Positions 1 to 64,000 of a DNA stretch of 64,000 nt are shown piece by piece. The position numbers and the translations under genes are program-made. The first letter of the stretch is position 1; each line of letters begins with the position of its first letter. Origin of the DNA: Granulimonas faecalis (lineage in GTDB: Bacteria > Actinomycetota > Coriobacteriia > Coriobacteriales > Atopobiaceae); NCBI RefSeq assembly GCF_022834715.1, contig NZ_BQKC01000001.1, forward strand, positions 124,001-188,000, written 5' to 3'. Under the pieces are notes generated by a model. The model was not told the origin of the DNA. It ran no database searches and worked only from the letters and a program-made list of their open reading frames with translations.

Positions 1-1
1 A

Positions 2-27
2 GGGCCCCTCCGCGGAGGGGCCCTTTT
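2..27 (+). terminator. Intrinsic terminator of a gene lying left of the window
   Basis: Ten-base arms at 2-11 and 14-23 pair perfectly around a 2-base loop and are followed by TTTT at 24-27. The T tract points to a plus-strand transcript entering from outside the window. It could also help end the leftward yfcE-like transcript. Confidence 0.7.
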
Positions 28-78
28 CTCTTGGCTGCCATGCGGCGGCGTGGGCTGGCGCATGCAGGTGGCTCTTCA

Positions 79-173
79 GTGAGTGGCGTCGGCCCCTTCG
101 GTGAGCGGATCGGCCGCTCACCGAAGCTTCCGTGTGCGGAAAAGCGCTCATCGAGCGGCCTGTGCCCACTCAC
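79..173. repeat. Intergenic inverted repeat, CTTCSGTGTGCGG family, copy A
   Basis: Perfect 13-base arms at 96-108 and 114-126 (CTTCGGTGAGCGG and its complement) sit inside an outer pair, GTGAGTGG at 79-86 and CCACTCAC at 166-173. The unit at 127-155, beginning CTTCCGTGTGCGG and ending CTCATCGAG, recurs twice in tandem at 54760-54818. It lies downstream of the leftward phosphodiesterase gene and no coding function is evident. Confidence 0.6.
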
Positions 174-195
174 CGAACGAGGGGCCGCCCGCTTC

Positions 196-720
196 CTACC
201 CCTCCTCGAGCAGCTCGAGGCGGAACCTGCCGTTCTCGTAGACGCCAAAGGAGTGGCTGCCATCCTTGGGGATCGACACGCTGCCCGGGTTGAAGACCGT
301 GACGCCGCCCTCGACCTCCTCGAGCACCTTCACGTGGGTGTGGCCGTAGAGGAAGGCGCTGCCCGGTTGCAGCGGCGGCAGGTTGCCGGGGTTCCACAGG
401 TGGCCGTGGGTGAGCCAGAGGGTGCGGCCGCCCGGGTCGACGATCTCGGCGTAGTCGGCCATGCAGGGGAAGTCGAGGACCATCTGGTCCACCTCGGCCT
501 CGCAGTTGCCGCGCACGGCCACGATGGCAGGCGCGAGGGGGTTGAGCATGGCGATGACGCCCTTGGGGTCGTAGTCGCGGGGCAGCGCGTTGCGCGGTCC
601 GTGGTAGAGGACGTCGCCGAGGATCAGGATCTTGTCGGGCCGCTCGGCCTCGACGCGCTCCATCAGGCGGCCGCACCAGTAGGCGGAGCCGTGGATGTCG
701 CTGGCGATGAGGTACTTCAT
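196..720 (-). CDS. yfcE: YfcE/MJ0936-type metallophosphodiesterase
   Basis: A 174-residue calcineurin-like phosphoesterase. The N-terminus has the metal motif SDIHG at residues 7-11, followed by GDVLYHG, a GNCE motif in the middle and GHTH near residue 120. Together these form the binuclear metal site of the family, and the length is normal for YfcE-like enzymes. Family members hydrolyse phosphodiesters such as bis-pNPP in vitro; the natural substrate is unsettled. The start was placed where the conserved MKYLIASDIHG begins; longer upstream reading adds non-homologous sequence. It is transcribed alone, with the next leftward gene upstream ending at 842. Confidence 0.85.
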   Translation of the reverse strand: MKYLIASDIHGSAYWCGRLMERVEAERPDKILILGDVLYHGPRNALPRDYDPKGVIAMLNPLAPAIVAVRGNCEAEVDQMVLDFPCMADYAEIVDPGGRTLWLTHGHLWNPGNLPPLQPGSAFLYGHTHVKVLEEVEGGVTVFNPGSVSIPKDGSHSFGVYENGRFRLELLEEG

Positions 721-771
721 GGACGCTCCTAGGTCGCGGTGGCTGACCCCATTGTCGCACCCGGCCGCCAC

Positions 772-808
772 AAAAAAGGTACCGAGAAGCCCATCGCTTC
801 TCGGTACC
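772..808 (-). terminator. Rho-independent terminator of the small membrane-protein gene
   Basis: Thirteen-base perfect arms (GGTACCGAGAAGC and complement) at 778-790 and 796-808 are followed on the minus strand by a run of six T (772-777 read as A on the plus strand). This is the strongest canonical terminator in the first 10 kb and it ends the gene at 842-1327. Confidence 0.9.
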
Positions 809-841
809 CCATCGGTTGCGGGAGGGGTCGCGCGACCGGCG

Positions 842-1327
842 CTACTTGTCGGATCCGGCCTCGGACCGGGCGTCCGCCTCGTCTGCGAGCTCCTCCATGG
901 CCTTGTTGGGGGAGTCCACGGACTGGGCGTCGAGCTCCTGGTCGAGCGCTTCTTGGAACTGCGGGGCGGCCGTCTTCTCCTGCCGATGCATGTGCCAGAA
1001 GGCAAAGAACGACAGCACGCAGGGCACGACGAGGAAGAACCAGTAGGCCGGGAAGCAGCAGATGGCCACGATGTAGACGATGCCGGCGGCCAGGTTCCAC
1101 CAGCTCTTGCCCAGGAACAGGGCCAGGGCGGTGAGAACGAAGGCCACCACGGTGGCGATTAGGTGCGGCATGAGGATGTAGACGGCCAGGACGGCCACGT
1201 CGTTGCCGCCCGCGATCTGGCCGCCCCAGAAGATGGCGCAGTACAGCACGTAGGCGGCGGCGAAGATGAAGGCGATGATAGTGAGCAGCCGCTCGTTGAT
1301 GCGGTTGCGGGTGACTTGGGCGTTCAT
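842..1327 (-). CDS. Small multi-spanning membrane protein with acidic tail
   Basis: A 161-residue protein with no family I can name. Hydrophobic stretches suggest four membrane segments (roughly residues 14-36, 43-66, 70-90 and 92-110). A charged, Glu/Asp/Ser-rich cytoplasmic tail follows from about residue 115. The start was chosen at MNAQVTRNRIN because AAAGGAG lies just upstream at the right spacing. It is a single gene closed by a strong terminator. Confidence 0.6.
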   Translation of the reverse strand: MNAQVTRNRINERLLTIIAFIFAAAYVLYCAIFWGGQIAGGNDVAVLAVYILMPHLIATVVAFVLTALALFLGKSWWNLAAGIVYIVAICCFPAYWFFLVVPCVLSFFAFWHMHRQEKTAAPQFQEALDQELDAQSVDSPNKAMEELADEADARSEAGSDK

Positions 1328-1545
1328 GGCGACTCCTTTTGCACGGGGCCCGTTAGGTCGTAGCAGACGTGCGTTGTGTACCCCGCCCGGCATTCAGCCA
1401 TCGGCAAGGAACCCCTTTATCCCGTCTGCGCCGGACGCCCGGTCCGCGGATTGTCAGAAAACCGTCTGCCTATTGTACCGCCGTGCCATTACTAAGGGAC
1501 ACATTGCAGGCACCCCGCCTCGACCCCCGTGCGAAAGGAGCCCCC

Positions 1546-2568
1546 ATGGACCGCGCCCTCGGGATCTGCGTCATCGGCTGCGGCCGCGCCGGCATGATCC
1601 ACGCCCACTCGTTCAAGGGTTCCGTCTCGGGCGCCCGCCTGGCCGCCATCTGCGACCCGGCGCCCGACCGCCTGCGCGAGGCCGCGGAGGAGCTCGGCTA
1701 CCCCGCATGCTACGAGCGCTACGAGGACGCCCTGGAGGACCCGGCCGTGGACGCCGTCGTGGTGGTCACGCCCACGGACGCCCACCGCGACGTCGTGCCG
1801 GCCGCCGCCGCGGCCGGCAAGCATGTGCTCTGCGAGAAGCCCATGGCCGCGAGCCCCGCGCAGTGCGACGAGATGATCGCCGCGTGCGAGACCGCCGGGG
1901 TAAAGCTGCAGATCGGCTTCATGCGGCGGTTCGACCCGGGCTTCCGCCGCATGAAGGAGCTGCTGGACGCCGGCGAGGCGGGCGAGCCCACCCTCGTGAA
2001 GTCGCTCACCCACGGCCCCAGCGAGCCCCAGGACCGGATGTACGACGTCTCCCGCAGCGGCGGCCCCCTCGCCGAGGTCAACAGCCACGACTTCGACACC
2101 CTGCGCTGGCTCGCCGGCTCCGAGGTCGCGTGGGTGCACGCCGTGGGCCACAACTTCCGCAGCCCCGAGGTGGCCGCCGCGTACCCCGACTACTACGACA
2201 CCGCCGCCTGCCTCCTCGAGTTCGAGAACGGCGCGCTCGGCATGGTGGAGGGCTCCCAGTACGTGCGCTACGGCTACGACGCCCGCGCGGAGGTGCTCGG
2301 AACCACGGACCACCTGTCCGTGGGCACGCAGCAGGTCAACAGCGTGGTGCTCGCCCGCGGCGACGGCCAGCTGGTGGAGGACTCCATGCCCACGTGGCGC
2401 ACGCTCTTCTCGGCAGCCTACATGGAGGAGGACGCAGCCTTCGTGCGCTGCGTCCACGACGGCACGGAGCCCGAGGTCGCGGGCCACGACGGCAAGATGG
2501 CCCTCATGCTGGTGGAGAGCGCCATCCGGTCGCTCCGCGAGGGGTGTCCCGTGCGCGTGGGGGAGTAG
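1546..2568 (+). CDS. Gfo/Idh/MocA-family NAD(P)-dependent dehydrogenase (IolG-like)
   Basis: A 340-residue oxidoreductase. The N-terminal Rossmann fold carries GCGRAGMIH near residue 9, the EKP signature (Lys expected to be catalytic) follows near residue 99, and MRRFDPGF begins the C-terminal substrate domain. The SGGPLAEVNSHDFDTLRWL-type segment matches inositol 2-dehydrogenase relatives, where the conserved Asp and His act in catalysis. The likely role is oxidation of a cyclitol or sugar with NAD. The start is supported by GAAAGGAG ending 6 bases before ATG. No inositol catabolic genes are adjacent, so the exact substrate is open. Confidence 0.8.
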   Translation: MDRALGICVIGCGRAGMIHAHSFKGSVSGARLAAICDPAPDRLREAAEELGYPACYERYEDALEDPAVDAVVVVTPTDAHRDVVPAAAAAGKHVLCEKPMAASPAQCDEMIAACETAGVKLQIGFMRRFDPGFRRMKELLDAGEAGEPTLVKSLTHGPSEPQDRMYDVSRSGGPLAEVNSHDFDTLRWLAGSEVAWVHAVGHNFRSPEVAAAYPDYYDTAACLLEFENGALGMVEGSQYVRYGYDARAEVLGTTDHLSVGTQQVNSVVLARGDGQLVEDSMPTWRTLFSAAYMEEDAAFVRCVHDGTEPEVAGHDGKMALMLVESAIRSLREGCPVRVGE

Positions 2569-2719
2569 GGGGCTCGCGGGGCTGCTCGCCGCCGGCCTCC
2601 GGCGCTGTCCCCGGCCCAGAAGGGCCCGCGCCGCCCGCCGCACGCGCGCCGGCCCGCCGTGCGGCGCCGTCCTACAATGGGGGCCGTGAAACCCGCACGT
2701 CACGCCAGAAAGGCCGCCC

Positions 2720-4123
2720 ATGAAGAGGACAACCATCGCCCGGATCTACGCCGACCCCCAAGCCTTCGCCGACCATGACGTCACCGTGGCCGGGTGGACC
2801 CGCTCGGTGCGCGACATGAAGAACTTCGGCTTCGTCACCCTCAACGACGGCAGCTGCTTCAAGGATCTCCAGGTGGTCATGAACGTGGGCGAGGTGGGCA
2901 ACTACGCCGAGGTCGCGGCATGCGGCACCGGCTCGGCCCTGCTCGTCAGCGGCGTCGTGGCCCTCACCCCCGACCGCCCGCAGCCCTTTGAGCTCAAGGC
3001 CACCTCCATCACCGTGCTGGGCGAGAGCGCGCCCGACTACCCCATGCAGAAGAAGCGCGCCACCCGCGAGTTCCTCCGCACCCACCAGCACCTGCGCAGC
3101 CGCACCAACCTTTTCCGCGCCGTGTTCCGCGTGCGCTCGGTGGCGGCCTTCGCCATCCACCGCTTCTTCCAGGAGCGCGGCTTCGTGTACGTGACCACCC
3201 CCATCATCACGGCCAGTGACGCCGAGGGCGCCGGCGAGATGTTCCGCGTCACCACCCTCGACGTGGACAACCCGCCCCGCACGGAGTCGGGCGAGGTCGA
3301 CTGGAGCCAGGACTTCTTCGGCAAGGCCACCAACCTCACGGTGTCGGGCCAGCTCCAGGCCGAGAACTTTGCCATGAGCTTCGGCGACGTCTACACCTTC
3401 GGCCCCACCTTCCGTGCCGAGAACTCCAACACCCGCCGCCATGCCGCCGAGTTCTGGATGATCGAGCCGGAGATGGCCTTCTGCGACCTCGAGGGCGACA
3501 TGGAGGTGGCCGAGGCCATGCTCAAGTACGTCATCCGCGAGGTCGTGGACTCCTGCCCCGACGAGATGGAGATGTTCAACAAGTTCGTGGACAAGGGCCT
3601 GCGCGAGCGCCTGGAGCACGTGGCCTCCTCCGACTTCGCCCGGGTCACCTACACCGAGGCCGTGAGCATCCTCGAGGAGGCCCAGGCCGCCGGCCACGCG
3701 TTCGAGTACCCGGTGAGCTGGGGCATCGACCTCCAGACCGAGCACGAGCGCTACCTCACCGAGGAGCACTTCCGCCGCCCGACCTTCGTCACCGACTACC
3801 CGCGTGAGATCAAGGCCTTCTACATGCGCGCCAACGACGACGGCAGGACCGTGGCCGCGGTGGACTGCCTCGTGCCGGGCATCGGCGAGATCATCGGCGG
3901 CTCCCAGCGCGAGGAGCGCCTGGAGCTGCTCCAGGCCCGCATCGAGGAGCTGGGCATGGATCCCGAGCAGTACCGCTACTACCTGGACCTCCGCCGCTAC
4001 GGCACCTGCGAGCACGCGGGCTTCGGCCTGGGTTTCGAGCGCCTGGTGATGTACCTCACCGGCATCGACAACATCCGCGACGTCCTGCCGCACCCCCGCA
4101 CCGTGGGCAACGCCGACTTCTAG
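2720..4123 (+). CDS. asnS: Asparaginyl-tRNA synthetase
   Basis: A 467-residue class IIb aminoacyl-tRNA synthetase that charges tRNA-Asn with Asn in the cytoplasm. The N-terminal OB-fold (about residues 15-100, [16 protein letters not shown]) binds the anticodon. Motif 2 includes [19 protein letters not shown], and motif 3 is [13 protein letters not shown] at about residue 434. The protein ends [11 protein letters not shown] followed by six residues, slightly different from the more usual FPRTP ending. AGAAAGG precedes the ATG. It is well conserved, of normal length and monocistronic. Confidence 0.96.
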
Positions 4124-4167
4124 GCCCCACGGAGTTCGGCCCCTGCCCCGCGATTCACGGACGCTCC

Positions 4168-4199
4168 GGCGCCGACCCGTCCCACGGCGGGTCGGCGCC
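4168..4199 (+). terminator. Hairpin after asnS, probable terminator
   Basis: Twelve-base perfect arms at 4168-4179 and 4188-4199 (GGCGCCGACCCG and complement) begin 45 bases after the asnS stop. No T tract follows, so termination is inferred from position and stem strength only. Confidence 0.5.
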
Positions 4200-4250
4200 C
4201 CCGTATGGGGGTAGGTACCTCCCGCTGGCCGCGTCGTCCCAGGAGGCACC

Positions 4251-4865
4251 GTGCTCTTCCTCGTCGTCCTCGTCATAGGCGTCCTCTACGTGGTGTCCGA
4301 GTCGTTCGGGTACAAGCCGGCGTCTCGCCTCGCCCAGGTGGGCATCCCCACGTACTCCCTCGTCATGGCCGTGGTCACGCTCGTCCACGACCCCGCCCAG
4401 TGGCCGTGGGTCTTCCTGGCGGTGCCCGTGGGCATGGCCATCGGCTGGTTCCAGACCACCCACGTGCGCGTGCGGCGCACCGGCGACCGCGACCGCCGCG
4501 GCCGCCGCACCGTGGAGGTGCGCCGCGGCTGGAGCTACGCGCTCGGATGGCTGCTGGTCTTCGTGTGCGGCGTCGCGTTCCACGTGGCCCTCGACGGGGT
4601 GCTCCCCTGGGACGAGGTGCTGGACGACCTCGCCTCCGACGTCGCGCGCGACATCTTCTCGTTCCTGCTGCTCACATCGGGCCTGAGCTGGTACGTCTGG
4701 GCCCTCTCCGGCTCCGCCGGCTACACCTACGCCCTGGTCCTGCGCCTCACCGACCCCGCCGTGTCGGAGGCCCTTCACGAGGCGCCACGCCCGGGCCACG
4801 GGGAGGGCTGGTGCCCCTCGCCGCTGCAGCGGCTCCTCGACCGCCTGGGGCCCCACGCCTCCTGA
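4251..4865 (+). CDS. Putative four- or five-segment membrane protein
   Basis: A 204-residue protein of unknown function starting at GTG with AGGAGG at 4241-4246. Hydrophobic segments lie near residues 1-17, 28-48, 50-66, 95-115 and 140-160. A basic loop (RVRRTGDRDRRGRRTVEVRR) falls around residues 73-92, probably cytoplasmic. The arrangement recalls DUF1453/CcdC-like proteins, but I cannot confirm that. It stands alone between asnS and a repeat-filled gap before the hydrogenase genes. Confidence 0.55.
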   Translation: MLFLVVLVIGVLYVVSESFGYKPASRLAQVGIPTYSLVMAVVTLVHDPAQWPWVFLAVPVGMAIGWFQTTHVRVRRTGDRDRRGRRTVEVRRGWSYALGWLLVFVCGVAFHVALDGVLPWDEVLDDLASDVARDIFSFLLLTSGLSWYVWALSGSAGYTYALVLRLTDPAVSEALHEAPRPGHGEGWCPSPLQRLLDRLGPHAS

Positions 4866-5000
4866 CGCCCCTGTCCCACCACCCGGACACTTTTGTCCCA
4901 TCACTCGGGCACTTTTGTCCCACCTTGCCGCTCGGACCGCCCCGGGCTCCATCATTCTTTTGATAGGCGAAGTGACAGATGGGCCAGGCACCTCTGTCAC
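4863..5000. repeat. Composite intergenic repeat: TGTCCCACC element plus TGGGCCAGGCACC hairpin
   Basis: From the stop codon at 4863 the sequence TGACGCCCCTGTCCCACC runs on, with the TGTCCCA...GGACACTTTTGTCCCA unit repeated twice up to 4922. The same block follows the metY stop at 12976. A second element at 4972-5000 has 8-base ends GTGACAGA/TCTGTCAC around TGGGCCAGGCACC; related copies occur at 13060, 28258, 35380, 45025 and 46622. The rest of the gap to 5115 holds a weak dyad ACTGA-N4-TCAGT at 5075-5088, just upstream of the next gene. Confidence 0.7.
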
Positions 5001-5115
5001 ACCGGGCACCTCCGTCACACGCACCCTGCCCCGTCGATGCTTTCAGGCTCGCTTGGTCTATGATGGTGCGTGCTACTGAAATGTCAGTCGCACGCATCCC
5101 CAGAGAGGAGCAGGA

Positions 5116-6939
5116 ATGGCACGACTGCACGTCATGGAGAGGAGCGAGGCCCAGGCCGTCATGGACGGCCTGCACCGCGCCCTCGAAGGGCGGCTGTCGG
5201 TGAGCTCGCTGGCCCCGTGCCCCGTTGAGTTCACCGCCGCCTACATCGCCATGTGCGCGACCCAGAGCTGCGGCAAGTGCACCCCTTGCCGTGTGGGCCT
5301 CAACGCGTTGCACGACCTGTTCGACGAGGTGCTCGAGAACCGCGCCACCCCGGCGACCCTCGACCTCATCGAGCGCACCGCGCGCAGCATCTACCTGTCG
5401 GCCGACTGTGCCATCGGCTACGAGGCCGGGGCCATGGCCCTCACGGCCGTCCAGGGCTTCGCGGATGACTTCAGGAGCCACGTGGAGAACCACGTCTGCG
5501 GCTTCAAGCAGTCTGAGCTCGTGCCCTGCGTTTCCGGCTGCCCGGCCGGCGTGGACATCCCCGGCTACATCAGCCTCGTGGAGGCCGGCCGCTACACCGA
5601 CGCCGTGCGCCTCATCCGCAAGGACAACCCGCTGCCCCTCGTGTGCGGCTACGTGTGTGAGCATCCCTGCGAGATGTACTGCCGCCGCGGCATGGTGGAC
5701 GACCCCATGAACATCCGCGGCCTCAAGCGCTTTGCCGTGGACCACATGGAGAGCGACTACCGCCCCTGGACCGCGCCCGCCACCGGCAAGCGCGTGGCCG
5801 TGGTGGGCGGCGGCCCCGCTGGTCTCTCGGCGGCCTACTACCTGGCCATCATGGGCCACGACGTCACCATCTTCGAGGCCCGCAAGCACCTGGGCGGCAT
5901 GCTGCGCTACGGCATCCCCAACTACCGCCTGCCCCACGACCTGCTCGACGGCGAGATTCAGTGGATCCTCGACTGCGGCATCAAGGTGGAGCTCGAGTGC
6001 CCCATCGACGACCTGCGCCCCCTGCGCGACGGTTTCGACGCGGTCTACCTGGCCATCGGTGCCCACGGCGACAACCGCTTGGGCCTTCCCGGCGAGGACT
6101 CCCCGGGCGTGATCAGCGCCGTGGAGATGCTCCGGGCCGTGGGCGACGGCGAGGCCCCCGACTTCACCGGCAAGCGCGTGGCCGTCATCGGCGGCGGCAA
6201 CGTGGCCATGGACGTGGCCCGCTCCGCCGTGCGCTGCGGCGCCGAGAAGGTCACCATCGTCTACCGCCGCCGCGTGGCCGACATGACGGCTCAGGACGAG
6301 GAGATCGCCGGCGCCCAGGCCGAGGGGTGCGAGCTCCTCGAGCTCAACGCGCCCGTGCGCATCGAGTGCGACGCCTCCGGCCATGTGGCCGGCGTGGTGG
6401 TGCAGCCCCAGATCATCGGCGGCCTCAAGCGCGGCCGCCCCGCGCCCCGCGCCGCCGAGGCGTCCGAGGTGCTCGTCCCCTGCGACGTCGTGGCCGTGGC
6501 CATCGGCCAGGCCATCCAGAGCGACACCTTCGCCGAGCAGGGCATCCCCTGCAAGTGGGGCCGCATCCAGGCCGCCGAGGACGGCTCCATCGAGGGCTTC
6601 CCCGGTGTGTTCGCCGGCGGCGACTGCCAGAGCGGCCCGGCCACGGTCATCCGCGCCGTCAACGCCGGCAAGGTGGCCGCGGGCAACATCGACAACCACC
6701 TCGGCTTCAACCACACCGTGGGCTTCGACGTCGAGCTGCCCCACGTGCAGTTCAAGGGCAAGACCAGCTGCGCCCGCTGCGAGATGACCGAGCGCGAGGC
6801 GAGCGACCGCATCGGCGACTTCGACCTGGTGGAGCACGGCCTCACGGCCGAGGAGGCCCACCAAGAGGCCGGGCGCTGCCTGCGCTGCGACCACTTCGGC
6901 TTCGGCGCGTTCCGCGGAGGGAGGATCGACCAATGGTAG
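5116..6939 (+). CDS. GltD-like NAD(P)H flavoprotein with NuoF-type Fe-S N-terminus, hydrogenase partner
   Basis: A 607-residue iron-sulfur flavoprotein. The N-terminus (residues about 20-120) holds QSCGKCTPCRVG, the 4Fe-4S module of NuoF, but the FMN/NADH part of NuoF is absent. Next comes a Cys-rich DPD-type domain (CVSGCPAGVDIPGYI to CEMYCRRG), as in glutamate synthase small subunits. Two dinucleotide folds follow: VVGGGPAGLSAAYY for FAD and VIGGGNVAMDVARSAVRCG for NAD(P). CARCEMTE and CLRCDHFG lie near the C-terminus. It overlaps the hydrogenase start by 7 bases, so the two are co-translated. The likely role is electron exchange between NAD(P)H and the hydrogenase. The start is fixed by AGAGGAG upstream. 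Confidence 0.85.
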   Translation: MARLHVMERSEAQAVMDGLHRALEGRLSVSSLAPCPVEFTAAYIAMCATQSCGKCTPCRVGLNALHDLFDEVLENRATPATLDLIERTARSIYLSADCAIGYEAGAMALTAVQGFADDFRSHVENHVCGFKQSELVPCVSGCPAGVDIPGYISLVEAGRYTDAVRLIRKDNPLPLVCGYVCEHPCEMYCRRGMVDDPMNIRGLKRFAVDHMESDYRPWTAPATGKRVAVVGGGPAGLSAAYYLAIMGHDVTIFEARKHLGGMLRYGIPNYRLPHDLLDGEIQWILDCGIKVELECPIDDLRPLRDGFDAVYLAIGAHGDNRLGLPGEDSPGVISAVEMLRAVGDGEAPDFTGKRVAVIGGGNVAMDVARSAVRCGAEKVTIVYRRRVADMTAQDEEIAGAQAEGCELLELNAPVRIECDASGHVAGVVVQPQIIGGLKRGRPAPRAAEASEVLVPCDVVAVAIGQAIQSDTFAEQGIPCKWGRIQAAEDGSIEGFPGVFAGGDCQSGPATVIRAVNAGKVAAGNIDNHLGFNHTVGFDVELPHVQFKGKTSCARCEMTEREASDRIGDFDLVEHGLTAEEAHQEAGRCLRCDHFGFGAFRGGRIDQW

Positions 6940-8705
6940 GGACCAAGACCGTGACCGTGACCGTCGACGGCCGTGCGGTGGAGGTGCCCGACGGCTCCAC
7001 CATCCTCGAGGCCGCCCAGGCCGCCGGCGCCCAAGTGCCCACGCTCTGCTACCTCAAGGACCTCAACGAGATCGGCGCCTGCCGCGTCTGCCTGGTCGAG
7101 ATCGAGGGCACCGAGCAGCTCGTGGCCTCCTGCAACAACGTGGCCCTCGACGGCATGACCGTGCGCACCAACAGCCCCCGCGTGCGCGCCGCCCGCAAGG
7201 CCAACCTGGAGTTCCTGCTCTCCCGCCACGACTCCACCTGCACGAGCTGCGTGCGCTCGGGCAACTGCTCGCTGCAGTCGCTGGCCAACCAGTTCGGCAT
7301 CTCGGAGCTCCCCTACAGGAAGGAGCTCACCTGCACCCCGTGGAACCAGGACTTCCCGCTCATCCGCGACGCCGACAAGTGCATCCACTGCCTGCGCTGC
7401 ATCCAGGTGTGCGACAAGGTGCAGAACACGGGTGTGTGGGACCTCACCAACCGCAGCAGCCACACCTGCGTGGGCGTGGCCGGCGGCGCCCCCATCGAGC
7501 AGACCGACTGCACTCTCTGCGGCCAGTGCGTGACCCACTGCCCCACGGGCGCCCTGCGCGAGCGCGACGACACCGAGCGCGTCTTCGATGCCATCGCCGA
7601 CCCCGACACCACCGTGGTGGTGCAGGTGGCCCCGGCCGTGCGCGCGGCCTGGGGCGAGTCGCTCGGCCTCTCCCACGGGGAGGCCACCATCGAGCGGATG
7701 GCCGCCGCGCTGCGCGAGGTCGGCGTCGACTACGTCTTCGACACCAGTTGGAGCGCCGACCTCACCATCATGGAGGAGGGCAGCGAGCTCCTCGCCAAGG
7801 TGGCCGAGGCGCTTGAGCTAGGGCCGGACCACCCGGACGCCCCGCGCTTCCCCATGTTCACGAGCTGCTGCCCCGGCTGGGTGCGCTACGCCAAGGCCCA
7901 CCACCCGGAGCTCGTGGACCAGCTGTCCACGGCCAAGTCGCCGGGGCAGATGTTCGGTGCCGTCACCAAGAGCTGGTTTGCCGAGAACGCCGGGCTCGAC
8001 CCCCACAGGATCTTCTCCGTGGAGGTCATGCCGTGCCTGGCCAAGAAGGCCGAGGTGGCCTACGGGCCCATGAACGACGCCTGTGGCGACCCCGACGTGG
8101 ATGTCTCGCTCACCACCCGCGAGATGGACCGCATGTTCCGGGCGGCATGCATCGATGTGGCGTCGCTGCCCGAGGGCGAGCTCGACCAGCCCCTGGGTAC
8201 CTTCACCGGTGCCGGCGTGATCTTCGGCGCCACCGGCGGCGTCATGGAGGCTGCCCTGCGCACGGCCCATGCCCTCACCACGGGCGAGGAGGCCGACGCC
8301 GACGCCTTCTCGGACGTCCGCGGCATGGACGGCTGGAAGGAGGCTGTGTTCGACATGGGCGGCATGCCCCTGTCGGTGGCCGTGGTGAGCGGCCTGTCCA
8401 ACGCCGAGCGGCTCATCGAGGCCGTGGAGGCGGGCGAGGCGAGCTACCACTTTGTGGAGGTCATGGCCTGCCCCGGCGGCTGCGCAGGCGGCGGCGGACA
8501 GCCCATCCATGACGGCTGCGAGCTGGCCGACGAGCGCGGCGACGTGCTCTGGGGCCTGGACCGTGCCATGCCCCTGCGGAAGTCCCACGAGAACCCGCAG
8601 GTGCAGGCCGCCTACCGAGACTACTTCGGCGAGCCTCTGAGCCACCGCTCCCACGAGCTGCTCCACACCGACCACCACGCGTGGAAGATGCCCAACGAGG
8701 TGTAG
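6933..8705 (+). CDS. hydA: [FeFe] hydrogenase, group A, large catalytic subunit
   Basis: A 590-residue protein. The N-terminus is a 2Fe-2S ferredoxin domain (CYLKDLNEIGACRVC, residues about 34-48). It is followed by the His-Cys 4Fe-4S motif HDSTCTSCVRSGNC and two 4Fe-4S motifs (CIHCLRCIQVC and CTLCGQCVTHCPTG). The H-cluster domain has all three signatures: TSCCPGW near residue 310, MPCLAKKAE near 366 and EVMACPGGCAGGGGQP near 509. It catalyses proton reduction or H2 oxidation in the cytoplasm; no signal peptide or twin-arginine motif is seen. Its GltD-like partner suggests the HydDB A2 (glutamate-synthase-linked) type rather than the trimeric bifurcating HydABC. Confidence 0.95.
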   Translation: MVGTKTVTVTVDGRAVEVPDGSTILEAAQAAGAQVPTLCYLKDLNEIGACRVCLVEIEGTEQLVASCNNVALDGMTVRTNSPRVRAARKANLEFLLSRHDSTCTSCVRSGNCSLQSLANQFGISELPYRKELTCTPWNQDFPLIRDADKCIHCLRCIQVCDKVQNTGVWDLTNRSSHTCVGVAGGAPIEQTDCTLCGQCVTHCPTGALRERDDTERVFDAIADPDTTVVVQVAPAVRAAWGESLGLSHGEATIERMAAALREVGVDYVFDTSWSADLTIMEEGSELLAKVAEALELGPDHPDAPRFPMFTSCCPGWVRYAKAHHPELVDQLSTAKSPGQMFGAVTKSWFAENAGLDPHRIFSVEVMPCLAKKAEVAYGPMNDACGDPDVDVSLTTREMDRMFRAACIDVASLPEGELDQPLGTFTGAGVIFGATGGVMEAALRTAHALTTGEEADADAFSDVRGMDGWKEAVFDMGGMPLSVAVVSGLSNAERLIEAVEAGEASYHFVEVMACPGGCAGGGGQPIHDGCELADERGDVLWGLDRAMPLRKSHENPQVQAAYRDYFGEPLSHRSHELLHTDHHAWKMPNEV

Positions 8706-8736
8706 GCCTCGTAGGCACAGGCGCGACGACCGAGCG

Positions 8737-8770
8737 GCGGCCCCCGCACCCGGTGCGGGGGCCGCTTCCT
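8737..8770 (+). terminator. Terminator after hydA
   Basis: Perfect 14-base arms at 8737-8750 and 8752-8765 (GCGGCCCCCGCACC and complement) are followed by TTCCT. They lie 32 bases after the hydrogenase stop. Confidence 0.75.
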
Positions 8771-8790
8771 GTCTTCCCGCACCCCCCTCC

Positions 8791-8927
8791 GCACCTGAAC
8801 ACGGTTGAGGACACCCCCTCCGGCACCTGAACGTGTTCGGGGGTGGATTTTGCACACCTGAACACAGGCGAGGGTGATTTCCGGGCCCGTTTCGTGTCCG
8901 AAGTCGCCCTCAACCGTGTTCAGGTGC
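8791..8927. repeat. CACCTGAACACGG repeat cluster between convergent genes
   Basis: A 20-base sequence at 8791-8810 (GCACCTGAACACGGTTGAGG) returns as an exact inverted copy at 8908-8927. Two degenerate direct copies lie between them, near 8823 (CACCTGAACGTGTTCGG) and 8854 (CACCTGAACACAGGCGAGG). It fills the gap between hydA and the convergent kinase gene. The four-unit layout is more than a terminator needs. Confidence 0.7.
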
Positions 8928-8972
8928 CGTGGATGCCGTGGCTGCCGCGGTTTTCGGGGTCCGGGTGCGCCC

Positions 8973-10187
8973 TCACCCCTCGAACAATGCGGACGAGATG
9001 CCCACCAGCAGCAGCGTCGCCACAAAACAGGCCCCGAGAAGGGCGACCCAGAGAACGGCGGGGTGCCGGGCGGTCGAGAAGCGCCGCTCGCCTCTGAGGA
9101 ACCACCGGGTGAGAAGGCCCGGCACCAGGCCCATGCACACGCCGATGGAGAGGCACTGGAAGTCCCAGAGCGGCTTGCCCATCCCGGGGTGCGACGGGGT
9201 CATGAGGAGGCCGCAGGCCATGAGCGCGCAGAACAGCGCCCCTACCACGGTGGCGGCGGTGGCCAGGCGTCGACGCCAGGCGGGAGGGGCGCCGCCCCCT
9301 CGGGGCGTCCCCGCGGGCGAAGGGTGGATCGTCCCCTGCGCCGTAGGCCGACGATCCCGCCCGTCGTGACCTGCGGGAGAGGCCGTCGGGCGTTCGGGCC
9401 GGTGCGCCTCGGCGGAGCCCTCGCCGACGGCGCGCTCCAGGTTCCGGGCGAAATCGAGGGCGGTGGCCGGACGGTCGGCGGGGGAGAGGGAGCACGCCCG
9501 CTCGATGACCCGGCGTAGGGGTGCGGGCACCACCGCGGGGTCGTCGAGGGCCTCCTCGCAGATGGGCGATGCGGGCGACAGCCCCGTGAGCAGGAAGGCG
9601 GCGAGTCTGCCCAGGGCGTACACGTCCGTGCGGGGGTCCGTCTCGGCAAACCCGTACTGCTCGGGGGCCGCGAAGCCCCGCGTGCCCAGCACGACGGTGT
9701 CGTGGCGCTTGGTATCGGGGCCCGGGCGCCGGGCGATGCCCGCGTCGATGATGCAGGCGCCGAGGGGCCCCACGACGACGTTCGCGCAGGAGAGGTCCCG
9801 GTGGACGATGCCCAGCCTGTGGAGCTCGGCCGCCCCTTGGGCCACTTGGCCGATCAGCGGGACGACGTCCTTGGGGGCGAGGGCGCCCTGGGCCTCCACG
9901 ACCTGCTCGAGGGTGGGGCCCGGCACGTAGTCCATGAGCACGGAGAGGCCCCAGGGCTCCCGGTCCACCTGCCACACCCTCACCAGGGCCGGGTGGGACG
10001 TCCGGGAGAGGGCGTCCCACACCTCCGGGTTGGCCGTCTCCGCGGGGACGAGCTTCTGCACGAACACCCGGTCGGCGCCGTCGCTCACCAGCAGGGTGGC
10101 GTCGTGCTCGGAGCGTCGTGCCAGCTCCTTGAGCCGTGTCAGCGGTGGGATGGGTCTCACGATGGGTGTGTCCATGGGGGCCTTCAT
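8973..10187 (-). CDS. Membrane-anchored Ser/Thr protein kinase
   Basis: A 404-residue protein with a Hanks-type kinase domain in the first ~270 residues. Visible motifs are VFVQKLVP (candidate ATP-binding Lys), HRDLSCANV (catalytic loop), IIDAG where DFG is expected, and GTRGFAAPEQYG (activation loop/APE). The glycine loop is poorly defined. A Pro-rich linker leads to a C-terminal membrane region with about three hydrophobic segments. The DFG-to-DAG change keeps the metal-binding Asp, so activity is plausible. It lies 46 bases after the HTH gene at 10234-10671, suggesting co-transcription. An internal start at 10175 is possible. Confidence 0.8.
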   Translation of the reverse strand: MKAPMDTPIVRPIPPLTRLKELARRSEHDATLLVSDGADRVFVQKLVPAETANPEVWDALSRTSHPALVRVWQVDREPWGLSVLMDYVPGPTLEQVVEAQGALAPKDVVPLIGQVAQGAAELHRLGIVHRDLSCANVVVGPLGACIIDAGIARRPGPDTKRHDTVVLGTRGFAAPEQYGFAETDPRTDVYALGRLAAFLLTGLSPASPICEEALDDPAVVPAPLRRVIERACSLSPADRPATALDFARNLERAVGEGSAEAHRPERPTASPAGHDGRDRRPTAQGTIHPSPAGTPRGGGAPPAWRRRLATAATVVGALFCALMACGLLMTPSHPGMGKPLWDFQCLSIGVCMGLVPGLLTRWFLRGERRFSTARHPAVLWVALLGACFVATLLLVGISSALFEG

Positions 10188-10233
10188 CGGCAGGGGGCGG
10201 TTGCGGGGGCGTGGGCGGTTGGCGTCGGGCGCC

Positions 10234-10671
10234 TCATCGGGCGGGGGAGAGCGTCCCCATCCCGCGGCGGTAGAGCTCCTCGTCGGTGCGCTGGCAGGAG
10301 AGCCCGTGCCGGATGCACCAGATCACGACGGCGTCGCGGGGGTCCTGGGGCGCGAGCCGCCCCTGGTTGGCCAGCGCGAGCAGCCGTTGGGTCTGGGTGA
10401 GCGTGCAGCCGAGCGCGCGGGAGAGCAGCAGCGCGTTGTTGCGGGTGATGCGGCGGGTGCCCTGGAACACCTGGTAGCCGAAGGTGGCGTTGAGCCCGGC
10501 CTCGCGGATGACCTCAGGCCTCGTGAGCGGCTGGGCTGCCAGGAGGGTGTCGAGGTAGGCGGACAGGGTGGCGGGCGCCTGCTTTCCCGACGCCTTGAGC
10601 TCGGCCAGGTACCCGTCCAGCGTGCAGGCCTCCTCCAGACGGGCCATGAGGTTCTCCGTGGTGTGCGCCAT
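10234..10671 (-). CDS. HTH (XRE-like) protein, probable partner of the kinase
   Basis: A 145-residue soluble protein. A lambda-repressor-like helix-turn-helix is readable in LTRPEVIREAGLNATFGYQVFQGTRRITRNNALLLSRALG. The N-terminal ~45 residues are helical and the tail ends with ELYRRGMGTLS. The start MAHTTENLM was chosen because GGAGCG lies just upstream. It is the first gene of a two-gene unit with the Ser/Thr kinase, so it may be a kinase substrate or control shared targets (inference). Confidence 0.7.
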   Translation of the reverse strand: MAHTTENLMARLEEACTLDGYLAELKASGKQAPATLSAYLDTLLAAQPLTRPEVIREAGLNATFGYQVFQGTRRITRNNALLLSRALGCTLTQTQRLLALANQGRLAPQDPRDAVVIWCIRHGLSCQRTDEELYRRGMGTLSPAR

Positions 10672-10697
10672 GGTCGCTCCAATATCTATGAAACTTA

Positions 10698-10711
10698 ACC
10701 ATTGAGATGGT
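10698..10711. promoter_or_regulatory. Possible operator dyad upstream of the HTH-kinase genes
   Basis: ACCAT-TGAG-ATGGT, a perfect 5-base dyad, lies 27 bases upstream of the HTH gene start within an AT-richer stretch that also holds CATATG and ACATGT. An autoregulatory site is plausible but rests only on symmetry and position. Confidence 0.3.
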
Positions 10712-10882
10712 ATCACATATGGGACATGTGGGGGATTTTGGGGACGGCCATGGGCCCTACCGTCGAGAAACGCCGGTGTCGAGGAGTCTGCCCCCGATGA
10801 TGCACGGCCATCCCGCCCCGCGTTGACCGTCGTTTTCATGCAGTCATGAGGCCTATGGAACCTACCACCTTTCATCGCTGCG

Positions 10883-11007
10883 CGCATTAGCCACCAGCTA
10901 ATGCGTCACCCGGGATACGTTTTTTAGAATGCCGTTTGTCTGAAAACATGCTTAATCAAGGATGCCGTCCGGCCCGGCGGGGCGACCCCGTGCCGCCCCG
11001 CCGGGCC
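10883..11007 (+). promoter_or_regulatory. Leader region of the lipoprotein gene with two hairpins
   Basis: The gap 10672-11026 holds two clear dyads. CGCATTAGC/GCTAATGCG occupies 10883-10891 and 10897-10905, and a 13-base GC stem occupies 10971-10983 and 10995-11007. The second stem ends about 6 bases before the ribosome-binding site TAAGGAG of the lipoprotein gene, so it could shape translation or mRNA stability. I recognise no riboswitch class. Confidence 0.4.
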
Positions 11008-11026
11008 CATCGGTAAGGAGCGCATC

Positions 11027-11542
11027 ATGACCCATACAGCGAAGCTCGGCGCCGCGGCCTGCGCCTGCCTGCTCGCCCTCTCCCTGGGGGCCTGCGGAGG
11101 CGGCTCGGACACCGGCTCGGGCACCACCGATCCCGGCAACGGTCAGGGGTCCCAGGAACAGCAGGCCCAGCAGGCCGAGCCCGCCGAGGACGCCCCGTAC
11201 CAGGTCACCATCGACAGCGCCCAGGTCGTGAAGACGTACGACGGCGGCGACGCCGTCTGCATCACCTTCACCTTCACGAACAACTCCGACGAGGCCGAGG
11301 CCTTCGGCACCGCCACCCGCGTCACCGTCTACCAGGACGGCGTGGAGCAGGAGATCGCCATGCCCGCGGAAAGCCCCGCGAACTACGGCAACTCCATGAG
11401 CAAGGTGAAGGCGGGGTCGTCCATCACCGTCGACGGCGTCTACGAGCTGGCCAACACCACCTCCCCCGTGGAGGTGGAGGTCGCCGAGCTCTTCAACCTC
11501 GACGGGACCGTCCTCGCCGAGAAGACCTTCGACCTCTCCTAG
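11027..11542 (+). CDS. Lipoprotein with DUF5067-like domain
   Basis: A 171-residue exported lipoprotein. A signal peptide with lipobox LSLGAC puts the lipidated Cys near residue 24, followed by a Gly/Ser/Gln-rich linker to about residue 55. The C-terminal beta-sandwich-like domain (YQVTIDSAQVVKTYDGGDAVCITFTFTNNSDEA and onward) resembles DUF5067, a domain of unknown function in Gram-positive surface lipoproteins. It is anchored outside the membrane and transcribed alone. Confidence 0.75.
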   Translation: MTHTAKLGAAACACLLALSLGACGGGSDTGSGTTDPGNGQGSQEQQAQQAEPAEDAPYQVTIDSAQVVKTYDGGDAVCITFTFTNNSDEAEAFGTATRVTVYQDGVEQEIAMPAESPANYGNSMSKVKAGSSITVDGVYELANTTSPVEVEVAELFNLDGTVLAEKTFDLS

Positions 11543-11620
11543 GGCACCGTCCGAGCCCGTGGGCCGTGCGGCCCCGTGGGTCGTCCGACCTGCGGGGCCG
11601 CCATCCGTCCCGGCGCCCCG

Positions 11621-11638
11621 TTTTCACCCCTGTGAAAA
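11621..11638. promoter_or_regulatory. Perfect dyad upstream of metY
   Basis: TTTTCAC-CCCT-GTGAAAA is an exact 7-base inverted repeat 69 bases before the metY start. It looks like a repressor operator near a promoter. No SAM riboswitch was recognised in this leader. The regulator is unknown. Confidence 0.4.
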
Positions 11639-11706
11639 GGGCGGCCACCGCCCGACACCCCGGCCGCCACCTTGGTAGCTTTTAAGAAACAGACCGAGGA
11701 GGGCCC

Positions 11707-12978
11707 ATGGACTTCAACACCGAGTGCATCCACGCCGGGTACCAGGCCGGTAACGGGCAGCCGCGCACGCTGCCCATCGCGCTGAGCACCACCTACCCCT
11801 ACGACTCCTGCGAGCAGGTGGCGCGGCTCTTCGACCTCTCGGAGGAGGGCTTCTTCTACTCGCGCATCGCCAATCCCACGTGCGACGCCGTGGAGCGCAA
11901 GATCGCCGCCCTCGAGGGCGGCGTCGGGGCCCTGCTCACGAGCTCGGGCCAGGCCGCCAACCTCATCGCCGTGCTCAACGTGGCCTCGGCCGGCGACTCC
12001 ATCGTGGCGTCGAGCGCCATCTACGGCGGCACGGTGAACCTCTTCTCGGTCACGCTCAAGCGCTTTGGCATCGAGACCCGCTACGTGGGGCCCCGCGCCA
12101 CCGAGGACGAGATCCTCTCCGCCGTGGACGAAACCACCAAGGCGGTCTTCGGCGAGACCGTGGCCAACCCGGCCCTCGACGTGCTCGACATCGAGACCTT
12201 CGCCGCGGCCGCCCATCGGGCCGGCCTGCCCCTGATCGTGGACAACACCTTCCCCACGCCGGTGCTCTGTCGGCCCATGGACTGGGGTGCCGATATCGTC
12301 ACCCACTCCACCACCAAGTACATCGACGGCCATGCCATGACCGTGGGCGGCGTCGTCGTGGACTCCGGGCGGTTCGACTGGGAGGTCTCCGGCCGCTTCC
12401 CGGGCCTCACCGAGCCCGACGAGAGCTACCACGGCACCGTCTACACCCGCGACTTCGGCGACTCGGCCTACATCGTGAAGGCCCGCGTGCAGCTCATGCG
12501 CGACCTCGGCTGCTACCCGCCGGCCACCAACGCGTTCATCCTCAACGAGACCCTGGAGACCCTGCCCCTGCGCATGGCCCAGCACGGGTCCAACGCCCTG
12601 ACCGTGGCCCGCTGGCTCGAGGGCCGTCCCGAGGTTGAGTCGGTGAGCTTCCCGGGGCTGGAGTCGAGCCCCGACCACGACCTCGCCGGAAAGTACCTGC
12701 CGAACGGCTGCTGCGGGGTCATCTCGTTCGTGCTCTCCGGCGGCCGCGAGCGTGCCGCGGCGCTGCTCGACGCCCTGGAGATGGTGCGCATCGAGGTGCA
12801 CGTGGCCGACTCCCAGACCTGCGCCCTGCACCCGGCGAGCTCCACCCACCGCCAGCTCACCGACGACCAGCTCGCCGCCGCGGGCGTGGGGCCGGGCCTC
12901 GTGCGCCTGTCCTGCGGCCTAGAGAGCCCCGAGGCCATCATCGCCGACCTGGAACAGGCCCTGGCCGCCATCGCCTGA
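11707..12978 (+). CDS. metY: O-acetylhomoserine sulfhydrylase-type PLP enzyme
   Basis: A 423-residue Cys/Met-metabolism PLP enzyme. The cofactor Lys is K204 in STTKYIDGHA; substrate-side motifs include SRIANPT, SSGQAAN and VDNTFPTP. Length and the C-terminal SCGLESPEAIIADLEQAL fit the MetY group, which makes homocysteine from O-acetylhomoserine and sulfide, rather than the shorter MetB/MetC enzymes. Cystathionine gamma-synthase activity cannot be excluded by eye. GAGGAGGG precedes the ATG. It is monocistronic, with a possible operator at 11621-11638. Confidence 0.85.
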   Translation: MDFNTECIHAGYQAGNGQPRTLPIALSTTYPYDSCEQVARLFDLSEEGFFYSRIANPTCDAVERKIAALEGGVGALLTSSGQAANLIAVLNVASAGDSIVASSAIYGGTVNLFSVTLKRFGIETRYVGPRATEDEILSAVDETTKAVFGETVANPALDVLDIETFAAAAHRAGLPLIVDNTFPTPVLCRPMDWGADIVTHSTTKYIDGHAMTVGGVVVDSGRFDWEVSGRFPGLTEPDESYHGTVYTRDFGDSAYIVKARVQLMRDLGCYPPATNAFILNETLETLPLRMAQHGSNALTVARWLEGRPEVESVSFPGLESSPDHDLAGKYLPNGCCGVISFVLSGGRERAAALLDALEMVRIEVHVADSQTCALHPASSTHRQLTDDQLAAAGVGPGLVRLSCGLESPEAIIADLEQALAAIA

Positions 12979-13088
12979 CGCCCCCTGTCCCACCACCCGG
13001 ACACTTTTGTCCCAATGGTCGGACACTTCTGTCCCATCATCAATCACGTAATAGGATAAGTGACAGATGGGCCAGGCACCTTTGTCAC
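12976..13088. repeat. Composite intergenic repeat after metY
   Basis: Starting at the metY stop, TGACGCCCCCTGTCCCACC continues into GGACACTTTTGTCCCA and a second GGACACTTCTGTCCCA. This is nearly identical to the block after the gene ending at 4865. The TGGGCCAGGCACC hairpin follows at 13060-13088 (GTGACAGA ... TTTGTCAC), preceded by AATAGGATAA. It lies between convergent genes. Confidence 0.7.
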
Positions 13089-13102
13089 GCCAGGCGCATA
13101 TG

Positions 13103-13139
13103 GAAAGGCCCGCCGGCGGCCGGTGCCGTCGGCGGGCCT
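13103..13139 (-). terminator. Terminator of the TetR-DUF5692 operon
   Basis: Ten-base arms AGGCCCGCCG at 13106-13115 and its complement at 13130-13139 are followed on the minus strand by TTTCC. It lies about 48 bases beyond the DUF5692 stop. Confidence 0.6.
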
Positions 13140-13186
13140 GGAGGCGGTGATGCGACGCCGCCCGGTGGCTCCTTGCCGTATGGGTG

Positions 13187-14302
13187 CTAGCCCTGCCGGG
13201 TGACGTTCTCCTCGGCCACGTAGACGAAGCCCGGGGTGCCCTCGGCGGGCAGGGAGTTGTAGGCCACCATCTCGGCGATCTCGGCGGGCGTGGCGCTCTT
13301 GGGCTCGGTCTCGAGCAGGTACTCGGTGCTGGCGCGGCGCTCCATGGCCTCGCGGAAGTCCTTGGTCCCCACGAAGACCTCCTGCTTGTAGGGGTTCACG
13401 CCGAGCTTCTTGGCGCGGTAGAGGATGTAGGCGAGGGCCGCGACGTTGGCGACGAGGGCCACGATCGAGACGACGAGGTTCACGTTGGGGTTGTTCACGG
13501 AGTCGGCCGCGAAGACGGAGTCGTTGGCGAACATCGGCACCATCTGGCAGAACATACACCAGATGGAGAGGGTGAAGGCGCGGTTCTGGATCCAGCCGCC
13601 CTTGTTCCACCACAGGCCGGCGATGGTCGGGGCAAACAGCAGGGCCACGCCGCAGTACCAGGAGTGGGTGGGCAGGTTGTTGTAGGTGTAGCAGAAGTTC
13701 CACAGGTCGTAGGCGATGATGAACACCCACGTCATGTCGGGCCACAGCATGTCCTGGCGCTTCTTGGAGATGTAGATGCCAAACCAGCCGGTCATGCAGA
13801 AGATGTTGATGAGGCCGGCGATGCCGTTGAAGACGTTGTGCCAGCCGCCGTAGAGGGTCACGCCCTCGGTGGAGACCCACGTGGTGCCGAAGGCGCGGAA
13901 GGCGCTCTCGAAGTCGCTCACCACGGCGATCAGGATGTTGATGGCCACGATGATGAAGGGGAACGCCTTGAACCAGTGGGAGCGGCCGATCTTGCCCCAG
14001 CCGTACTTGAGCATCATGAAGCCGATGCACCCCGCCGTGGCCGCATAGACCTTGGCGTAGTGGAACCAGCTGTTCATGTCGGTGTGCGTGGGGTTGTTGA
14101 GCGCCCACTCGGCGCCCATGGCCGCGCCGATCTCGACGGCCAGGCAGTAGACCGTCATGACGCCGCACACACCGAAGAACATGACGATGCCGCCGGTCTT
14201 GCTCCTCCGGGCGAACTCGTTGAGGCCGATGAGGGCCCCCAGGACCATGAACAGCCCCAGCCATTGGTAGAGCGCGTTCGGCCCGTACACGGAAAACAAC
14301 AT
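13187..14302 (-). CDS. DUF5692-family multi-spanning membrane protein
   Basis: A 371-residue, Trp- and aromatic-rich integral membrane protein with about ten hydrophobic segments (for example residues 12-28, 36-60, 84-100 and 115-135). A soluble tail begins around residue 315 (KKLGVNPYKQEVFVGTKDF). I recall similar proteins labelled DUF5692, whose function is unknown to me. GGGAGGAAG precedes the start. It follows a TetR gene by 12 bases on the same strand, suggesting control by that regulator and possible roles in efflux or membrane modification of a toxic or steroid-like ligand (inference). Confidence 0.6.
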   Translation of the reverse strand: MLFSVYGPNALYQWLGLFMVLGALIGLNEFARRSKTGGIVMFFGVCGVMTVYCLAVEIGAAMGAEWALNNPTHTDMNSWFHYAKVYAATAGCIGFMMLKYGWGKIGRSHWFKAFPFIIVAINILIAVVSDFESAFRAFGTTWVSTEGVTLYGGWHNVFNGIAGLINIFCMTGWFGIYISKKRQDMLWPDMTWVFIIAYDLWNFCYTYNNLPTHSWYCGVALLFAPTIAGLWWNKGGWIQNRAFTLSIWCMFCQMVPMFANDSVFAADSVNNPNVNLVVSIVALVANVAALAYILYRAKKLGVNPYKQEVFVGTKDFREAMERRASTEYLLETEPKSATPAEIAEMVAYNSLPAEGTPGFVYVAEENVTRQG

Positions 14303-14314
14303 TCGCTTCCTCCC

Positions 14315-14902
14315 TTAATCGTGGGACCTGTCTATATGGAGCGTCTGCGCGACGATGTCGGCCGCCATCTCGTCGTCGACGGACGGGTTGTTGCGCAGGA
14401 GCCCGATGACACCGGTGATGAGCATGTAGAGGGTCTCGTAGAGGTGGTCGATCTCTATGGTGTGGAGGCTCCCGTAGTCCTTCACGGTGGTGTCTATGAG
14501 GTAGTGGGCGGTGTGGTCGACCACCCGGTGGATGAAACCAAGGTAGAGCGAGGTGTTCTCGGTGGAGTTGAGGTCGGACCTGAACGAGTCCCTCTCGAGG
14601 ATGGCGTTTCGCACGAGGCGCACCACCGATAGGAGGGCCTCGTCCACGTCGCCCTTCCGGCGCCGCTCGTTCCAGTAGGAGAGGGCCTCCACGTAGTCGC
14701 CCACGTAGTCGTCGAGCACCGCGGAGGTAACGGCGTCCTTGTCGCTGAAGTAATGGTAGAAAAGCGACCGTGTGACGCCAACGCGGTCGGTGATGTCCTG
14801 GATGGAGGTGCGGGCCAGCCCCTTCTCCTGGTAGAGGTCGCGGGCGGCACAGAGGAGTTCCTCCCGTCGCCGGTCGCGCCCCCTATCCTTTTGCCGGCCC
14901 AT
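14315..14902 (-). CDS. TetR/AcrR-family transcriptional regulator
   Basis: A 195-residue one-domain regulator. The N-terminal HTH reads TSIQDITDRVGVTRSLFYHYFSDKDAV, the hallmark of TetR proteins; the rest is an all-helical ligand domain without recognisable specificity. ATG at 14902 is preceded by AAAGGGGAG; an upstream TTG would add only five residues. It is the first gene of a two-gene unit with the DUF5692 protein, its likely target. Confidence 0.88.
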   Translation of the reverse strand: MGRQKDRGRDRRREELLCAARDLYQEKGLARTSIQDITDRVGVTRSLFYHYFSDKDAVTSAVLDDYVGDYVEALSYWNERRRKGDVDEALLSVVRLVRNAILERDSFRSDLNSTENTSLYLGFIHRVVDHTAHYLIDTTVKDYGSLHTIEIDHLYETLYMLITGVIGLLRNNPSVDDEMAADIVAQTLHIDRSHD

Positions 14903-15003
14903 GGACTCCCCTTTCAAATCGACATCAGCCTAGGACTCGGTTTGACGCGCTGTCAATATACAGATTTGGCAATTCGTCAACGGTCCTCCGGCGGGGTCCC
15001 CCA

Positions 15004-15042
15004 CAAGAAACGCCCCCGGGTGCGCTGGGCGTCCGGGGGCGT
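15004..15042 (-). terminator. Terminator of the ferredoxin gene
   Basis: ACGCCCCCGG at 15010-15019 pairs with CCGGGGGCGT at 15033-15042. On the minus strand it is followed by TTTCTT. It lies 28 bases after the ferredoxin stop. Confidence 0.8.
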
Positions 15043-15070
15043 CTGGTGGGGCTGGATGCCGTCGGGAGGG

Positions 15071-15259
15071 CTAGTCCTCGACGATCTCGGTGATGGCACC
15101 GGTGGGGCAGGCCTCCATGCACTGGCCGCAGGCGATGCAGTTGTCCTCGTTGGCCACGACGGCGCACTCGTCGCCGAGCTCGAGGGTGTCGGTGGGGCAG
15201 GTGTCGACGCACACGCCGCAGCAGATGCACTCGTCGGCATCGATAACAGGATGGGCCAT
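15071..15259 (-). CDS. 2[4Fe-4S] ferredoxin
   Basis: A 62-residue clostridial-type ferredoxin. Two complete clusters are encoded, CICCGVCVDTCP and CIACGQCMEACP, with the usual pseudo-twofold repeat. It is a soluble low-potential electron carrier and a natural partner for pyruvate:ferredoxin oxidoreductase and the hydrogenase at 6933, though not in an operon with them. It is monocistronic with its own terminator. Confidence 0.93.
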   Translation of the reverse strand: MAHPVIDADECICCGVCVDTCPTDTLELGDECAVVANEDNCIACGQCMEACPTGAITEIVED

Positions 15260-15424
15260 GGTTCTCTCCGATCGTCGGGGTAGTCGGCCCGCGGCGCGCG
15301 CGGGCCCCGTGTGAAGTGAATATAGCAAGAATGGCGGGCTTTGCAAGAATAGGTTCTGGACTTTTCCGCATCGTGTCCACCGCCAAAAAGTTAGCCAAAG
15401 TTGCAGGTACATGGTTTATATACC

Positions 15425-15438
15425 ACCTGTCTACAGGT
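15425..15438. promoter_or_regulatory. Palindrome ACCTGTCTACAGGT in the ferredoxin/dnaK gap
   Basis: The 445-base gap 15260-15704 is AT-richer than its flanks. It contains this perfect 6+2+6 dyad, with further CAGGT and ACCTG half-sites at 15403-15430. Its core TGTCTACA is shared with a dyad at 36461-36472 upstream of the GntR genes. It could be an operator for the ferredoxin or for dnaK. Confidence 0.35.
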
Positions 15439-15570
15439 ATTTGCTCCCCACACAACGCGTTCACGGTTGCCGGTCCCCTGTTAGCGGCTTCCACCAGCGG
15501 TGATAAGGCTCCATGAGGCCATCTGCGCATGCTCCGGCACTCTGAGTTGTGGAGAACCAGAAAATATATG

Positions 15571-15598
15571 TTGCCCAGACTTAGATTATGTGTAGTAT
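15571..15598 (+). promoter_or_regulatory. Possible dnaK promoter
   Basis: TTGCCC at 15571 and TAGTAT at 15593 are separated by 16 bases, about 107 bases before the dnaK start. I did not find a HAIR-type HspR site (CTTGAGT-N7-ACTCAAG) nearby. The assignment rests on weak consensus matches. Confidence 0.35.
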
Positions 15599-15704
15599 GT
15601 TCCGCAAAGGATATAAGCCTCACCAGTGTAATGCCGGCATCGACGGCCCCCTCGGCCGCCACAGGGCCCTGCACCACGAGGCAGGCATGAAAGGAAGGCC
15701 AGTT

Positions 15705-17597
<1,893 letters not shown>

Positions 17598-17671
17598 GAG
17601 GCCCTGACACGCCGCACGACCCGTCCCGGGGCCCCGTGCCCCGGGACGTCCCTTTGGAGGAGGCGACAACC

Positions 17672-18319
17672 GTGGATCAGAACGAGGAGCTCGACCCCGA
17701 GATGGTCGAGGCTGCCATCCGTGCTGGCGAGCAGGCCGCCAAGGACGACCTCGCCAAGGACGCCGACAAGATGCGCGCCGAGCGCGACGAGCTGCAGAGG
17801 CAGCTGGCCGACGCCCAAGACGAGGTCCAGAAGGCCCAGACCGAGGCGGCCGACGCCGCGGCCCGCGTGGCCCGTCTGCAAGCCGACTGGGACAACTACC
17901 GCAAGCGCACGGCCGCGGAGCGCGTGGCCGAGCGCGCCCGCGCCACCGAGAAGCTCGTGGAGAGCCTGCTCCCGGCCATCGACGACCTCGAGCGCGCCGT
18001 GGAGCACGCCCAGGGCATCGACGACGCCCAGGTGAAGGAGCTGGGCGCCGGCATCGCCAACGTCCACGCCAAGATCGTGGGCGTCCTCGAGCGCGAGGGC
18101 GTCGAGGTCATCGACCGCCCCGGCGAGGCCTTCGACCCCTTGCGTGAGCAGGCCGTGGGCCAGGTGCAGGACGCCGAGGCCTACGACGACTCCGTGGCCC
18201 AGGTGCTGCGGCGCGGGTACGCCATGGGCGGCAAGGTGATCCGACCGGCCATGGTCTCCGTGACCGTGGGCGGCCCCAAGCGCCCGGCCCCCGCCGACGA
18301 CGGCGGGGAAACCGCCTAG
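17672..18319 (+). CDS. grpE: Nucleotide-exchange factor GrpE
   Basis: A 215-residue dimeric cochaperone that releases ADP from DnaK. A long coiled coil (about residues 25-85, MRAERDELQRQLADAQDEV) leads to the conserved WDNYRKRTAAE and a C-terminal beta domain containing GGKVIRPAMVSV. GTG at 17672 was chosen because GGAGGAGG lies 8 bases upstream; an earlier GTG at 17636 lacks a ribosome site. It lies 74 bases after dnaK. Confidence 0.95.
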   Translation: MDQNEELDPEMVEAAIRAGEQAAKDDLAKDADKMRAERDELQRQLADAQDEVQKAQTEAADAAARVARLQADWDNYRKRTAAERVAERARATEKLVESLLPAIDDLERAVEHAQGIDDAQVKELGAGIANVHAKIVGVLEREGVEVIDRPGEAFDPLREQAVGQVQDAEAYDDSVAQVLRRGYAMGGKVIRPAMVSVTVGGPKRPAPADDGGETA

Positions 18320-18400
18320 GACCCGCTTGACGCGCGGGTCGCCACGGCACCCGCACGGCCATCGGGGGTACATGCCCCGGTGACGGAACAACCCGAACCA

Positions 18401-18438
18401 AGCGCGCCCGGGCCGAGCATCGTCCCGGGCGCGCTTTC
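18401..18438 (+). terminator. Hairpin between grpE and dnaJ
   Basis: A 12-base perfect stem (AGCGCGCCCGGG at 18401-18412, complement at 18424-18435) is followed by TTT only. It lies inside the heat-shock cluster, so it probably attenuates or processes the transcript between grpE and dnaJ rather than ending it completely. Confidence 0.6.
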
Positions 18439-18470
18439 GCGAGAACCCAAAGAAAGGGGGTGCGAACTCG

Positions 18471-19466
18471 ATGCCTAAGAAGAACTTCTACGACGTGCTG
18501 GGCGTCTCCCGCGACGCGTCGGCCGACGAGATCAAGAAATCCTTCCGCAAGCTGGCTCAGAAGCACCATCCCGACGCCGGTGGAGACGAGCAGAAGTTCA
18601 AGGAGATCTCCGAGGCGTACGAGACGCTCTCCGACCCCGAGAAGCGCAAGGAGTACGACCAGGTCCTGATGTTCGGGGGCATCCCCGGCGCCGACTTCGG
18701 CGGCGACGGCGGCCGCGGCCGAGCCTACACCTACACGGACGGCGGCTTCGACTTCTCCGACATCTTCAGCGGCTTCGGCGGCGGCGCCGCCTCAGCCCAG
18801 GACGACGGCGGCTTTGGCGGCTTCGACTTCTCGTCGATCTTCGGCGGGGGCAACCCCGGGAACCGCGTCCAAAAGGGCGGGGACCTTACCATGTCCATCG
18901 ACGTGACCTTCGAGGAGGCCCTCACGGGCGCCCAGCGCAAGGTCACCTACCGCATCCCGTCCACGGGCGAGGAGCAGAGCCTCACGGTCAAGATTCCGGC
19001 CGGCGCCGTCAACGGTGGCAAGCTGCGCTATCGCAAGCGCGGCGAGTTCGGGCGCAACGGTGGCGAGCGCGGCGACCTCGTGATCACCACTCGCGTGGCC
19101 GAGCACCCCGTCTTCAAGCGCGACGGCGCCGACGTCCGTATGGACCTGCCCATCTCCATCTACGAGGCCGCCCTCGGCGCCACGGTGGAGATCCCCACCC
19201 CCGAGGGCAAGACCGTGCGTCTCAAGGTGCCCAAGGCCACCCAGGACGGCAAGGTCTTCCGCTTCAAGGACCTGGGCGCGCCCAACGTCAAGAAGAAGGG
19301 CGCCAAGGGCGCCCTGTACGTGACGGTGAAGGTGGAGGTGCCCACGCGCCTCTCCAAGGAGGAGCGTGGCGCGCTCGAGGAGGCCCAGGCCGCCGACCAC
19401 CACGACTACCGCCGCGACATAGAGAAGCTCGTCAAGGACGCGGCCAAGGAGTCCAAGTCCAAGTAA
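18471..19466 (+). CDS. dnaJ: DnaJ-family cochaperone without zinc finger (class B)
   Basis: A 331-residue J protein. The J domain (residues 5-67) has HPD in KHHPDAGG. A Gly/Phe-rich region follows ([22 protein letters not shown]), then two beta-sandwich substrate domains starting [21 protein letters not shown]. The four CxxCxGxG zinc repeats of classical DnaJ are absent, so it resembles CbpA. It stimulates DnaK ATPase and delivers clients. It is the only J protein in this cluster. Confidence 0.93.
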
Positions 19467-19506
19467 CGGCCTCCGGGCAGGCCTCGAATCTCTGGAGGAG
19501 GCAACG

Positions 19507-19935
19507 ATGAAAGAACCGCAGGGCCCCAAGGCCAACCGCACCAAGCCCCTCTACATGATCTCGGTGGCCGCCGAGCTCACCGGCATGCACCCGCAGACCC
19601 TCAGGGTCTACGAGCAGAAGGGCCTCGTCAGCCCCGGCCGCTCCCGGGGCAACACCAGGCTGTACAGCCAGGCGGACATCGACCGGCTGCACCTCATCGG
19701 CAGGCTCACCGACGAGGGCATCAACCTGGCCGGCGTGGTGCGCATCCTCGAGATGCGTGAGCGCGCCGAGGCCCGGGACGACGAGATCGACCAGCTGCGG
19801 GCGCGCGTCCGCGAGCTGGAGGACCAGGTCAGCGAGTTCCGCACCCAGGTCCGCATAACCGCCCTCGCCCCCTACGACGGCAAAGGGCCCGAGCAGGTCC
19901 TCCGTGGATTTCTTCGGGGCGACGTGGGTGACTGA
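19507..19935 (+). CDS. hspR: MerR-family heat-shock repressor HspR
   Basis: A 142-residue regulator. The MerR-type winged helix reads YMISVAAELTGMHPQTLRVYEQKGLVSPGRSRGNTRLYS, followed by a dimerisation coiled coil (EARDDEIDQLRARVRELEDQVSEF). Position after dnaJ and before clpB is the actinobacterial HspR setting, where the protein represses this cluster with DnaK as co-repressor (known for Streptomyces). Canonical HAIR operators were not recognised here. GGAGGAGG precedes the ATG. Confidence 0.93.
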   Translation: MKEPQGPKANRTKPLYMISVAAELTGMHPQTLRVYEQKGLVSPGRSRGNTRLYSQADIDRLHLIGRLTDEGINLAGVVRILEMRERAEARDDEIDQLRARVRELEDQVSEFRTQVRITALAPYDGKGPEQVLRGFLRGDVGD

Positions 19936-19947
19936 TTCAAAAGACCC

Positions 19948-19978
19948 GGGTTCGGGGGCAGAAGCCCCCACAGAACCC
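19948..19978 (+). terminator. Bulged hairpin between hspR and clpB
   Basis: GGGTTC-GGGGGC at 19948-19959 pairs with GCCCCC at 19964-19969 and GAACCC at 19973-19978, with a 3-base bulge. There is no T tract. It lies 29 bases before clpB and may attenuate read-through or control clpB translation. Confidence 0.4.
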
Positions 19979-20006
19979 CATCGATACGTGTAATGGGAGG
20001 TATCGC

Positions 20007-22667
20007 ATGAACGTCAACAAGCTCGCCGTCACCGCGGCCGAGGCCCTCCAGACGGCCCTCGGCATCGCGACCGACGTCGACGCAAGCGCCTGCGAGCCGG
20101 TGCACCTGCTCAAGGCGCTCCTGGCCTCAGGCGAGCGCAACCTCGACTCCATCATCGAGAAGATCGGCGCCAACCCCCGCTCCCTCGAGCACCAGGCCGA
20201 CGACGCCATCGCCAAGGAGCCCAAGGTCTCCGGCTCGGGCCTGTCGCAGATGGGGCTCTCGCGCGGCCTCGTGAAGGTCTTCGACGAGGCCGAGAAGCTC
20301 GCCGCCAAGATGGGCGACTCCTACGTGACCACCGAGCACCTTCTCGTGGCCCTCTGCGAGGACAAGGGTGCCGCCGGCTCCATCCTCAACGGTGCCGGCC
20401 TCACCGCCAAGCGCGTCCAGGCCGCCTACGAGGAGCTCCGCGGCGACGAGCACGTCACGAGCGCCGACGCCAAGCCGGAGTTCGAGGCCCTCGAGCGCTA
20501 CGGCCGCAACGTCACCGAGCTCGCCCGCATGGGCAAGCTCGACCCGGTGATCGGCCGTGTGGAGGAGATCCGCCGCACCGTCCAGGTGCTCTCGCGCCGC
20601 ACCAAGAACAACCCCGTCCTCATCGGCGAGCCCGGCGTGGGCAAGACAGCCATCGTCGAGGGCCTGGCCGAGCGCATCGTGGCCGGCGACGTGCCCTCCA
20701 CCCTCAAGGACAAGGACATCGTCGAGCTCGACATGAGCGCCCTCGTCGCCGGCGCCAAGTACCGCGGCGAGTTCGAGGAGCGCCTCAAGAGCGTGGTCAA
20801 GGAGGTGCAGAAGTCCGACGGCCAGGTGATCCTGTTCATCGACGAGCTGCACACCATCGTGGGCGCCGGGGCCACCGAGGGTTCCATGGACGCCGGCAAC
20901 ATCCTCAAGCCGGCCCTCGCCCGTGGCGAGCTGCGCGCCATCGGCGCCACCACCCTCGACGAGTACCGCAAGTACATCGAGAAGGACGCCGCCCTGGCCC
21001 GCCGCTTCCAGACCGTGCTCGTCTCCGAGCCCACGGTGGAGGACACCATCTCCATCCTCCGCGGCCTCAAGGAGAAGTACGAGATGCATCACGGCGTGCG
21101 CATCACGGACGCCGCCCTCGTCTCGGCCGCCGACCTCTCCAACCGCTACATCTCCGACCGCTTTCTGCCCGACAAGGCCATCGACCTCGTCGACGAGGCG
21201 GCCAGCCGCCTGCGCATGGAGCTCGACTCCATGCCGGCCGAGATCGACGCCCTCGACCGCCAGATGACCCAGATGCAGATCGAGGAGCAGGCCCTCATGA
21301 AGGAGGAGGACGCCGCCTCTAAGGACCGCCTGGAGCAGCTGCGCCGCGAGATGGCCGGCATGCGCGAGAAGCTGGACGGCGTGAAGGCCGCCTGGCAGAA
21401 CGAGAAGGGCGCCATCGACCGCGTACAGGACCTCAAGCGCCAGATCGACGAGGCCCACAGCGAGGAGGAGCGCGCCACGCGCTCCGGCGACCTCGCCCGC
21501 GCCTCCGAGTTGCGTTACGCCACCATCCCCGAGCTCCAGCGCCAGTACGACGAGGCCGAGAAGCTCCTCGAGGACAAGACCGACGACGGCATGCTCAAGG
21601 AGGAGGTCACCACCGGCGAGATCGCCGACGTGGTCTCCAGCTGGACCGGCGTGCCCGTGACCAAGATGATGCAGGGCGAGATGGACAAGCTGCAGAACCT
21701 CGAGGAGGAGCTGCACCGCCGCGTCATCGGTCAGGACGACGCCGTCAAGGCCGTGGCCGCCGCCGTGCGTCGTAGCCGTGCCGGCCTGTCCGACCCCGAC
21801 CGCCCCATCGGCAGCTTCTTCTTCCTCGGGCCCACCGGCGTGGGCAAGACCGAGCTCGCCAAGGCCCTCGCCGAGTACCTCTTCGACGATGAGCACGCCT
21901 TGGTGCGTATCGACATGTCCGAGTACATGGAGAAGTTCAGCGTCCAGCGCCTCATCGGCGCCCCTCCGGGATACGTGGGATACGACGAGGGCGGCCAGCT
22001 CACCGAGGCCGTCCGCAGGCGCCCCTACTCGGTCATCCTGCTCGACGAGATGGAGAAGGCCAACCCCGACGTCTTCAACATCCTGCTCCAGGTGCTCGAC
22101 GACGGCCGCCTCACCGACGGCCAGGGCCGTGTGGTGAGCTTCAAGAACACGATCATCATCATGACGAGCAACGTGGGCTCCCAGTACATCGCGAGCGCCA
22201 ACGCCATCGCCCACCCGGAGGAGGTCACCGAGCAGGTGAACGAGGCCCTGCGCGCCACGTTCAAGCCCGAGTTCCTCAACCGCATCGACGACGTCGTGGT
22301 CTTCCACGCCCTCATGCTCGACGACATCGAGAAGATCGTGGACATCCAGCTCGCCGACGTGCGCGACCGCCTGGCCAACCAGCGCATCAAGCTGCGCCTG
22401 ACCCCGGCCGCCGTCCAGGCCCTGGCCCTCGAGGGCCTCGACCCGGTCTTCGGCGCCCGCCCGCTCAAGCGCCTCATCCAGCGCCAGGTCGTGGACAACG
22501 TGGCCACGCTCGTCATCAACGGCCGCGTGCGCGAGGGCGACACCGTGTGTGTGGACGTGGACGAGGCCAACGGCTTCCACGCCAGGCTCGACGACGCCAC
22601 GCCCGAGGAGGCGGAGGCCGACGTCGAGGAGGCCGTGGAGCCCGACGACGTGCACATCCAGGAGTAG
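20007..22667 (+). CDS. clpB: ClpB disaggregase
   Basis: An 886-residue Hsp100 ATPase that resolubilises aggregates with DnaK. The N domain covers residues 1-150. AAA1 has Walker A GEPGVGKT and Walker [11 protein letters not shown]. The middle coiled coil (about residues 410-540) marks ClpB rather than ClpA/C. AAA2 has [14 protein letters not shown] and [10 protein letters not shown]. The acidic C-terminus ends DDVHIQE. Start MNVNKLAV has GGGAGG upstream. It is the last gene of the heat-shock cluster. Confidence 0.97.
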
Positions 22668-22690
22668 CTCCCTGGTCGCATCGAATTGCC

Positions 22691-22728
22691 GAGGAGGGGT
22701 CCGTGCCCGGTGGCGCGGGCCCCTCCTC
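22691..22728 (+). terminator. Terminator of clpB, left copy of a duplicated hairpin
   Basis: GAGGAGGGG at 22691 pairs with CCCCTCCTC at 22720-22728 around a GC-rich interior. A near-identical copy (about two differences over ~38 bases) lies at 26113-26154. The four genes between the copies are AT-richer, so the pair may mark the ends of an inserted segment. Confidence 0.75.
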
Positions 22729-22732
22729 CTTC

Positions 22733-23329
22733 CTAGTCCAACGCCCTTTGCTCCTCAGTAAGGCTGGTCAAGATGCGCGTGCCTTCCAGCCTGCATCCTG
22801 GAGACGTTTCAAAAAGCTCGTTGGAAAGTGGCGTCAGTCTGTCGAGGACGTTGGGCGATTGGAGGACGGCCACGCCCTCCTCAAAACGGTCGGCTCGTTC
22901 TAACGCTATTTGTTTGCCATCGGTGAGAAACGCCAAGGCTTGGGTGTGTCGCGACTCCCACGTCAGTGTTTCGTGGTCGTAGTATTTGACGATGTCGGTC
23001 ACCGCAACGATGTCGTTTATGGGCTTGCCGATGGTCATCCGCACATCGAAGGCGCCATCGAGGTCGTTTGCCTCGTCGGCGGTCAGGTCGAATGCAAACA
23101 GTCGGCTGACCTCCTCACGAGAGCCTAAGTAGTCGATGGTCTCGAGCTCGGTAACGATAAGCCAACGCTCTGCTCCGATTTGGACCTCGGTGCCACGGTA
23201 GGAGATGGGGTTGTAGAGGAGCCTGTCATGGCAGCATGCTACGAGCTGCTGTCCGATAAGGCCCTTGAGCTGATTCAGGGTCTTCTGGGGGATAGTCTGG
23301 TCGATGATAGTGGTCGTTGGCACGGTCAT
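22733..23329 (-). CDS. Island protein of unknown function (third gene of DUF4417 operon)
   Basis: A 198-residue soluble protein I do not recognise. It has mixed alpha/beta character, no signal peptide and no obvious nuclease or ATPase motif. A segment reading VAVTDIVKYYDHETLTWESRHTQ is rich in conserved-looking aromatic and charged residues. Its start overlaps the stop of the preceding gene by 4 bases, so it is translationally coupled. Its stop lies 4 bases from the duplicated terminator. Base composition is lower in GC than clpB. Confidence 0.65.
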   Translation of the reverse strand: MTVPTTTIIDQTIPQKTLNQLKGLIGQQLVACCHDRLLYNPISYRGTEVQIGAERWLIVTELETIDYLGSREEVSRLFAFDLTADEANDLDGAFDVRMTIGKPINDIVAVTDIVKYYDHETLTWESRHTQALAFLTDGKQIALERADRFEEGVAVLQSPNVLDRLTPLSNELFETSPGCRLEGTRILTSLTEEQRALD

Positions 23330-23715
23330 CTCGCCTCCCTGCGGATTACAAAGTGGATTTTCTGACTCCGTATTTCCCCTGACCCGGTGGACCTACGTAC
23401 GTTAATGCTGATGGCGGGTGAACCGTCACTGGTACTTACCTTACGGAAGGTAATGACGGAGCCGTCGACGAGGGTTGTCCGGACCCCGTTGCCCCCGGGG
23501 AGTGGTTGTTCAACGCCGCCTGACGATATACGTAAGTAGAAGTCGGTTGCGGTTTCTAGGGGCGCGTCTGAGACGATGTTACGAATCGACGGGTCTCTGC
23601 TCAGGCCCTGAACACCAAACAGTCCGTTGTTGATCGGATAAAGGCGCAGCATGCCGTCGACGTTGTTTAGAAGGCCGCTGGTTGGAAAGGTGTTTCCAGT
23701 GTTGTCCTCTCCCAT
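23326..23715 (-). CDS. Island protein of unknown function (second gene of DUF4417 operon)
   Basis: A 129-residue, likely beta-rich small protein (repeated short stretches such as VRTTLVDGSVITFRKVS and ISINVRRSTGSGEIRSQ). No family is recognised and there is no export signal. It begins 6 bases after the DUF4417 gene and overlaps the next gene by 4 bases, so the three are one operon. Confidence 0.65.
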   Translation of the reverse strand: MGEDNTGNTFPTSGLLNNVDGMLRLYPINNGLFGVQGLSRDPSIRNIVSDAPLETATDFYLRISSGGVEQPLPGGNGVRTTLVDGSVITFRKVSTSDGSPAISINVRRSTGSGEIRSQKIHFVIRREAR

Positions 23716-23721
23716 TGCTGC

Positions 23722-24459
23722 TCACCCCTTGGCCCGGTGCTCGGTTGTCCAGTCGGGGTAATAAACAAACTTTGTCCTATCTTGTAGTCCTTCAAAAATG
23801 CGACCAGGACGAGCGCCATATACAAGCACGGTTGACGGAGAGACAGTCTCTATCATCTTTGTGAGGCCAGTCAGGAAGAAATCTTGCTGTTTATGGGACT
23901 TGCATACTCCGTATGTGCCAACGGCGACTATTCCGCCGTGAACCAAGCCGTCAAAGCAATAGCTAAAGCTTGCTTCATCCGACCAGCGGACAGTGGGAAT
24001 CACAGGGATGTTGTGTCTTTGGCATTGGAAGCCAACCGCCCTGCTGTAAAAGACCGAGCAGGCGTTTAGGCAGTTGACGCTGGGTCTCTCCAGACTGAAG
24101 TCAGGGGTCAGGATTCCATCGAAAGAGGAGAGGATGGGTATCGCCGATGCAAGGTTGTCGACGATGCCGTTAAATAAACTGTCCTTGATGAAAAAGTGGA
24201 CATAGCCGTGAGACCTGCCATTTCGAAGCTCCGCTGCTGCTCGATCGAAGGGGACAAGTCGCGAGGGGATGTCGGGGGCTGGGCACTCCATCATCTGGGG
24301 AATCCCCATTGGCCCGACGAGCCGGGCATTGTCTGCAAGCTCTGAATGCATGCCGCTTCCTGCCGCGATGCGACTGCGCTTGCGCATGCCCTTTGAAGCG
24401 TTTTGTTTCGAGGAGCCCTTTGTCGCGGGCTTCGCTTCGAACAGAGATGGTTGAAACAT
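23722..24459 (-). CDS. DUF4417-domain protein, first gene of island operon
   Basis: A 245-residue protein. A basic, disordered N-terminus (residues 1-50) precedes a DUF4417-like domain. The recognisable features are FDGILTPDFSLERPS, VIPTVRWSDEASFSYCFDG, then GIVAVGTYGVCK and VLVYGARPGRIFEGL. I know this pattern from phage- and mobile-element-linked proteins of unknown function. GGGAGG lies 8 bases before ATG. It opens a three-gene leftward operon and faces the ATPase gene divergently across 319 bases. Confidence 0.7.
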   Translation of the reverse strand: MFQPSLFEAKPATKGSSKQNASKGMRKRSRIAAGSGMHSELADNARLVGPMGIPQMMECPAPDIPSRLVPFDRAAAELRNGRSHGYVHFFIKDSLFNGIVDNLASAIPILSSFDGILTPDFSLERPSVNCLNACSVFYSRAVGFQCQRHNIPVIPTVRWSDEASFSYCFDGLVHGGIVAVGTYGVCKSHKQQDFFLTGLTKMIETVSPSTVLVYGARPGRIFEGLQDRTKFVYYPDWTTEHRAKG

Positions 24460-24778
24460 TGTTTAGCCTCCCATCTTCACACTGATTGGAAGACGAGGCC
24501 CTGCGAAGCAGTTGACCGACAGGTGGCGTCGACCGTACACTGCTGATGTGATTGGGGTCTTGGGCCTCGTTGGGCTCGTTCCTGTTGGCGCAGGGGCGAG
24601 CCGTTTTTGTCTGGGCGGTCATGTCATAGGTAGTCCCTCCTTTCCTGGGTCCACGGTACCTCTTTAGATGGTGCTGTGCAATATAAATCGATATTTCCGA
24701 TTTACTGACTACAAATAAAGAGAGTCGACATGTAAAATATGTCTATCCGAAACAGCTCTTCGCAGAGGATGAGGGACT
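24460..24778. promoter_or_regulatory. Divergent promoter region of the island
   Basis: This 319-base gap separates the DUF4417 operon from the ATPase gene. The right half is AT-rich (24670-24745) with TATAAA-like sequences. A dyad GACAT-N7-ATGTC lies at 24727-24743, close to where a shared regulator could bind. I see no convincing small gene in it. Confidence 0.4.
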
Positions 24779-26086
24779 ATGCTCCTGACGATGAAGATCA
24801 AGAATTGGAAGACGTTCAAAAACGAAGTCACCTTCTCCATGGAGGCGTCAAGAGAGAGAAAGCACTCCAATCAGGTGGCGCGGCTGTCTTCCATGTATGG
24901 GAAGAGGAGAGTGCTTCCTGCGGCGGCCATTTTTGGATATAACGCCGCAGGTAAGACCTCGCTTCTTGAGGCGCTTAGCTTTTTAAAGAATCTTGTGGTT
25001 ATTGGCACTCAGGTCAATCAGGCAATTCCGGTGAGGAGTTACCAGCTCGATCAAGAGTGTTCTCACGCTCCTACTTTTATTGAATTAAGAATCGTTAAGG
25101 AAGGCCATATATATCGATATGCAGTGTCCCTGACGCGGGGGTATGTTGAGAAGGAGCAGCTCTTTCTGGAGCGTACGCGAAGTGAGGAGCTGATTTTTAG
25201 CAGATTGGGCGACAGGGTCGAGTTTGGAAAAATGTACGACACCGAAAGGCATCGTTTCATTGCGGAAAGTACAAGGAGAAATCAACTCTTTCTACATAAC
25301 GCTGTGGAGCAAAATGCCGAGTCGTTTCGGCCTGCCTTTGATTGGTTCGCCGCTGTATTGAGGATCGAGGGCGTAGAGGACCATGGCGCTCCGTACACCA
25401 GCGTGTTGGTGAGAGACGACTTTCGTCAGTTTATCAATGAGAAGCTGAGAGACTACGGGACCGGAGCAGAGGAGTTGAGCCTCGATCATGTTCCAAAAGA
25501 GGCCATCGGGGTTCCGGTCGAGTTTCTCGATTCTGCTCTTGCAGCTGTTCCGCCAGGGGAAGAGGGGTCCATTCAAATACGGGTCGACAAGGGGGATGCA
25601 AAGGGGCCTGAAATTTATATAATTATGGTTCGTGACTCTTTCGCTGATTACTATAAGGCCACATTGCGTCACCGGTGCTCTGACGGAGAAGGAATACGAT
25701 TCGAGATGGGAGAGGAATCGACCGGCACTCAAAGGCTCGTCGAGCTACTTCCGATTTTTTTCGACTTGTGCGCCAAAGGAACGCCGGAACACAGTCACGA
25801 GCTTGTGTGGCTTATTGACGAGCTGGGACGGAGCTTTCACACGTCAATGACCTTAGGTTTGGTGCGCGAATACCTGGATTCGTGCAACAGCAACACGAGG
25901 CACCAGCTCATCTTTACGACCCACGACCTTCTGCTCATGAGCGATGACTCCATGCGCAGGGATGAACTTTGGGTGTGCAGCAAGGACCCTACGGAAGGGT
26001 CGGAGGTTGTTTGCATCGGGAAGCATCCACGGACAAGAACAGACTCGGATATCCTCAAGCTATATATGGAAGAGGTATATCGATAG
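24779..26086 (+). CDS. AAA_15/AAA_21-type (OLD/RloA-like) ATPase
   Basis: A 435-residue ABC-type ATPase. Walker A is GYNAAGKTS at residues 53-61; a signature-like segment ESTGTQRLVELLP precedes Walker B VWLIDELGRS, and the H-loop is FTTHDLLLMSD. The N-terminal KIKNWKTFKNEVTF is typical of stand-alone ATPases found in anti-phage systems and mobile elements. No TOPRIM nuclease domain is visible, and no RloB, HNH or DUF4276 partner follows. It is strongly AT-rich compared with neighbours, suggesting acquisition. AGGATGAGGG precedes the chosen ATG; a second ATG at 24791 is possible. Confidence 0.8.
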   Translation: MLLTMKIKNWKTFKNEVTFSMEASRERKHSNQVARLSSMYGKRRVLPAAAIFGYNAAGKTSLLEALSFLKNLVVIGTQVNQAIPVRSYQLDQECSHAPTFIELRIVKEGHIYRYAVSLTRGYVEKEQLFLERTRSEELIFSRLGDRVEFGKMYDTERHRFIAESTRRNQLFLHNAVEQNAESFRPAFDWFAAVLRIEGVEDHGAPYTSVLVRDDFRQFINEKLRDYGTGAEELSLDHVPKEAIGVPVEFLDSALAAVPPGEEGSIQIRVDKGDAKGPEIYIIMVRDSFADYYKATLRHRCSDGEGIRFEMGEESTGTQRLVELLPIFFDLCAKGTPEHSHELVWLIDELGRSFHTSMTLGLVREYLDSCNSNTRHQLIFTTHDLLLMSDDSMRRDELWVCSKDPTEGSEVVCIGKHPRTRTDSDILKLYMEEVYR

Positions 26087-26112
26087 TAATTCGACTATAT
26101 ACGTCAATCGTC

Positions 26113-26154
26113 GCGAGGAGGGGCCCGTGCCTGGTGGCGCGGGCCCCTCCTCGC
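26113..26154 (+). terminator. Right copy of the duplicated hairpin, terminator of the ATPase gene
   Basis: Perfect 15-base arms at 26113-26127 (GCGAGGAGGGGCCCG) and 26140-26154. The sequence matches the clpB terminator at 22691-22728 apart from about two bases. The ATPase gene stops 27 bases upstream. Confidence 0.75.
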
Positions 26155-26299
26155 ATGCTGCGGGGCGCCCCGGAACGGGAATGAAGGGGTGGAGGCCCTC
26201 GGGCGGTCCCGTGCCGGGCTACCGTGAGAGGGCCGTTAGCGGGATAATTGCCCCGGATTCTTCAACGCGTGTGCCGCACGGAGTCGGCTGGAGGACTGC

Positions 26300-27976
26300 A
26301 TGATCTGCGACGGCTGCGGCCACGGGCTGCCTGACAACGCCAAGTTCTGCCCCGAGTGCGGGCGGCCGGTGACACCGGCGCCTGCCGACGATACCCCGGC
26401 CGACAAGAGCGACGCCGGCGACCTGACGGGCGCGCCCCGGGAGGCGTCCTCGGCCCCCGAGACCGACGGCGTCCCGCCCACGGCGTCCATCCCCAAGGCC
26501 GAGCCGGCCCCGGTGCCGGACGGCCTCGAGGTCACCCGCGAGCAGGCCCGTCCGCGGGACCTCGACGAGGCCGCCGGCGACACCGTCGAGGTCCCGTTCG
26601 ACCCCGCCGCCACGGGCGCCTTCCCCGGAGAGACCGCCCCGGTCTTCCCCGTGCCCCCGGAGCCCGCCGCTGCCAAAAGTCGCTCGTCCCGGCTCGGGCT
26701 CGTTTCGGCCGTCGCCGTGTTCCTCGCCGCCCTGGCGCTGCTCGCGGCCTTCGTCACCTGGCGAATGGAGCTCTGGGGCGGCCGCACCCTGCCCGACACC
26801 GTGGGCATGGACCAGGCCCAGGCCACCCAGCTCCTGCAGGACGGGGGCTTCTCGGTGGCGACGTCCGACGTGGTCTCCGACGGCAACGTGGGCAAGGTCG
26901 TGGAGCAGGATCCGGCCCCCGGCCGCCGTGTGGACCCCGGCACCGTGGTCGCGCTGGGCGTGGGCGTGGAGCGCTCCGTCCCCGACGTGGAGGGCATGAA
27001 CCTCGACGACGCCAAGCAGGCCCTGGAGAAGCGGGGCATCGCGCGCCTGCGCATCGAGTACGAGAACTCCGACAGCGAGGAGGGCACGGTCATCTCGGCG
27101 TCGCCCGCCGCCGGCACCGTGGTGACCGAGAACGACGTCGTGACCCTCGTGGTGGCCCAGCCCTACACCGTGCCCGACGTCGCGGGCCTCTCGAGCGAGG
27201 AGGCCCATGAGGCCGTGGCGCGGGCCGGGCTCACGCCCAAGGAGGTGCTCGTGGCCTCCGACGAGGAGTCGGGCACCGTGGTGTCCACCGACCCCGGCGC
27301 CGGCGCCACCCTCAAGCAGGGCGCCACGGTCACGCTCAACGTGAGCTCGCCGTACCCCTCCACCCCCTACGCCGTGACCGAGTACCTCTCCTGCCGGCCG
27401 CAGGACCTCTCCACCTACCTGCGCGATCGCGGCTACTCCATACGCTACGGCGCCTCCAAGGACAACGCCGCCACCATGACGTGGGCCGGACCCGCGGCCG
27501 ACCCCGAGGTCGTGGTGGGGCCCAACCCCTTCGCCCGCTACGAGGGCTTCCAGTTCTGGGCCACGGACGCCCTGGCCGCCGGCGCCTCCGTCGACGGCGT
27601 GCGCCTGCAGGTCACGCAGGAGAGCGCCCCCGCCGACGTCGGCACCCTCAAGGTGGACCAGTCGTGCGTCAACGCGCTCATGAATGCTTGCGGCCTCAAG
27701 GCGTCGTCGGGCACCACGACGGTGGCCACGCCGCAGACCGTGACGCCCAAGATGAAGGACGCCCCCGACTTCGTGGCCAAGGCCGGCACCTCGGGCGACA
27801 CCGTGTGGGCCGTGGTGGTGTGGCGCCAGGGCGACGCGGTGCAGGCCGCCGTGTGCGCGGCGCCCACCGAGGCGCTGGAGGGCAACCTCAAGAAGGAGTC
27901 GGTGGACCTGGGGCACTACGGCGACTCCATGGCCAACCTGGCGGCGTCCTACATCGTGGGGGAGGCTGGGCGGTGA
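26300..27976 (+). CDS. Zinc-ribbon membrane protein with three PASTA domains
   Basis: A 558-residue protein. The N-terminal zinc ribbon is CDGCGHGLPDNAKFCPECG (residues 3-21). A disordered Pro/Asp/Glu linker leads to one membrane segment (about residues 131-153) and three PASTA repeats outside (starting LPDTVGM, VPDVEGM and VPDVAGL, about residues 161-360). A unique C-terminal domain of ~190 residues follows. PASTA units bind peptidoglycan or muropeptides in kinases and PBPs; here the kinase domain is replaced by a zinc ribbon. Its stop overlaps the next small gene. The likely role is envelope sensing or cell-wall assembly (inference). Confidence 0.8.
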   Translation: MICDGCGHGLPDNAKFCPECGRPVTPAPADDTPADKSDAGDLTGAPREASSAPETDGVPPTASIPKAEPAPVPDGLEVTREQARPRDLDEAAGDTVEVPFDPAATGAFPGETAPVFPVPPEPAAAKSRSSRLGLVSAVAVFLAALALLAAFVTWRMELWGGRTLPDTVGMDQAQATQLLQDGGFSVATSDVVSDGNVGKVVEQDPAPGRRVDPGTVVALGVGVERSVPDVEGMNLDDAKQALEKRGIARLRIEYENSDSEEGTVISASPAAGTVVTENDVVTLVVAQPYTVPDVAGLSSEEAHEAVARAGLTPKEVLVASDEESGTVVSTDPGAGATLKQGATVTLNVSSPYPSTPYAVTEYLSCRPQDLSTYLRDRGYSIRYGASKDNAATMTWAGPAADPEVVVGPNPFARYEGFQFWATDALAAGASVDGVRLQVTQESAPADVGTLKVDQSCVNALMNACGLKASSGTTTVATPQTVTPKMKDAPDFVAKAGTSGDTVWAVVVWRQGDAVQAAVCAAPTEALEGNLKKESVDLGHYGDSMANLAASYIVGEAGR

Positions 27977-28182
27977 CGGCGGGCCACGGGACCGCGGCCG
28001 TGCCGGGGGCCGCCGGTGCGCCGGGCGGCGACCGGCGGCGGAGCGAGGGCGAGCACCGCGGGACCGAACGCCGCGACCGGGAGTTCTGCCGCGCGGAGAA
28101 CGAGGACGACGACGGCTACGACCCTTGGAGCGACCGTCGGCCGGAGCCGGAGCCCCTCTGGGAGGAGGACCCCTGGGCGTGA
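27973..28182 (+). CDS. Small acidic/basic low-complexity protein coupled to the PASTA gene
   Basis: A 69-residue reading frame starting at a GTG that overlaps the PASTA gene stop (GTGA). The first half is Gly/Ala/Arg-rich and the second half acidic (ENEDDDGYDPWSDRR ... WEEDPWA). No homologue is recognised. The coupled start argues for real translation, but composition bias keeps confidence moderate. Confidence 0.45.
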   Translation: MTAGHGTAAVPGAAGAPGGDRRRSEGEHRGTERRDREFCRAENEDDDGYDPWSDRRPEPEPLWEEDPWA

Positions 28183-28257
28183 CGGCCCGCCTCCCTTGAG
28201 AGAAGACGGGGTGCGAGGCCCGGGGGCACGGGGTTTATCAATAGTAAAATAATCGAA

Positions 28258-28286
28258 GTGACAGATGGGCCAGGCACCGCTGTCAC
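28258..28286. repeat. TGGGCCAGGCACC hairpin copy
   Basis: GTGACAGA ... GCTGTCAC ends with the conserved TGGGCCAGGCACC centre, preceded by AATAATCGAA. It lies between convergent genes ending at 28182 and 28333. Confidence 0.65.
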
Positions 28287-28332
28287 GAGGCGCCGCTGGC
28301 ACGCGCCGTCTGCCGGCGGCGGCCCCGGCGTC

Positions 28333-28941
28333 CTAGCGGACGACCAGCCACACGACCAGCGCCACCACCGCAAGGGCGATCACGGCCGCCAGGGCCATGG
28401 TCACGCGGCGCCGCTGCGTCTGGCGCTTGGAGGAGAAGAGGTCGCGCCGGCCCTTGGGCACACTCAGGTACTGGCCGTACCTGAGGTCCTTCTTGAAGCG
28501 CTTCTCGTCGGCGCGGCTGCGGCGGTACCCGGCGCCGGAGAGCACGGGACCGCGGCGCGTGGTGAAGCCCGACTCGTGGGCGTAGTCGATGGCGCCCTCG
28601 GTGTCGTCCTCCTCCATGAGGTCCACCGCGGGCTGGGTCACGTGGGGCACCGGCTCGCGCACGAAGGCCTCGCGGCCGCGGCCCATGGACGGCGCCGGGG
28701 TGGCGTGGCGCGGGGCGGCGTTGGTCGGACGGGCGAGCTCGGGGTCGGGGGAGCGGTGGTCGAGGTCGCCCTCGAAGGCAGGGTCCACGGCCGAGAGGTC
28801 GTCCTCCGGCGTGGGGACCGAGACGGTGGGCGGCTCGTCGTCGAAGTCCGGCAGGTCGAGGCCGGTGACGCGCTGGGTGCGCCCCAGGTTGGGGATGGCG
28901 GGCCCCGTGGTGGGTCGCTCGGTCCGCTCGTGCTCTGCCAT
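28333..28941 (-). CDS. Tail-anchored membrane protein of unknown function
   Basis: A 202-residue protein with a long disordered acidic/Pro-rich N-terminal part, a basic stretch around residues 140-180 (KRFKKDLRYGQYLSV, KRQTQRRRVTM) and one C-terminal membrane segment (ALAAVIALAVVALVVWLVV). No enzymatic motif is visible. GGGAGCG precedes MAEHERTERP, chosen over an upstream start without a ribosome site. The single C-terminal anchor puts nearly all of it in the cytoplasm. Confidence 0.6.
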   Translation of the reverse strand: MAEHERTERPTTGPAIPNLGRTQRVTGLDLPDFDDEPPTVSVPTPEDDLSAVDPAFEGDLDHRSPDPELARPTNAAPRHATPAPSMGRGREAFVREPVPHVTQPAVDLMEEDDTEGAIDYAHESGFTTRRGPVLSGAGYRRSRADEKRFKKDLRYGQYLSVPKGRRDLFSSKRQTQRRRVTMALAAVIALAVVALVVWLVVR

Positions 28942-29031
28942 GGTCGCTCCCGTCCCCGGTGCCGCTCGGCTTGGTGTGTTCACGTCATTCTAGAAGAGCC
29001 CCGCCGCGGGCGACGCTCCTCCAGGCACCCG

Positions 29032-29838
29032 CTAGAAAACCGACACGGGCGCGTCCTGCGCCGCCGCGAGCACCCGCAGGCGGCCGTCGGGCGTGGCGGC
29101 GTGCACTCCCAGCGCGTCCAGCGGCTCGGCGCCCACCGCGGCCGCCAGGCACCGCACGGCAACGGAGGGCCGGTTGTTCTCCTGCGAGAGGTGCATGGCC
29201 ACCACGGCCTCGGTCTCGGGGGTGACCAAAGACGGCAGCGCCGCGGCCGCCTGGGCGTTGGAGAGGTGCCCGCGCTCGCCGGCCACGCGGGCCTTGAGGT
29301 AGGCGGGGTAGGACCCGTTCCGGAGCATGGCCTCGTCGTGGTTGGACTCCAGGGCGAGGATGCGCACGGAGACCAGGGCGCGGGCGGCCTCGGGGGTCAG
29401 CACGCCGGTGTCGGTGCAGATGCCCACGGCGTCGCCACCGCAGCGCACCGTCACGCCCATGGGCTGGCGCACGTCGTGGCTCGTGGGGAACGTGGAGACC
29501 TCCAGCCCCGCCACCGAGAAGCCCTCGCCGGGCACGACGGTCTCAAAGGGCAGGGCCTCCATGGCCGGCCGCGCCGTGGCCGTGCCCTCGCTCGAGACCA
29601 GGCGACCGCGCCAATGGCGGCACCATACGGCCAGGCCGCGCACATGGTCGCCGTGCTCGTGGGTCACCACGCAGGCGGAGGCCGCCTCCACGTCCACGCC
29701 CAGCTCGGCCCCGCGGCGCAGGAGCTCCCTGCGCGAGAGGCCGTCGTCCACCAGCAGGGAGCCGTCGGGCCCCTCGACCAGGTAGGCGTTGCCCTTGGAC
29801 CCGGAGGCCAGGACGTGCAAGGTCAGCAGGCGTTCCAT
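29032..29838 (-). CDS. MBL-fold hydrolase, WalJ/YycJ-like
   Basis: A 268-residue metallo-beta-lactamase-fold protein. THEHGDHVRGL gives the HxHxDH metal motif, with further ligands in SHD and DTGVLT and a late HLSQENN. Opening residues LASGSKGNAYLV fit the YycJ/WalJ group, described as a 5'-to-3' exonuclease-type enzyme linked to DNA repair and, in Firmicutes, to the walRK locus (absent here). CGAGGAGG precedes ATG. It is divergent from tilS. Confidence 0.82.
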   Translation of the reverse strand: MERLLTLHVLASGSKGNAYLVEGPDGSLLVDDGLSRRELLRRGAELGVDVEAASACVVTHEHGDHVRGLAVWCRHWRGRLVSSEGTATARPAMEALPFETVVPGEGFSVAGLEVSTFPTSHDVRQPMGVTVRCGGDAVGICTDTGVLTPEAARALVSVRILALESNHDEAMLRNGSYPAYLKARVAGERGHLSNAQAAAALPSLVTPETEAVVAMHLSQENNRPSVAVRCLAAAVGAEPLDALGVHAATPDGRLRVLAAAQDAPVSVF

Positions 29839-29931
29839 GGGGCCTCCTCGCGGGCGGGGCGGTGTCTCGGGCCCCACAAGACTACACTTCAATGCTGTCC
29901 CTGAGCCCCGCGTCCGCCCGAGGAGGACCCC

Positions 29932-31434
29932 ATGACCAGCGTCGCCAAACGCTACGGCACCGGTACCGCGCGCTTCTCGCGCCCCGCTCCCGCCGGCGAC
30001 CCCGCCCTGCGCGCCCCCGTGGTGCTCATGGTCTCCGGTGGGGCGGACTCCTGTGCCCTGCTCCTCATGGCGGCTACATCGAGCCTCGACGTCGACGACG
30101 GCCGCGGCTGCGCCCCCATCGCCCGTGAGCGCCTGCACGTGCTCCATGTGAACCACGGCCTCCGCGGCATCGACGCCGAGGAGGATGCCGAGTTCGTGGC
30201 CGACCTCGCGGCCCGCCACGGCATCCCATGCACGGTGCGGTTCGTGGACGTGCCCGCCCTCGCCGACGCCACGCCGGGAGAGTCGTTCGAGTCCGTGGCG
30301 CGTCAGGTGCGCTACGAGGAGGCCACGGGGCTCGCCAACCGCCTCTGCGCCGAGGTGGGCTGCCCCCGATCGGCCGCGCGCATCCTCACCGGGCACACGG
30401 CCGACGACCGCTGCGAGACCTTCTTCATGAACGCGCTCAAGGGCGCGGGCCCGTCGGGGCTCTCGTCGATCCCCCGGCGCCGCAACCGCATCGTGCGCCC
30501 GCTTCTGGACCGCACCCACGACGACCTCTGCGACTACCTGCGCATGCACGGCGTGGTCTGGCGCGAGGACGCCACCAACGCCGACACCCGCTACCTGCGC
30601 AACTACGTGCGCCACGTCGTGGTGCCCGCCGCGGCCGAGCGCAACCCCCGCCTCGTGGAGGCCGTGGCCACCTCGTGCGACCTCATGGCCGACGAGGACT
30701 CCTTCATGACCTCCGTGGCCGCCCGGGCCCTCCGCGACGTCTGCCGCCGTGCGGACCCCGGCGCCCGCACCCTGGACGCCGGGCGCCTCGCCGCCATGGA
30801 CGTGGCCGTCGCCCGCCGCGTGGTGCGCATGGCCCTGCTCGAGGTGGCTCCGGGCGCCCGGCTGGAGGCCCGCCACATCGCCCGGGTGCTGGCACTGGTG
30901 ACGGCGGGGGAGGGGTCGTTCACGGCGCCCCTCGGCGTGGACGTCTCGGTGCAGTACGGGCTGCTCCGCATTCGCGGCCGCGAGGGGGTCGCCGTGCTCC
31001 GTGGCGCGTGGCTCGACGTCCCGGGCACCCTCGACCTCGGCGACGGCCGCACCCTCACGGCGTCGCTCGTGGCCGTCTCGGGCGCCGACGACCCGCCCGG
31101 CCTCGCCCACACGTTCGCCTCGGAGCGCGGCGCGTCCTCGGCCATGCTCGACGCCGAGGCCTCTTGCGTGTCGCCCACAGGCGGCCGGCTCTGGGTGGCG
31201 TCGCCGCAGCCGGGCGAGGTGCTCTGCCCCCTGGGCATGCACGGCCAGTCCAAGCGGCTCTCGGACCTCCTCCAGGACGTCCGGGTGCCGGCCCGCGATC
31301 GCGCCTCCGTGCCGGTGGTGCGCACCGGTGCCACAGGCCCCGTGGTATGGGTGGCCGGCGTGCGGGCCGACGAGCGCAGCCGTGTGGGGCCCGCCACAAA
31401 GACCCTGTTAGTATTGAACCTGCACGGCGCATGA
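29932..31434 (+). CDS. tilS: tRNA(Ile)-lysidine synthase
   Basis: A 500-residue N-type ATP pyrophosphatase that modifies C34 of tRNA-Ile2 to lysidine so it reads AUA. The P-loop is SGGADS near residue 37, with HVNHGLRG and GHTADDRCETFFMN downstream. A C-terminal domain includes LCPLGMHGQSKRLSDLLQD. It is slightly long at the N-terminus, where about 20 residues precede the core. The order tilS-hpt-ftsH is widely conserved. GAGGAGG precedes ATG. Confidence 0.93.
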   Translation: MTSVAKRYGTGTARFSRPAPAGDPALRAPVVLMVSGGADSCALLLMAATSSLDVDDGRGCAPIARERLHVLHVNHGLRGIDAEEDAEFVADLAARHGIPCTVRFVDVPALADATPGESFESVARQVRYEEATGLANRLCAEVGCPRSAARILTGHTADDRCETFFMNALKGAGPSGLSSIPRRRNRIVRPLLDRTHDDLCDYLRMHGVVWREDATNADTRYLRNYVRHVVVPAAAERNPRLVEAVATSCDLMADEDSFMTSVAARALRDVCRRADPGARTLDAGRLAAMDVAVARRVVRMALLEVAPGARLEARHIARVLALVTAGEGSFTAPLGVDVSVQYGLLRIRGREGVAVLRGAWLDVPGTLDLGDGRTLTASLVAVSGADDPPGLAHTFASERGASSAMLDAEASCVSPTGGRLWVASPQPGEVLCPLGMHGQSKRLSDLLQDVRVPARDRASVPVVRTGATGPVVWVAGVRADERSRVGPATKTLLVLNLHGA

Positions 31435-31460
31435 GGAGGCATCGAGGAGAGGAAGCCGTC

Positions 31461-32009
31461 ATGGCAGAGCTGCACCCCGACATCGAGCGCGTGGTCTTCT
31501 CGGAGGAGGACATCGCGGCCATCGTGGAGAAGATGGGCCGCGAGATCACCGAGGAGTACGCCGACAAGAACCCGCTGGTCGTCTGCGTCCTCAAGGGCGC
31601 CGTGGTCGTCATGGCCGACGTCATGCGGGCCATCAGGGCGCCGCTGACCATCGACTTCATGGCCGTCTCCAGCTATGGCGACGCCACGTCGTCCTCCGGC
31701 GTCGTGCGCATCCTCAAGGACCTCGACTCCCGCATCGAGGGCCGCCACGTCATCATCGTCGAGGACATCCTCGACTCCGGCCTCACCCTGTCGTACCTCA
31801 TCAACATGCTGCAGTCCCGCGGCCCCGCCTCCGTGGAGGTGGCCGCGTTCCTCGTCAAGGACGTCGACGACCGTGATTGCTCCGTGGTCCCCAGGTTCGT
31901 GGGCGCCCACGTGCCAAACGAGTTCATCGTCGGGTATGGTCTGGACTATGCGGAGCGCTACCGCAACCTTCCATACATCGGAGTTCTCAAGCCGGAGTGC
32001 TACTCCTAG
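31461..32009 (+). CDS. hpt: Hypoxanthine-guanine phosphoribosyltransferase
   Basis: A 182-residue purine-salvage enzyme that makes IMP or GMP from hypoxanthine or guanine and PRPP. The PRPP loop is VIIVEDILDSGLT, and VLKGAVVVMADVMRAI precedes it. The terminal FIVGYGLDYAERYRNLPYIGVL matches HPRT. AGGAGAGGAAG precedes the ATG, 26 bases after tilS. It is co-transcribed with tilS and probably ftsH. Confidence 0.95.
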   Translation: MAELHPDIERVVFSEEDIAAIVEKMGREITEEYADKNPLVVCVLKGAVVVMADVMRAIRAPLTIDFMAVSSYGDATSSSGVVRILKDLDSRIEGRHVIIVEDILDSGLTLSYLINMLQSRGPASVEVAAFLVKDVDDRDCSVVPRFVGAHVPNEFIVGYGLDYAERYRNLPYIGVLKPECYS

Positions 32010-32063
32010 GGCGAGCGCGCCCAGCAACGGGGAGGGCCCTTCGGACCGGCAGGGGGTAACCAC

Positions 32064-34202
<2,139 letters not shown>

Positions 34203-34223
34203 CCGTCACACAGCGTCACCGAA

Positions 34224-34266
34224 GAGGGCGGGCGCGGCCGGAACCGATCCGGTCGCGCCCGCCCTC
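34224..34266 (+). terminator. Hairpin after ftsH, probable terminator
   Basis: GAGGGCGGGCGCG at 34224-34236 pairs with its complement at 34254-34266, with a second short CCGG/CCGG stem inside. No T tract follows. It is directly followed by a TGTCCC-type repeat. Confidence 0.6.
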
Positions 34267-34274
34267 CTGTCATC

Positions 34275-34326
34275 CCTGTCCCATTGGTCGGACACTTTTG
34301 TCCCAATGGTCGGGCACTTCTGTCAC
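34275..34326. repeat. TGTCCC-type intergenic repeat after ftsH
   Basis: CTGTCCCATTGGTCGGACAC, TTTTGTCCCAATGGTCGGGC and ACTTCTGTCAC run from 34275 on. The unit is the same as after 4865 and 12978, again in a convergent gap. Here the downstream TGGGCCAGGCACC hairpin is missing. Confidence 0.6.
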
Positions 34327-34354
34327 ATTGCGCAATTTATGCAGCGGGCCCCCG

Positions 34355-35308
34355 TCACGCCACCACGTTCTGAGGGTTGCCCTCGCAGAACGCGGTCACG
34401 TTGGCGAAGGCGATCTTGGCGCGCCGCTCCATGGCCTCGGCGGTGTAGTAGCCCACGTGGGGCGTGAGCACCATGCGGGGCGCCGAGAGGAGCGGGCATG
34501 ACGGGTCCAGCGGCGGCTCCTGGTCGAACACGTCCACGGCGGCGCCGCCCAGGTGGCCCGAGACGAGGGCGTCGGCCAGCGCCGTGGCATCCACGATGGG
34601 CCCGCGGGCGCAGTTCACGAGCACGGCCCCCTTCTTCATGGCGGCGATCTTCTCGGCGTCGATGAAGCCGCGGGTGGACTCGGTGAGCGGCAGGTGCAGC
34701 GTGACGATGTCGGACTCGGCCAGCAGGGCGTCGAGGCCCCGGTAGCTCACTCCGGCATCCATGCAGGCGGGGTTGGGGTGGCGGGCGTAGCCCAGCACCT
34801 TGGCCCCAAAGGCCGAGAAGAGCCGGGCCACCCGGGTGCCGATGCGGCCGGTGCCGATGACGCCCACGGTCTTGCCGGCGATCTCGGTGCCCATGAGGCC
34901 CTCGGAGGTCCCCCCGTCGCGCACAGCCTGCTGGCCCGACGGCACGCGGCGCAGCACGTCCACGGTGAGGCCCATGACGAGCTCGGCCACCGCGGCGTCG
35001 GAGTAGCCGGCGCAGTTGCACACGGTGACGCCCTGGTTGCGGCAGGCCTCGATGTCCACGAGGTCCACGCCGGTGAAGGCCACGTCCACGAGCTTGAGCT
35101 TGGGTAGGGCGCCGATGACGCTCGCCGGGAACGGCGTGTTGGCGATGATGACGACGTCGGCGCCCTCGGCGCGTTCCCTCAGCTCATTGGGGTCGGTGGT
35201 GCGGGTGGGGAAGGCCTTGAAGCTGTGGCCGGCCTCCACAAGCGGAGCCGAGAGCTCGGCCACGATCTTGTCGGGCACGGAGAGGGGCTCGAGTAGGGCG
35301 ATGTTCAC
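34355..35308 (-). CDS. D-isomer-specific 2-hydroxyacid dehydrogenase
   Basis: A 317-residue NAD-dependent dehydrogenase of the SerA/LdhA/hydroxypyruvate reductase superfamily. GVIGTGRIGTRVARLF is the Rossmann loop; catalytic residues are the Arg in NCARGPIVD, the Glu in DVFDQEPPLD and the His in LTPHVGYYT. It has no ACT domain, so it is not a regulated SerA. It reduces or oxidises a 2-keto/2-hydroxy acid. GTG at 35308 was chosen since GAAAGGAG lies upstream; an ATG 24 bases earlier lacks one. It stands alone. Confidence 0.85.
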   Translation of the reverse strand: MNIALLEPLSVPDKIVAELSAPLVEAGHSFKAFPTRTTDPNELRERAEGADVVIIANTPFPASVIGALPKLKLVDVAFTGVDLVDIEACRNQGVTVCNCAGYSDAAVAELVMGLTVDVLRRVPSGQQAVRDGGTSEGLMGTEIAGKTVGVIGTGRIGTRVARLFSAFGAKVLGYARHPNPACMDAGVSYRGLDALLAESDIVTLHLPLTESTRGFIDAEKIAAMKKGAVLVNCARGPIVDATALADALVSGHLGGAAVDVFDQEPPLDPSCPLLSAPRMVLTPHVGYYTAEAMERRAKIAFANVTAFCEGNPQNVVA

Positions 35309-35379
35309 GGGGGCTCCTTTCGTCTGATGCATCCTAGCGCACCGGGTTGCGTAATGCATCAACGGGGAGCTGACGGCGC

Positions 35380-35408
35380 GTGACAGCGGTGCCTGGCCCA
35401 TCTGTCAC
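35380..35408. repeat. TGGGCCAGGCACC hairpin copy, inverted
   Basis: Read on the minus strand this is GTGACAGA ... GCTGTCAC around the conserved centre, flanked by AATAGGCGAA. It lies just beyond the dehydrogenase gene start, one of the copies not between convergent genes. Confidence 0.65.
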
Positions 35409-35730
35409 TTCGCCTATTGCCCGATTGATGGTCTATGCGCACCAAGGCCGCGCGGTAAGGGGCCCTCGACGCAGGTGCGGCTTGCCGTGCGTCCATAGGG
35501 CCCCTCCCGACGCGAGAAGGGCCCTGCGGACGGACTCCGGCACACGGGGCCCGTGGGGAGCGGTCGGCCGCCCGGTGAGGCCCCCTCGTGTAGAGAAGCC
35601 CTTACCGGGCGGCCTCGGTGTGTGCCGCGGCAGTTCGGGTGTGCCCCGACCCCAAGGCCGGTTCCGGTGGGCCCATGACGGCCCGTCGCGGCTCGCGGAT
35701 GCCCCCGGCCATCCACCCCCGGCCGAGAGG
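35409..35730. other. Non-coding stretch with a perfect hairpin
   Basis: No convincing gene is seen in these 322 bases. They contain an 11-base perfect inverted repeat (GGCCGCCCGGT at 35566-35576 and complement at 35604-35614) with nearby variants of GCGGTAAGGGGCCC. The hairpin could terminate the leftward HAD gene upstream. Confidence 0.5.
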
Positions 35731-36420
35731 TCATCGCACCGCGGCGCCGGCGGAGAGCCCGTCCACCACGGCCGGAACCTCGTCGAGGCGGTCCACCATG
35801 CGGTGCGCGCCCTCCTGCGAGAAGCCGAACCGCGTCTCCCTCCTCGCCACCACGAAGAGCCCCGCCCTCCTCGCCGCCTCGATCCCCGTGTCGGAGTCCT
35901 CCACGGCCACACACCGCCGCGGGTCCACGCCGAGGAGGCGCGTCGCCTCGAGGTAGACGTCGGGTGCCGGCTTGGAGCGGGCCACCTCGTGGCCGCTCGC
36001 CACGGCTGCGAACCGGTCGCGCACGCCGCAACCATCGAGGGCCGCCTCTATCTCCGCCGGCGAGGAGCACGACGCCACGGCGCAGGGGACGTCCCGGTCG
36101 CGCAGCCCGTCGAGGCAACGGTGCAACCCGGCCATGGCCAGCTCGCCGAGCCTCCCGTCGAGGACGGAGAAGGCCGGCTCCACCACCTCCTCGGCGCCCA
36201 TGCCCTCCCATGCGGGGTCGGGGCTGGGTACCCTCGCGAGCCACCGCTCCAGGTGCTCGCGGTACACGGGGGCGGCGCACCCGACGATGGCACCCGCCTC
36301 GTCCCATCCCAGCGGGACCCCGTGGCGTCCGAAGAAGTCAACGAGGATGCGGCAGTAGGCCGCCTCGGTATCGACGATGACCCCGTCAAGGTCGAACACG
36401 ACGGCCGCAACAGTGTCCAT
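35731..36420 (-). CDS. HAD-superfamily hydrolase, beta-phosphoglucomutase/phosphatase-like
   Basis: A 229-residue HAD protein with a four-helix cap. Motif I is VFDLDGVIVDTEAAY (nucleophile Asp about residue 9), motif II is ASCSSP, and motif IV is VAVEDSDTGIEAARRAG. The cap and DLDGVIVDTE resemble sugar-phosphate phosphatases and beta-phosphoglucomutases. It is divergent from the GntR genes across 86 bases, so it may belong to the sugar locus and dephosphorylate or isomerise an intermediate (inference). GGAGGG precedes ATG. Confidence 0.82.
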   Translation of the reverse strand: MDTVAAVVFDLDGVIVDTEAAYCRILVDFFGRHGVPLGWDEAGAIVGCAAPVYREHLERWLARVPSPDPAWEGMGAEEVVEPAFSVLDGRLGELAMAGLHRCLDGLRDRDVPCAVASCSSPAEIEAALDGCGVRDRFAAVASGHEVARSKPAPDVYLEATRLLGVDPRRCVAVEDSDTGIEAARRAGLFVVARRETRFGFSQEGAHRMVDRLDEVPAVVDGLSAGAAVR

Positions 36421-36460
36421 GAACCCTCCTGTCGTAAAATTGGTATTAAGAAATAGCTAT

Positions 36461-36472
36461 ATTGTCTACAAT
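36461..36472. promoter_or_regulatory. Dyad ATTGT-CT-ACAAT, possible GntR operator
   Basis: It lies in the divergent gap between the HAD gene and the first gene of the GntR operon, just after TTGGTATTA. The core TGTCTACA equals that at 15425-15438. GntR-family repressors bind short GT-TA-AC dyads, and two such regulators are encoded immediately downstream. Confidence 0.4.
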
Positions 36473-36506
36473 CACAGAAAGAAAGGACTTGTTCAAGGGG
36501 GTTGTC

Positions 36507-37034
36507 ATGGGGTTGTTCGGGTGCAGGGATCCACGGAGGGCCTTCGACGGCCCCGACTTCACGGTGACGTCGGTCCTGTTCGAGCCGCCGCGCCTGTCGC
36601 TGCTTCCGTGGGTGGTCGAGGACTCCTCCCGGGGTCTCTGGGCCGTGCGCTTTCCCGGGTGCGACCCCGTTGTGTTCCGCGACTCCGAGCTCCTCGACTG
36701 CCGCATCGTCGAGCGTGCGCCCGATGTCTACGATGGCGGCGACCGTGGGCTGGCGGCGCGCATCATGGCCAACCCGGCCGCGGTGTCCCGGACCAACGCG
36801 GCCGGGAAGGGCCGCTGCCTGGGGATCTCGGTGGTGCTCGCGGTGCGCTCCGGCGAGGAGGGGGTTGCCCGTCTGGAGATTCCCGTCATAACGAGGGAGG
36901 TTCGCCGCGACTCACCGGCGTTCGAGAGCCTGAGTGGCTATGCTGGGGAAATAAAGGGGCGCATGGACGCCGTGATCGAACGAGGGGCCGCGGTGGCCGG
37001 GGGAGCGGGGCACGAGGGATGGGCTCAGGGTTGA
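36507..37034 (+). CDS. Unknown protein leading the GntR operon
   Basis: A 175-residue soluble protein of no family I can name. The first half is beta-rich (FTVTSVLFEPPRLSLLPWVVED) and the second half helical. Weak likeness to segments following DUF4428 zinc domains was considered, but no zinc ligands are present. Its end overlaps the next gene by 16 bases, so it belongs to the regulator operon. ATG follows an AAGGGG-like site weakly. Confidence 0.55.
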   Translation: MGLFGCRDPRRAFDGPDFTVTSVLFEPPRLSLLPWVVEDSSRGLWAVRFPGCDPVVFRDSELLDCRIVERAPDVYDGGDRGLAARIMANPAAVSRTNAAGKGRCLGISVVLAVRSGEEGVARLEIPVITREVRRDSPAFESLSGYAGEIKGRMDAVIERGAAVAGGAGHEGWAQG

Positions 37035-37786
37035 CCATACCGGCCAAGGACCGCGCATCCGAGGGTATCCGCTGGCTCATCACCTCCCGGGGGCTCGGTC
37101 CCGGGGACCGCCTGCCGGCCGAGCGGGAGCTCTGCGAGCTCGTGGGGGTGTCGCGCACGGCTCTGAGGGGCGCCATCGCCGAGCTCGTGGCCGGCAACGT
37201 GCTCGAGAGCCGCCAAGGGTCGGGCACCTATGTGGCAGACCCACGGGTGCTCTTGGTCTTCCAAGAGACCTACAACTACGGTGCCGCGGCGCGCGACGTG
37301 GGCATGTCGCCGGGCAGCCTCCTGGTCGCCTTCGGGGTGGAGGGGGCCCCGGCCGACGTGGCGGAGCGTCTCTCCCTGACCCCTGGCGACCCGGTCTTCT
37401 TCCTCAAGCGGGTGAGGACCGCCGACGGCAGGCCCAGCTCCATCGAGACCGGTTGGATCGACCATGGACGCTTCCCGGGCATCGAGGCCCACGACTATGC
37501 CCGGGAGAGCCTCTACGAGGTGCTTGAGCGCGATTACGGCGTCCGCATCTCCCATGGCGAGGAGCGCATCTCGGTGACGAGGGTCCGCGAGGACGAGGCC
37601 CCCCTGCTGGGTCTCGCCCCCGGCGACGCCGCGCTCTACTTCCTGGCGGTCGAGAAGGACGCCGAGGGTCGTCCTGTGGAGTTCGGCCGCCACATCATCC
37701 GGGCCGACCGCTACCACTTCGCCAGCAACGACCTGCCCGAGCGCCTCAAGGGGAAGGTGGGCAAGAAGCCGTGGCTCTTCTCGTGA
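37019..37786 (+). CDS. GntR/HutC-family regulator 1 (UTRA domain)
   Basis: A 255-residue transcription factor. The N-terminal winged helix (AERELCELVGVSRTALRGAIAELVAGNVLESRQGSGTYV) is followed by a UTRA ligand domain (PGDPVFFLKRVRTADGRPSSIETGWID). UTRA domains bind sugar phosphates or amino-sugar metabolites. It overlaps both flanking genes by 16 bases. It probably controls the SIS-PTS genes that begin at 38689. Confidence 0.85.
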   Translation: MGSGLTIPAKDRASEGIRWLITSRGLGPGDRLPAERELCELVGVSRTALRGAIAELVAGNVLESRQGSGTYVADPRVLLVFQETYNYGAAARDVGMSPGSLLVAFGVEGAPADVAERLSLTPGDPVFFLKRVRTADGRPSSIETGWIDHGRFPGIEAHDYARESLYEVLERDYGVRISHGEERISVTRVREDEAPLLGLAPGDAALYFLAVEKDAEGRPVEFGRHIIRADRYHFASNDLPERLKGKVGKKPWLFS

Positions 37787-38502
37787 CCGACGAGGCCCCG
37801 TCCGAGGACGAGCCTGTCTACCTCAGTATCCGCAGGGTCATCGCAGAGCGAATCGAGCGCGGCGACTATCCTGCCGGCCTCGCCCTGCCGTCCGAGAACG
37901 AGCTGGCGGACGAGTTCGGCTGCACCCGCCTCACGGTGCGCAACGCCGTGGGGGAACTCGTGGACCGCGGTCTCGTGCGGCGCATCCAGGGCAAGGGGGC
38001 CTTCGTCGTGAGCCTCTGGGACGGGGCCGAGGCCGCCGGCATGGGCTTCCGCGAGATGATACGGGCCCACGACGCCGAGCCCTCCGTGCGTATCCTGTCG
38101 CGTTCGCGGCGCCTCGCCGGCCCCCTCTTCTCGGACCTGTTCGGGGTGGCGCCCGAGGACGAGCTCTACTGCGTGCGTCGGCTCAACATCGTCGACGGTG
38201 TCCCGATCTCCATCGAGAGCGCGCTCATCCCGCTCTCGCTCTTCCCCGACATCGAGGGGGTGGACGTGGCCGTCTTCAGCCTCTACGAGACCTACGCGAT
38301 GTACGGGCACGAGGTCGTGGGCACCCAGGAGGTCCTCGGCCTGACCGAGCTCTCGGCGCGCGACGCCGGCCTGTTCCGCGTGCGGGCCGGTGACCCCGCC
38401 TTGACCCTCGACTGCGTGAGCTACGACGGCGAGGGCCGTGCCGTGGAGTACGTGAGGGCCCTCAACCTGGGCGACCGCGGGGGCTACGTCTACACCTACT
38501 GA
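37771..38502 (+). CDS. GntR/HutC-family regulator 2 (UTRA domain)
   Basis: A 243-residue paralogue-type regulator. The HTH (SENELADEFGCTRLTVRNAVGELVDRGLVRRIQGKGAFV) and UTRA domain (DELYCVRRLNIVDGVPISIESALIP) are both complete. GTG at 37771 overlaps regulator 1; a later GTG at 37783 overlaps its stop. Two regulators in one operon suggest response to two ligands, perhaps two related sugar-amine phosphates (inference). Confidence 0.85.
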   Translation: MALLVTDEAPSEDEPVYLSIRRVIAERIERGDYPAGLALPSENELADEFGCTRLTVRNAVGELVDRGLVRRIQGKGAFVVSLWDGAEAAGMGFREMIRAHDAEPSVRILSRSRRLAGPLFSDLFGVAPEDELYCVRRLNIVDGVPISIESALIPLSLFPDIEGVDVAVFSLYETYAMYGHEVVGTQEVLGLTELSARDAGLFRVRAGDPALTLDCVSYDGEGRAVEYVRALNLGDRGGYVYTY

Positions 38503-38563
38503 CGCCCGTTGGGCGGTGGGGGCGGTTCCGCTACCGCTTGTCCCTCATTTTCTACCGCTCGCC

Positions 38564-38593
38564 GGTATCCCTTGGTTACCGAGAATTGGTATC
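38564..38593 (+). promoter_or_regulatory. GGTATC/GGTTACC repeats upstream of the SIS-PTS operon
   Basis: GGTATCCC, GGTTACC and TTGGTATCAAAAC occur within 30 bases, about 100 bases before the first SIS gene. TTGGTAT also occurs upstream of the regulator operon near 36440. They look like regulator half-sites around the operon promoter. The rest of the 186-base gap shows no gene. Confidence 0.35.
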
Positions 38594-38688
38594 AAAACAG
38601 TGTTAGCTTGTGTATAGCAAATGGTCACAAAAAGTCGCCACTTGTATTCTCATTATCGCCAACCGTCGATTCAAGGGAAGGGGCAGCA

Positions 38689-39843
38689 GTGAAGTCGCAG
38701 ACCCCCACGATGCTCGATTACGCCCGGTCGGCGCAGAACCGCATGGCCGAGAACCTCGGGCGTTCGGCGGAGCTCACCTGCTGGCTGGTGGATTCCTATG
38801 CCGCGACGCTCCGGCGCTCCGGCGGCCCGGCGGTCAGGATCGTCGCGTCCGGGTCCTCCCGCCACGCGGCCGACTGCGCCCGCGACTTCATGGCCCGGAC
38901 CCTCGGGGAGCAGGTGTGCGTCGTGACCCCGGAGCGGTTCATGGCGTTCGACCACAACTACCCCGCCAACGCGTTCAACGTGGTGGTCTCGCAGAGCGGC
39001 TACTCCACCAACGTGCTCGCGGCCCTCGATTTCCTGCATGACGGCGGGCAGCCGGCGGTCGCCCTCACCGCGAACCTCGGCTCGCCCGTCGCGGACCGCG
39101 CCGACGTGGCGGTGGACTACGGGTGCGGTCTGGAGGCGGTGGACTTCGTCACCCAGGGCATGCTCACCCTGGTCGAGTTCCTCATGCTCTTCTCGCTCTA
39201 CGGGGCAGAGGCGGCGGGGACCATCGGGCAGCGGTCCCTCATGGAGGGTCTCGCCTCCGTCGAGGACGCCGTGGCCGCCCACGGAGCCTGCCTGCCCGCG
39301 GCCGACGCCTTCGTCGAGCGGCATATGGGCGATCTCTCCCGCCGCTCCCCTGCCCTGGTCGTGGGCAACGGCCCCGCATGGGGCGTTGCCGAGGAGGCCG
39401 CCCTCAAGTTCCAGGAGACGCTCAAGATCGCCGCCGCCCCCTTCGAGGGCGAGGAGTTCGTGCACGGCCCCGAGATGCAGGTGGCCCCCGGACACCTCGT
39501 CTTCATCCAGGACGACCCCGCAGGGTCGCCGCGCCTCGCCCGCTGCGCCCGGGTCATGGCCCAGGTGACGCCGTCGGCGTGGCTGCTCACGGCCTGCCCG
39601 GCCGGCGAGCCCTACGAGGTGCGCCTGCCTTCCTGCGCCGACCCGCTCTGCACCGCCATCCCCAACCTGGGGTTCTTCCAGGTCGTGGCGGCGACGGTCG
39701 CCCAGGCGACGGACTCCTGGGACATCCACCCGTTCCTGGCGGCCCACGAGGGCGAGCTCGGCAGCAAGGCCCCCGGCTACGACGAGGCCGTGGCAGAGCT
39801 CGAGCGCCGGGCATCCACTTCTGCAGACACGGCGCGTCCCTAG
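38689..39843 (+). CDS. SIS-domain sugar-phosphate deglycase/isomerase 1 (Gfr/AgaS-like)
   Basis: A 384-residue protein with two SIS folds. N-terminal sugar-phosphate motifs include IVASGSSRHAA and VVSQSGYSTNV. The second half has FQETLKIAAAPFEGEEFVHG; Glu243 and His259 keep the E-x15-H spacing of FraB-type deglycases. A likely reaction is hydrolysis of a 6-phosphorylated sugar-amine (for example fructoselysine- or glucoselysine-6-P) to hexose phosphate and amine. An amino-sugar isomerase is the alternative. GTG start with GGAAGGGG upstream; first gene of the transport operon. Confidence 0.75.
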   Translation: MKSQTPTMLDYARSAQNRMAENLGRSAELTCWLVDSYAATLRRSGGPAVRIVASGSSRHAADCARDFMARTLGEQVCVVTPERFMAFDHNYPANAFNVVVSQSGYSTNVLAALDFLHDGGQPAVALTANLGSPVADRADVAVDYGCGLEAVDFVTQGMLTLVEFLMLFSLYGAEAAGTIGQRSLMEGLASVEDAVAAHGACLPAADAFVERHMGDLSRRSPALVVGNGPAWGVAEEAALKFQETLKIAAAPFEGEEFVHGPEMQVAPGHLVFIQDDPAGSPRLARCARVMAQVTPSAWLLTACPAGEPYEVRLPSCADPLCTAIPNLGFFQVVAATVAQATDSWDIHPFLAAHEGELGSKAPGYDEAVAELERRASTSADTARP

Positions 39844-39914
39844 GCGCCTGTCCCTTGGGGGGCCGCCGGTACCCGGCCGCCCCGTACCACCGGAGAGAGA
39901 ATGAGAGGAGCACC

Positions 39915-40976
39915 GTGAAAGAGACTGAGAAGGTCGAGATCATGCACTTCGACCAGGAGGGGTACCTCGCCGACGGCGAGGCTCTCCACGAGACCGGCAA
40001 GCGCATGGCCGCCATGGCCGACAAGGTGGCCGACGAGGGCTACGACGCCGTCTTCCTCATGGGTGTCGGCGGCACATGGGACGAGCTCATGCAGCTCGAG
40101 TACATGATGAACAAGTACGGCGACAAGGACCTCGAGGTCTACCTCATCCACGCAGCCGAGTGGCTCGTGGCGGGCCACAAACGCATGACCGAGCGCTCCG
40201 TGGTACTCACCGCATCCGAGAGCGGCACCACGCCTGAGATCCTCGAGGCGGTGGCCAAGCTCAAGGAGATGGGCGTGCGCGTGGTGGCCATGACCAAGCC
40301 CGACGGCCCCATCGGCAAGGCGGTTGGTGCCGAGAACTGCGTGGCCATGGCGTCCAGCCACGGGTGCGGCGGCTGCGAGGGCGGGTACTACCTCGCCGAC
40401 TGCTTCGGGCTCAAGCTTCTCGAACGTCGCGGCAGCTTCCCGGCCTTTGACCGCTTCATCGAGCAGTGCCGCGGAATTTGGGCGGACCTCGTCGACATCC
40501 GCAAGAGGTTCGAGCCCGTCGCCGAGAGGATCGCGCGCTCCTACGCCCTCGCCCCCTACACCATGTTCGTGGGCTCCGGCGCCCTATGGGGCGAGACCAT
40601 CCTGTTCGCCATGTGCATTCTCGAGGAGATGCAGTGGAAGCGCACCCGCTACATCAGCTCCGCCGACTTCTTCCACGGCACCCTCGAGCTCGTGGAGGAG
40701 GGCGTCCCCGTCGTGCTCTTCAAGGGCGTCGACGAGTACCGCAAGCTCGACGACCGCGTCGAGGCGTTCCTCAAGAGCGGCCGCACCGGTGACGACGACG
40801 TTGTCGTCATCGACGTCGACGAGTTCGCGACGCCCTCGATCGACAAGGAGTTCCGCACCATCGTGAGTCCGTGGATCCTCTCGTCCCTGGTGACCGACCG
40901 CGTGTCCGCCTACTACGAGACCGTCACGAAGCACAACCTCAACTATCGCCGCTACTACCACCAGTTCGAGTACTAG
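39915..40976 (+). CDS. SIS-domain deglycase 2 (FrlB/FraB/Gfr-like)
   Basis: A 353-residue SIS protein. VFLMGVGGTWDELM and VLTASESGTTPEILE form the sugar-phosphate site. SSADFFHGTLEL near residue 254 matches the catalytic segment of FraB: His254 and Glu238 are 16 apart, as His230 and Glu214 are in Salmonella FraB (from memory). Fructoselysine-6-P or a related Amadori phosphate is the likely substrate. GTG start with AGAGGAG upstream. It differs clearly from the 384-residue SIS protein, so the pair may handle two epimeric substrates, as GfrE and GfrF do. Confidence 0.8.
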   Translation: MKETEKVEIMHFDQEGYLADGEALHETGKRMAAMADKVADEGYDAVFLMGVGGTWDELMQLEYMMNKYGDKDLEVYLIHAAEWLVAGHKRMTERSVVLTASESGTTPEILEAVAKLKEMGVRVVAMTKPDGPIGKAVGAENCVAMASSHGCGGCEGGYYLADCFGLKLLERRGSFPAFDRFIEQCRGIWADLVDIRKRFEPVAERIARSYALAPYTMFVGSGALWGETILFAMCILEEMQWKRTRYISSADFFHGTLELVEEGVPVVLFKGVDEYRKLDDRVEAFLKSGRTGDDDVVVIDVDEFATPSIDKEFRTIVSPWILSSLVTDRVSAYYETVTKHNLNYRRYYHQFEY

Positions 40977-40984
40977 CCAGCAGC

Positions 40985-41010
40985 CGTGGCCGGCCGGGGT
41001 GCCGGCCACG
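40985..41010 (+). promoter_or_regulatory. Intercistronic hairpin in the PTS operon
   Basis: Ten-base perfect arms CGTGGCCGGC at 40985-40994 and complement at 41001-41010 fill the 48-base gap between the SIS gene and the EIIA gene. There is no T tract; it probably stabilises or differentially processes the mRNA. Confidence 0.5.
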
Positions 41011-41024
41011 GGCAGGGGGGTCCC

Positions 41025-41441
41025 ATGAGAAGGTTCGTTATCGCATCCCATGCCCACTTCGCCCAGGGAATCGCCGAGGCCCTGGCCTTCCTTGTCGGGG
41101 AGCGCGAGGACCTCACGACGGCGTGCCTGTTCGTCGACGGCAACGACGACGTGGCAGCGGTGGCGGCGGAGGCCGTGGGCGACGGGGACGACGAGGTCGT
41201 GGTGTGCTGCGACATCCTCGGGGGGTCGGTGTGCAACGAGTTCACCAAGCTCCTTGCCGGGCACCCCAACCTCCATGTGGTGGCCAACATGAGCCTCCCG
41301 CTCCTGATCTCCCTGCTCTTCTCCGACTCGGCCGAGCCGGTGGGAGAGGTGGTGCGCCGGGCCGTGACCTCGCCGGATACGGCACCCAAGTACGTGAACG
41401 ACCTCGTGGCGTTCGAGGGCGCCGAGGAGGAGGAGTTCTGA
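41025..41441 (+). CDS. PTS mannose-family EIIA
   Basis: A 138-residue phosphocarrier. The phosphorylated His lies in IASHAHFAQGI (His near residue 9 or 11; alignment to SHGxFA favours the first). GGSVCNEFTKLL matches the conserved GGTPxN region. It passes phosphate from HPr to EIIB. AGGGGGGT precedes ATG. It is first of four PTS subunit genes. Confidence 0.88.
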   Translation: MRRFVIASHAHFAQGIAEALAFLVGEREDLTTACLFVDGNDDVAAVAAEAVGDGDDEVVVCCDILGGSVCNEFTKLLAGHPNLHVVANMSLPLLISLLFSDSAEPVGEVVRRAVTSPDTAPKYVNDLVAFEGAEEEEF

Positions 41442-41505
41442 GAACGGCCTCGAGGCCGGGACCGCACGTCCGTCCGTTCGTCTCTAGTTCCTGGGGGTAT
41501 CAACT

Positions 41506-41976
41506 ATGATTCTTTTGCTGAGGGTCGACCACCGGTTGCTCCATGGGCAGGTCGCCGTGTCGTGGTGTCAGGGGCTGGGCGCCAACTGCGTCTTCTGCGT
41601 CGGGGACCACGTCGCCAACGATCCCGTGTGGAAGACCACGTTAAAGCTGGGCAAGCCCGCGGGCTGCAAGCTCGTCATCAAGGACATGGACCATGCCGTC
41701 GAGGCCATCAACTCCGGCGTCACCGACAAGTACCGCATGGTCGTCAGCGTGCAGACCATCGCCGAGGCCAAGGAGCTGGCCGACCGCTGCCCGGTGGTGA
41801 CCAGCATCAACCTCGGCAACACCAAGGCGAGCCCCACGACCCGGGAGGTCTCCCGCCAAGTCTTCCTCGAGCCCGAGGAGGAGGCCATGATCCGCGAGCT
41901 CGTCGACCGCGGCGTCGAGGTGGAGATCAGGCCCCTGGCCGACGACCCCAAGGTCGACGCCGCCTCCGTGCTCTGA
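41506..41976 (+). CDS. PTS mannose-family EIIB
   Basis: A 156-residue cytoplasmic phosphocarrier. The active His is in RVDHRLLHGQV (His14, the second His of the motif, in the family numbering). The length is normal for a stand-alone EIIB-Man. It transfers phosphate to the sugar as EIIC/EIID import it. The next gene, EIIC, follows after 39 bases. Confidence 0.92.
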   Translation: MILLLRVDHRLLHGQVAVSWCQGLGANCVFCVGDHVANDPVWKTTLKLGKPAGCKLVIKDMDHAVEAINSGVTDKYRMVVSVQTIAEAKELADRCPVVTSINLGNTKASPTTREVSRQVFLEPEEEAMIRELVDRGVEVEIRPLADDPKVDAASVL

Positions 41977-42015
41977 GGCCACTCCTTTGCATCCACTCCA
42001 CAGATTGGCGGAACC

Positions 42016-42786
42016 ATGATCGTACAAGCCGTGCTCGTCGGCCTCATCGGGGCCCTCGGGTGTCTCGACTACCAGTTGGGAACGCTCTACATGTTCAGGC
42101 CCATCGTCATGTGCCCCCTCGTGGGCCTTGCCCTGGGTGACCTCCAGACCGGCCTCGCCGTGGGCGCCAGCCTCGAGTTGCTGTTCATGGGGTCCATCTC
42201 CATCGGCGCCTACGTGCCGCCCAACGAGACCATCGGCGGCGTGCTGGCCTGCGCGTTCGCCATCTCGCTCGGCGAGGGGACCGAGGCGGCCATCGCCCTG
42301 GCGATGCCCATCGCGGTGCTCTCCCTGGCCATCGGCAACCTGCTCCAGCCCATCTGGCCCTTCTTCGTCGACAAGGCCGACGCCTTTGCCAAGAAGGGGG
42401 ACCTCAGGGGCATCTACGCGCTGCACTGGGGTATCGGCCTGTGGGGCTGCGTCGAGTACTTCCTGCTTTGCGGGGGCGCCTTTCTCCTCGGCGTGGACGC
42501 CGTGCAAGGCATCCTCGATTGGATCCCCAGCTTCATCCTCGACGGCTTCGGAGTGGCCGCGAACCTTCTGCCGGCCATGGGCTTCGCCATGCTCGGCCGC
42601 CTCGTGATCACGAAGAAGCTCGTCCCCTTCTACTTCCTGGGTTTCCTGCTCTGCAGCTACATGGGGGTGCCGGTCCTGGGCGTGGCCATCCTCGCCATCA
42701 TCATCGGCATCGAAAAGTTCGACCTTATCAATATGAACACGGGCGCCCAGATGGCCCTCGAGGGGGATGACGACGATGACTTCTGA
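42016..42786 (+). CDS. PTS mannose-family EIIC
   Basis: A 256-residue membrane subunit. GLALGDLQTGLAVGASLELLFMG and the following GAYVPPNE form the conserved EIIC-Man region; about eight hydrophobic segments are seen. With EIID it forms the sugar channel. Its C-terminal DDDDDF overlaps the EIID start by 20 bases. Confidence 0.92.
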   Translation: MIVQAVLVGLIGALGCLDYQLGTLYMFRPIVMCPLVGLALGDLQTGLAVGASLELLFMGSISIGAYVPPNETIGGVLACAFAISLGEGTEAAIALAMPIAVLSLAIGNLLQPIWPFFVDKADAFAKKGDLRGIYALHWGIGLWGCVEYFLLCGGAFLLGVDAVQGILDWIPSFILDGFGVAANLLPAMGFAMLGRLVITKKLVPFYFLGFLLCSYMGVPVLGVAILAIIIGIEKFDLINMNTGAQMALEGDDDDDF

Positions 42787-43636
42787 TGCGATGAACCTCG
42801 GCGCCACCGGCGCGACGGTCGAGGACGACGGCAAGATCACCCACAGGGACCTCGTCAAGTCGGCCCTGGGTGTGGGGTCCCTGGGCATGGAGTTCTCCTG
42901 GACCTACTACAAGCAGATGAACATCGCCTTCTGCCTGATGATCGCCAATATGCTCAAGAAGATCTACCGTGACGACCCCGAGGGCTACAAGGCCGCCCTC
43001 GAGCGGCACCTCGCCTTCTTCAACATCACGGTGCAGTTCGCCCCCTTCGTGGGCGGCGTGGCCATCTCCATGGAGGAACGCGTGGCCAGGGGCGAGATCG
43101 ACCCGGAGTCGGTGAACGACGTCAAGGCGGCGCTCATGGGCCCGCTCTCCGGCATCGGTGACTCCATCTTCCTTGCCACCATCCGCGTCATCGCCGCCGC
43201 TGTGGGCATCGCCCTCTGTCAGGCGGGCAACCCCTTCGGCCCCATCGCCTTCCTGCTCATCTACAACGTCCCCGGCTTCTGGCTGAGGGTCTGGGGCGTC
43301 CAGAAGGGCTACGACCTCGGCGTGGACTTCCTCGCCAAGACCCAGGAGAACGGCCTCATGACCAAGGTGATGACGGCCGTGTCCATCGTGGGCGTCATGG
43401 TGGTGGGCGCCATGAGCGTGGACATGTTCTGGGCGTCCATCCCCATCGAGATCGGCGTGGGCGAGAACGTGCAGACGGTCCAGGACATCCTCGACGGCAT
43501 CATGCCGGGCATGTTGGGCATGGCCGCGTTCTGGCTCTACTACTGGCTTCTCTCCAAGAAGATCAGCCCCTCCTGGCTCATCGTCGGTTCGATGCTGCTC
43601 GGCGTGGTGGGCGTCTACTTCGGGTTCTTGGCATAG
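42767..43636 (+). CDS. PTS mannose-family EIID
   Basis: A 289-residue membrane subunit. MEFSWTYYKQMNIAFCLMI, LERHLAFFNITVQFAPFVGG and MGPLSGIGDSIFLAT are the diagnostic EIID segments. A hydrophobic C-terminal half ends in FGFLA. The start lies inside the EIIC gene with GAGGGGG upstream, so the two subunits are made together. It is the last gene before a strong terminator. Confidence 0.93.
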   Translation: MTTMTSDAMNLGATGATVEDDGKITHRDLVKSALGVGSLGMEFSWTYYKQMNIAFCLMIANMLKKIYRDDPEGYKAALERHLAFFNITVQFAPFVGGVAISMEERVARGEIDPESVNDVKAALMGPLSGIGDSIFLATIRVIAAAVGIALCQAGNPFGPIAFLLIYNVPGFWLRVWGVQKGYDLGVDFLAKTQENGLMTKVMTAVSIVGVMVVGAMSVDMFWASIPIEIGVGENVQTVQDILDGIMPGMLGMAAFWLYYWLLSKKISPSWLIVGSMLLGVVGVYFGFLA

Positions 43637-43647
43637 CCCCCCAGGAC

Positions 43648-43684
43648 GGGCGGCGGTCGGCTGGGGCCGGCCGCCGCCCTTTTT
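43648..43684 (+). terminator. Terminator of the SIS-PTS operon
   Basis: GGGCGGCGG at 43648-43656 pairs with CCGCCGCCC at 43671-43679, followed by TTTTT. It lies 12 bases after the EIID stop. Confidence 0.9.
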
Positions 43685-43764
43685 GCCGAAACGGGCCGCA
43701 GGGATGCGGCCTACGGGTTGCGGGACACCGCGGAAAGGGGCGCCTCTGCGCCGCGTGATATGAG

Positions 43765-44988
43765 ATGAGAAGAACCGTCGACGGCACCACGGCGGAGCAC
43801 CGCCTCTCGAGGGCGGAGGTCGACCTGATCTGGATCGAGTCGCTCCAGTGGTGCGCCAACAACGCCGTCTACTTCCTGGGGCTCATCGGTGCCGCCACCT
43901 ACGATCTCGCCGGCGGGGCGTTCCTCGTCGCCGCTGTCACCCTCGTGCGAAACCTCTGCGTCTCGGCGGGCAACGCCTTGGCGGGGCCGGCCATCGACCG
44001 GGTCGGGCCGCGCCGGGTGGCCATGGTCACGGTGGCCGCGGCGGCGGTGTCGAGCCTCGTGATGGGCGTGGTGCCCATCAGTGTGCCATCCCTTGTCTTC
44101 GCGGCGGTCTTCCTCGGGCTCTGCGGCGGGTTTCTCAACACCACCACCCATGCGTACCCCGGCTACCTCCAGCCGGACGAGCACGGTAGGCAGCGGCTTA
44201 ATGGCCTGCTGGTGTTCTACAGTAACATCGCCTTCACCTTGGGCCCGGTTGCGGGAGGGCTTCTAGTGGGCGTGCTCCCCACCAACTCGGTCTACCTGTT
44301 CATGGCGGCCGTCATGGCCGTGACCTTCCTGTTCGCCCGCGACTGCCGGGAGCGGGTGAGGCCCGCCGGGAACGGCGACGCGCCTGCGGGCGTGGTCTCC
44401 GGCATGATGGAGGGTGCGCGCATCACCTTCTCCAACCACGACCTGCTCATCATCTTCGTCTCCGGGTTCCTGGGGTTCTTCGCCTTCGGCGCCTTCGACT
44501 CGCTCGAGTCGCTTTTCTACCGCGACGTGCTGCGGGTCGACATCGTGTGGCTGGGTTGGCTCTCCGCCGTGGTGGGCCTCACCTCGTCGGTGGGCGCGTG
44601 GGTCCTCACCCGCGTCCCCTCCTCCCGGGTCGACCTCGGGCTGTTGCTGGAGTCGCTCTTAGCGGTGGGTGTGGGGTCCATGGTCTACGTGGGGACCGAC
44701 ATTCTGTGGGTGGCCGTCCTCGGTCAGGCCGTCAACGGGTTCGCCTGGGGCTTCCTGGAGCCGGTGCAGATGACTCTGGTGCAGCAGGAGACGCCCATCG
44801 CCTCCCTTGGCCGCGTCATGGGATTCGTGCGCTTCGGCCTCATGAGCGCCGGCGTGCTGCCCCTGCTGGCGGCCCCGTTCCTGGCAGACGCCTTCGGCGT
44901 CCAACCGGTGCTCTTCGGGGCGTCGTGCGTCATCGCGGTGGTGGGTGCGGCGTTCTGCCTGTGGTGGCGCTTCGGCCGGGAGAGGTGA
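43765..44988 (+). CDS. MFS transporter, 12-segment
   Basis: A 407-residue major facilitator. The A-like motif is GPAIDRVGPRRVAMVTV after segment 2. There are twelve hydrophobic segments in two halves, with an RPAGNGD linker loop. The substrate cannot be read from sequence. It follows the PTS terminator by 80 bases and so has its own promoter; a role in exporting an amine product of the PTS locus is only a guess. Confidence 0.8.
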   Translation: MRRTVDGTTAEHRLSRAEVDLIWIESLQWCANNAVYFLGLIGAATYDLAGGAFLVAAVTLVRNLCVSAGNALAGPAIDRVGPRRVAMVTVAAAAVSSLVMGVVPISVPSLVFAAVFLGLCGGFLNTTTHAYPGYLQPDEHGRQRLNGLLVFYSNIAFTLGPVAGGLLVGVLPTNSVYLFMAAVMAVTFLFARDCRERVRPAGNGDAPAGVVSGMMEGARITFSNHDLLIIFVSGFLGFFAFGAFDSLESLFYRDVLRVDIVWLGWLSAVVGLTSSVGAWVLTRVPSSRVDLGLLLESLLAVGVGSMVYVGTDILWVAVLGQAVNGFAWGFLEPVQMTLVQQETPIASLGRVMGFVRFGLMSAGVLPLLAAPFLADAFGVQPVLFGASCVIAVVGAAFCLWWRFGRER

Positions 44989-45024
44989 CCCAGGGGCGGT
45001 GCCCGGTGCCGGCCTGCCGCGCGC

Positions 45025-45051
45025 GAGAGCGGTGCCTGACCCATCTGTCAC
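45025..45051. repeat. Degenerate TGGGCCAGGCACC hairpin copy
   Basis: GGTGCCTGACCCATCTGTCAC is present but the left arm is decayed (GAGAGC instead of GACAGC) and one central base differs. It lies between two genes on the same strand. Confidence 0.5.
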
Positions 45052-45119
45052 ACGCGTCCCGTTGTGGGGGCCATCCGGGAGGGCTATCGTTCTGGGGATG
45101 CCCACAGACGGGAGGCCGT

Positions 45120-45809
45120 ATGGCGCTGTTCGATGCGGAGCACCTCAGCACGACCTACATGAGCCGGGGAGAGCCGCACGCGCCCTTCGACGACGTGTCG
45201 TTCGAGCTCTCGGCCGGCGGTGTCTACGACCTCACCGGTCCCTCGGGATCGGGCAAGACCACGCTGCTCAGGGTGTGTGCCCGCATGCTGCCGAGAACCT
45301 CCGGCACCCTCAGGATCGAGGGTGCGGATGCCGGGTCGATGCCCCCGGCCCAGTGGCGCCGGCGGGTGTGCCTCGTCCCCCAGCAGTGCACGCTCGTGCC
45401 CGGGACCGTGGGCGACAACCTGCGCCTCCCTTGGACACTCAGGATCAACGCCGGCTCCAGGCCGCCGGATGACGCGGAGCTCGCCCGCCTTCTCCGCGCC
45501 GTGGAGTTGGGCGACGTCGGGTGCGGCACGGACGCCTCCCAGCTCTCCGGCGGCCAGCAGGCCCGCGTGGCGCTGCTCCGGGCCTTCGCCACGCGCCCGC
45601 GGGTGCTCCTCCTCGACGAGGTGGACGCCGCGCTGGACGACGACTCCGCCATGGCCGTGGGCCGGCTCTGCCGCTCCCTGGCTGCCGAGGAGGGCTGTGC
45701 GGTGCTGCGCATCCGCCACCGGCCGCCCGACGGCATGGCCGACGCCGTGTTCGTGCTCGCCGACGGCGTCATCGACCGCACCGAGACCGGGGGAGGGGAT
45801 GCGTCATGA
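45120..45809 (+). CDS. fetA: ABC transporter ATP-binding protein, FetA/YbbL-like
   Basis: A 229-residue single ATPase domain. Walker A is GPSGSGKTTLL, signature LSGGQQARVALLRAF, and Walker B VLLLDEVDAALDD; the Q-loop is CLVPQQCT. A 4-base overlap (ATGA) with the UPF0014 membrane gene identifies the FetAB pair, described in E. coli as an iron exporter that supports peroxide resistance. The final switch region ILRIRHRPP keeps the His. Confidence 0.8.
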   Translation: MALFDAEHLSTTYMSRGEPHAPFDDVSFELSAGGVYDLTGPSGSGKTTLLRVCARMLPRTSGTLRIEGADAGSMPPAQWRRRVCLVPQQCTLVPGTVGDNLRLPWTLRINAGSRPPDDAELARLLRAVELGDVGCGTDASQLSGGQQARVALLRAFATRPRVLLLDEVDAALDDDSAMAVGRLCRSLAAEEGCAVLRIRHRPPDGMADAVFVLADGVIDRTETGGGDAS

Positions 45810-46618
45810 CCGGGGGAGTCGTCGACATCGGGTACCCGGAGCTGCTCATGGCCGTGGCGCTCATGGGCGTGGACCTCGTCGTGTCGTGGAGGCTGCGCCT
45901 GGGGCTCGTGAGGTCCATCGCCGTGTCCACGGCGCGGCTCCTCGTGCAGCTGCTGGCCCTCGGGTTCGTGCTCGGTTACCTGTTCCGATACCAGACGGTG
46001 TGGTGGGTGGCCCTCGCCGTGGCCGTGATGTCGCTGGCTGCCACGCAGATTGCCTGCGACCGCACGCGCAAGACGGTGCGTGGGGTCGCCCCGAGCGTGT
46101 TCGTCTCGATCTTCGTGCCGTCGGTCTCCGTGGCCCTCGTGGTGGTGGACGGCGTCATCGGGGCCCAGCCGTGGTGGAACGCGCAGCAGCTCGTGCCCAT
46201 CCTCGGCATGGTGATGGGAAACGCGCTCTCGTCGGTCTCCGTGGCCATCGAGCGGCTCTTCTCCAGCATGGACGCCCGGAGCCAGGAGATGTACGCCATG
46301 GTGGCCCTCGGCGCCACGCCGCGGGAGGCCGCCTTCCCGTCCATCAAGGCCGCGGTCTCCGCCGGCATGGCACCCACGCTCGCCACCATGTGCGCTGCGG
46401 GTATCGTGCAGATCCCGGGGATGATGAGCGGTCAGATCCTGGCGGGCGCCGACCCGATGATCGCCGCCAAATACCAGGTGGTGGTGCTCCTCATGGTCAG
46501 CGCGGCCGGCACCGCAGCCATCGTGTGCGCCTGCTACCTGGCTTACCGCCGTCGGTTCACCGACGAGGGCTACTACCTGGAGCCGGGCCTGCGCGACGAG
46601 CTCTCCCCTAGGCGCTGA
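45806..46618 (+). CDS. fetB: UPF0014-family permease, FetB/YbbM-like
   Basis: A 270-residue membrane protein. LVVSWRLRLGLVRSIAVSTARLLVQLL at the start, GNALSSVSVAIERL in the middle and GATPREAAFPSIKAAV are the family hallmarks, with about seven membrane segments. It forms the channel for the FetA ATPase and is translated from an ATGA overlap. Metal export is the best-supported role. Confidence 0.85.
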   Translation: MTGGVVDIGYPELLMAVALMGVDLVVSWRLRLGLVRSIAVSTARLLVQLLALGFVLGYLFRYQTVWWVALAVAVMSLAATQIACDRTRKTVRGVAPSVFVSIFVPSVSVALVVVDGVIGAQPWWNAQQLVPILGMVMGNALSSVSVAIERLFSSMDARSQEMYAMVALGATPREAAFPSIKAAVSAGMAPTLATMCAAGIVQIPGMMSGQILAGADPMIAAKYQVVVLLMVSAAGTAAIVCACYLAYRRRFTDEGYYLEPGLRDELSPRR

Positions 46619-46621
46619 CGT

Positions 46622-46650
46622 GTGACAGCGGTGCCTGGCCCATCTGTCAC
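46622..46650. repeat. TGGGCCAGGCACC hairpin copy, inverted
   Basis: Four bases after the fetB stop. On the minus strand it reads GTGACAGA ... GCTGTCAC with AATAGGCAAG in front. It lies in the convergent gap with the AlbA_2 gene. Confidence 0.65.
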
Positions 46651-46700
46651 CTTGCCTATTGACTGATTGATGCTGAGGCGGCACATCGCGCCTCGTGATC

Positions 46701-46742
46701 GCCTCCTGCCCGTCCGGAACCGGTTCCGGACGGGCAGGAGGC
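46701..46742. repeat. Perfect 42-base palindrome, ACCGGTTCCGG family
   Basis: Arms 46701-46721 and 46722-46742 are exact complements with no loop, centred on GGAACC-GGTTCC. It lies 9 bases beyond the AlbA_2 gene stop and may terminate both convergent genes. Related hairpins sit upstream of the same gene (48423-48645) and at 60482-60511. Confidence 0.8.
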
Positions 46743-46751
46743 CTCGATTGG

Positions 46752-48200
46752 TCAACCAGGCTGCTGGCCTCGGCGAGTGGCGACGTAACGTTGGTTCTTG
46801 CTCCGCGGTTTGTCGGGGAGGGTCCTCAGGAGGAGGCCGCGGTCTGCCATCGGATTGAGGTAGTACGAGGCGACGTACGCCTTGCTGGTATCGAAATGCT
46901 CGGCGACCTCCTCGCGGCTGCGGGGTATGCGGCAAAAGGCGATGACAGCCTCCTCGGAGAGAGGCTCGCCCTCGCCCTCCCTCTCGCGTGTCGACGCATC
47001 TCCGTAGACGGTGACACGAAACTCCCCCCGCCGGTCTTCGAAAACCGGTGGAAGGAGGTCGGCCCTTTCGCATTCGTCGCGGATGACGGGGATGCCCGAG
47101 TGGCGGTTCTCGGCAACTCCTTGAATCTCAAGAATCGAGACGAGGGTCGGGTTGCGCGTCTGCATGTTCGAGACGCCCAGTTCTTCCACGCTCTGACCGC
47201 CGTAGATTCCCCCAGGGTTCGAGCACTCGATCCTATCGGAGTAGATCGTGAGGCGCGTGGGCGTGCCGTTGTTGTAAGGGCCATAGTCACGGTGCATCAG
47301 GGAGTTCGTCACTATCTCGCGAATCGCTCGCTCGGGATATTGAGGAACATCTTTCCGGATGGCTCCCATGATCACGGAGCGCGTCTTCGTATTGCGTGCG
47401 ACAAACGCCATGGTGTCCTCCACAATCTCGTCGATCGTGCCGTCCATGGTCTTGTTGTCCAAAAAGCGGTTCCCCACCTCGTCCTGAGAGATCGAGGGCC
47501 CTGCGACGGCGATCGCCGTGAGACATAGGTTGGGATATTCCTGCTGAGGGTAGTCGCCAAGGGTCATGATTCCGGCCAAAGTGGGCTTTCCCCCTACGAC
47601 AGCGCCCGTGAGGGCGAGGACCTCTTCTTGGCTCCGTTCGGAAAGTCGCATCCTGTTCTTCTGGGCGGCGGAGACGAATGCGGCCGTCTTGGAGTTGTCT
47701 AGCAGGTCTGCGGAGGATCCCTCGGGAATCATACGGTCGGAGCGGGTGCCGTTTTTGAAGGCCTCGATCTCGTAAAGTTCCTGCGGGCTCATGTGGATGT
47801 CCTGGTCACCCGCACGAATATAGGAGCCCTTGGTGATGCCTGCGGTCGTGCGGTAGGCGGGGCGCCTCCCCATGGGCAGGCCTTCGATGATGGCGCCTAC
47901 GATAACGGCGCCGTCTCGTTCGGCTAGGGCGAAGGTCGGGCGCAGCTCGGGAGTCATCTCCTTGCACTGTTCGACGATGTCCCGTTGCACCTTCTGCGCG
48001 TCAAAGACACCAACGGGGGCGAAGCCCTTCCCCTCGTCGATCCCGCAGAGGATGATTCCGCCTTCGGTTTGGTTGGCGAAGCTCGAGAGTGTTTCGTACA
48101 GTTTGGGGGTGCCGCCTCGCGCGGCCTTCACCTCGACGGTCTGTCCCTCGCATTGGAGGGAGGTCACACGGTCCACGGCGGCTTCGACAGTTTGGTCCAT
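46752..48200 (-). CDS. AlbA_2 (Schlafen-like) ATP-binding protein with C-terminal HTH
   Basis: A 482-residue protein. The N-terminal AlbA_2 domain (about residues 15-130) has VEVKAARGGTPKLYETLSSFANQTEGGIILCGIDEG. A GHKL-like ATPase domain follows (about 280-390), with IREIVTNSLMHRDYGPYNNG and ECSNPGGIYGG. The tail resembles a winged helix (SREEVAEHFDTSKAYVASYYL). Such proteins are common in accessory DNA and have been described as regulators or defence-linked factors. GC is lower than in neighbours. It sits between palindromic repeats on both sides, with iterated sites 35-130 bases upstream of its start. Confidence 0.8.
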   Translation of the reverse strand: MDQTVEAAVDRVTSLQCEGQTVEVKAARGGTPKLYETLSSFANQTEGGIILCGIDEGKGFAPVGVFDAQKVQRDIVEQCKEMTPELRPTFALAERDGAVIVGAIIEGLPMGRRPAYRTTAGITKGSYIRAGDQDIHMSPQELYEIEAFKNGTRSDRMIPEGSSADLLDNSKTAAFVSAAQKNRMRLSERSQEEVLALTGAVVGGKPTLAGIMTLGDYPQQEYPNLCLTAIAVAGPSISQDEVGNRFLDNKTMDGTIDEIVEDTMAFVARNTKTRSVIMGAIRKDVPQYPERAIREIVTNSLMHRDYGPYNNGTPTRLTIYSDRIECSNPGGIYGGQSVEELGVSNMQTRNPTLVSILEIQGVAENRHSGIPVIRDECERADLLPPVFEDRRGEFRVTVYGDASTREREGEGEPLSEEAVIAFCRIPRSREEVAEHFDTSKAYVASYYLNPMADRGLLLRTLPDKPRSKNQRYVATRRGQQPG

Positions 48201-48226
48201 AGGTTCCTCGCGATACTTCGCATACT

Positions 48227-48345
48227 CTTTTCTGATATGAGAAGATTATGGCAGAAACTGCTATTTGTCCGCTAAATATAAGAAGAACATCGCAGATTTC
48301 TGCGATGTTCTTCTTATATCAGAAAAGAATGGCAAAAACGCTCCT
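48227..48345. promoter_or_regulatory. Iterated ATATNAGAAGA repeats with a 44-base palindrome upstream of AlbA_2 gene
   Basis: Exact 21-base arms at 48276-48296 and 48299-48319 surround TT. Direct units start at 48235, 48276 and 48316, each reading roughly ATATNAGAARANDATNGCA, about 40 bases apart. A further 12-base inverted pair (CTTTTCTGATAT at 48227-48238, complement at 48316-48327) encloses the palindrome. It resembles an operator array for the gene downstream, possibly bound by its own C-terminal HTH. Confidence 0.65.
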
Positions 48346-48422
48346 TGGTCGACGAGGTGCCTGGGAAAAGGGCCGGACTTTATTGGTGTGGGGTCTAGGG
48401 TCTGGAATCCCATACGGCCGAC

Positions 48423-48645
48423 CCTTCCCGGGGCCGGTTCCGGGAAGGCTGAGGTGCCCCGATGGGCCCTGCGGGCGTCCCCGGCCCGCCCGCAACCGGT
48501 TCCGGGCGGGCGGTTTTCAAAAGAGGAGAAACCAACCCCGCCCGCAATCAGCTCCGGGCGGGAAAACCGTCCCAAAACCCACTCCGGTCGCCCGAATAAC
48601 ATTCAATTGGGAAACTACCGGCGCCCGGAACCGGTTCTGGGCGCC
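48423..48645. repeat. Array of GC-rich hairpins with AACCGGTTC-like cores
   Basis: Four hairpins lie in 223 bases. CCTTCCCGG with complement spans 48423-48448. CCCGCCCG ... CGGGCGGG spans 48485-48510 with AACCGGTT in the centre, and another CCCGCCCG ... CGGGCGGG spans 48537-48562. GGCGCCC ... GGGCGCC spans 48620-48645 around GGAACCGGTTC. The gap 48201-48768 contains no gene I can support; it is made of this array and the iterated sites to its left. Confidence 0.65.
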
Positions 48646-48694
48646 CGGACGCCCGGCCTCGCGCCCTGCCCCCGCAACCCGCTTCCCCGCACGA

Positions 48695-48735
48695 CAAGAA
48701 ACCGGGGCCGGGCGACGCATCCGCCGCCCGGCCCC
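48695..48735 (-). terminator. Terminator of gldA
   Basis: GGGGCCGGGCG at 48704-48714 pairs with CGCCCGGCCCC at 48725-48735. On the minus strand the stem is followed by GGTTTCTTG. It lies 33 bases after the gldA stop. Confidence 0.75.
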
Positions 48736-48768
48736 AGCCGATCCGCCGATTAAAGCCGGCCCGTCCGG

Positions 48769-49878
48769 CTACTCGCAGCAGTCCTCGCCCAAGGCGTAGC
48801 GGCCCAGGGCGTCGGCGCCGAGGATGGCGCTCTCCACCATGTCCACGGTCACCTCGAAGGGCATGTTGCCCATGGTGTCGCCGGGGGCGCAGGCGGCCTC
48901 GGCCACGGCGCGGACCTTCTCGGGCGTGACGTCGGTGACGCCGATCTGCGCCAGGGTCACGGGCAGGCCCACCTCGCAGCAGAATCCGATGACCTCGTCC
49001 AGCTGCTCGGACGGCGCGTCCTCCAGCACCAGCTGCACGAGGGTGCCAAAGGCCACCTTCTCGCCGTGGTACATGCCATGGGTCTCGGGCAGCTGCGTGA
49101 GGCCGTTGTGCACGGCGTGGGCGCAGGCGAGGCCGCACGACTCGAAGCCGATGCCGCTGAGCAGCGTGTTGGCTTCAACGATATGCTCCACGGCCTTGGT
49201 GGCGGCGCCGGCCTCGAGGGCCACCTTGGCCTTCACGCCGTCGGCCATGAGGGTCCTGTAGCAGAGCTCGGCCAGGGCAAGGGCCGCCATGGTGGACTTG
49301 CCGCCGGCACAGGTGCCGGCGTCGGCGTCCACGCAGGCCTTGGCCTCGAACCAGGTGGCCAGGGCGTCGCCCATGCCGGAGACCGTGAGGCGCACGGGTG
49401 AGGCCGCGATCACCGTGGTGTCCATGAGGACGATGTTGGGGTTGGACGGCAGGAACAGGTACTCGTCGAAGGCGCCGTCGTCGGTGTAGAGGACCGAGAG
49501 GGCCGAGCAGGGCGCGTCGGAGGAGGCGATGGTGGGGCAGATCACCACGGGCGCGCCCTCGTAGAAGGCCACGGCTTTGGCGGTGTCGAGCACCTTGCCT
49601 CCGCCCACGCCCACGACCACGTCGCAGCCCTGCCCAGCCACGACGCCGCGGATGCGCTCCACCTCGCCCTTGCTGCACTCGCCGTTGAAGTCCTCGAAGA
49701 CCACGGTGGCGTCCGCGGTCTCGAAGCCGCCGGCGATCTTGTCGCCCACGCGCCTCTTGCCGCTGGGGCTGCAGATGACGAGGGCCTTGGAGCCGAGCGG
49801 CGTCACGTAGGTGCCCAGGTTGGCGAGCTCGTCGGGACCCTGGATGTACTTGCTGGGGCTGTTGTAGATCTTGGCCAT
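48769..49878 (-). CDS. gldA: Glycerol dehydrogenase
   Basis: A 369-residue iron-containing/zinc alcohol dehydrogenase-type enzyme. VVGVGGGKVLDTAKAVAFY binds NAD. The metal ligands are expected in GMGDALATWFEA and in HAVHNGLTQLPETHGMYHGEKVAFG. It interconverts glycerol and dihydroxyacetone in the cytoplasm. Length and residues are normal for GldA. The upstream gap holds GGTATTTACC (49898-49907) and a TTACC-N12-GGTAA pair that may be regulatory. It is monocistronic. Confidence 0.92.
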   Translation of the reverse strand: MAKIYNSPSKYIQGPDELANLGTYVTPLGSKALVICSPSGKRRVGDKIAGGFETADATVVFEDFNGECSKGEVERIRGVVAGQGCDVVVGVGGGKVLDTAKAVAFYEGAPVVICPTIASSDAPCSALSVLYTDDGAFDEYLFLPSNPNIVLMDTTVIAASPVRLTVSGMGDALATWFEAKACVDADAGTCAGGKSTMAALALAELCYRTLMADGVKAKVALEAGAATKAVEHIVEANTLLSGIGFESCGLACAHAVHNGLTQLPETHGMYHGEKVAFGTLVQLVLEDAPSEQLDEVIGFCCEVGLPVTLAQIGVTDVTPEKVRAVAEAACAPGDTMGNMPFEVTVDMVESAILGADALGRYALGEDCCE

Positions 49879-49999
49879 GGATAGCTTCTTTCTGAATGGT
49901 ATTTACCTACGTTCGATATGGTAATGGATTTCAAGTGACGTTAATGACACGGAGGCGAGGGTGCACAATAGGGGTGTAGCCGACAAGGGGAGGTACGCG

Positions 50000-50773
50000 A
50001 TGGCCGGGCGCAGGAACTGGACCGAGCAGGAGTATCTGGCCGCGCTGGTGCTCTACCTCACGGTGCCTTCGGGGCGTCATGACAGCAGGAACCCGCGGGT
50101 CAGAGAGCTTGCGGAGGCCATGGGCCGCACATCGGGGTCCGTGGTCATGCGTCTCGCGAACTTCCGCGCCTGCGACCCCAACGCGGGCACCGTCGGCCTC
50201 ACCCATATCTCCCAGGGGGATGTGGCCCTCTGGGAGCGGTACCTTTCGGACCCCGAGGGTACCGTGGAGGCGGCCGTCGGTGCCTTCGACGCGGTGATGG
50301 GATCGGCGGGCCTCGACGGCGAGTCGTCGGTGGAGGACGTGCTCGTGGCCGACGACCTCGTGCTCCCCCAGGTCACCACGCGCGAGGCCGTGGTGAGCCA
50401 GCGCGTCAATCAGAGCTACTTTCGCAACGCGCTGCTCGACAACTACGGGGAGCGCTGCTGCGTGACGGGCATCTCGGTGCCGAGCCTGCTGGTGGCGAGC
50501 CATATCAAGCCGTGGGCGGCGTCGGAGGGGCCCGAGGAGCGCCTGACCGCGGCCAACGGCCTGCTGCTCAACGCGCTGCACGATCGCGCCTTCGACCAGG
50601 GGTACCTGACGCTGGGCTTCGACGGTCGCATGCGGGTCTCGTCCAAGCTGCCCCACGGCGGAGGCAACGACATCCTATGGCGCTGCGACGGGCTCGCCGT
50701 CGCCCGTCCCAAGCGCCTGCCTCCGGCCCGCGAGTTCGTGGAATATCACCAAGACGTTGTCTTCAAGGGCTGA
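50000..50773 (+). CDS. HNH endonuclease (HNH_2-type)
   Basis: A 257-residue protein. The N-terminal part (RRNWTEQEYLAALVLYL) is helical, with a domain often seen before HNH_2. The C-terminal nuclease has CCVTGISVPSLLVASHIKPWAAS and NGLLLNALHDRAFDQG, giving the His-Asn-His pattern. Such genes occur in restriction and accessory clusters. AGGGGAGGT precedes ATG at 50000; a GTG at 49961 with its own GGAGG is a possible alternative start. It is followed by the helicase locus on the same strand. Confidence 0.8.
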   Translation: MAGRRNWTEQEYLAALVLYLTVPSGRHDSRNPRVRELAEAMGRTSGSVVMRLANFRACDPNAGTVGLTHISQGDVALWERYLSDPEGTVEAAVGAFDAVMGSAGLDGESSVEDVLVADDLVLPQVTTREAVVSQRVNQSYFRNALLDNYGERCCVTGISVPSLLVASHIKPWAASEGPEERLTAANGLLLNALHDRAFDQGYLTLGFDGRMRVSSKLPHGGGNDILWRCDGLAVARPKRLPPAREFVEYHQDVVFKG

Positions 50774-50855
50774 GATGTGACGTTTCCCCTGGTATCTCCC
50801 AATGCAAGAAAGACGCGGCATCACCCAGGCTACGGTCTTGCCGGAGGTGGGGACT

Positions 50856-51248
50856 GTGGCTGACGATGAGCGCGACCGGTCCGGGGGAGTCTATCTGAGC
50901 CGGGTCACCTGGCCGGCCGCAGAGGGCGTGGACGAGGGTCGCTTCCTCGTGCACGGGGCCGACGCCGCGGCGTTCTTCCGTGCCCCCGCACGAGGAATCC
51001 TCTCGTGGGGCGCCGAGCCGATGCCCTTCAAGGCGCATGCCGTCGAGGGCGGGGCCGTCCTCTCGGGTCCGGCCGTCGAGGCGGCTGCCGGCGAGCTGGC
51101 CGGTGTCGGCTCCCTCGCATTGTTCCGTCATATCGGCGACGGCCGTTATGAGGGACGCGTCCTGCACCGTGACGATGAGATCGAGGCCGCCAGCGAGACA
51201 AGCGGCATGGGCCCGGTGCGGACATCGTGGTGGATGAGAATAACTTGA
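50856..51248 (+). CDS. Small protein of unknown function before the helicase
   Basis: A 130-residue frame starting at GTG with GGAGGTGG 5 bases upstream. Sequence such as LFRHIGDGRYEGRVLHRDDEIEAA suggests a small folded domain, but I recognise no family. It lies 42 bases before the helicase and could be an operon partner. It may be less certain than its neighbours. Confidence 0.45.
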   Translation: MADDERDRSGGVYLSRVTWPAAEGVDEGRFLVHGADAAAFFRAPARGILSWGAEPMPFKAHAVEGGAVLSGPAVEAAAGELAGVGSLALFRHIGDGRYEGRVLHRDDEIEAASETSGMGPVRTSWWMRIT

Positions 51249-51290
51249 TCCCTCTTCCTCCCTGTGGGATTGTTGCCACAGGAGGTCGCC

Positions 51291-54239
51291 ATGAGTATGC
51301 CTGCCCAGCGTATAGACGCAACTATCGCCGAGGACATCTCGGCATCGGCCGCCACCGCCCTCGTTGACTGGACGGTCATGTCTAGGGAGGAGCTGCGTCC
51401 CCGGCTGCTTGTAAACAACCACAAGGCCGGGGAGAAGGTGCTCGCGCATCTGCTTCGCGAGCTCAGAGGATGTGACTCGTTCGACTTTTCCGTGGCGTTC
51501 GTTCGGGAAAGCGGTCTGATCCTCATCGCCGACGTCCTCGAGGAGCTCGCCGCCCGCGGAGTCCGTGGACGCATCCTGACAGGTACATATCTCACGTTTA
51601 ACGAGCCTCGTGCATTTCGGCGGCTACTCGCTATGGAGAACGTGGATGTGCGCGTCTTCAACGGGAGCCTTCACTCCAAGGGTTATTTCTTCCATCATGC
51701 CGGATCCACCCACTTGATCGTCGGTAGCGCGAATCTTACGGACACCGCACTCACGGCCAATCAGGAATGGAACATTGCCCTCTCGTCGACTGACGACGGC
51801 GATCTGGTGCGCAGCTCTCGCCGGGAGTTCGAGCGTCTCTGGCATCACGAGAAGACCTCCGAGCTTTCGGAGGGATGGATCGAGGAGTACGAGCGCTTCT
51901 ATCGAGAGCGGCAAAGGGTTCAGGCAGCCTCGTTCACGCAGACCCTCGATGGGTCCATGGTGGCGCCGAACGCCATGCAGGAGCGCGCCCTTCTCGGCAT
52001 CGACGAGGTACGACGGCATGGTGGTGATAAGGCGCTTGTGGTCTCTGCAACGGGAACGGGCAAGACCTACCTCGCGGCGTTTGACGTTCGGGCGTGTCGG
52101 CCGCGACGTATGCTTTTCGTGGTACACCGCGAGCGAATCGCGCGGGCGGCTATGGAGAGCTTCAGGCGCGTTTTGCCCAAGGGCACGACCATGGGGCTTT
52201 ATGCGGGCGGGGAGCGCACGCCCGATGCCGATTGCGTCTTTGCCACCGTCCAGACTCTTTCGCGACCCGATCATCTGAACTGCTTTGCCCCCGATGCATT
52301 CGATTACATCGTCATCGACGAGGTGCATCGTGCCGGAGCGGCATCCTACCGACGGCTTCTCGACCACTTTGACCCGGCCTTCCTGCTGGGGATGAGCGCC
52401 ACGCCCGAACGCATGGACGGGTTCGACATCTATGCGCTGTTCGACCACAACATCGCGTACGAGATCCACCTGCAGGATGCCCTCGAGTACGACCTGCTGA
52501 CCCCGTTCCATTACTTCGGGGTTGCGGATGTGGAGGTCGATGGTCAGCCCCTCGAGGAGAAGGCCGACTTCTCGCGTCTTGTGGCAGATGAGCGCATGAG
52601 GCATCTGGCCGAGGCCGTGGAGCGCTACGGCTATTCCGGCGACAAGGTGCGCGGCCTCGTCTTTTGCTCGCGTAACGACGAGGCGGCCGCGATGGCTGAG
52701 CGGTTCTGCGATATGGGCTATCGTGCCATGGCCCTTTCGGGTTCCACTTCCGACGGTGAGCGTGAGCGGGCCATCGAGCGCCTCGAGATGGAGGAGTGCC
52801 CCGAGGCCCTTGACTACCTGTTCACGGTGGACATCTTCAACGAGGGTGTGGATATCCCCGCAGTCAACCAAGTGGTTATGTTGCGACCCACCCAGTCGGC
52901 CATTGTTTTCGTGCAGCAGCTGGGACGAGGCCTCCGTCGTGCAGAAGGCAAGGATTACGTGGTCGTCATAGATTTCATTGGGAACTACCAGGGGAATTAC
53001 CTGATTCCCATAGCCTTGTTCGGTGACAGGACCGGGGCCCGCGAAAGACTCCGGCGCCTGGTTTCCGGTGGCTCCGCGGAACTGCCCGGTGCGTCTACGG
53101 TGACGTTCGACTCGGTGGCTGCCAAGACGGTCATAGCGGCGGTCAACCAGTCGAACATGACAAGGGTGGGAGAACTCAAGCGTGCCTATCGGGAGGTCAA
53201 GGCCAAGGTGGGTAAGGTGCCGACTCTCGAGGAGTTCGACCGTCTGGGGTCGCTCGACCCCACATGCTTTTTCGAGTCCTCGTTGGGCAGCTACGACGGC
53301 TTCCTCTCGAAGTACGAGCCCGACTACACCGTGCGCTTCTCGGAAGTGCAGCGCGACCTTCTGAGGTTCGCTTCCGTCGAGTTTGGCGCAGGCAAGCGGC
53401 TCGCCGAGTTGGCGCTTATCGAGAATCTGCTGGTAAGGTCCAAAGTCACTCTCAACAGTGTCGCCGAGGACCTCCGGGCTGAGGTGGAGGGTTGGGACGA
53501 TGGCTTCGGGGTGGGGTTGAGTTTCGATTCCTGTCTGATGCAGGTGCGAAACGGCTCCAGCGTTCTCGACCTCTCGTGGTATGAGAAGAAGGACCAGGGC
53601 AAGTTCCCGCCCATGGCCGTACTGGACGGCGATGTCGTGAGACGTTCTCCCGAACTAGAGGCGGCCCTGACTCAGCCATGGGCCAGGGAGTTCTTCGGCC
53701 AGATGACCGAGTTGACAGCGGTGGCGCGCGGCCTGCATCGACGCGACTACGGCAGCCCGTTCAACGATCGCCCCTTCTGTATCGGTCAGCGGTATACACG
53801 AAAGGACGCATGTCGGCTTGCCTGCTGGGAGCAAAACGTCACGGCCCAGAACATCGGCGGGTACCTGTTCAAGGACGACGACTGGCTCGTCTTTGTGACT
53901 TACAAGAAGGATGAGGGAATATCCGACACCATCAAGTATCACGATTACTTCGTGAACCGGTCGACACTGCACTGGATGTCAAAGAACCGGCGGACCAGCA
54001 CGAGCAAAGACGGCGTCAAACTTTCTGCTTTTGACCCTGACGTGACCCGCATCCATCTGTTTGTGAAGAAGGACGACAACGAGGGCACCGACCACTACTA
54101 TCTGGGCACCATGCGTCCGGGCGAACTCGTGGACTCGTCTCTTCTCGACAAGGGCCAGCCTGTCTCCGTCTTCGAGACCGAGTTTACGCTCGACCATCCT
54201 GTGGACCAGGGCATCTACGACTACATCGTGGGGGCTTAG
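51291..54239 (+). CDS. PLD-nuclease/DEAD-helicase/DUF3427 fusion protein
   Basis: A 982-residue protein. An N-terminal phospholipase D-like nuclease domain (about residues 30-190) carries the HxK region HSKGYFFHHAGSTHLIVGSANLTDTAL. The superfamily 2 helicase core (about 215-580) has ATGTGKT, IDEVHRAG, SATPERMDG and QLGRGLRRAEG. The C-terminal DUF3427 region follows. It acts on nucleic acids in the cytoplasm; restriction or repair is likely. AGGAGGT precedes ATG. Its stop overlaps the convergent NUDIX gene by 4 bases. Confidence 0.88.
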   Translation: MSMPAQRIDATIAEDISASAATALVDWTVMSREELRPRLLVNNHKAGEKVLAHLLRELRGCDSFDFSVAFVRESGLILIADVLEELAARGVRGRILTGTYLTFNEPRAFRRLLAMENVDVRVFNGSLHSKGYFFHHAGSTHLIVGSANLTDTALTANQEWNIALSSTDDGDLVRSSRREFERLWHHEKTSELSEGWIEEYERFYRERQRVQAASFTQTLDGSMVAPNAMQERALLGIDEVRRHGGDKALVVSATGTGKTYLAAFDVRACRPRRMLFVVHRERIARAAMESFRRVLPKGTTMGLYAGGERTPDADCVFATVQTLSRPDHLNCFAPDAFDYIVIDEVHRAGAASYRRLLDHFDPAFLLGMSATPERMDGFDIYALFDHNIAYEIHLQDALEYDLLTPFHYFGVADVEVDGQPLEEKADFSRLVADERMRHLAEAVERYGYSGDKVRGLVFCSRNDEAAAMAERFCDMGYRAMALSGSTSDGERERAIERLEMEECPEALDYLFTVDIFNEGVDIPAVNQVVMLRPTQSAIVFVQQLGRGLRRAEGKDYVVVIDFIGNYQGNYLIPIALFGDRTGARERLRRLVSGGSAELPGASTVTFDSVAAKTVIAAVNQSNMTRVGELKRAYREVKAKVGKVPTLEEFDRLGSLDPTCFFESSLGSYDGFLSKYEPDYTVRFSEVQRDLLRFASVEFGAGKRLAELALIENLLVRSKVTLNSVAEDLRAEVEGWDDGFGVGLSFDSCLMQVRNGSSVLDLSWYEKKDQGKFPPMAVLDGDVVRRSPELEAALTQPWAREFFGQMTELTAVARGLHRRDYGSPFNDRPFCIGQRYTRKDACRLACWEQNVTAQNIGGYLFKDDDWLVFVTYKKDEGISDTIKYHDYFVNRSTLHWMSKNRRTSTSKDGVKLSAFDPDVTRIHLFVKKDDNEGTDHYYLGTMRPGELVDSSLLDKGQPVSVFETEFTLDHPVDQGIYDYIVGA

Positions 54240-54625
54240 GCAAGGGGTCCTTCGAGTTTCTCGACCACTTCAAGATCGGCGGGCAGCCAGTGTACCGCCT
54301 GCAGGTTGTCCTTTTGAACCCAGCGGAGGTGGCTGTGGGCATGGAGATGCAGGGTCCCATCGACGATCCTGCAGGTGAAACACTCCATGGATAGATGGAA
54401 GTCGGGGTAGTCGTACTCGACAGTCACGAAGTGGCAGCCGTCTCCCACGGTCACCTCGAGCTCCTCCCGGATCTCGCGGACACAGGCTTCCCACCCGGTT
54501 TCTCCCGTCTCGAGTTTGCCGCCGGGGAACTCCCACCCTCCGGCCATGGGGCCGTAGCCGCGCTGGGCTGCAAGGATGCGGTTCCCGTCTACGATGATGG
54601 CGGCGGCTACGTGCAGGGTCTTCAT
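54236..54625 (-). CDS. NUDIX hydrolase, MutT-like
   Basis: A 129-residue (d)NTP pyrophosphohydrolase. The Nudix box reads GGKLETGETGWEACVREIREELEV with REIREEL intact. AAAIIVDGNRILAAQRGYG fits MutT, which removes 8-oxo-dGTP. The start MKTLHV was selected as the family-like N-terminus; GGGAGCG lies upstream. It is convergent and overlaps the helicase stop by 4 bases, a tight arrangement that may link the two. Confidence 0.88.
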   Translation of the reverse strand: MKTLHVAAAIIVDGNRILAAQRGYGPMAGGWEFPGGKLETGETGWEACVREIREELEVTVGDGCHFVTVEYDYPDFHLSMECFTCRIVDGTLHLHAHSHLRWVQKDNLQAVHWLPADLEVVEKLEGPLA

Positions 54626-54759
54626 GGTCAAGGACGCTCCCTTCGAGACGGACCCGCCCAGGCTACCCCACACCGGCTCGCGATGAAAGATCCTCACTCG
54701 GCCGACTGCCCTCGGCGAGCGCCCACGGGGCTGCGCGCCTGAGTGAGTTGGCTTGGGGT

Positions 54760-54818
54760 CTTCGGTGTGCGGATTTGGCACTCACCGAGCTTCGGTGTGC
54801 GGGTTTTCACTCATCGAG
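54760..54818. repeat. Tandem CTTCGGTGTGCGG repeat, copies B and C
   Basis: Two 29-30 base units, at 54760-54789 and 54790-54818, share CTTCGGTGTGCGG at the start and CTCACCGAG/CTCATCGAG at the end. They match the unit at 127-155. The surrounding gap 54626-54964 has further degraded pieces (for example GCTCACTGAACG) and no gene I can support. Confidence 0.6.
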
Positions 54819-54964
54819 ACCTCCAAGGGTGCTCACTGAACGCCTCAGCCCACCAAGACCTCCGAGGGCGCGCACCAAAGCGTCTGCCCCTGCCCCCGTT
54901 ACCGCCCCGCAACGGCCGCGGTGTAGCATCCCTCCAAAGAGAGAGCCCGGCCCGAGGGAGCACC

Positions 54965-56143
54965 ATGATCAACGAGCAGATGTACGCCTACGGCGCCCAG
55001 AAGTCCTCCATCCGCGAGATCGCCGCCTGGGGCGCCGCCCGCGCCGCCCAGATCGGCGCCGAGAACGTCTTCGACTTCTCCCTCGGCAACCCCAGCGTCC
55101 CCGCCCCGCCGCAGGTAAACGAGGCCATCGTGCGCGCGCTTGCCCTGCCGCCCACGGAGCTCCACGGCTATACCCCCGCCGCCGGCCTGCCCGCCTGCCG
55201 CGAGGCCGTGGCCACCTCCCTCAACCGGCGCTTCGGCACCGGTTACGGCCCCGGCGACGTCTTCATGACCGTGGGCGCTGCCGCCTCGCTCTCCTGTACC
55301 TTCAAGGCCGTGGTCAACCCCGGCGACGAGGTCATCGTCATCGCGCCGTACTTCCCCGAGTACCGCGTGTGGATCGAGACCTCCGGCGCCACCTGCGTGG
55401 AGGTGCCGGCCGACCCGGTCACCTTCGACCTCGACGTCGACGCCGTCGCCGCCGCCCTCACGGCGCGCACCAAGGCCGTGGTCGTCAACTCGCCCAACAA
55501 CCCCGTGGGCGTGGTCTACGGCACCGAGACGCTCACCCGCCTGGCCGTGGCACTCGAGGAGGCCGAGCGCACGTTCGACACCTCCATCTACCTCGTGTCC
55601 GACGAGCCCTACCGCGAGATCGTCTACGGGGCGGAGGTCCCTTGGGTGCCCGGCGTCTACGGCCGCACCGTCGTGTGCTACTCCTACTCCAAGAGCCTGT
55701 CTCTGCCCGGCGAGCGCATCGGCTGGGTGCTCGTGCCCGACACCAACCCCGACCACGACGAGCTCGTGGACGCTGTGGCCGGCGCCGCCCGCGCCCTGGG
55801 CTTCGTCTGCGCCCCCTCGCTCTTCCAGCGTGTGATCGTGGACTGCGTGGACGTCCCGGCCGACGTCGCCGCCTATGCCGAGAACCGGGCCCTGCTCTGC
55901 GAGGGCCTCAAGGCCCTGGGCTACGAGTATGTGGAGCCACAGGGCGCCTTCTACCTGTGGGTAAAGGCGCTGGATCCCGACGCCCAAGCGTTCTTCGAGC
56001 GCGCCCGCGAGTTCGAGCTGCTGCCCGTGCCCAGCGACTCCTTCGGCTGCGGCGGTTGGGTGCGCGTGGGCTACTGCGTCTCCCGCGACACCATCGAGAG
56101 GTCCATGGCGGCGTGGGAGGCCCTGGCAAAGAGCTACCGTTAG
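54965..56143 (+). CDS. PLP-dependent class I/II aminotransferase
   Basis: A 392-residue fold-type I aminotransferase. The PLP Lys is K243 in SYSKSLSLPGERIGW; VNSPNNPVG and SDEPYRE are conserved cofactor contacts. It resembles the broad aspartate/alanine-like group common in anaerobes; donor and acceptor cannot be fixed by eye. ATG follows GAGGGAGCA, part of a weak GGGAG site. The PHP hydrolase follows after 38 bases. Confidence 0.87.
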   Translation: MINEQMYAYGAQKSSIREIAAWGAARAAQIGAENVFDFSLGNPSVPAPPQVNEAIVRALALPPTELHGYTPAAGLPACREAVATSLNRRFGTGYGPGDVFMTVGAAASLSCTFKAVVNPGDEVIVIAPYFPEYRVWIETSGATCVEVPADPVTFDLDVDAVAAALTARTKAVVVNSPNNPVGVVYGTETLTRLAVALEEAERTFDTSIYLVSDEPYREIVYGAEVPWVPGVYGRTVVCYSYSKSLSLPGERIGWVLVPDTNPDHDELVDAVAGAARALGFVCAPSLFQRVIVDCVDVPADVAAYAENRALLCEGLKALGYEYVEPQGAFYLWVKALDPDAQAFFERAREFELLPVPSDSFGCGGWVRVGYCVSRDTIERSMAAWEALAKSYR

Positions 56144-56181
56144 GGGCGCACACGGCAAAACCGCTACCCCCGGGGGCCCTT

Positions 56182-56985
56182 ATGCTTCAGAACCGCTGCG
56201 ACACCCACACCCACACCGTGTTCTCGCGCCACGCCTTCTCCACAGTGGAAGAGGACGTCCGCGCGGCCGCCGAGGCGGGCCTCGAGCTCCTCGGCATCGC
56301 CGACCATCTCTCGGCCATGGTGTCGGCCACGGGAGACGTGCGCGAGTACCAGCACTTCCTCAACATGGGCTGCTGGCCCCGCCGCTGGCACGGGGTGACG
56401 CTGCTTCGCGCCGCCGAGGTGGACATCCTCGACGTGGACGGCACCCTCTTTGGCCAGGACGCCATGCTCGAGACCGGCATAACCGAGATGCCCCTGGAGC
56501 CCCAGAGCCTCTTCGACCACTGCACCTCCCAGTGCGACTACCTCATCGCCTCCATCCATCACGCCCCTCTCTTCCGCGACCTGCCCGTGGCCCGGGCCAC
56601 CGACCTCTACCTCAAGGCCCTCTCGCACCCCAAGGTGCTCATGGCCGGGCACATGGGCCGCGCCGGCGTGCCGTTCGACACGACGGCCGTCCTCGAGTAC
56701 TGCCGGGCCGAGGGCAGGCTGGTGGAGATCAACGAGCACAGCCTGGACTTCTCGCCCAGCGAGGTGCCGGGCCACTGCCGCGAGCTCGCCTGCGCCTGTG
56801 CCGAGGCCGGCGTCATGGTGGCTGTGAACACCGACGCCCACATCTCCTGCGACGTGGGCCGCGCCCCAAAGGCCCTGGCCATGCTGGAGGAGGTCCACTT
56901 TCCCCAGGAGCTTGTGGCCACGCGCTCGGCGGAGGCGTTCCTCGGCGCCGTGACCCGCGTCGCAGGCCCGGTGGAGGGCCTCTAG
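56182..56985 (+). CDS. PHP-domain metal-dependent phosphoesterase
   Basis: A 267-residue PHP protein. DTHTHTVFSRHAFST near the start gives the HxH metal site; GIADH, SIHHAPLF, GHMGR and NTDAHIS complete a trinuclear site like YcdX. Hydrolysis of a phosphate ester is likely and the substrate is unknown. It lies 38 bases after the aminotransferase, probably in the same operon. Confidence 0.82.
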   Translation: MLQNRCDTHTHTVFSRHAFSTVEEDVRAAAEAGLELLGIADHLSAMVSATGDVREYQHFLNMGCWPRRWHGVTLLRAAEVDILDVDGTLFGQDAMLETGITEMPLEPQSLFDHCTSQCDYLIASIHHAPLFRDLPVARATDLYLKALSHPKVLMAGHMGRAGVPFDTTAVLEYCRAEGRLVEINEHSLDFSPSEVPGHCRELACACAEAGVMVAVNTDAHISCDVGRAPKALAMLEEVHFPQELVATRSAEAFLGAVTRVAGPVEGL

Positions 56986-57117
56986 GGCAGGTCGTCGGCG
57001 CCCGGGCTCCTGTGCCGTCTTCTTGGCCGGGTGCCGCCGCCCGCAATCCGGGCGCTCCCGGGGGAACAGACCCAGCGTCACAACGCAGCGCCGACCACCG
57101 TCGCAAAGGGGTCAAAC

Positions 57118-57894
57118 ATGGAGAAGTTCGTCTCGTGGAACGTCAACGGCATCCGCGCCATCCTGCGCAAGGACTTTATGGCGTTCTTCGACCGGGAGGA
57201 CGCCGACGTCTTCGGCGTACAGGAGACCAAGTGCCAGGAGGGCCAGGTGGAGCTCGACCTCCCCGGCTACCACCAGGTTTGGAGCTACGCCGAGAAGAAG
57301 GGCTACAGCGGCACCGCGGTCTTCTCCAAGAAGGAGCCGCTCCAGGTGGTCCGCAAGGTGGGCCTGCCCGTGGCCGACGAGGAGGGCCGCGTCTGCGCCT
57401 GCGAGTTCGAGGGGTACTGGTTTGTCTCGGTCTACTCGCCCAACTCCCAGGACCGGCTCCAGCGCCTGCCTATCCGCGAGGAGTGGGACGCCCACCTCAC
57501 GAGGTTCCTCGACGGCCTGGCCAAGGACAAACCCGTCATCCTGTGCGGCGACCTCAACGTGGCCCACAAGCCCATCGACATCGACGACCCCGAGAAGAAC
57601 GCCGGCCACGCCGGCTTCACCGACGCCGAGCGAGACGACCTCACCCGCCTGCTGGACTCCGGCTTCGTGGACACCTTCCGCTACCTGCATCCCACGGAGG
57701 CCGACGTCTACACCTGGTGGAGCTACCGCGAGCGCGCCCGCCGTACCAACGCCGGCTGGCGCCTGGACTACTTCCTGGTGTCCGACGCCCTCAAGGACAA
57801 GGTCGCGGCGGCCAGCTGCCTCACCCAGGTCATGGGGTCGGACCACTGCCCCGTGACGCTCACGCTGGACCTCTCCGCCCCGGGTCGTTCGTGA
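57118..57894 (+). CDS. exoA: Exodeoxyribonuclease III
   Basis: A 258-residue AP endonuclease/3'-5' exonuclease for base-excision repair. FVSWNVNGIRAI, VQETKCQ, GDLNVAHKPID and GSDHCPV form the EEP-fold catalytic site. Length is normal for bacterial ExoA/XthA. AAAGGGG precedes ATG. Its stop overlaps the GTG of the next gene (GTGA), coupling it to a PTS-type regulator with no obvious link in function. Confidence 0.93.
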   Translation: MEKFVSWNVNGIRAILRKDFMAFFDREDADVFGVQETKCQEGQVELDLPGYHQVWSYAEKKGYSGTAVFSKKEPLQVVRKVGLPVADEEGRVCACEFEGYWFVSVYSPNSQDRLQRLPIREEWDAHLTRFLDGLAKDKPVILCGDLNVAHKPIDIDDPEKNAGHAGFTDAERDDLTRLLDSGFVDTFRYLHPTEADVYTWWSYRERARRTNAGWRLDYFLVSDALKDKVAAASCLTQVMGSDHCPVTLTLDLSAPGRS

Positions 57895-59774
57895 ACGCGA
57901 GACAGGGGGAGCTTCTTCGCAGGCTCTTGGATGCGGAGGGCCATCTCACGGCCGTGGAGCTCGCGGATGACCTGGGCTGCTCCGAGCGTACGATACGGTC
58001 GGACGTGGGGGTGCTGCGGGACGCGATGGCCCGCGAGGGGCTGCACACCACCGTGGACGCCAGGCGCGGTGCCGGCATCGGCCTCACCGTGGTCCCGGGA
58101 GAGCACGACTCGCTGCTGCGTCTTCTGGGTGAGAGCGACACGTCCATGCACCCACGCTTCGAGCGCCTGTGCCAGGAGATTCTGCTGATGGTGGCCACGC
58201 CGGGCCCCCATAGCTCCCGTAGCCTGGCCTCTGCCCTCTACCGCACGCCCACGCAGGTGCAGCGCGACCTTCACTGGTGGCGCGGGGTCTTGGGAAAGAG
58301 GCACCTTGCGTCGGTCAAGGGGCGTTCCGTGGACGTGGAAGGCGACGAATGGGCCCTTCGCGGCTTTGTCATGTCGCTTCTCTTCGCCCTGGCGCCTCCG
58401 GCCGTGCGCTCCCACATCCTGCCCATGCTCACCGACGGGCTCTCGGCGGAGGACCTTGCTGCCATCGAGGAGTGCGAGGAGGACCTCCAGGATGTCCTGG
58501 GTTTTGAGTTTTCCGGCAACGCCGCTTGGCAGCTCTCGGTGTACCTGGTCCTCATGCTGGTGCGCATTCGCCTGGGCCACGTCATCGAGTCGTGGCCGCA
58601 CGGCCAGGAGCCCCACGGGGTCCTGCGAAAGCTCGGTGCCAAGCTGGAGAGGCGCTGCGCCGTTGCCGTGAGCGACGCCGAGCTGGCGCTGCTCTGGGAC
58701 ATGGCGCGGTGCTGCACGTGGCAGTGGAGCCTTGCCGCCCTGGATGCGGCCGAGCCCAGCGAGCGTGCGCGCACCATCGTGGGCGCCATGGACCGGGCCC
58801 TGGCCGCCGCCTTTGGCGAGCCCCTGTCCCCTGCCCTGATCAAGCCCCTGGCCATCCTCGTCGAGAGCAGCCTCGTGCGCCGCGCCTGCGGGCTCTCGGC
58901 GCTCAACCCCAACGAGTGCTCGGTCAAATACGACGCCATGGATGCGGCTGCGGCCGTCTCGTCGGTGCTCTGCTCGGTGCCCGAGTTTGTGGACGCCGAC
59001 CTCTACGGGTCGGACTATGGACGCCTCTTGCTGGCGCTGCTCGACTACATCGAGTCGACGGGGTCGCTGCGCTCGTTGCGCGTGGGCCTTGTGGTCAACT
59101 CGGGTATCGACCTGGCCATCTGGGGGGCGGCCCGCATCGAGCGCCTGTCGCCACGCCTCAAGGTGGTCGACGTGCTCAACGGGCAGAGGGTCGAGGCTGC
59201 GGGTGGCCTCGCTGCCGCCGACCTGGAGCGGTTCGACTTCCTCGTCTCCTTTGAGCCGCTGTCGGTAGACTATCCCAGCATCACGGTGTCACCGGCGGTC
59301 TCCCGCGCCGACGTCGACGCCATAATCGACTCCATCCCCCTTTGGCGTCGCGGCCGCACGCCCATACCCTGGGCCCGAAAAACGCTGCCTGCATTGGCTG
59401 ACGCCCATGGGCTCGTGGGGGCGCTCTATGAGGACCTCTGCGCCGAGGGGCTCCTTGCCATGGGGGAGGAGCGGTTCCGCTGGCTCTTGCGGGAACTCTC
59501 GTGCGTCAAGGGGCGCACGCTGGTGTGGTGCTGGTGCGGCCCCGACGTAAAGGCTGCCGGCATTCGCATCTATACGGTGTCCGGTGCCCCCCAGGGGGCG
59601 GTGCAGTGGCCGTCCGTGGCGGTGCTGGTGCTCCCGATCTCCGAGCGTGGTCAGCTCGCGGTGCAGACCCGTTGGTTCAAGCAGCTCGTGGCTGAGTTCG
59701 CCGACCTGGGGACCCCGGCAGACGACGAGTTCCTCTCCACGCTCACCCGCCAAGAGGGGGCGGTCTGGGCGTAG
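57891..59774 (+). CDS. PRD-type (BglG/Mga-like) transcriptional regulator
   Basis: A 627-residue multi-domain regulator. The N-terminal HTH (ELADDLGCSERTIRSDVGVLRDA) is followed by a long helical region where PRDs normally lie. An EIIB-like fold comes next (LRVGLVVNSGIDLAIWGAARIERLSPRLKVV), and the final ~130 residues look like a remnant EIIA domain. I do not see a clear phosphorylatable Cys in the EIIB-like part. It probably activates a sugar or PTS operon not in this window. It starts with GTG overlapping the exoA stop. Confidence 0.75.
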   Translation: MNARQGELLRRLLDAEGHLTAVELADDLGCSERTIRSDVGVLRDAMAREGLHTTVDARRGAGIGLTVVPGEHDSLLRLLGESDTSMHPRFERLCQEILLMVATPGPHSSRSLASALYRTPTQVQRDLHWWRGVLGKRHLASVKGRSVDVEGDEWALRGFVMSLLFALAPPAVRSHILPMLTDGLSAEDLAAIEECEEDLQDVLGFEFSGNAAWQLSVYLVLMLVRIRLGHVIESWPHGQEPHGVLRKLGAKLERRCAVAVSDAELALLWDMARCCTWQWSLAALDAAEPSERARTIVGAMDRALAAAFGEPLSPALIKPLAILVESSLVRRACGLSALNPNECSVKYDAMDAAAAVSSVLCSVPEFVDADLYGSDYGRLLLALLDYIESTGSLRSLRVGLVVNSGIDLAIWGAARIERLSPRLKVVDVLNGQRVEAAGGLAAADLERFDFLVSFEPLSVDYPSITVSPAVSRADVDAIIDSIPLWRRGRTPIPWARKTLPALADAHGLVGALYEDLCAEGLLAMGEERFRWLLRELSCVKGRTLVWCWCGPDVKAAGIRIYTVSGAPQGAVQWPSVAVLVLPISERGQLAVQTRWFKQLVAEFADLGTPADDEFLSTLTRQEGAVWA

Positions 59775-59797
59775 GCGCCAAGGCGGGTCGATACGCA

Positions 59798-59834
59798 ACA
59801 AGGGCCCCTTTCGCGCGGCGAAAGGGGCCCTTGT
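59798..59834. terminator. Bidirectional hairpin between convergent genes
   Basis: Seventeen-base perfect arms (59798-59814 and 59818-59834) with a 3-base loop and core AAGGGGCCCTT. It serves both the regulator ending at 59774 and the leftward membrane gene ending at 59870. Confidence 0.75.
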
Positions 59835-59869
59835 GCGGGCGCGTGCCCAATGGTTGGACGCGGTGTTGG

Positions 59870-60373
59870 CTAGGCGCGGTGGCGCTGGCAGAAGGACAGA
59901 GTGAGGTAGCCGGACAGGGCGCCGCCGGCGGCGCAGAGCATGCCCTTGAGCAGGGTCATGGCGCCCAGGCCCAGAGGCCCGGTGGCCTGCATCGCCAGGG
60001 TGCAGGTGCCGGTCATGGCGACGGCGCAGATCAGGGCCACCAGGAGCATGGAGGCTCCGTATGCGCGGGGCATGGGGCAGCAGAGCAGCCCGTCGCCCTC
60101 GGCGGCCGTGAACGTTCCGTGGGCCCGATCCATCTTGGTGAGCGGCACCACGCAGGCAAAGAGCAGGGGTCCCAGAAGCAGGCCAGTGAAGGCCAGGTCG
60201 TGGGCGGCGTCGGCCGGGGTGAAGATGGCGCCGGGGGCTGAGTGGTGCAAGAGGTAAAAGATGACGGCGTTGATTATGCCGTTGATGACGCCGTAGCCGA
60301 TGAGGCACTTATGGCGCATATAGGCGACAAAGGGTTTGGGCTGATGGGCGCTGTGCTCGGCGACTGATTCCAT
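59870..60373 (-). CDS. Four-segment membrane protein of unknown function
   Basis: A 167-residue membrane protein with hydrophobic stretches near residues 28-45, 62-80, 105-128 and 130-155. A short charged loop (TKMDRAHGTFTAAEGDG) lies between the second and third. It has no family I recognise. GGGAGGA precedes ATG at 60373. It is divergent from the MFS gene across a 240-base gap that holds a palindrome, so the two may share control. Confidence 0.65.
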   Translation of the reverse strand: MESVAEHSAHQPKPFVAYMRHKCLIGYGVINGIINAVIFYLLHHSAPGAIFTPADAAHDLAFTGLLLGPLLFACVVPLTKMDRAHGTFTAAEGDGLLCCPMPRAYGASMLLVALICAVAMTGTCTLAMQATGPLGLGAMTLLKGMLCAAGGALSGYLTLSFCQRHRA

Positions 60374-60481
60374 GGTTTCTCGATCCTCCCGTGAGAGCCT
60401 GCATGTAATGCATATTCTGATGATATGGGCGCGTCCCTTGACGAGGGCAAGTATAGAAAGCGATGGGGCGTAGCAGGCCTT

Positions 60482-60511
60482 CAACCGTTTCCGGAGCTCC
60501 GGAAACGGTTG
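60482..60511. repeat. Perfect 30-base palindrome, ACCGTTTCCGG type
   Basis: CAACCGTTTCCGGAG at 60482-60496 is followed directly by its complement at 60497-60511. It lies in the divergent gap between the membrane gene and the MFS gene. It is an operator candidate and also related to the ACCGGTTCCGG hairpins at 46701 and 48423-48645. Confidence 0.65.
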
Positions 60512-60613
60512 CGGCGCGGCTATGTCTGACCGCTTCCTATGATGGGTGCCGTACTCAAGCCCCGACGGAGACGCCCTATGACGCCCCGCCAGACCACTTC
60601 CGAAGGAGGAAGG

Positions 60614-62296
60614 ATGGCATCTATCAAAACCGCATCCAAGGCCGAGGGAGGCGCCGAGAAGTTCCTGGTGGCGCCGATCATCGTGCTGATCTTGGCCCAG
60701 ATGGGCACCTCCGGTGACAACGGGGCCCTGGGCCTCGCCAACCAGCAGCTGGTGGACGTGCTGGGGGCCACCACCCCCGACATCCAGCTTGCCAACATGG
60801 TCTACTCCCTCATGGCTGGCGCGTTCATGGTGGCCGGCGGCCTGGTGGGCACCATCATCGGCTTCCGCAAGAGCTTCCGTATCGGCGTGGCCATGTGCGC
60901 GGCGGGCGAGCTCGTCATGGCCCTGGCCCCGTCGATGGCCGTGTTCATCTGGGGCGGCCGTGTGCTCGTGGGCTTTGGCGCGAGCTTCATGATCCCCGCG
61001 GTGCTGGGCCTCGTTCCCTTCATCTACCACGGAAAGAACCGTCTCGTCGCCTTTGGCTGCATCGGCGCGGCATCGGGCCTCTCTGCCTTCCTGCCCTTGG
61101 GCCTGGGCATCGTCATGGAGGCCTCCGGCTTCCGTGTGACCTTCGGCGTTGTGGCGGCCTACTTTGCCGTGGTGCTCATGGCCTCGCTGGCCCTGCCCTC
61201 CTTTGAGAAGCCCGAGGGCAAGCTGCATTTCGACTGGCTCGGCTGCGGCATCGCCTCTGCTGGTCTGTTCCTGATCCTCGTGGGCCTGTCGCGCATCTCT
61301 GCCTGGGGTCTCGTCGCTCCCTTTGCCGACGCCCCCTTCACGGTCTTCGGTATTTCCCCGGCGCTGCCCATGGTGTGCGTCGGCCTGGTGCTCCTTGCCA
61401 TCCTGGTCCCTGTGGAGAAGCGCATCGAGGACAAGTACGGCATCGCTTTGATCCCCCACTCCTTCCTCGCGACCCCGCAGGTCCGTGCCGGCCTCGTAGC
61501 CAACGCCGTCACCTTCTTCTTCATGGGCATTCAGGCCATCCTGCTCTCGCCCTACCTGCAGCTCGTTGCCGGCTGGTCGCCGGTGCTCATGGGCGTCATG
61601 GCCCTCGCTGTGGGCATCCCCACGTTCCTGTTCGCCTTGGGCGTGCCCAAGCTGCTGCCCAACGCCAATCCCCGCACCATCATCCAGGCCGGCTATGGCG
61701 TCATGGCCTTCTCCTTTGTGCCCATGGGTCTCGCCCTGCACGGCTCCGAGGCAGGTCCCCTCATGTGGGTGGGCCTGGTCATTGCCGGTGCCGGCGCCGG
61801 TCTGGTGAGCGCCGAGGCCTCCAGCATCGTGGCCCTGGCCGTCAACGAGCGCGACGCTGCCCAGTCCGGCGGCATCCAGGCCACCATGCGCAACGTGGGC
61901 CAGGCCATCGGCGTGGCCGCCATCGGTGCCGTGCTCCTCTTTGGCATCACCGCCAACATCAACACGGCCATGGAGCAGAACTCCGCCGTCACCCCCGCTG
62001 TGCGCGAGGCCGTGGCAGAGCGCAACATCACCCTCATGGGCGACGCCCAGTTCGAGCAGACCATCGCCGACATTCCCATGGACGACACCTGCCGCGAGGC
62101 TCTGGTCTCCATCAACTCCGACGCCCGCGTCGAGTCCACCCGAACCTCGTTCACGGTCTCGGCGGTCCTCGTTCTCCTGGGGCTTGTCAGCACCCGCTGG
62201 ATCACCATCTTCAGGAAGCAGGAAGAGCCCGTCTCCGACGTGGTGGCCGGCGAGCAGGCCCTCGAGCTCACCCAGCTTGCCGAGGACGTTGCCTAA
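60614..62296 (+). CDS. MFS transporter, 14-segment DHA2-like
   Basis: A 560-residue major facilitator with a long C-terminal soluble tail (from about residue 530). About fourteen hydrophobic segments are seen; IGFRKSFRIGVAM is the A-like motif region. The size and pattern resemble drug:H+ antiporter-2 proteins, though many DHA2-like proteins in anaerobes carry metabolites. AAGGAGGAAGG precedes ATG. The downstream amidohydrolase suggests shared handling of an amide or N-acyl compound (inference). Confidence 0.83.
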   Translation: MASIKTASKAEGGAEKFLVAPIIVLILAQMGTSGDNGALGLANQQLVDVLGATTPDIQLANMVYSLMAGAFMVAGGLVGTIIGFRKSFRIGVAMCAAGELVMALAPSMAVFIWGGRVLVGFGASFMIPAVLGLVPFIYHGKNRLVAFGCIGAASGLSAFLPLGLGIVMEASGFRVTFGVVAAYFAVVLMASLALPSFEKPEGKLHFDWLGCGIASAGLFLILVGLSRISAWGLVAPFADAPFTVFGISPALPMVCVGLVLLAILVPVEKRIEDKYGIALIPHSFLATPQVRAGLVANAVTFFFMGIQAILLSPYLQLVAGWSPVLMGVMALAVGIPTFLFALGVPKLLPNANPRTIIQAGYGVMAFSFVPMGLALHGSEAGPLMWVGLVIAGAGAGLVSAEASSIVALAVNERDAAQSGGIQATMRNVGQAIGVAAIGAVLLFGITANINTAMEQNSAVTPAVREAVAERNITLMGDAQFEQTIADIPMDDTCREALVSINSDARVESTRTSFTVSAVLVLLGLVSTRWITIFRKQEEPVSDVVAGEQALELTQLAEDVA

Positions 62297-62309
62297 CCCT
62301 TCGCTGTGC

Positions 62310-62341
62310 GGGGCGGCGGGAACGACCCGCCGCCCCTTCTT
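62310..62341 (+). terminator. Hairpin between the MFS and amidohydrolase genes
   Basis: GGGGCGGCGGG at 62310-62320 pairs with CCCGCCGCCCC at 62326-62336, followed by TTCTT. Only 16 bases separate it from the amidohydrolase start, so it may act as an attenuator within one unit rather than an end point. Confidence 0.7.
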
Positions 62342-62357
62342 AAGAAAGGAGTGCGCC

Positions 62358-63983
62358 ATGAAGCGCCTCTTTACCAACGCCACTTTTGTGACCATGCGCG
62401 ACGCCCGGGAGCGGGCCGAGGCCCTGCTGGTGGATGACGACGGCACCATCGCCTACGTGGGCGACCTCGGCGAGGCCCGCTCCCTTGCCCAGGGCGCCCC
62501 CGAGACCGACCTGCACGGCGCCTGCGTGCTGCCGGGCTTCATCGATCCCCACAGCCACTTCACCGGGGCGCTGCAGTACCTACTCTATGCCGACCTCTCG
62601 CAGTGCACGTCCTTCGCCCAGATCGAGGCCGTCCTGAAGGAGTTCGCCGCCTCCCGCCCCGTCGGCGAGGACGGCGTCATCATGGCCATCGGCTACGACC
62701 AGAACAACCTGGAAGAGGGCCAGCACCCCACTCGCGAGCTTCTGGATTCCGTCTCCACCGAGGTGCCCATTCTCATCACCCACGTGTCCAACCATATGGG
62801 CGTGGCCAACTCCCGCCTGCTGGAGCTTGCCGGTCTGGACGCCCGGACGCCTGACCCCGAGGGCGGCCGCTACGGCCGTGACGACAACGGCGAGCTGACG
62901 GGTTATGCCGAGGAGCCCGCCGCCATGAACGGCCTCTACGCCGTCACGACGCCCCGCATGAACTTAGACTTCTTCTCCATGGCCAACGACATGCAAGACG
63001 TCTACCTGGAGAACGGTGTCACCACGTGTCAGGACGGCGCCACGGGCCCCGACATGGCCAACGTGCTCTGCGCCCTGGCCGAGCGCGGCCTTCTCAAGAT
63101 GGACGTCGTGGGCTATCCCATGGCGGGGAGCGATCCCTTGGCCACCCTGGAGGCCCATCCCGACTATGACGGGTCCAACTATCGGGGGCATTTCCGCCTA
63201 GGAGGCCTCAAGATGTTCCTCGACGGGTCGCCGCAGGGCCTTACGGCGTGGATGAGCGAACCCTACGTGGAGGGTCCCGAGGGCGAGCGCGACTGGTGCG
63301 CCTACGGCACTATGAGCGACGAGGATGCCCTGGCCTTTGCCAAGGCGGCCGTGGACACCAACCACCAGCTGCTCTGCCACACCAACGGCGACGCCGCCGC
63401 CGACCAGCTCCTGCGCGTTTACGCCCAGGCCCAGGCACAAAGCGCCAACCCCGACGCCAAGGCGCTCCGCCCGGTGATGATCCACTGCCAGACCGTTCGC
63501 AAGGACCAGCTCGAGACCATGGCCGAGCTATCGATGGTCCCCTCCATCTTCGCTTCCCACGTGTGGTACTGGGGCGACGCCCATGTGAAGAACTTCGGCC
63601 CCGTTCGCGGCGGTCGGGTGAGCCCTTGCGGCGACGCCGTGGACTGCGGCCTGCCGTTCACGCTCCATACCGATACCCCGGTGCTGCGCCCCAACCTCCT
63701 CGAGGGGGTGTGGTGCGCCGTGCGCCGCGTCACCAAGGGTGGCCGCCAGCTCGACGCCGAGCAGGCCGTGAGCGTCTTTGACGCGCTGCGCGCCATCACC
63801 TACAACGGCGCCTACCAGTACGGCGAGGAGAGCTCCAAGGGGACCCTGGAGGCGGGCAAGCTGGCCGACCTCGCCGTGCTCGACGCCAACCCCCTGGAAG
63901 TGGACCCCGATGAGATCCGCTCCATCAAGGTGCTCGCCACCGTCAAGGAGGGCGAGAACGTCTGGGAGCGCAAGGCCTGCTAG
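62358..63983 (+). CDS. YtcJ-like amidohydrolase (amidohydrolase_3)
   Basis: A 541-residue metal-dependent hydrolase. GFIDPHSHFTGAL supplies the HxH ligands, and HTNGDAAADQLL, MIHCQTV and LHTDTPVL carry later metal and catalytic residues. Family members cleave amide or N-acyl bonds; the substrate cannot be told from sequence. AGAAAGGAG precedes ATG. The gene appears complete, ending 17 bases before the window edge; the remaining bases show nothing. Its link with the preceding transporter suggests uptake followed by hydrolysis. Confidence 0.85.
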   Translation: MKRLFTNATFVTMRDARERAEALLVDDDGTIAYVGDLGEARSLAQGAPETDLHGACVLPGFIDPHSHFTGALQYLLYADLSQCTSFAQIEAVLKEFAASRPVGEDGVIMAIGYDQNNLEEGQHPTRELLDSVSTEVPILITHVSNHMGVANSRLLELAGLDARTPDPEGGRYGRDDNGELTGYAEEPAAMNGLYAVTTPRMNLDFFSMANDMQDVYLENGVTTCQDGATGPDMANVLCALAERGLLKMDVVGYPMAGSDPLATLEAHPDYDGSNYRGHFRLGGLKMFLDGSPQGLTAWMSEPYVEGPEGERDWCAYGTMSDEDALAFAKAAVDTNHQLLCHTNGDAAADQLLRVYAQAQAQSANPDAKALRPVMIHCQTVRKDQLETMAELSMVPSIFASHVWYWGDAHVKNFGPVRGGRVSPCGDAVDCGLPFTLHTDTPVLRPNLLEGVWCAVRRVTKGGRQLDAEQAVSVFDALRAITYNGAYQYGEESSKGTLEAGKLADLAVLDANPLEVDPDEIRSIKVLATVKEGENVWERKAC

Positions 63984-64000
63984 TGGGTTTGGGCCACGGC

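Follow-up and report, generated by a model that had tools for sequence, protein, structure and literature searches.

What is a block of four AT-richer genes doing between clpB and a PASTA gene in Granulimonas faecalis, and how did it come to be bracketed by two nearly identical hairpins? The locus lies in a 64,000-nt stretch of the genome (referred to here as the window). The DNA between the two hairpins is 3,385 bp long and carries four genes, o1 to o4. The ATPase gene o4 is divergent to the o3-o2-o1 operon, and to its right lie the second hairpin and then the PASTA gene. The features are as follows (window coordinates, strand, description and basis).

22690..22728, + strand: left hairpin, direct-repeat copy 1, 3' of clpB (repeat comparison, genome search, folding)
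22733..23329, - strand: o1, 198-aa immunity-like protein outside known families (homologous operons have a gene in the same slot)
23326..23715, - strand: o2, 129-aa toxin-like protein outside known families (o2-family comparison)
23722..24459, - strand: o3, DUF4417 protein (Pfam PF14386, E 1e-37; PHROG 940 'nuclease', E 2.6e-35)
24572..24608, + strand: hairpin with a T-run, resembling a terminator, between o4 and the o3 operon (shared with two related modules)
24779..26086, + strand: o4, AbiLi-type AAA ATPase of 435 aa (PADLOC AbiLi, E 1.8e-59 over residues 1-434; AAA_21, E 4e-23)
26114..26152, + strand: right hairpin, direct-repeat copy 2 (repeat comparison, genome search, folding)

Foreign composition and insertion between clpB and the PASTA gene

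The GC content is approximately 0.68 outside the island and 0.50 to 0.57 inside, and the shift falls at the hairpins. The GC3 of o1 to o4 is 0.58 to 0.72 vs 0.92 to 0.98 in seven neighbouring genes. The lower GC of the island, as pointed out in the first-pass annotation, is thus borne out with borders at the hairpins, and because of the GC3 difference the 3,385-bp stretch is considered foreign DNA.

The window's genus has no other genome in our collection; the comparison was made at the family level, with other genera as relatives. The best clpB and PASTA matches were taken from 140 family genomes, and the 94 pairs found on one contig were compared. The two genes are on the same strand in 93 of them and at most ~1.04 kb apart in 84. 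Twelve gaps were read directly, including those of the nearest relatives G021, G027 and G028. In these gaps clpB is followed by the PASTA gene and o1 to o4 are absent; a single strong hairpin is present in nearly all of them. Since the relatives' gaps lack o1 to o4, the island is very probably an insertion between clpB and the PASTA gene. The first-pass annotation had read the locus in the same way, and its own counter-case, the same four genes at this position in all relatives, was not what the gaps contained. A search of genome contigs with the PASTA protein gave one distant match only.

The gap exceeds 1.5 kb in nine family genomes (studied genome included); these lengths also count N-terminal stretches of the PASTA protein that did not align, and some of the gaps may hold no foreign cargo. 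None of the other eight has hairpin direct repeats at its edges, and hairpin-guided capture at a terminator is accordingly a single case. The earlier suggestion of integration at, or recombination between, terminator copies is partly supported: the island is an insertion flanked by repeats, and capture at a terminator does not extend to a rule for the gap. As a hairpin-bracketed insert, the locus offers a clean case for studying how cassettes lacking a recombinase choose terminators.

Several other gaps have contents of their own. In G028 (L073) a two-gene module reads like relBE, and in G027 (L072) the apparent end of the second gene of such a module remains (both by eye). A palindrome-like motif, TGTGCGTACGCAC, occurs several times over in the gap of G120 (L036 / L088; by eye). 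In L075 (G087:C1:93500-112500) clpB and the PASTA gene are approximately 14.9 kb apart, and the gap contains many ORFs as well as repeated intergenic sequences of its own.

Two copies of the clpB hairpin

The two 39-nt hairpins are identical at 37 of 39 positions (95%) as direct repeats, and show only 82% identity when compared as inverted repeats. This agrees with the earlier description of near-identical hairpins around the island. Their 38-base consensus has two matches in the window (0 expected by chance). Across the 2.23-Mb genome the bit scores are 111 and 62.6 for the two copies and 31.9 for the next independent match (E 0.03). No other strong copy exists in the genome. This was the search proposed by the first-pass annotation, and it rules out a common genomic terminator, the result that would have spoken against insertion. 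The predicted folding energies of the two copies are -38.8 and -49.1 kcal/mol. Neither has a real U-tract (by eye). The search for a known RNA family found none, the sole match being far under the family cut-off.

Direct repeats alone are nothing unusual in this DNA: equally high-scoring long repeats within the window fall into two interspersed intergenic families. The clpB hairpin belongs to neither and is not a copy of them. One family is an inverted-repeat element, GTGACAGNGGTGCCTGGCCCATCTGTCAC, found at window positions 4968, 13051, 28254, 35380, 45019 and 46622; the genome holds 50 copies at three mismatches or fewer, 28 of them exact (reversed control, 0). The second family is built on CGGACACTTTTGTCCCAATGGTCGGACACTT and is found at window positions 4868, 12982, 12998, 34277 and 34289.

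Routes of entry

Direct repeats around an insert that is absent from relatives (other genera) are what an att-repeat island would have. An integrase inside the element belongs to the same definition, and none was found among the island ORFs in the ORF list or by family searches, in keeping with the earlier remark that none was visible. Five tyrosine-recombinase matches are found elsewhere in the same genome. There is no tRNA in the window, which rules out a tRNA-bounded island.

We tentatively prefer an explanation in which a mobile four-gene cassette inserted at the clpB terminator, between clpB and the PASTA gene, and a single insertion event left a hairpin copy at each edge. The hairpin would most likely be an att-like core, used by a recombinase that presumably acted in trans or has since been lost. 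Taken whole, with att-like entry and the toxin, immunity and sensor roles discussed below, this explanation is given slightly less than an even chance. Against att-like entry stand the lack of a recombinase in the island and the mismatches between the hairpin copies at 2 of 39 positions; these two differences are compatible with att-like use and with capture during repair alike.

Illegitimate repair is a less probable explanation and still a serious one. A break at the extruded clpB hairpin would have captured foreign DNA, and fill-in of staggered ends would have duplicated the 39 bp with no site-specific recombinase involved; the reading of the cargo stays the same. It would account for an island without an integrase, for a hairpin-bracketed insert that occurs once and for a duplicated unit that is the hairpin itself. 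The gap also took in other cargo without hairpin repeats, such as the relBE-like pair of G028. A duplication of 39 bp is long for fill-in repair and counts against this route, as does the related module in G130 (see below) that lies beside an integrase.

A third and rather unlikely possibility is that the cassette came in by some ordinary route, and that gene conversion or duplication afterwards supplied the second hairpin, as a terminator of o4. In its favour, the right hairpin lies 27 nt past the o4 stop codon, and the gaps of other genomes gained genes without hairpin repeats. It needs two events, yet the copies sit at both composition borders. Folded direct repeats around a gene cassette might also recall integron attC sites. 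This reading has next to no probability and was rejected: the core sites are missing around the repeats (no GTTRRRY within ~50 bp of either hairpin and a single RYYYAAC, by the left one), and the four genes run in two directions.

The o3-o2-o1 operon

The DUF4417 protein o3 resembles genes of Streptococcus phages and mycobacterial phages. Domain and family profile searches matched neither o1 nor o2 to a known family, and comparison of the two families with solved structures gave no convincing match. No homologue of either was found in plasmids or IMG/VR contigs. The single-sequence AlphaFold2 model of o2 is of low confidence (pLDDT 48.6). Homologues of o2 are found in 16 of 398 Coriobacteriia genomes, the studied genome included. 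Most have a DUF4417 gene before them and a gene for ~190 aa after them, and the products of these downstream genes align weakly with o1 (15-21% identity). The faecal phage contig MT835627 has the o3-o2-o1 order as well. Across the o2 family 12 columns are invariant, including D84-G85, R91, P100 and I120-H121-F122. In G354, o2 is reduced to its C-terminal end and o1 is intact, as expected for a toxin and its immunity gene. We consider it probable that o2 is a toxin and o1 its immunity protein. With no family match and a low-confidence model, the toxin role of o2 is read from its position.

A search of 368 genomes of the class gave DUF4417 matches in 55, and 14 control genomes gave none. The neighbourhoods of 30 fetched loci were read. 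Five have an LHH-type protein (LHH E 5.5e-30 for the one scanned), and one example of the genes that come after such proteins, scanned as well, matched SUKH (E 3.5e-27). Ntox50 is present at two nearly identical loci (one scanned, E 1.3e-20). Among the remaining loci are o2, a JAB-domain protein and proteins of no known family with a glycine-rich leader. The strict leader motif lies downstream of DUF4417 at 11 of the 30 loci, upstream at two and on the opposite strand at two. Altogether a toxin-like gene was seen at approximately 21 of the 30 loci, counted by eye and without a random-gene comparison. DUF4417 genes in Coriobacteriia thus often appear to precede toxin-like genes, some of a recognised kind (LHH with SUKH, Ntox50). 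DUF4417 is a phage-associated family. One paper describes it as a fusion partner of the ParB-CTPase fold, in passages that make no link to toxins. Its repeated place directly ahead of toxin/immunity pairs points to a role that can be tested, and the same context exposes a set of uncharacterised toxin-like proteins, o2 included.

A second DUF4417 gene is present in the studied genome (L125, G000:C1:432706-433227). It is located ~16 kb from a tyrosine-recombinase match (416011-416523), and no clear toxin gene follows it.

The ATPase o4 and related modules

No AbiLii/RloB partner follows o4, and o1 to o3 do not match such a family. The single-sequence AlphaFold2 model of o4 has a pLDDT of 34.8 (low confidence). 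Most of the more distant o4 homologues in the class have an RloB/AbiLii-like ORF directly downstream (by eye). Sixteen other homologues were checked and none has a DUF4417 gene in its 1.5-kb flanks; an association of o4 with DUF4417 is therefore not general.

Genomes of two other genera, G044 and G130, also have the divergent ATPase/DUF4417 pair. The G044 module, near two tRNA-Ser(tga) genes, has DUF4417 with o2 and an o1-like gene. In G130 the toxin slot is taken by a protein whose EndoU match is weak (E 2.8e-4, below the Pfam cut-off), and a tyrosine integrase is located on the far side of o4. Profile comparison found no homology between o2 and this EndoU-like protein. No hairpin direct repeats surround the related modules. 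The terminator-like hairpin with a T-run between operon and ATPase is present in all three (window, G044 and G130). The o4 proteins of G044 and G130 are 94.6% identical to each other and each is ~50% identical to that of the window. At the DNA level, G044 and G130 share 2,011 bp at 90% identity over o4 and the intergenic region. The match ends at the N-terminal end of DUF4417; the DUF4417 proteins are 29% identical and the toxins differ. Because a 90% DNA match over ATPase and intergenic region stops at so diverged a DUF4417 gene, the DUF4417-toxin operon has been exchanged as a block beside a constant ATPase. The DUF4417-toxin-immunity operon is thus an exchangeable unit, also found on phages and beside integrases. 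Its exchange next to a constant defence-type ATPase suggests that conflict toxins (bacterial or phage) are re-used as effectors of a phage sensor.

The cargo might work as follows. The o2 protein would be a toxin and probably a nuclease, with o1 keeping it in check, and o3 would be a toxin accessory in expression, packaging or delivery. The ATPase o4 would sense phage or rival DNA and limit infection, perhaps by freeing the toxin. Reports on the AbiL and PARIS ATPases make it plausible that o4 acts as a guard or sensor (PMC10440598). We infer a functional link between o4 and o2 from the recurrence of the ATPase/operon pairing. It is about equally conceivable, at somewhat under an even chance, that the o3-o2-o1 operon and o4 belong to two independent systems sharing one island by chance: DUF4417-toxin operons are mostly without o4, and o4 homologues are mostly without DUF4417. 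Chance sharing fits less well with the three full-length o4 proteins of at least ~50% identity (window, G044 and G130), all of which have a divergent DUF4417 operon and a terminator-like hairpin between, and with a pairing that was kept even after operon exchange. As the o4 genes of G044 and G130 do not count as independent cases, the pairing amounts to two or three observations.

A broader proposal is more speculative and, in our estimate, improbable. A new modular defence would be at work, in which an AbiLi-type ATPase that has lost its own TOPRIM effector commands in its place an exchangeable DUF4417-toxin-immunity operon across the divergent intergenic region, and which spreads as cassettes able to enter at a terminator hairpin.

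Comparison with known systems

The AbiL abortive-infection system consists of an AbiLi ATPase and an AbiLii TOPRIM/RloB effector (PMC10440598). The PADLOC AbiLi profile matches o4 along its length, which makes o4 an AbiLi-type ATPase. It has no adjacent AbiLii/RloB gene, and the divergent DUF4417-toxin-immunity operon is found instead; since this partner is missing, the cassette is not a member of AbiL. PARIS combines the ATPase AriA with the TOPRIM protein AriB. The o4 protein is in the same ATPase superfamily (PADLOC AriA, E 8e-20), but AbiLi is a far better match and there is no AriB here.

MuF toxins of temperate phages (PMC5576092) are alike in that a phage carries the toxin gene, with a small immunity ORF behind it. 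No MuF domain was found here, and the partner is DUF4417. Polymorphic toxin-immunity systems (PMC3482391) have an exchangeable toxin with a downstream immunity gene, and the cassette may resemble them in this. The operon was exchanged between G044 and G130. The pairing of LHH with SUKH is listed for polymorphic toxins (PMC3482391), and LHH with SUKH and Ntox50 are found in the same slot of sister DUF4417 operons; o2 and o1 fit by position only. The term DUF4417 was not found in the text of PMC3482391. The toxins here differ in being short; a glycine-rich leader is the most that they carry, and long trafficking domains are absent (o2, at 129 aa, has no recognised N-terminal trafficking or secretion domain), and the constant partner is a separate DUF4417 protein. 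Lacking a trafficking domain, the cassette is not a classical polymorphic toxin system. It may work as a blend of AbiL and a polymorphic toxin system.
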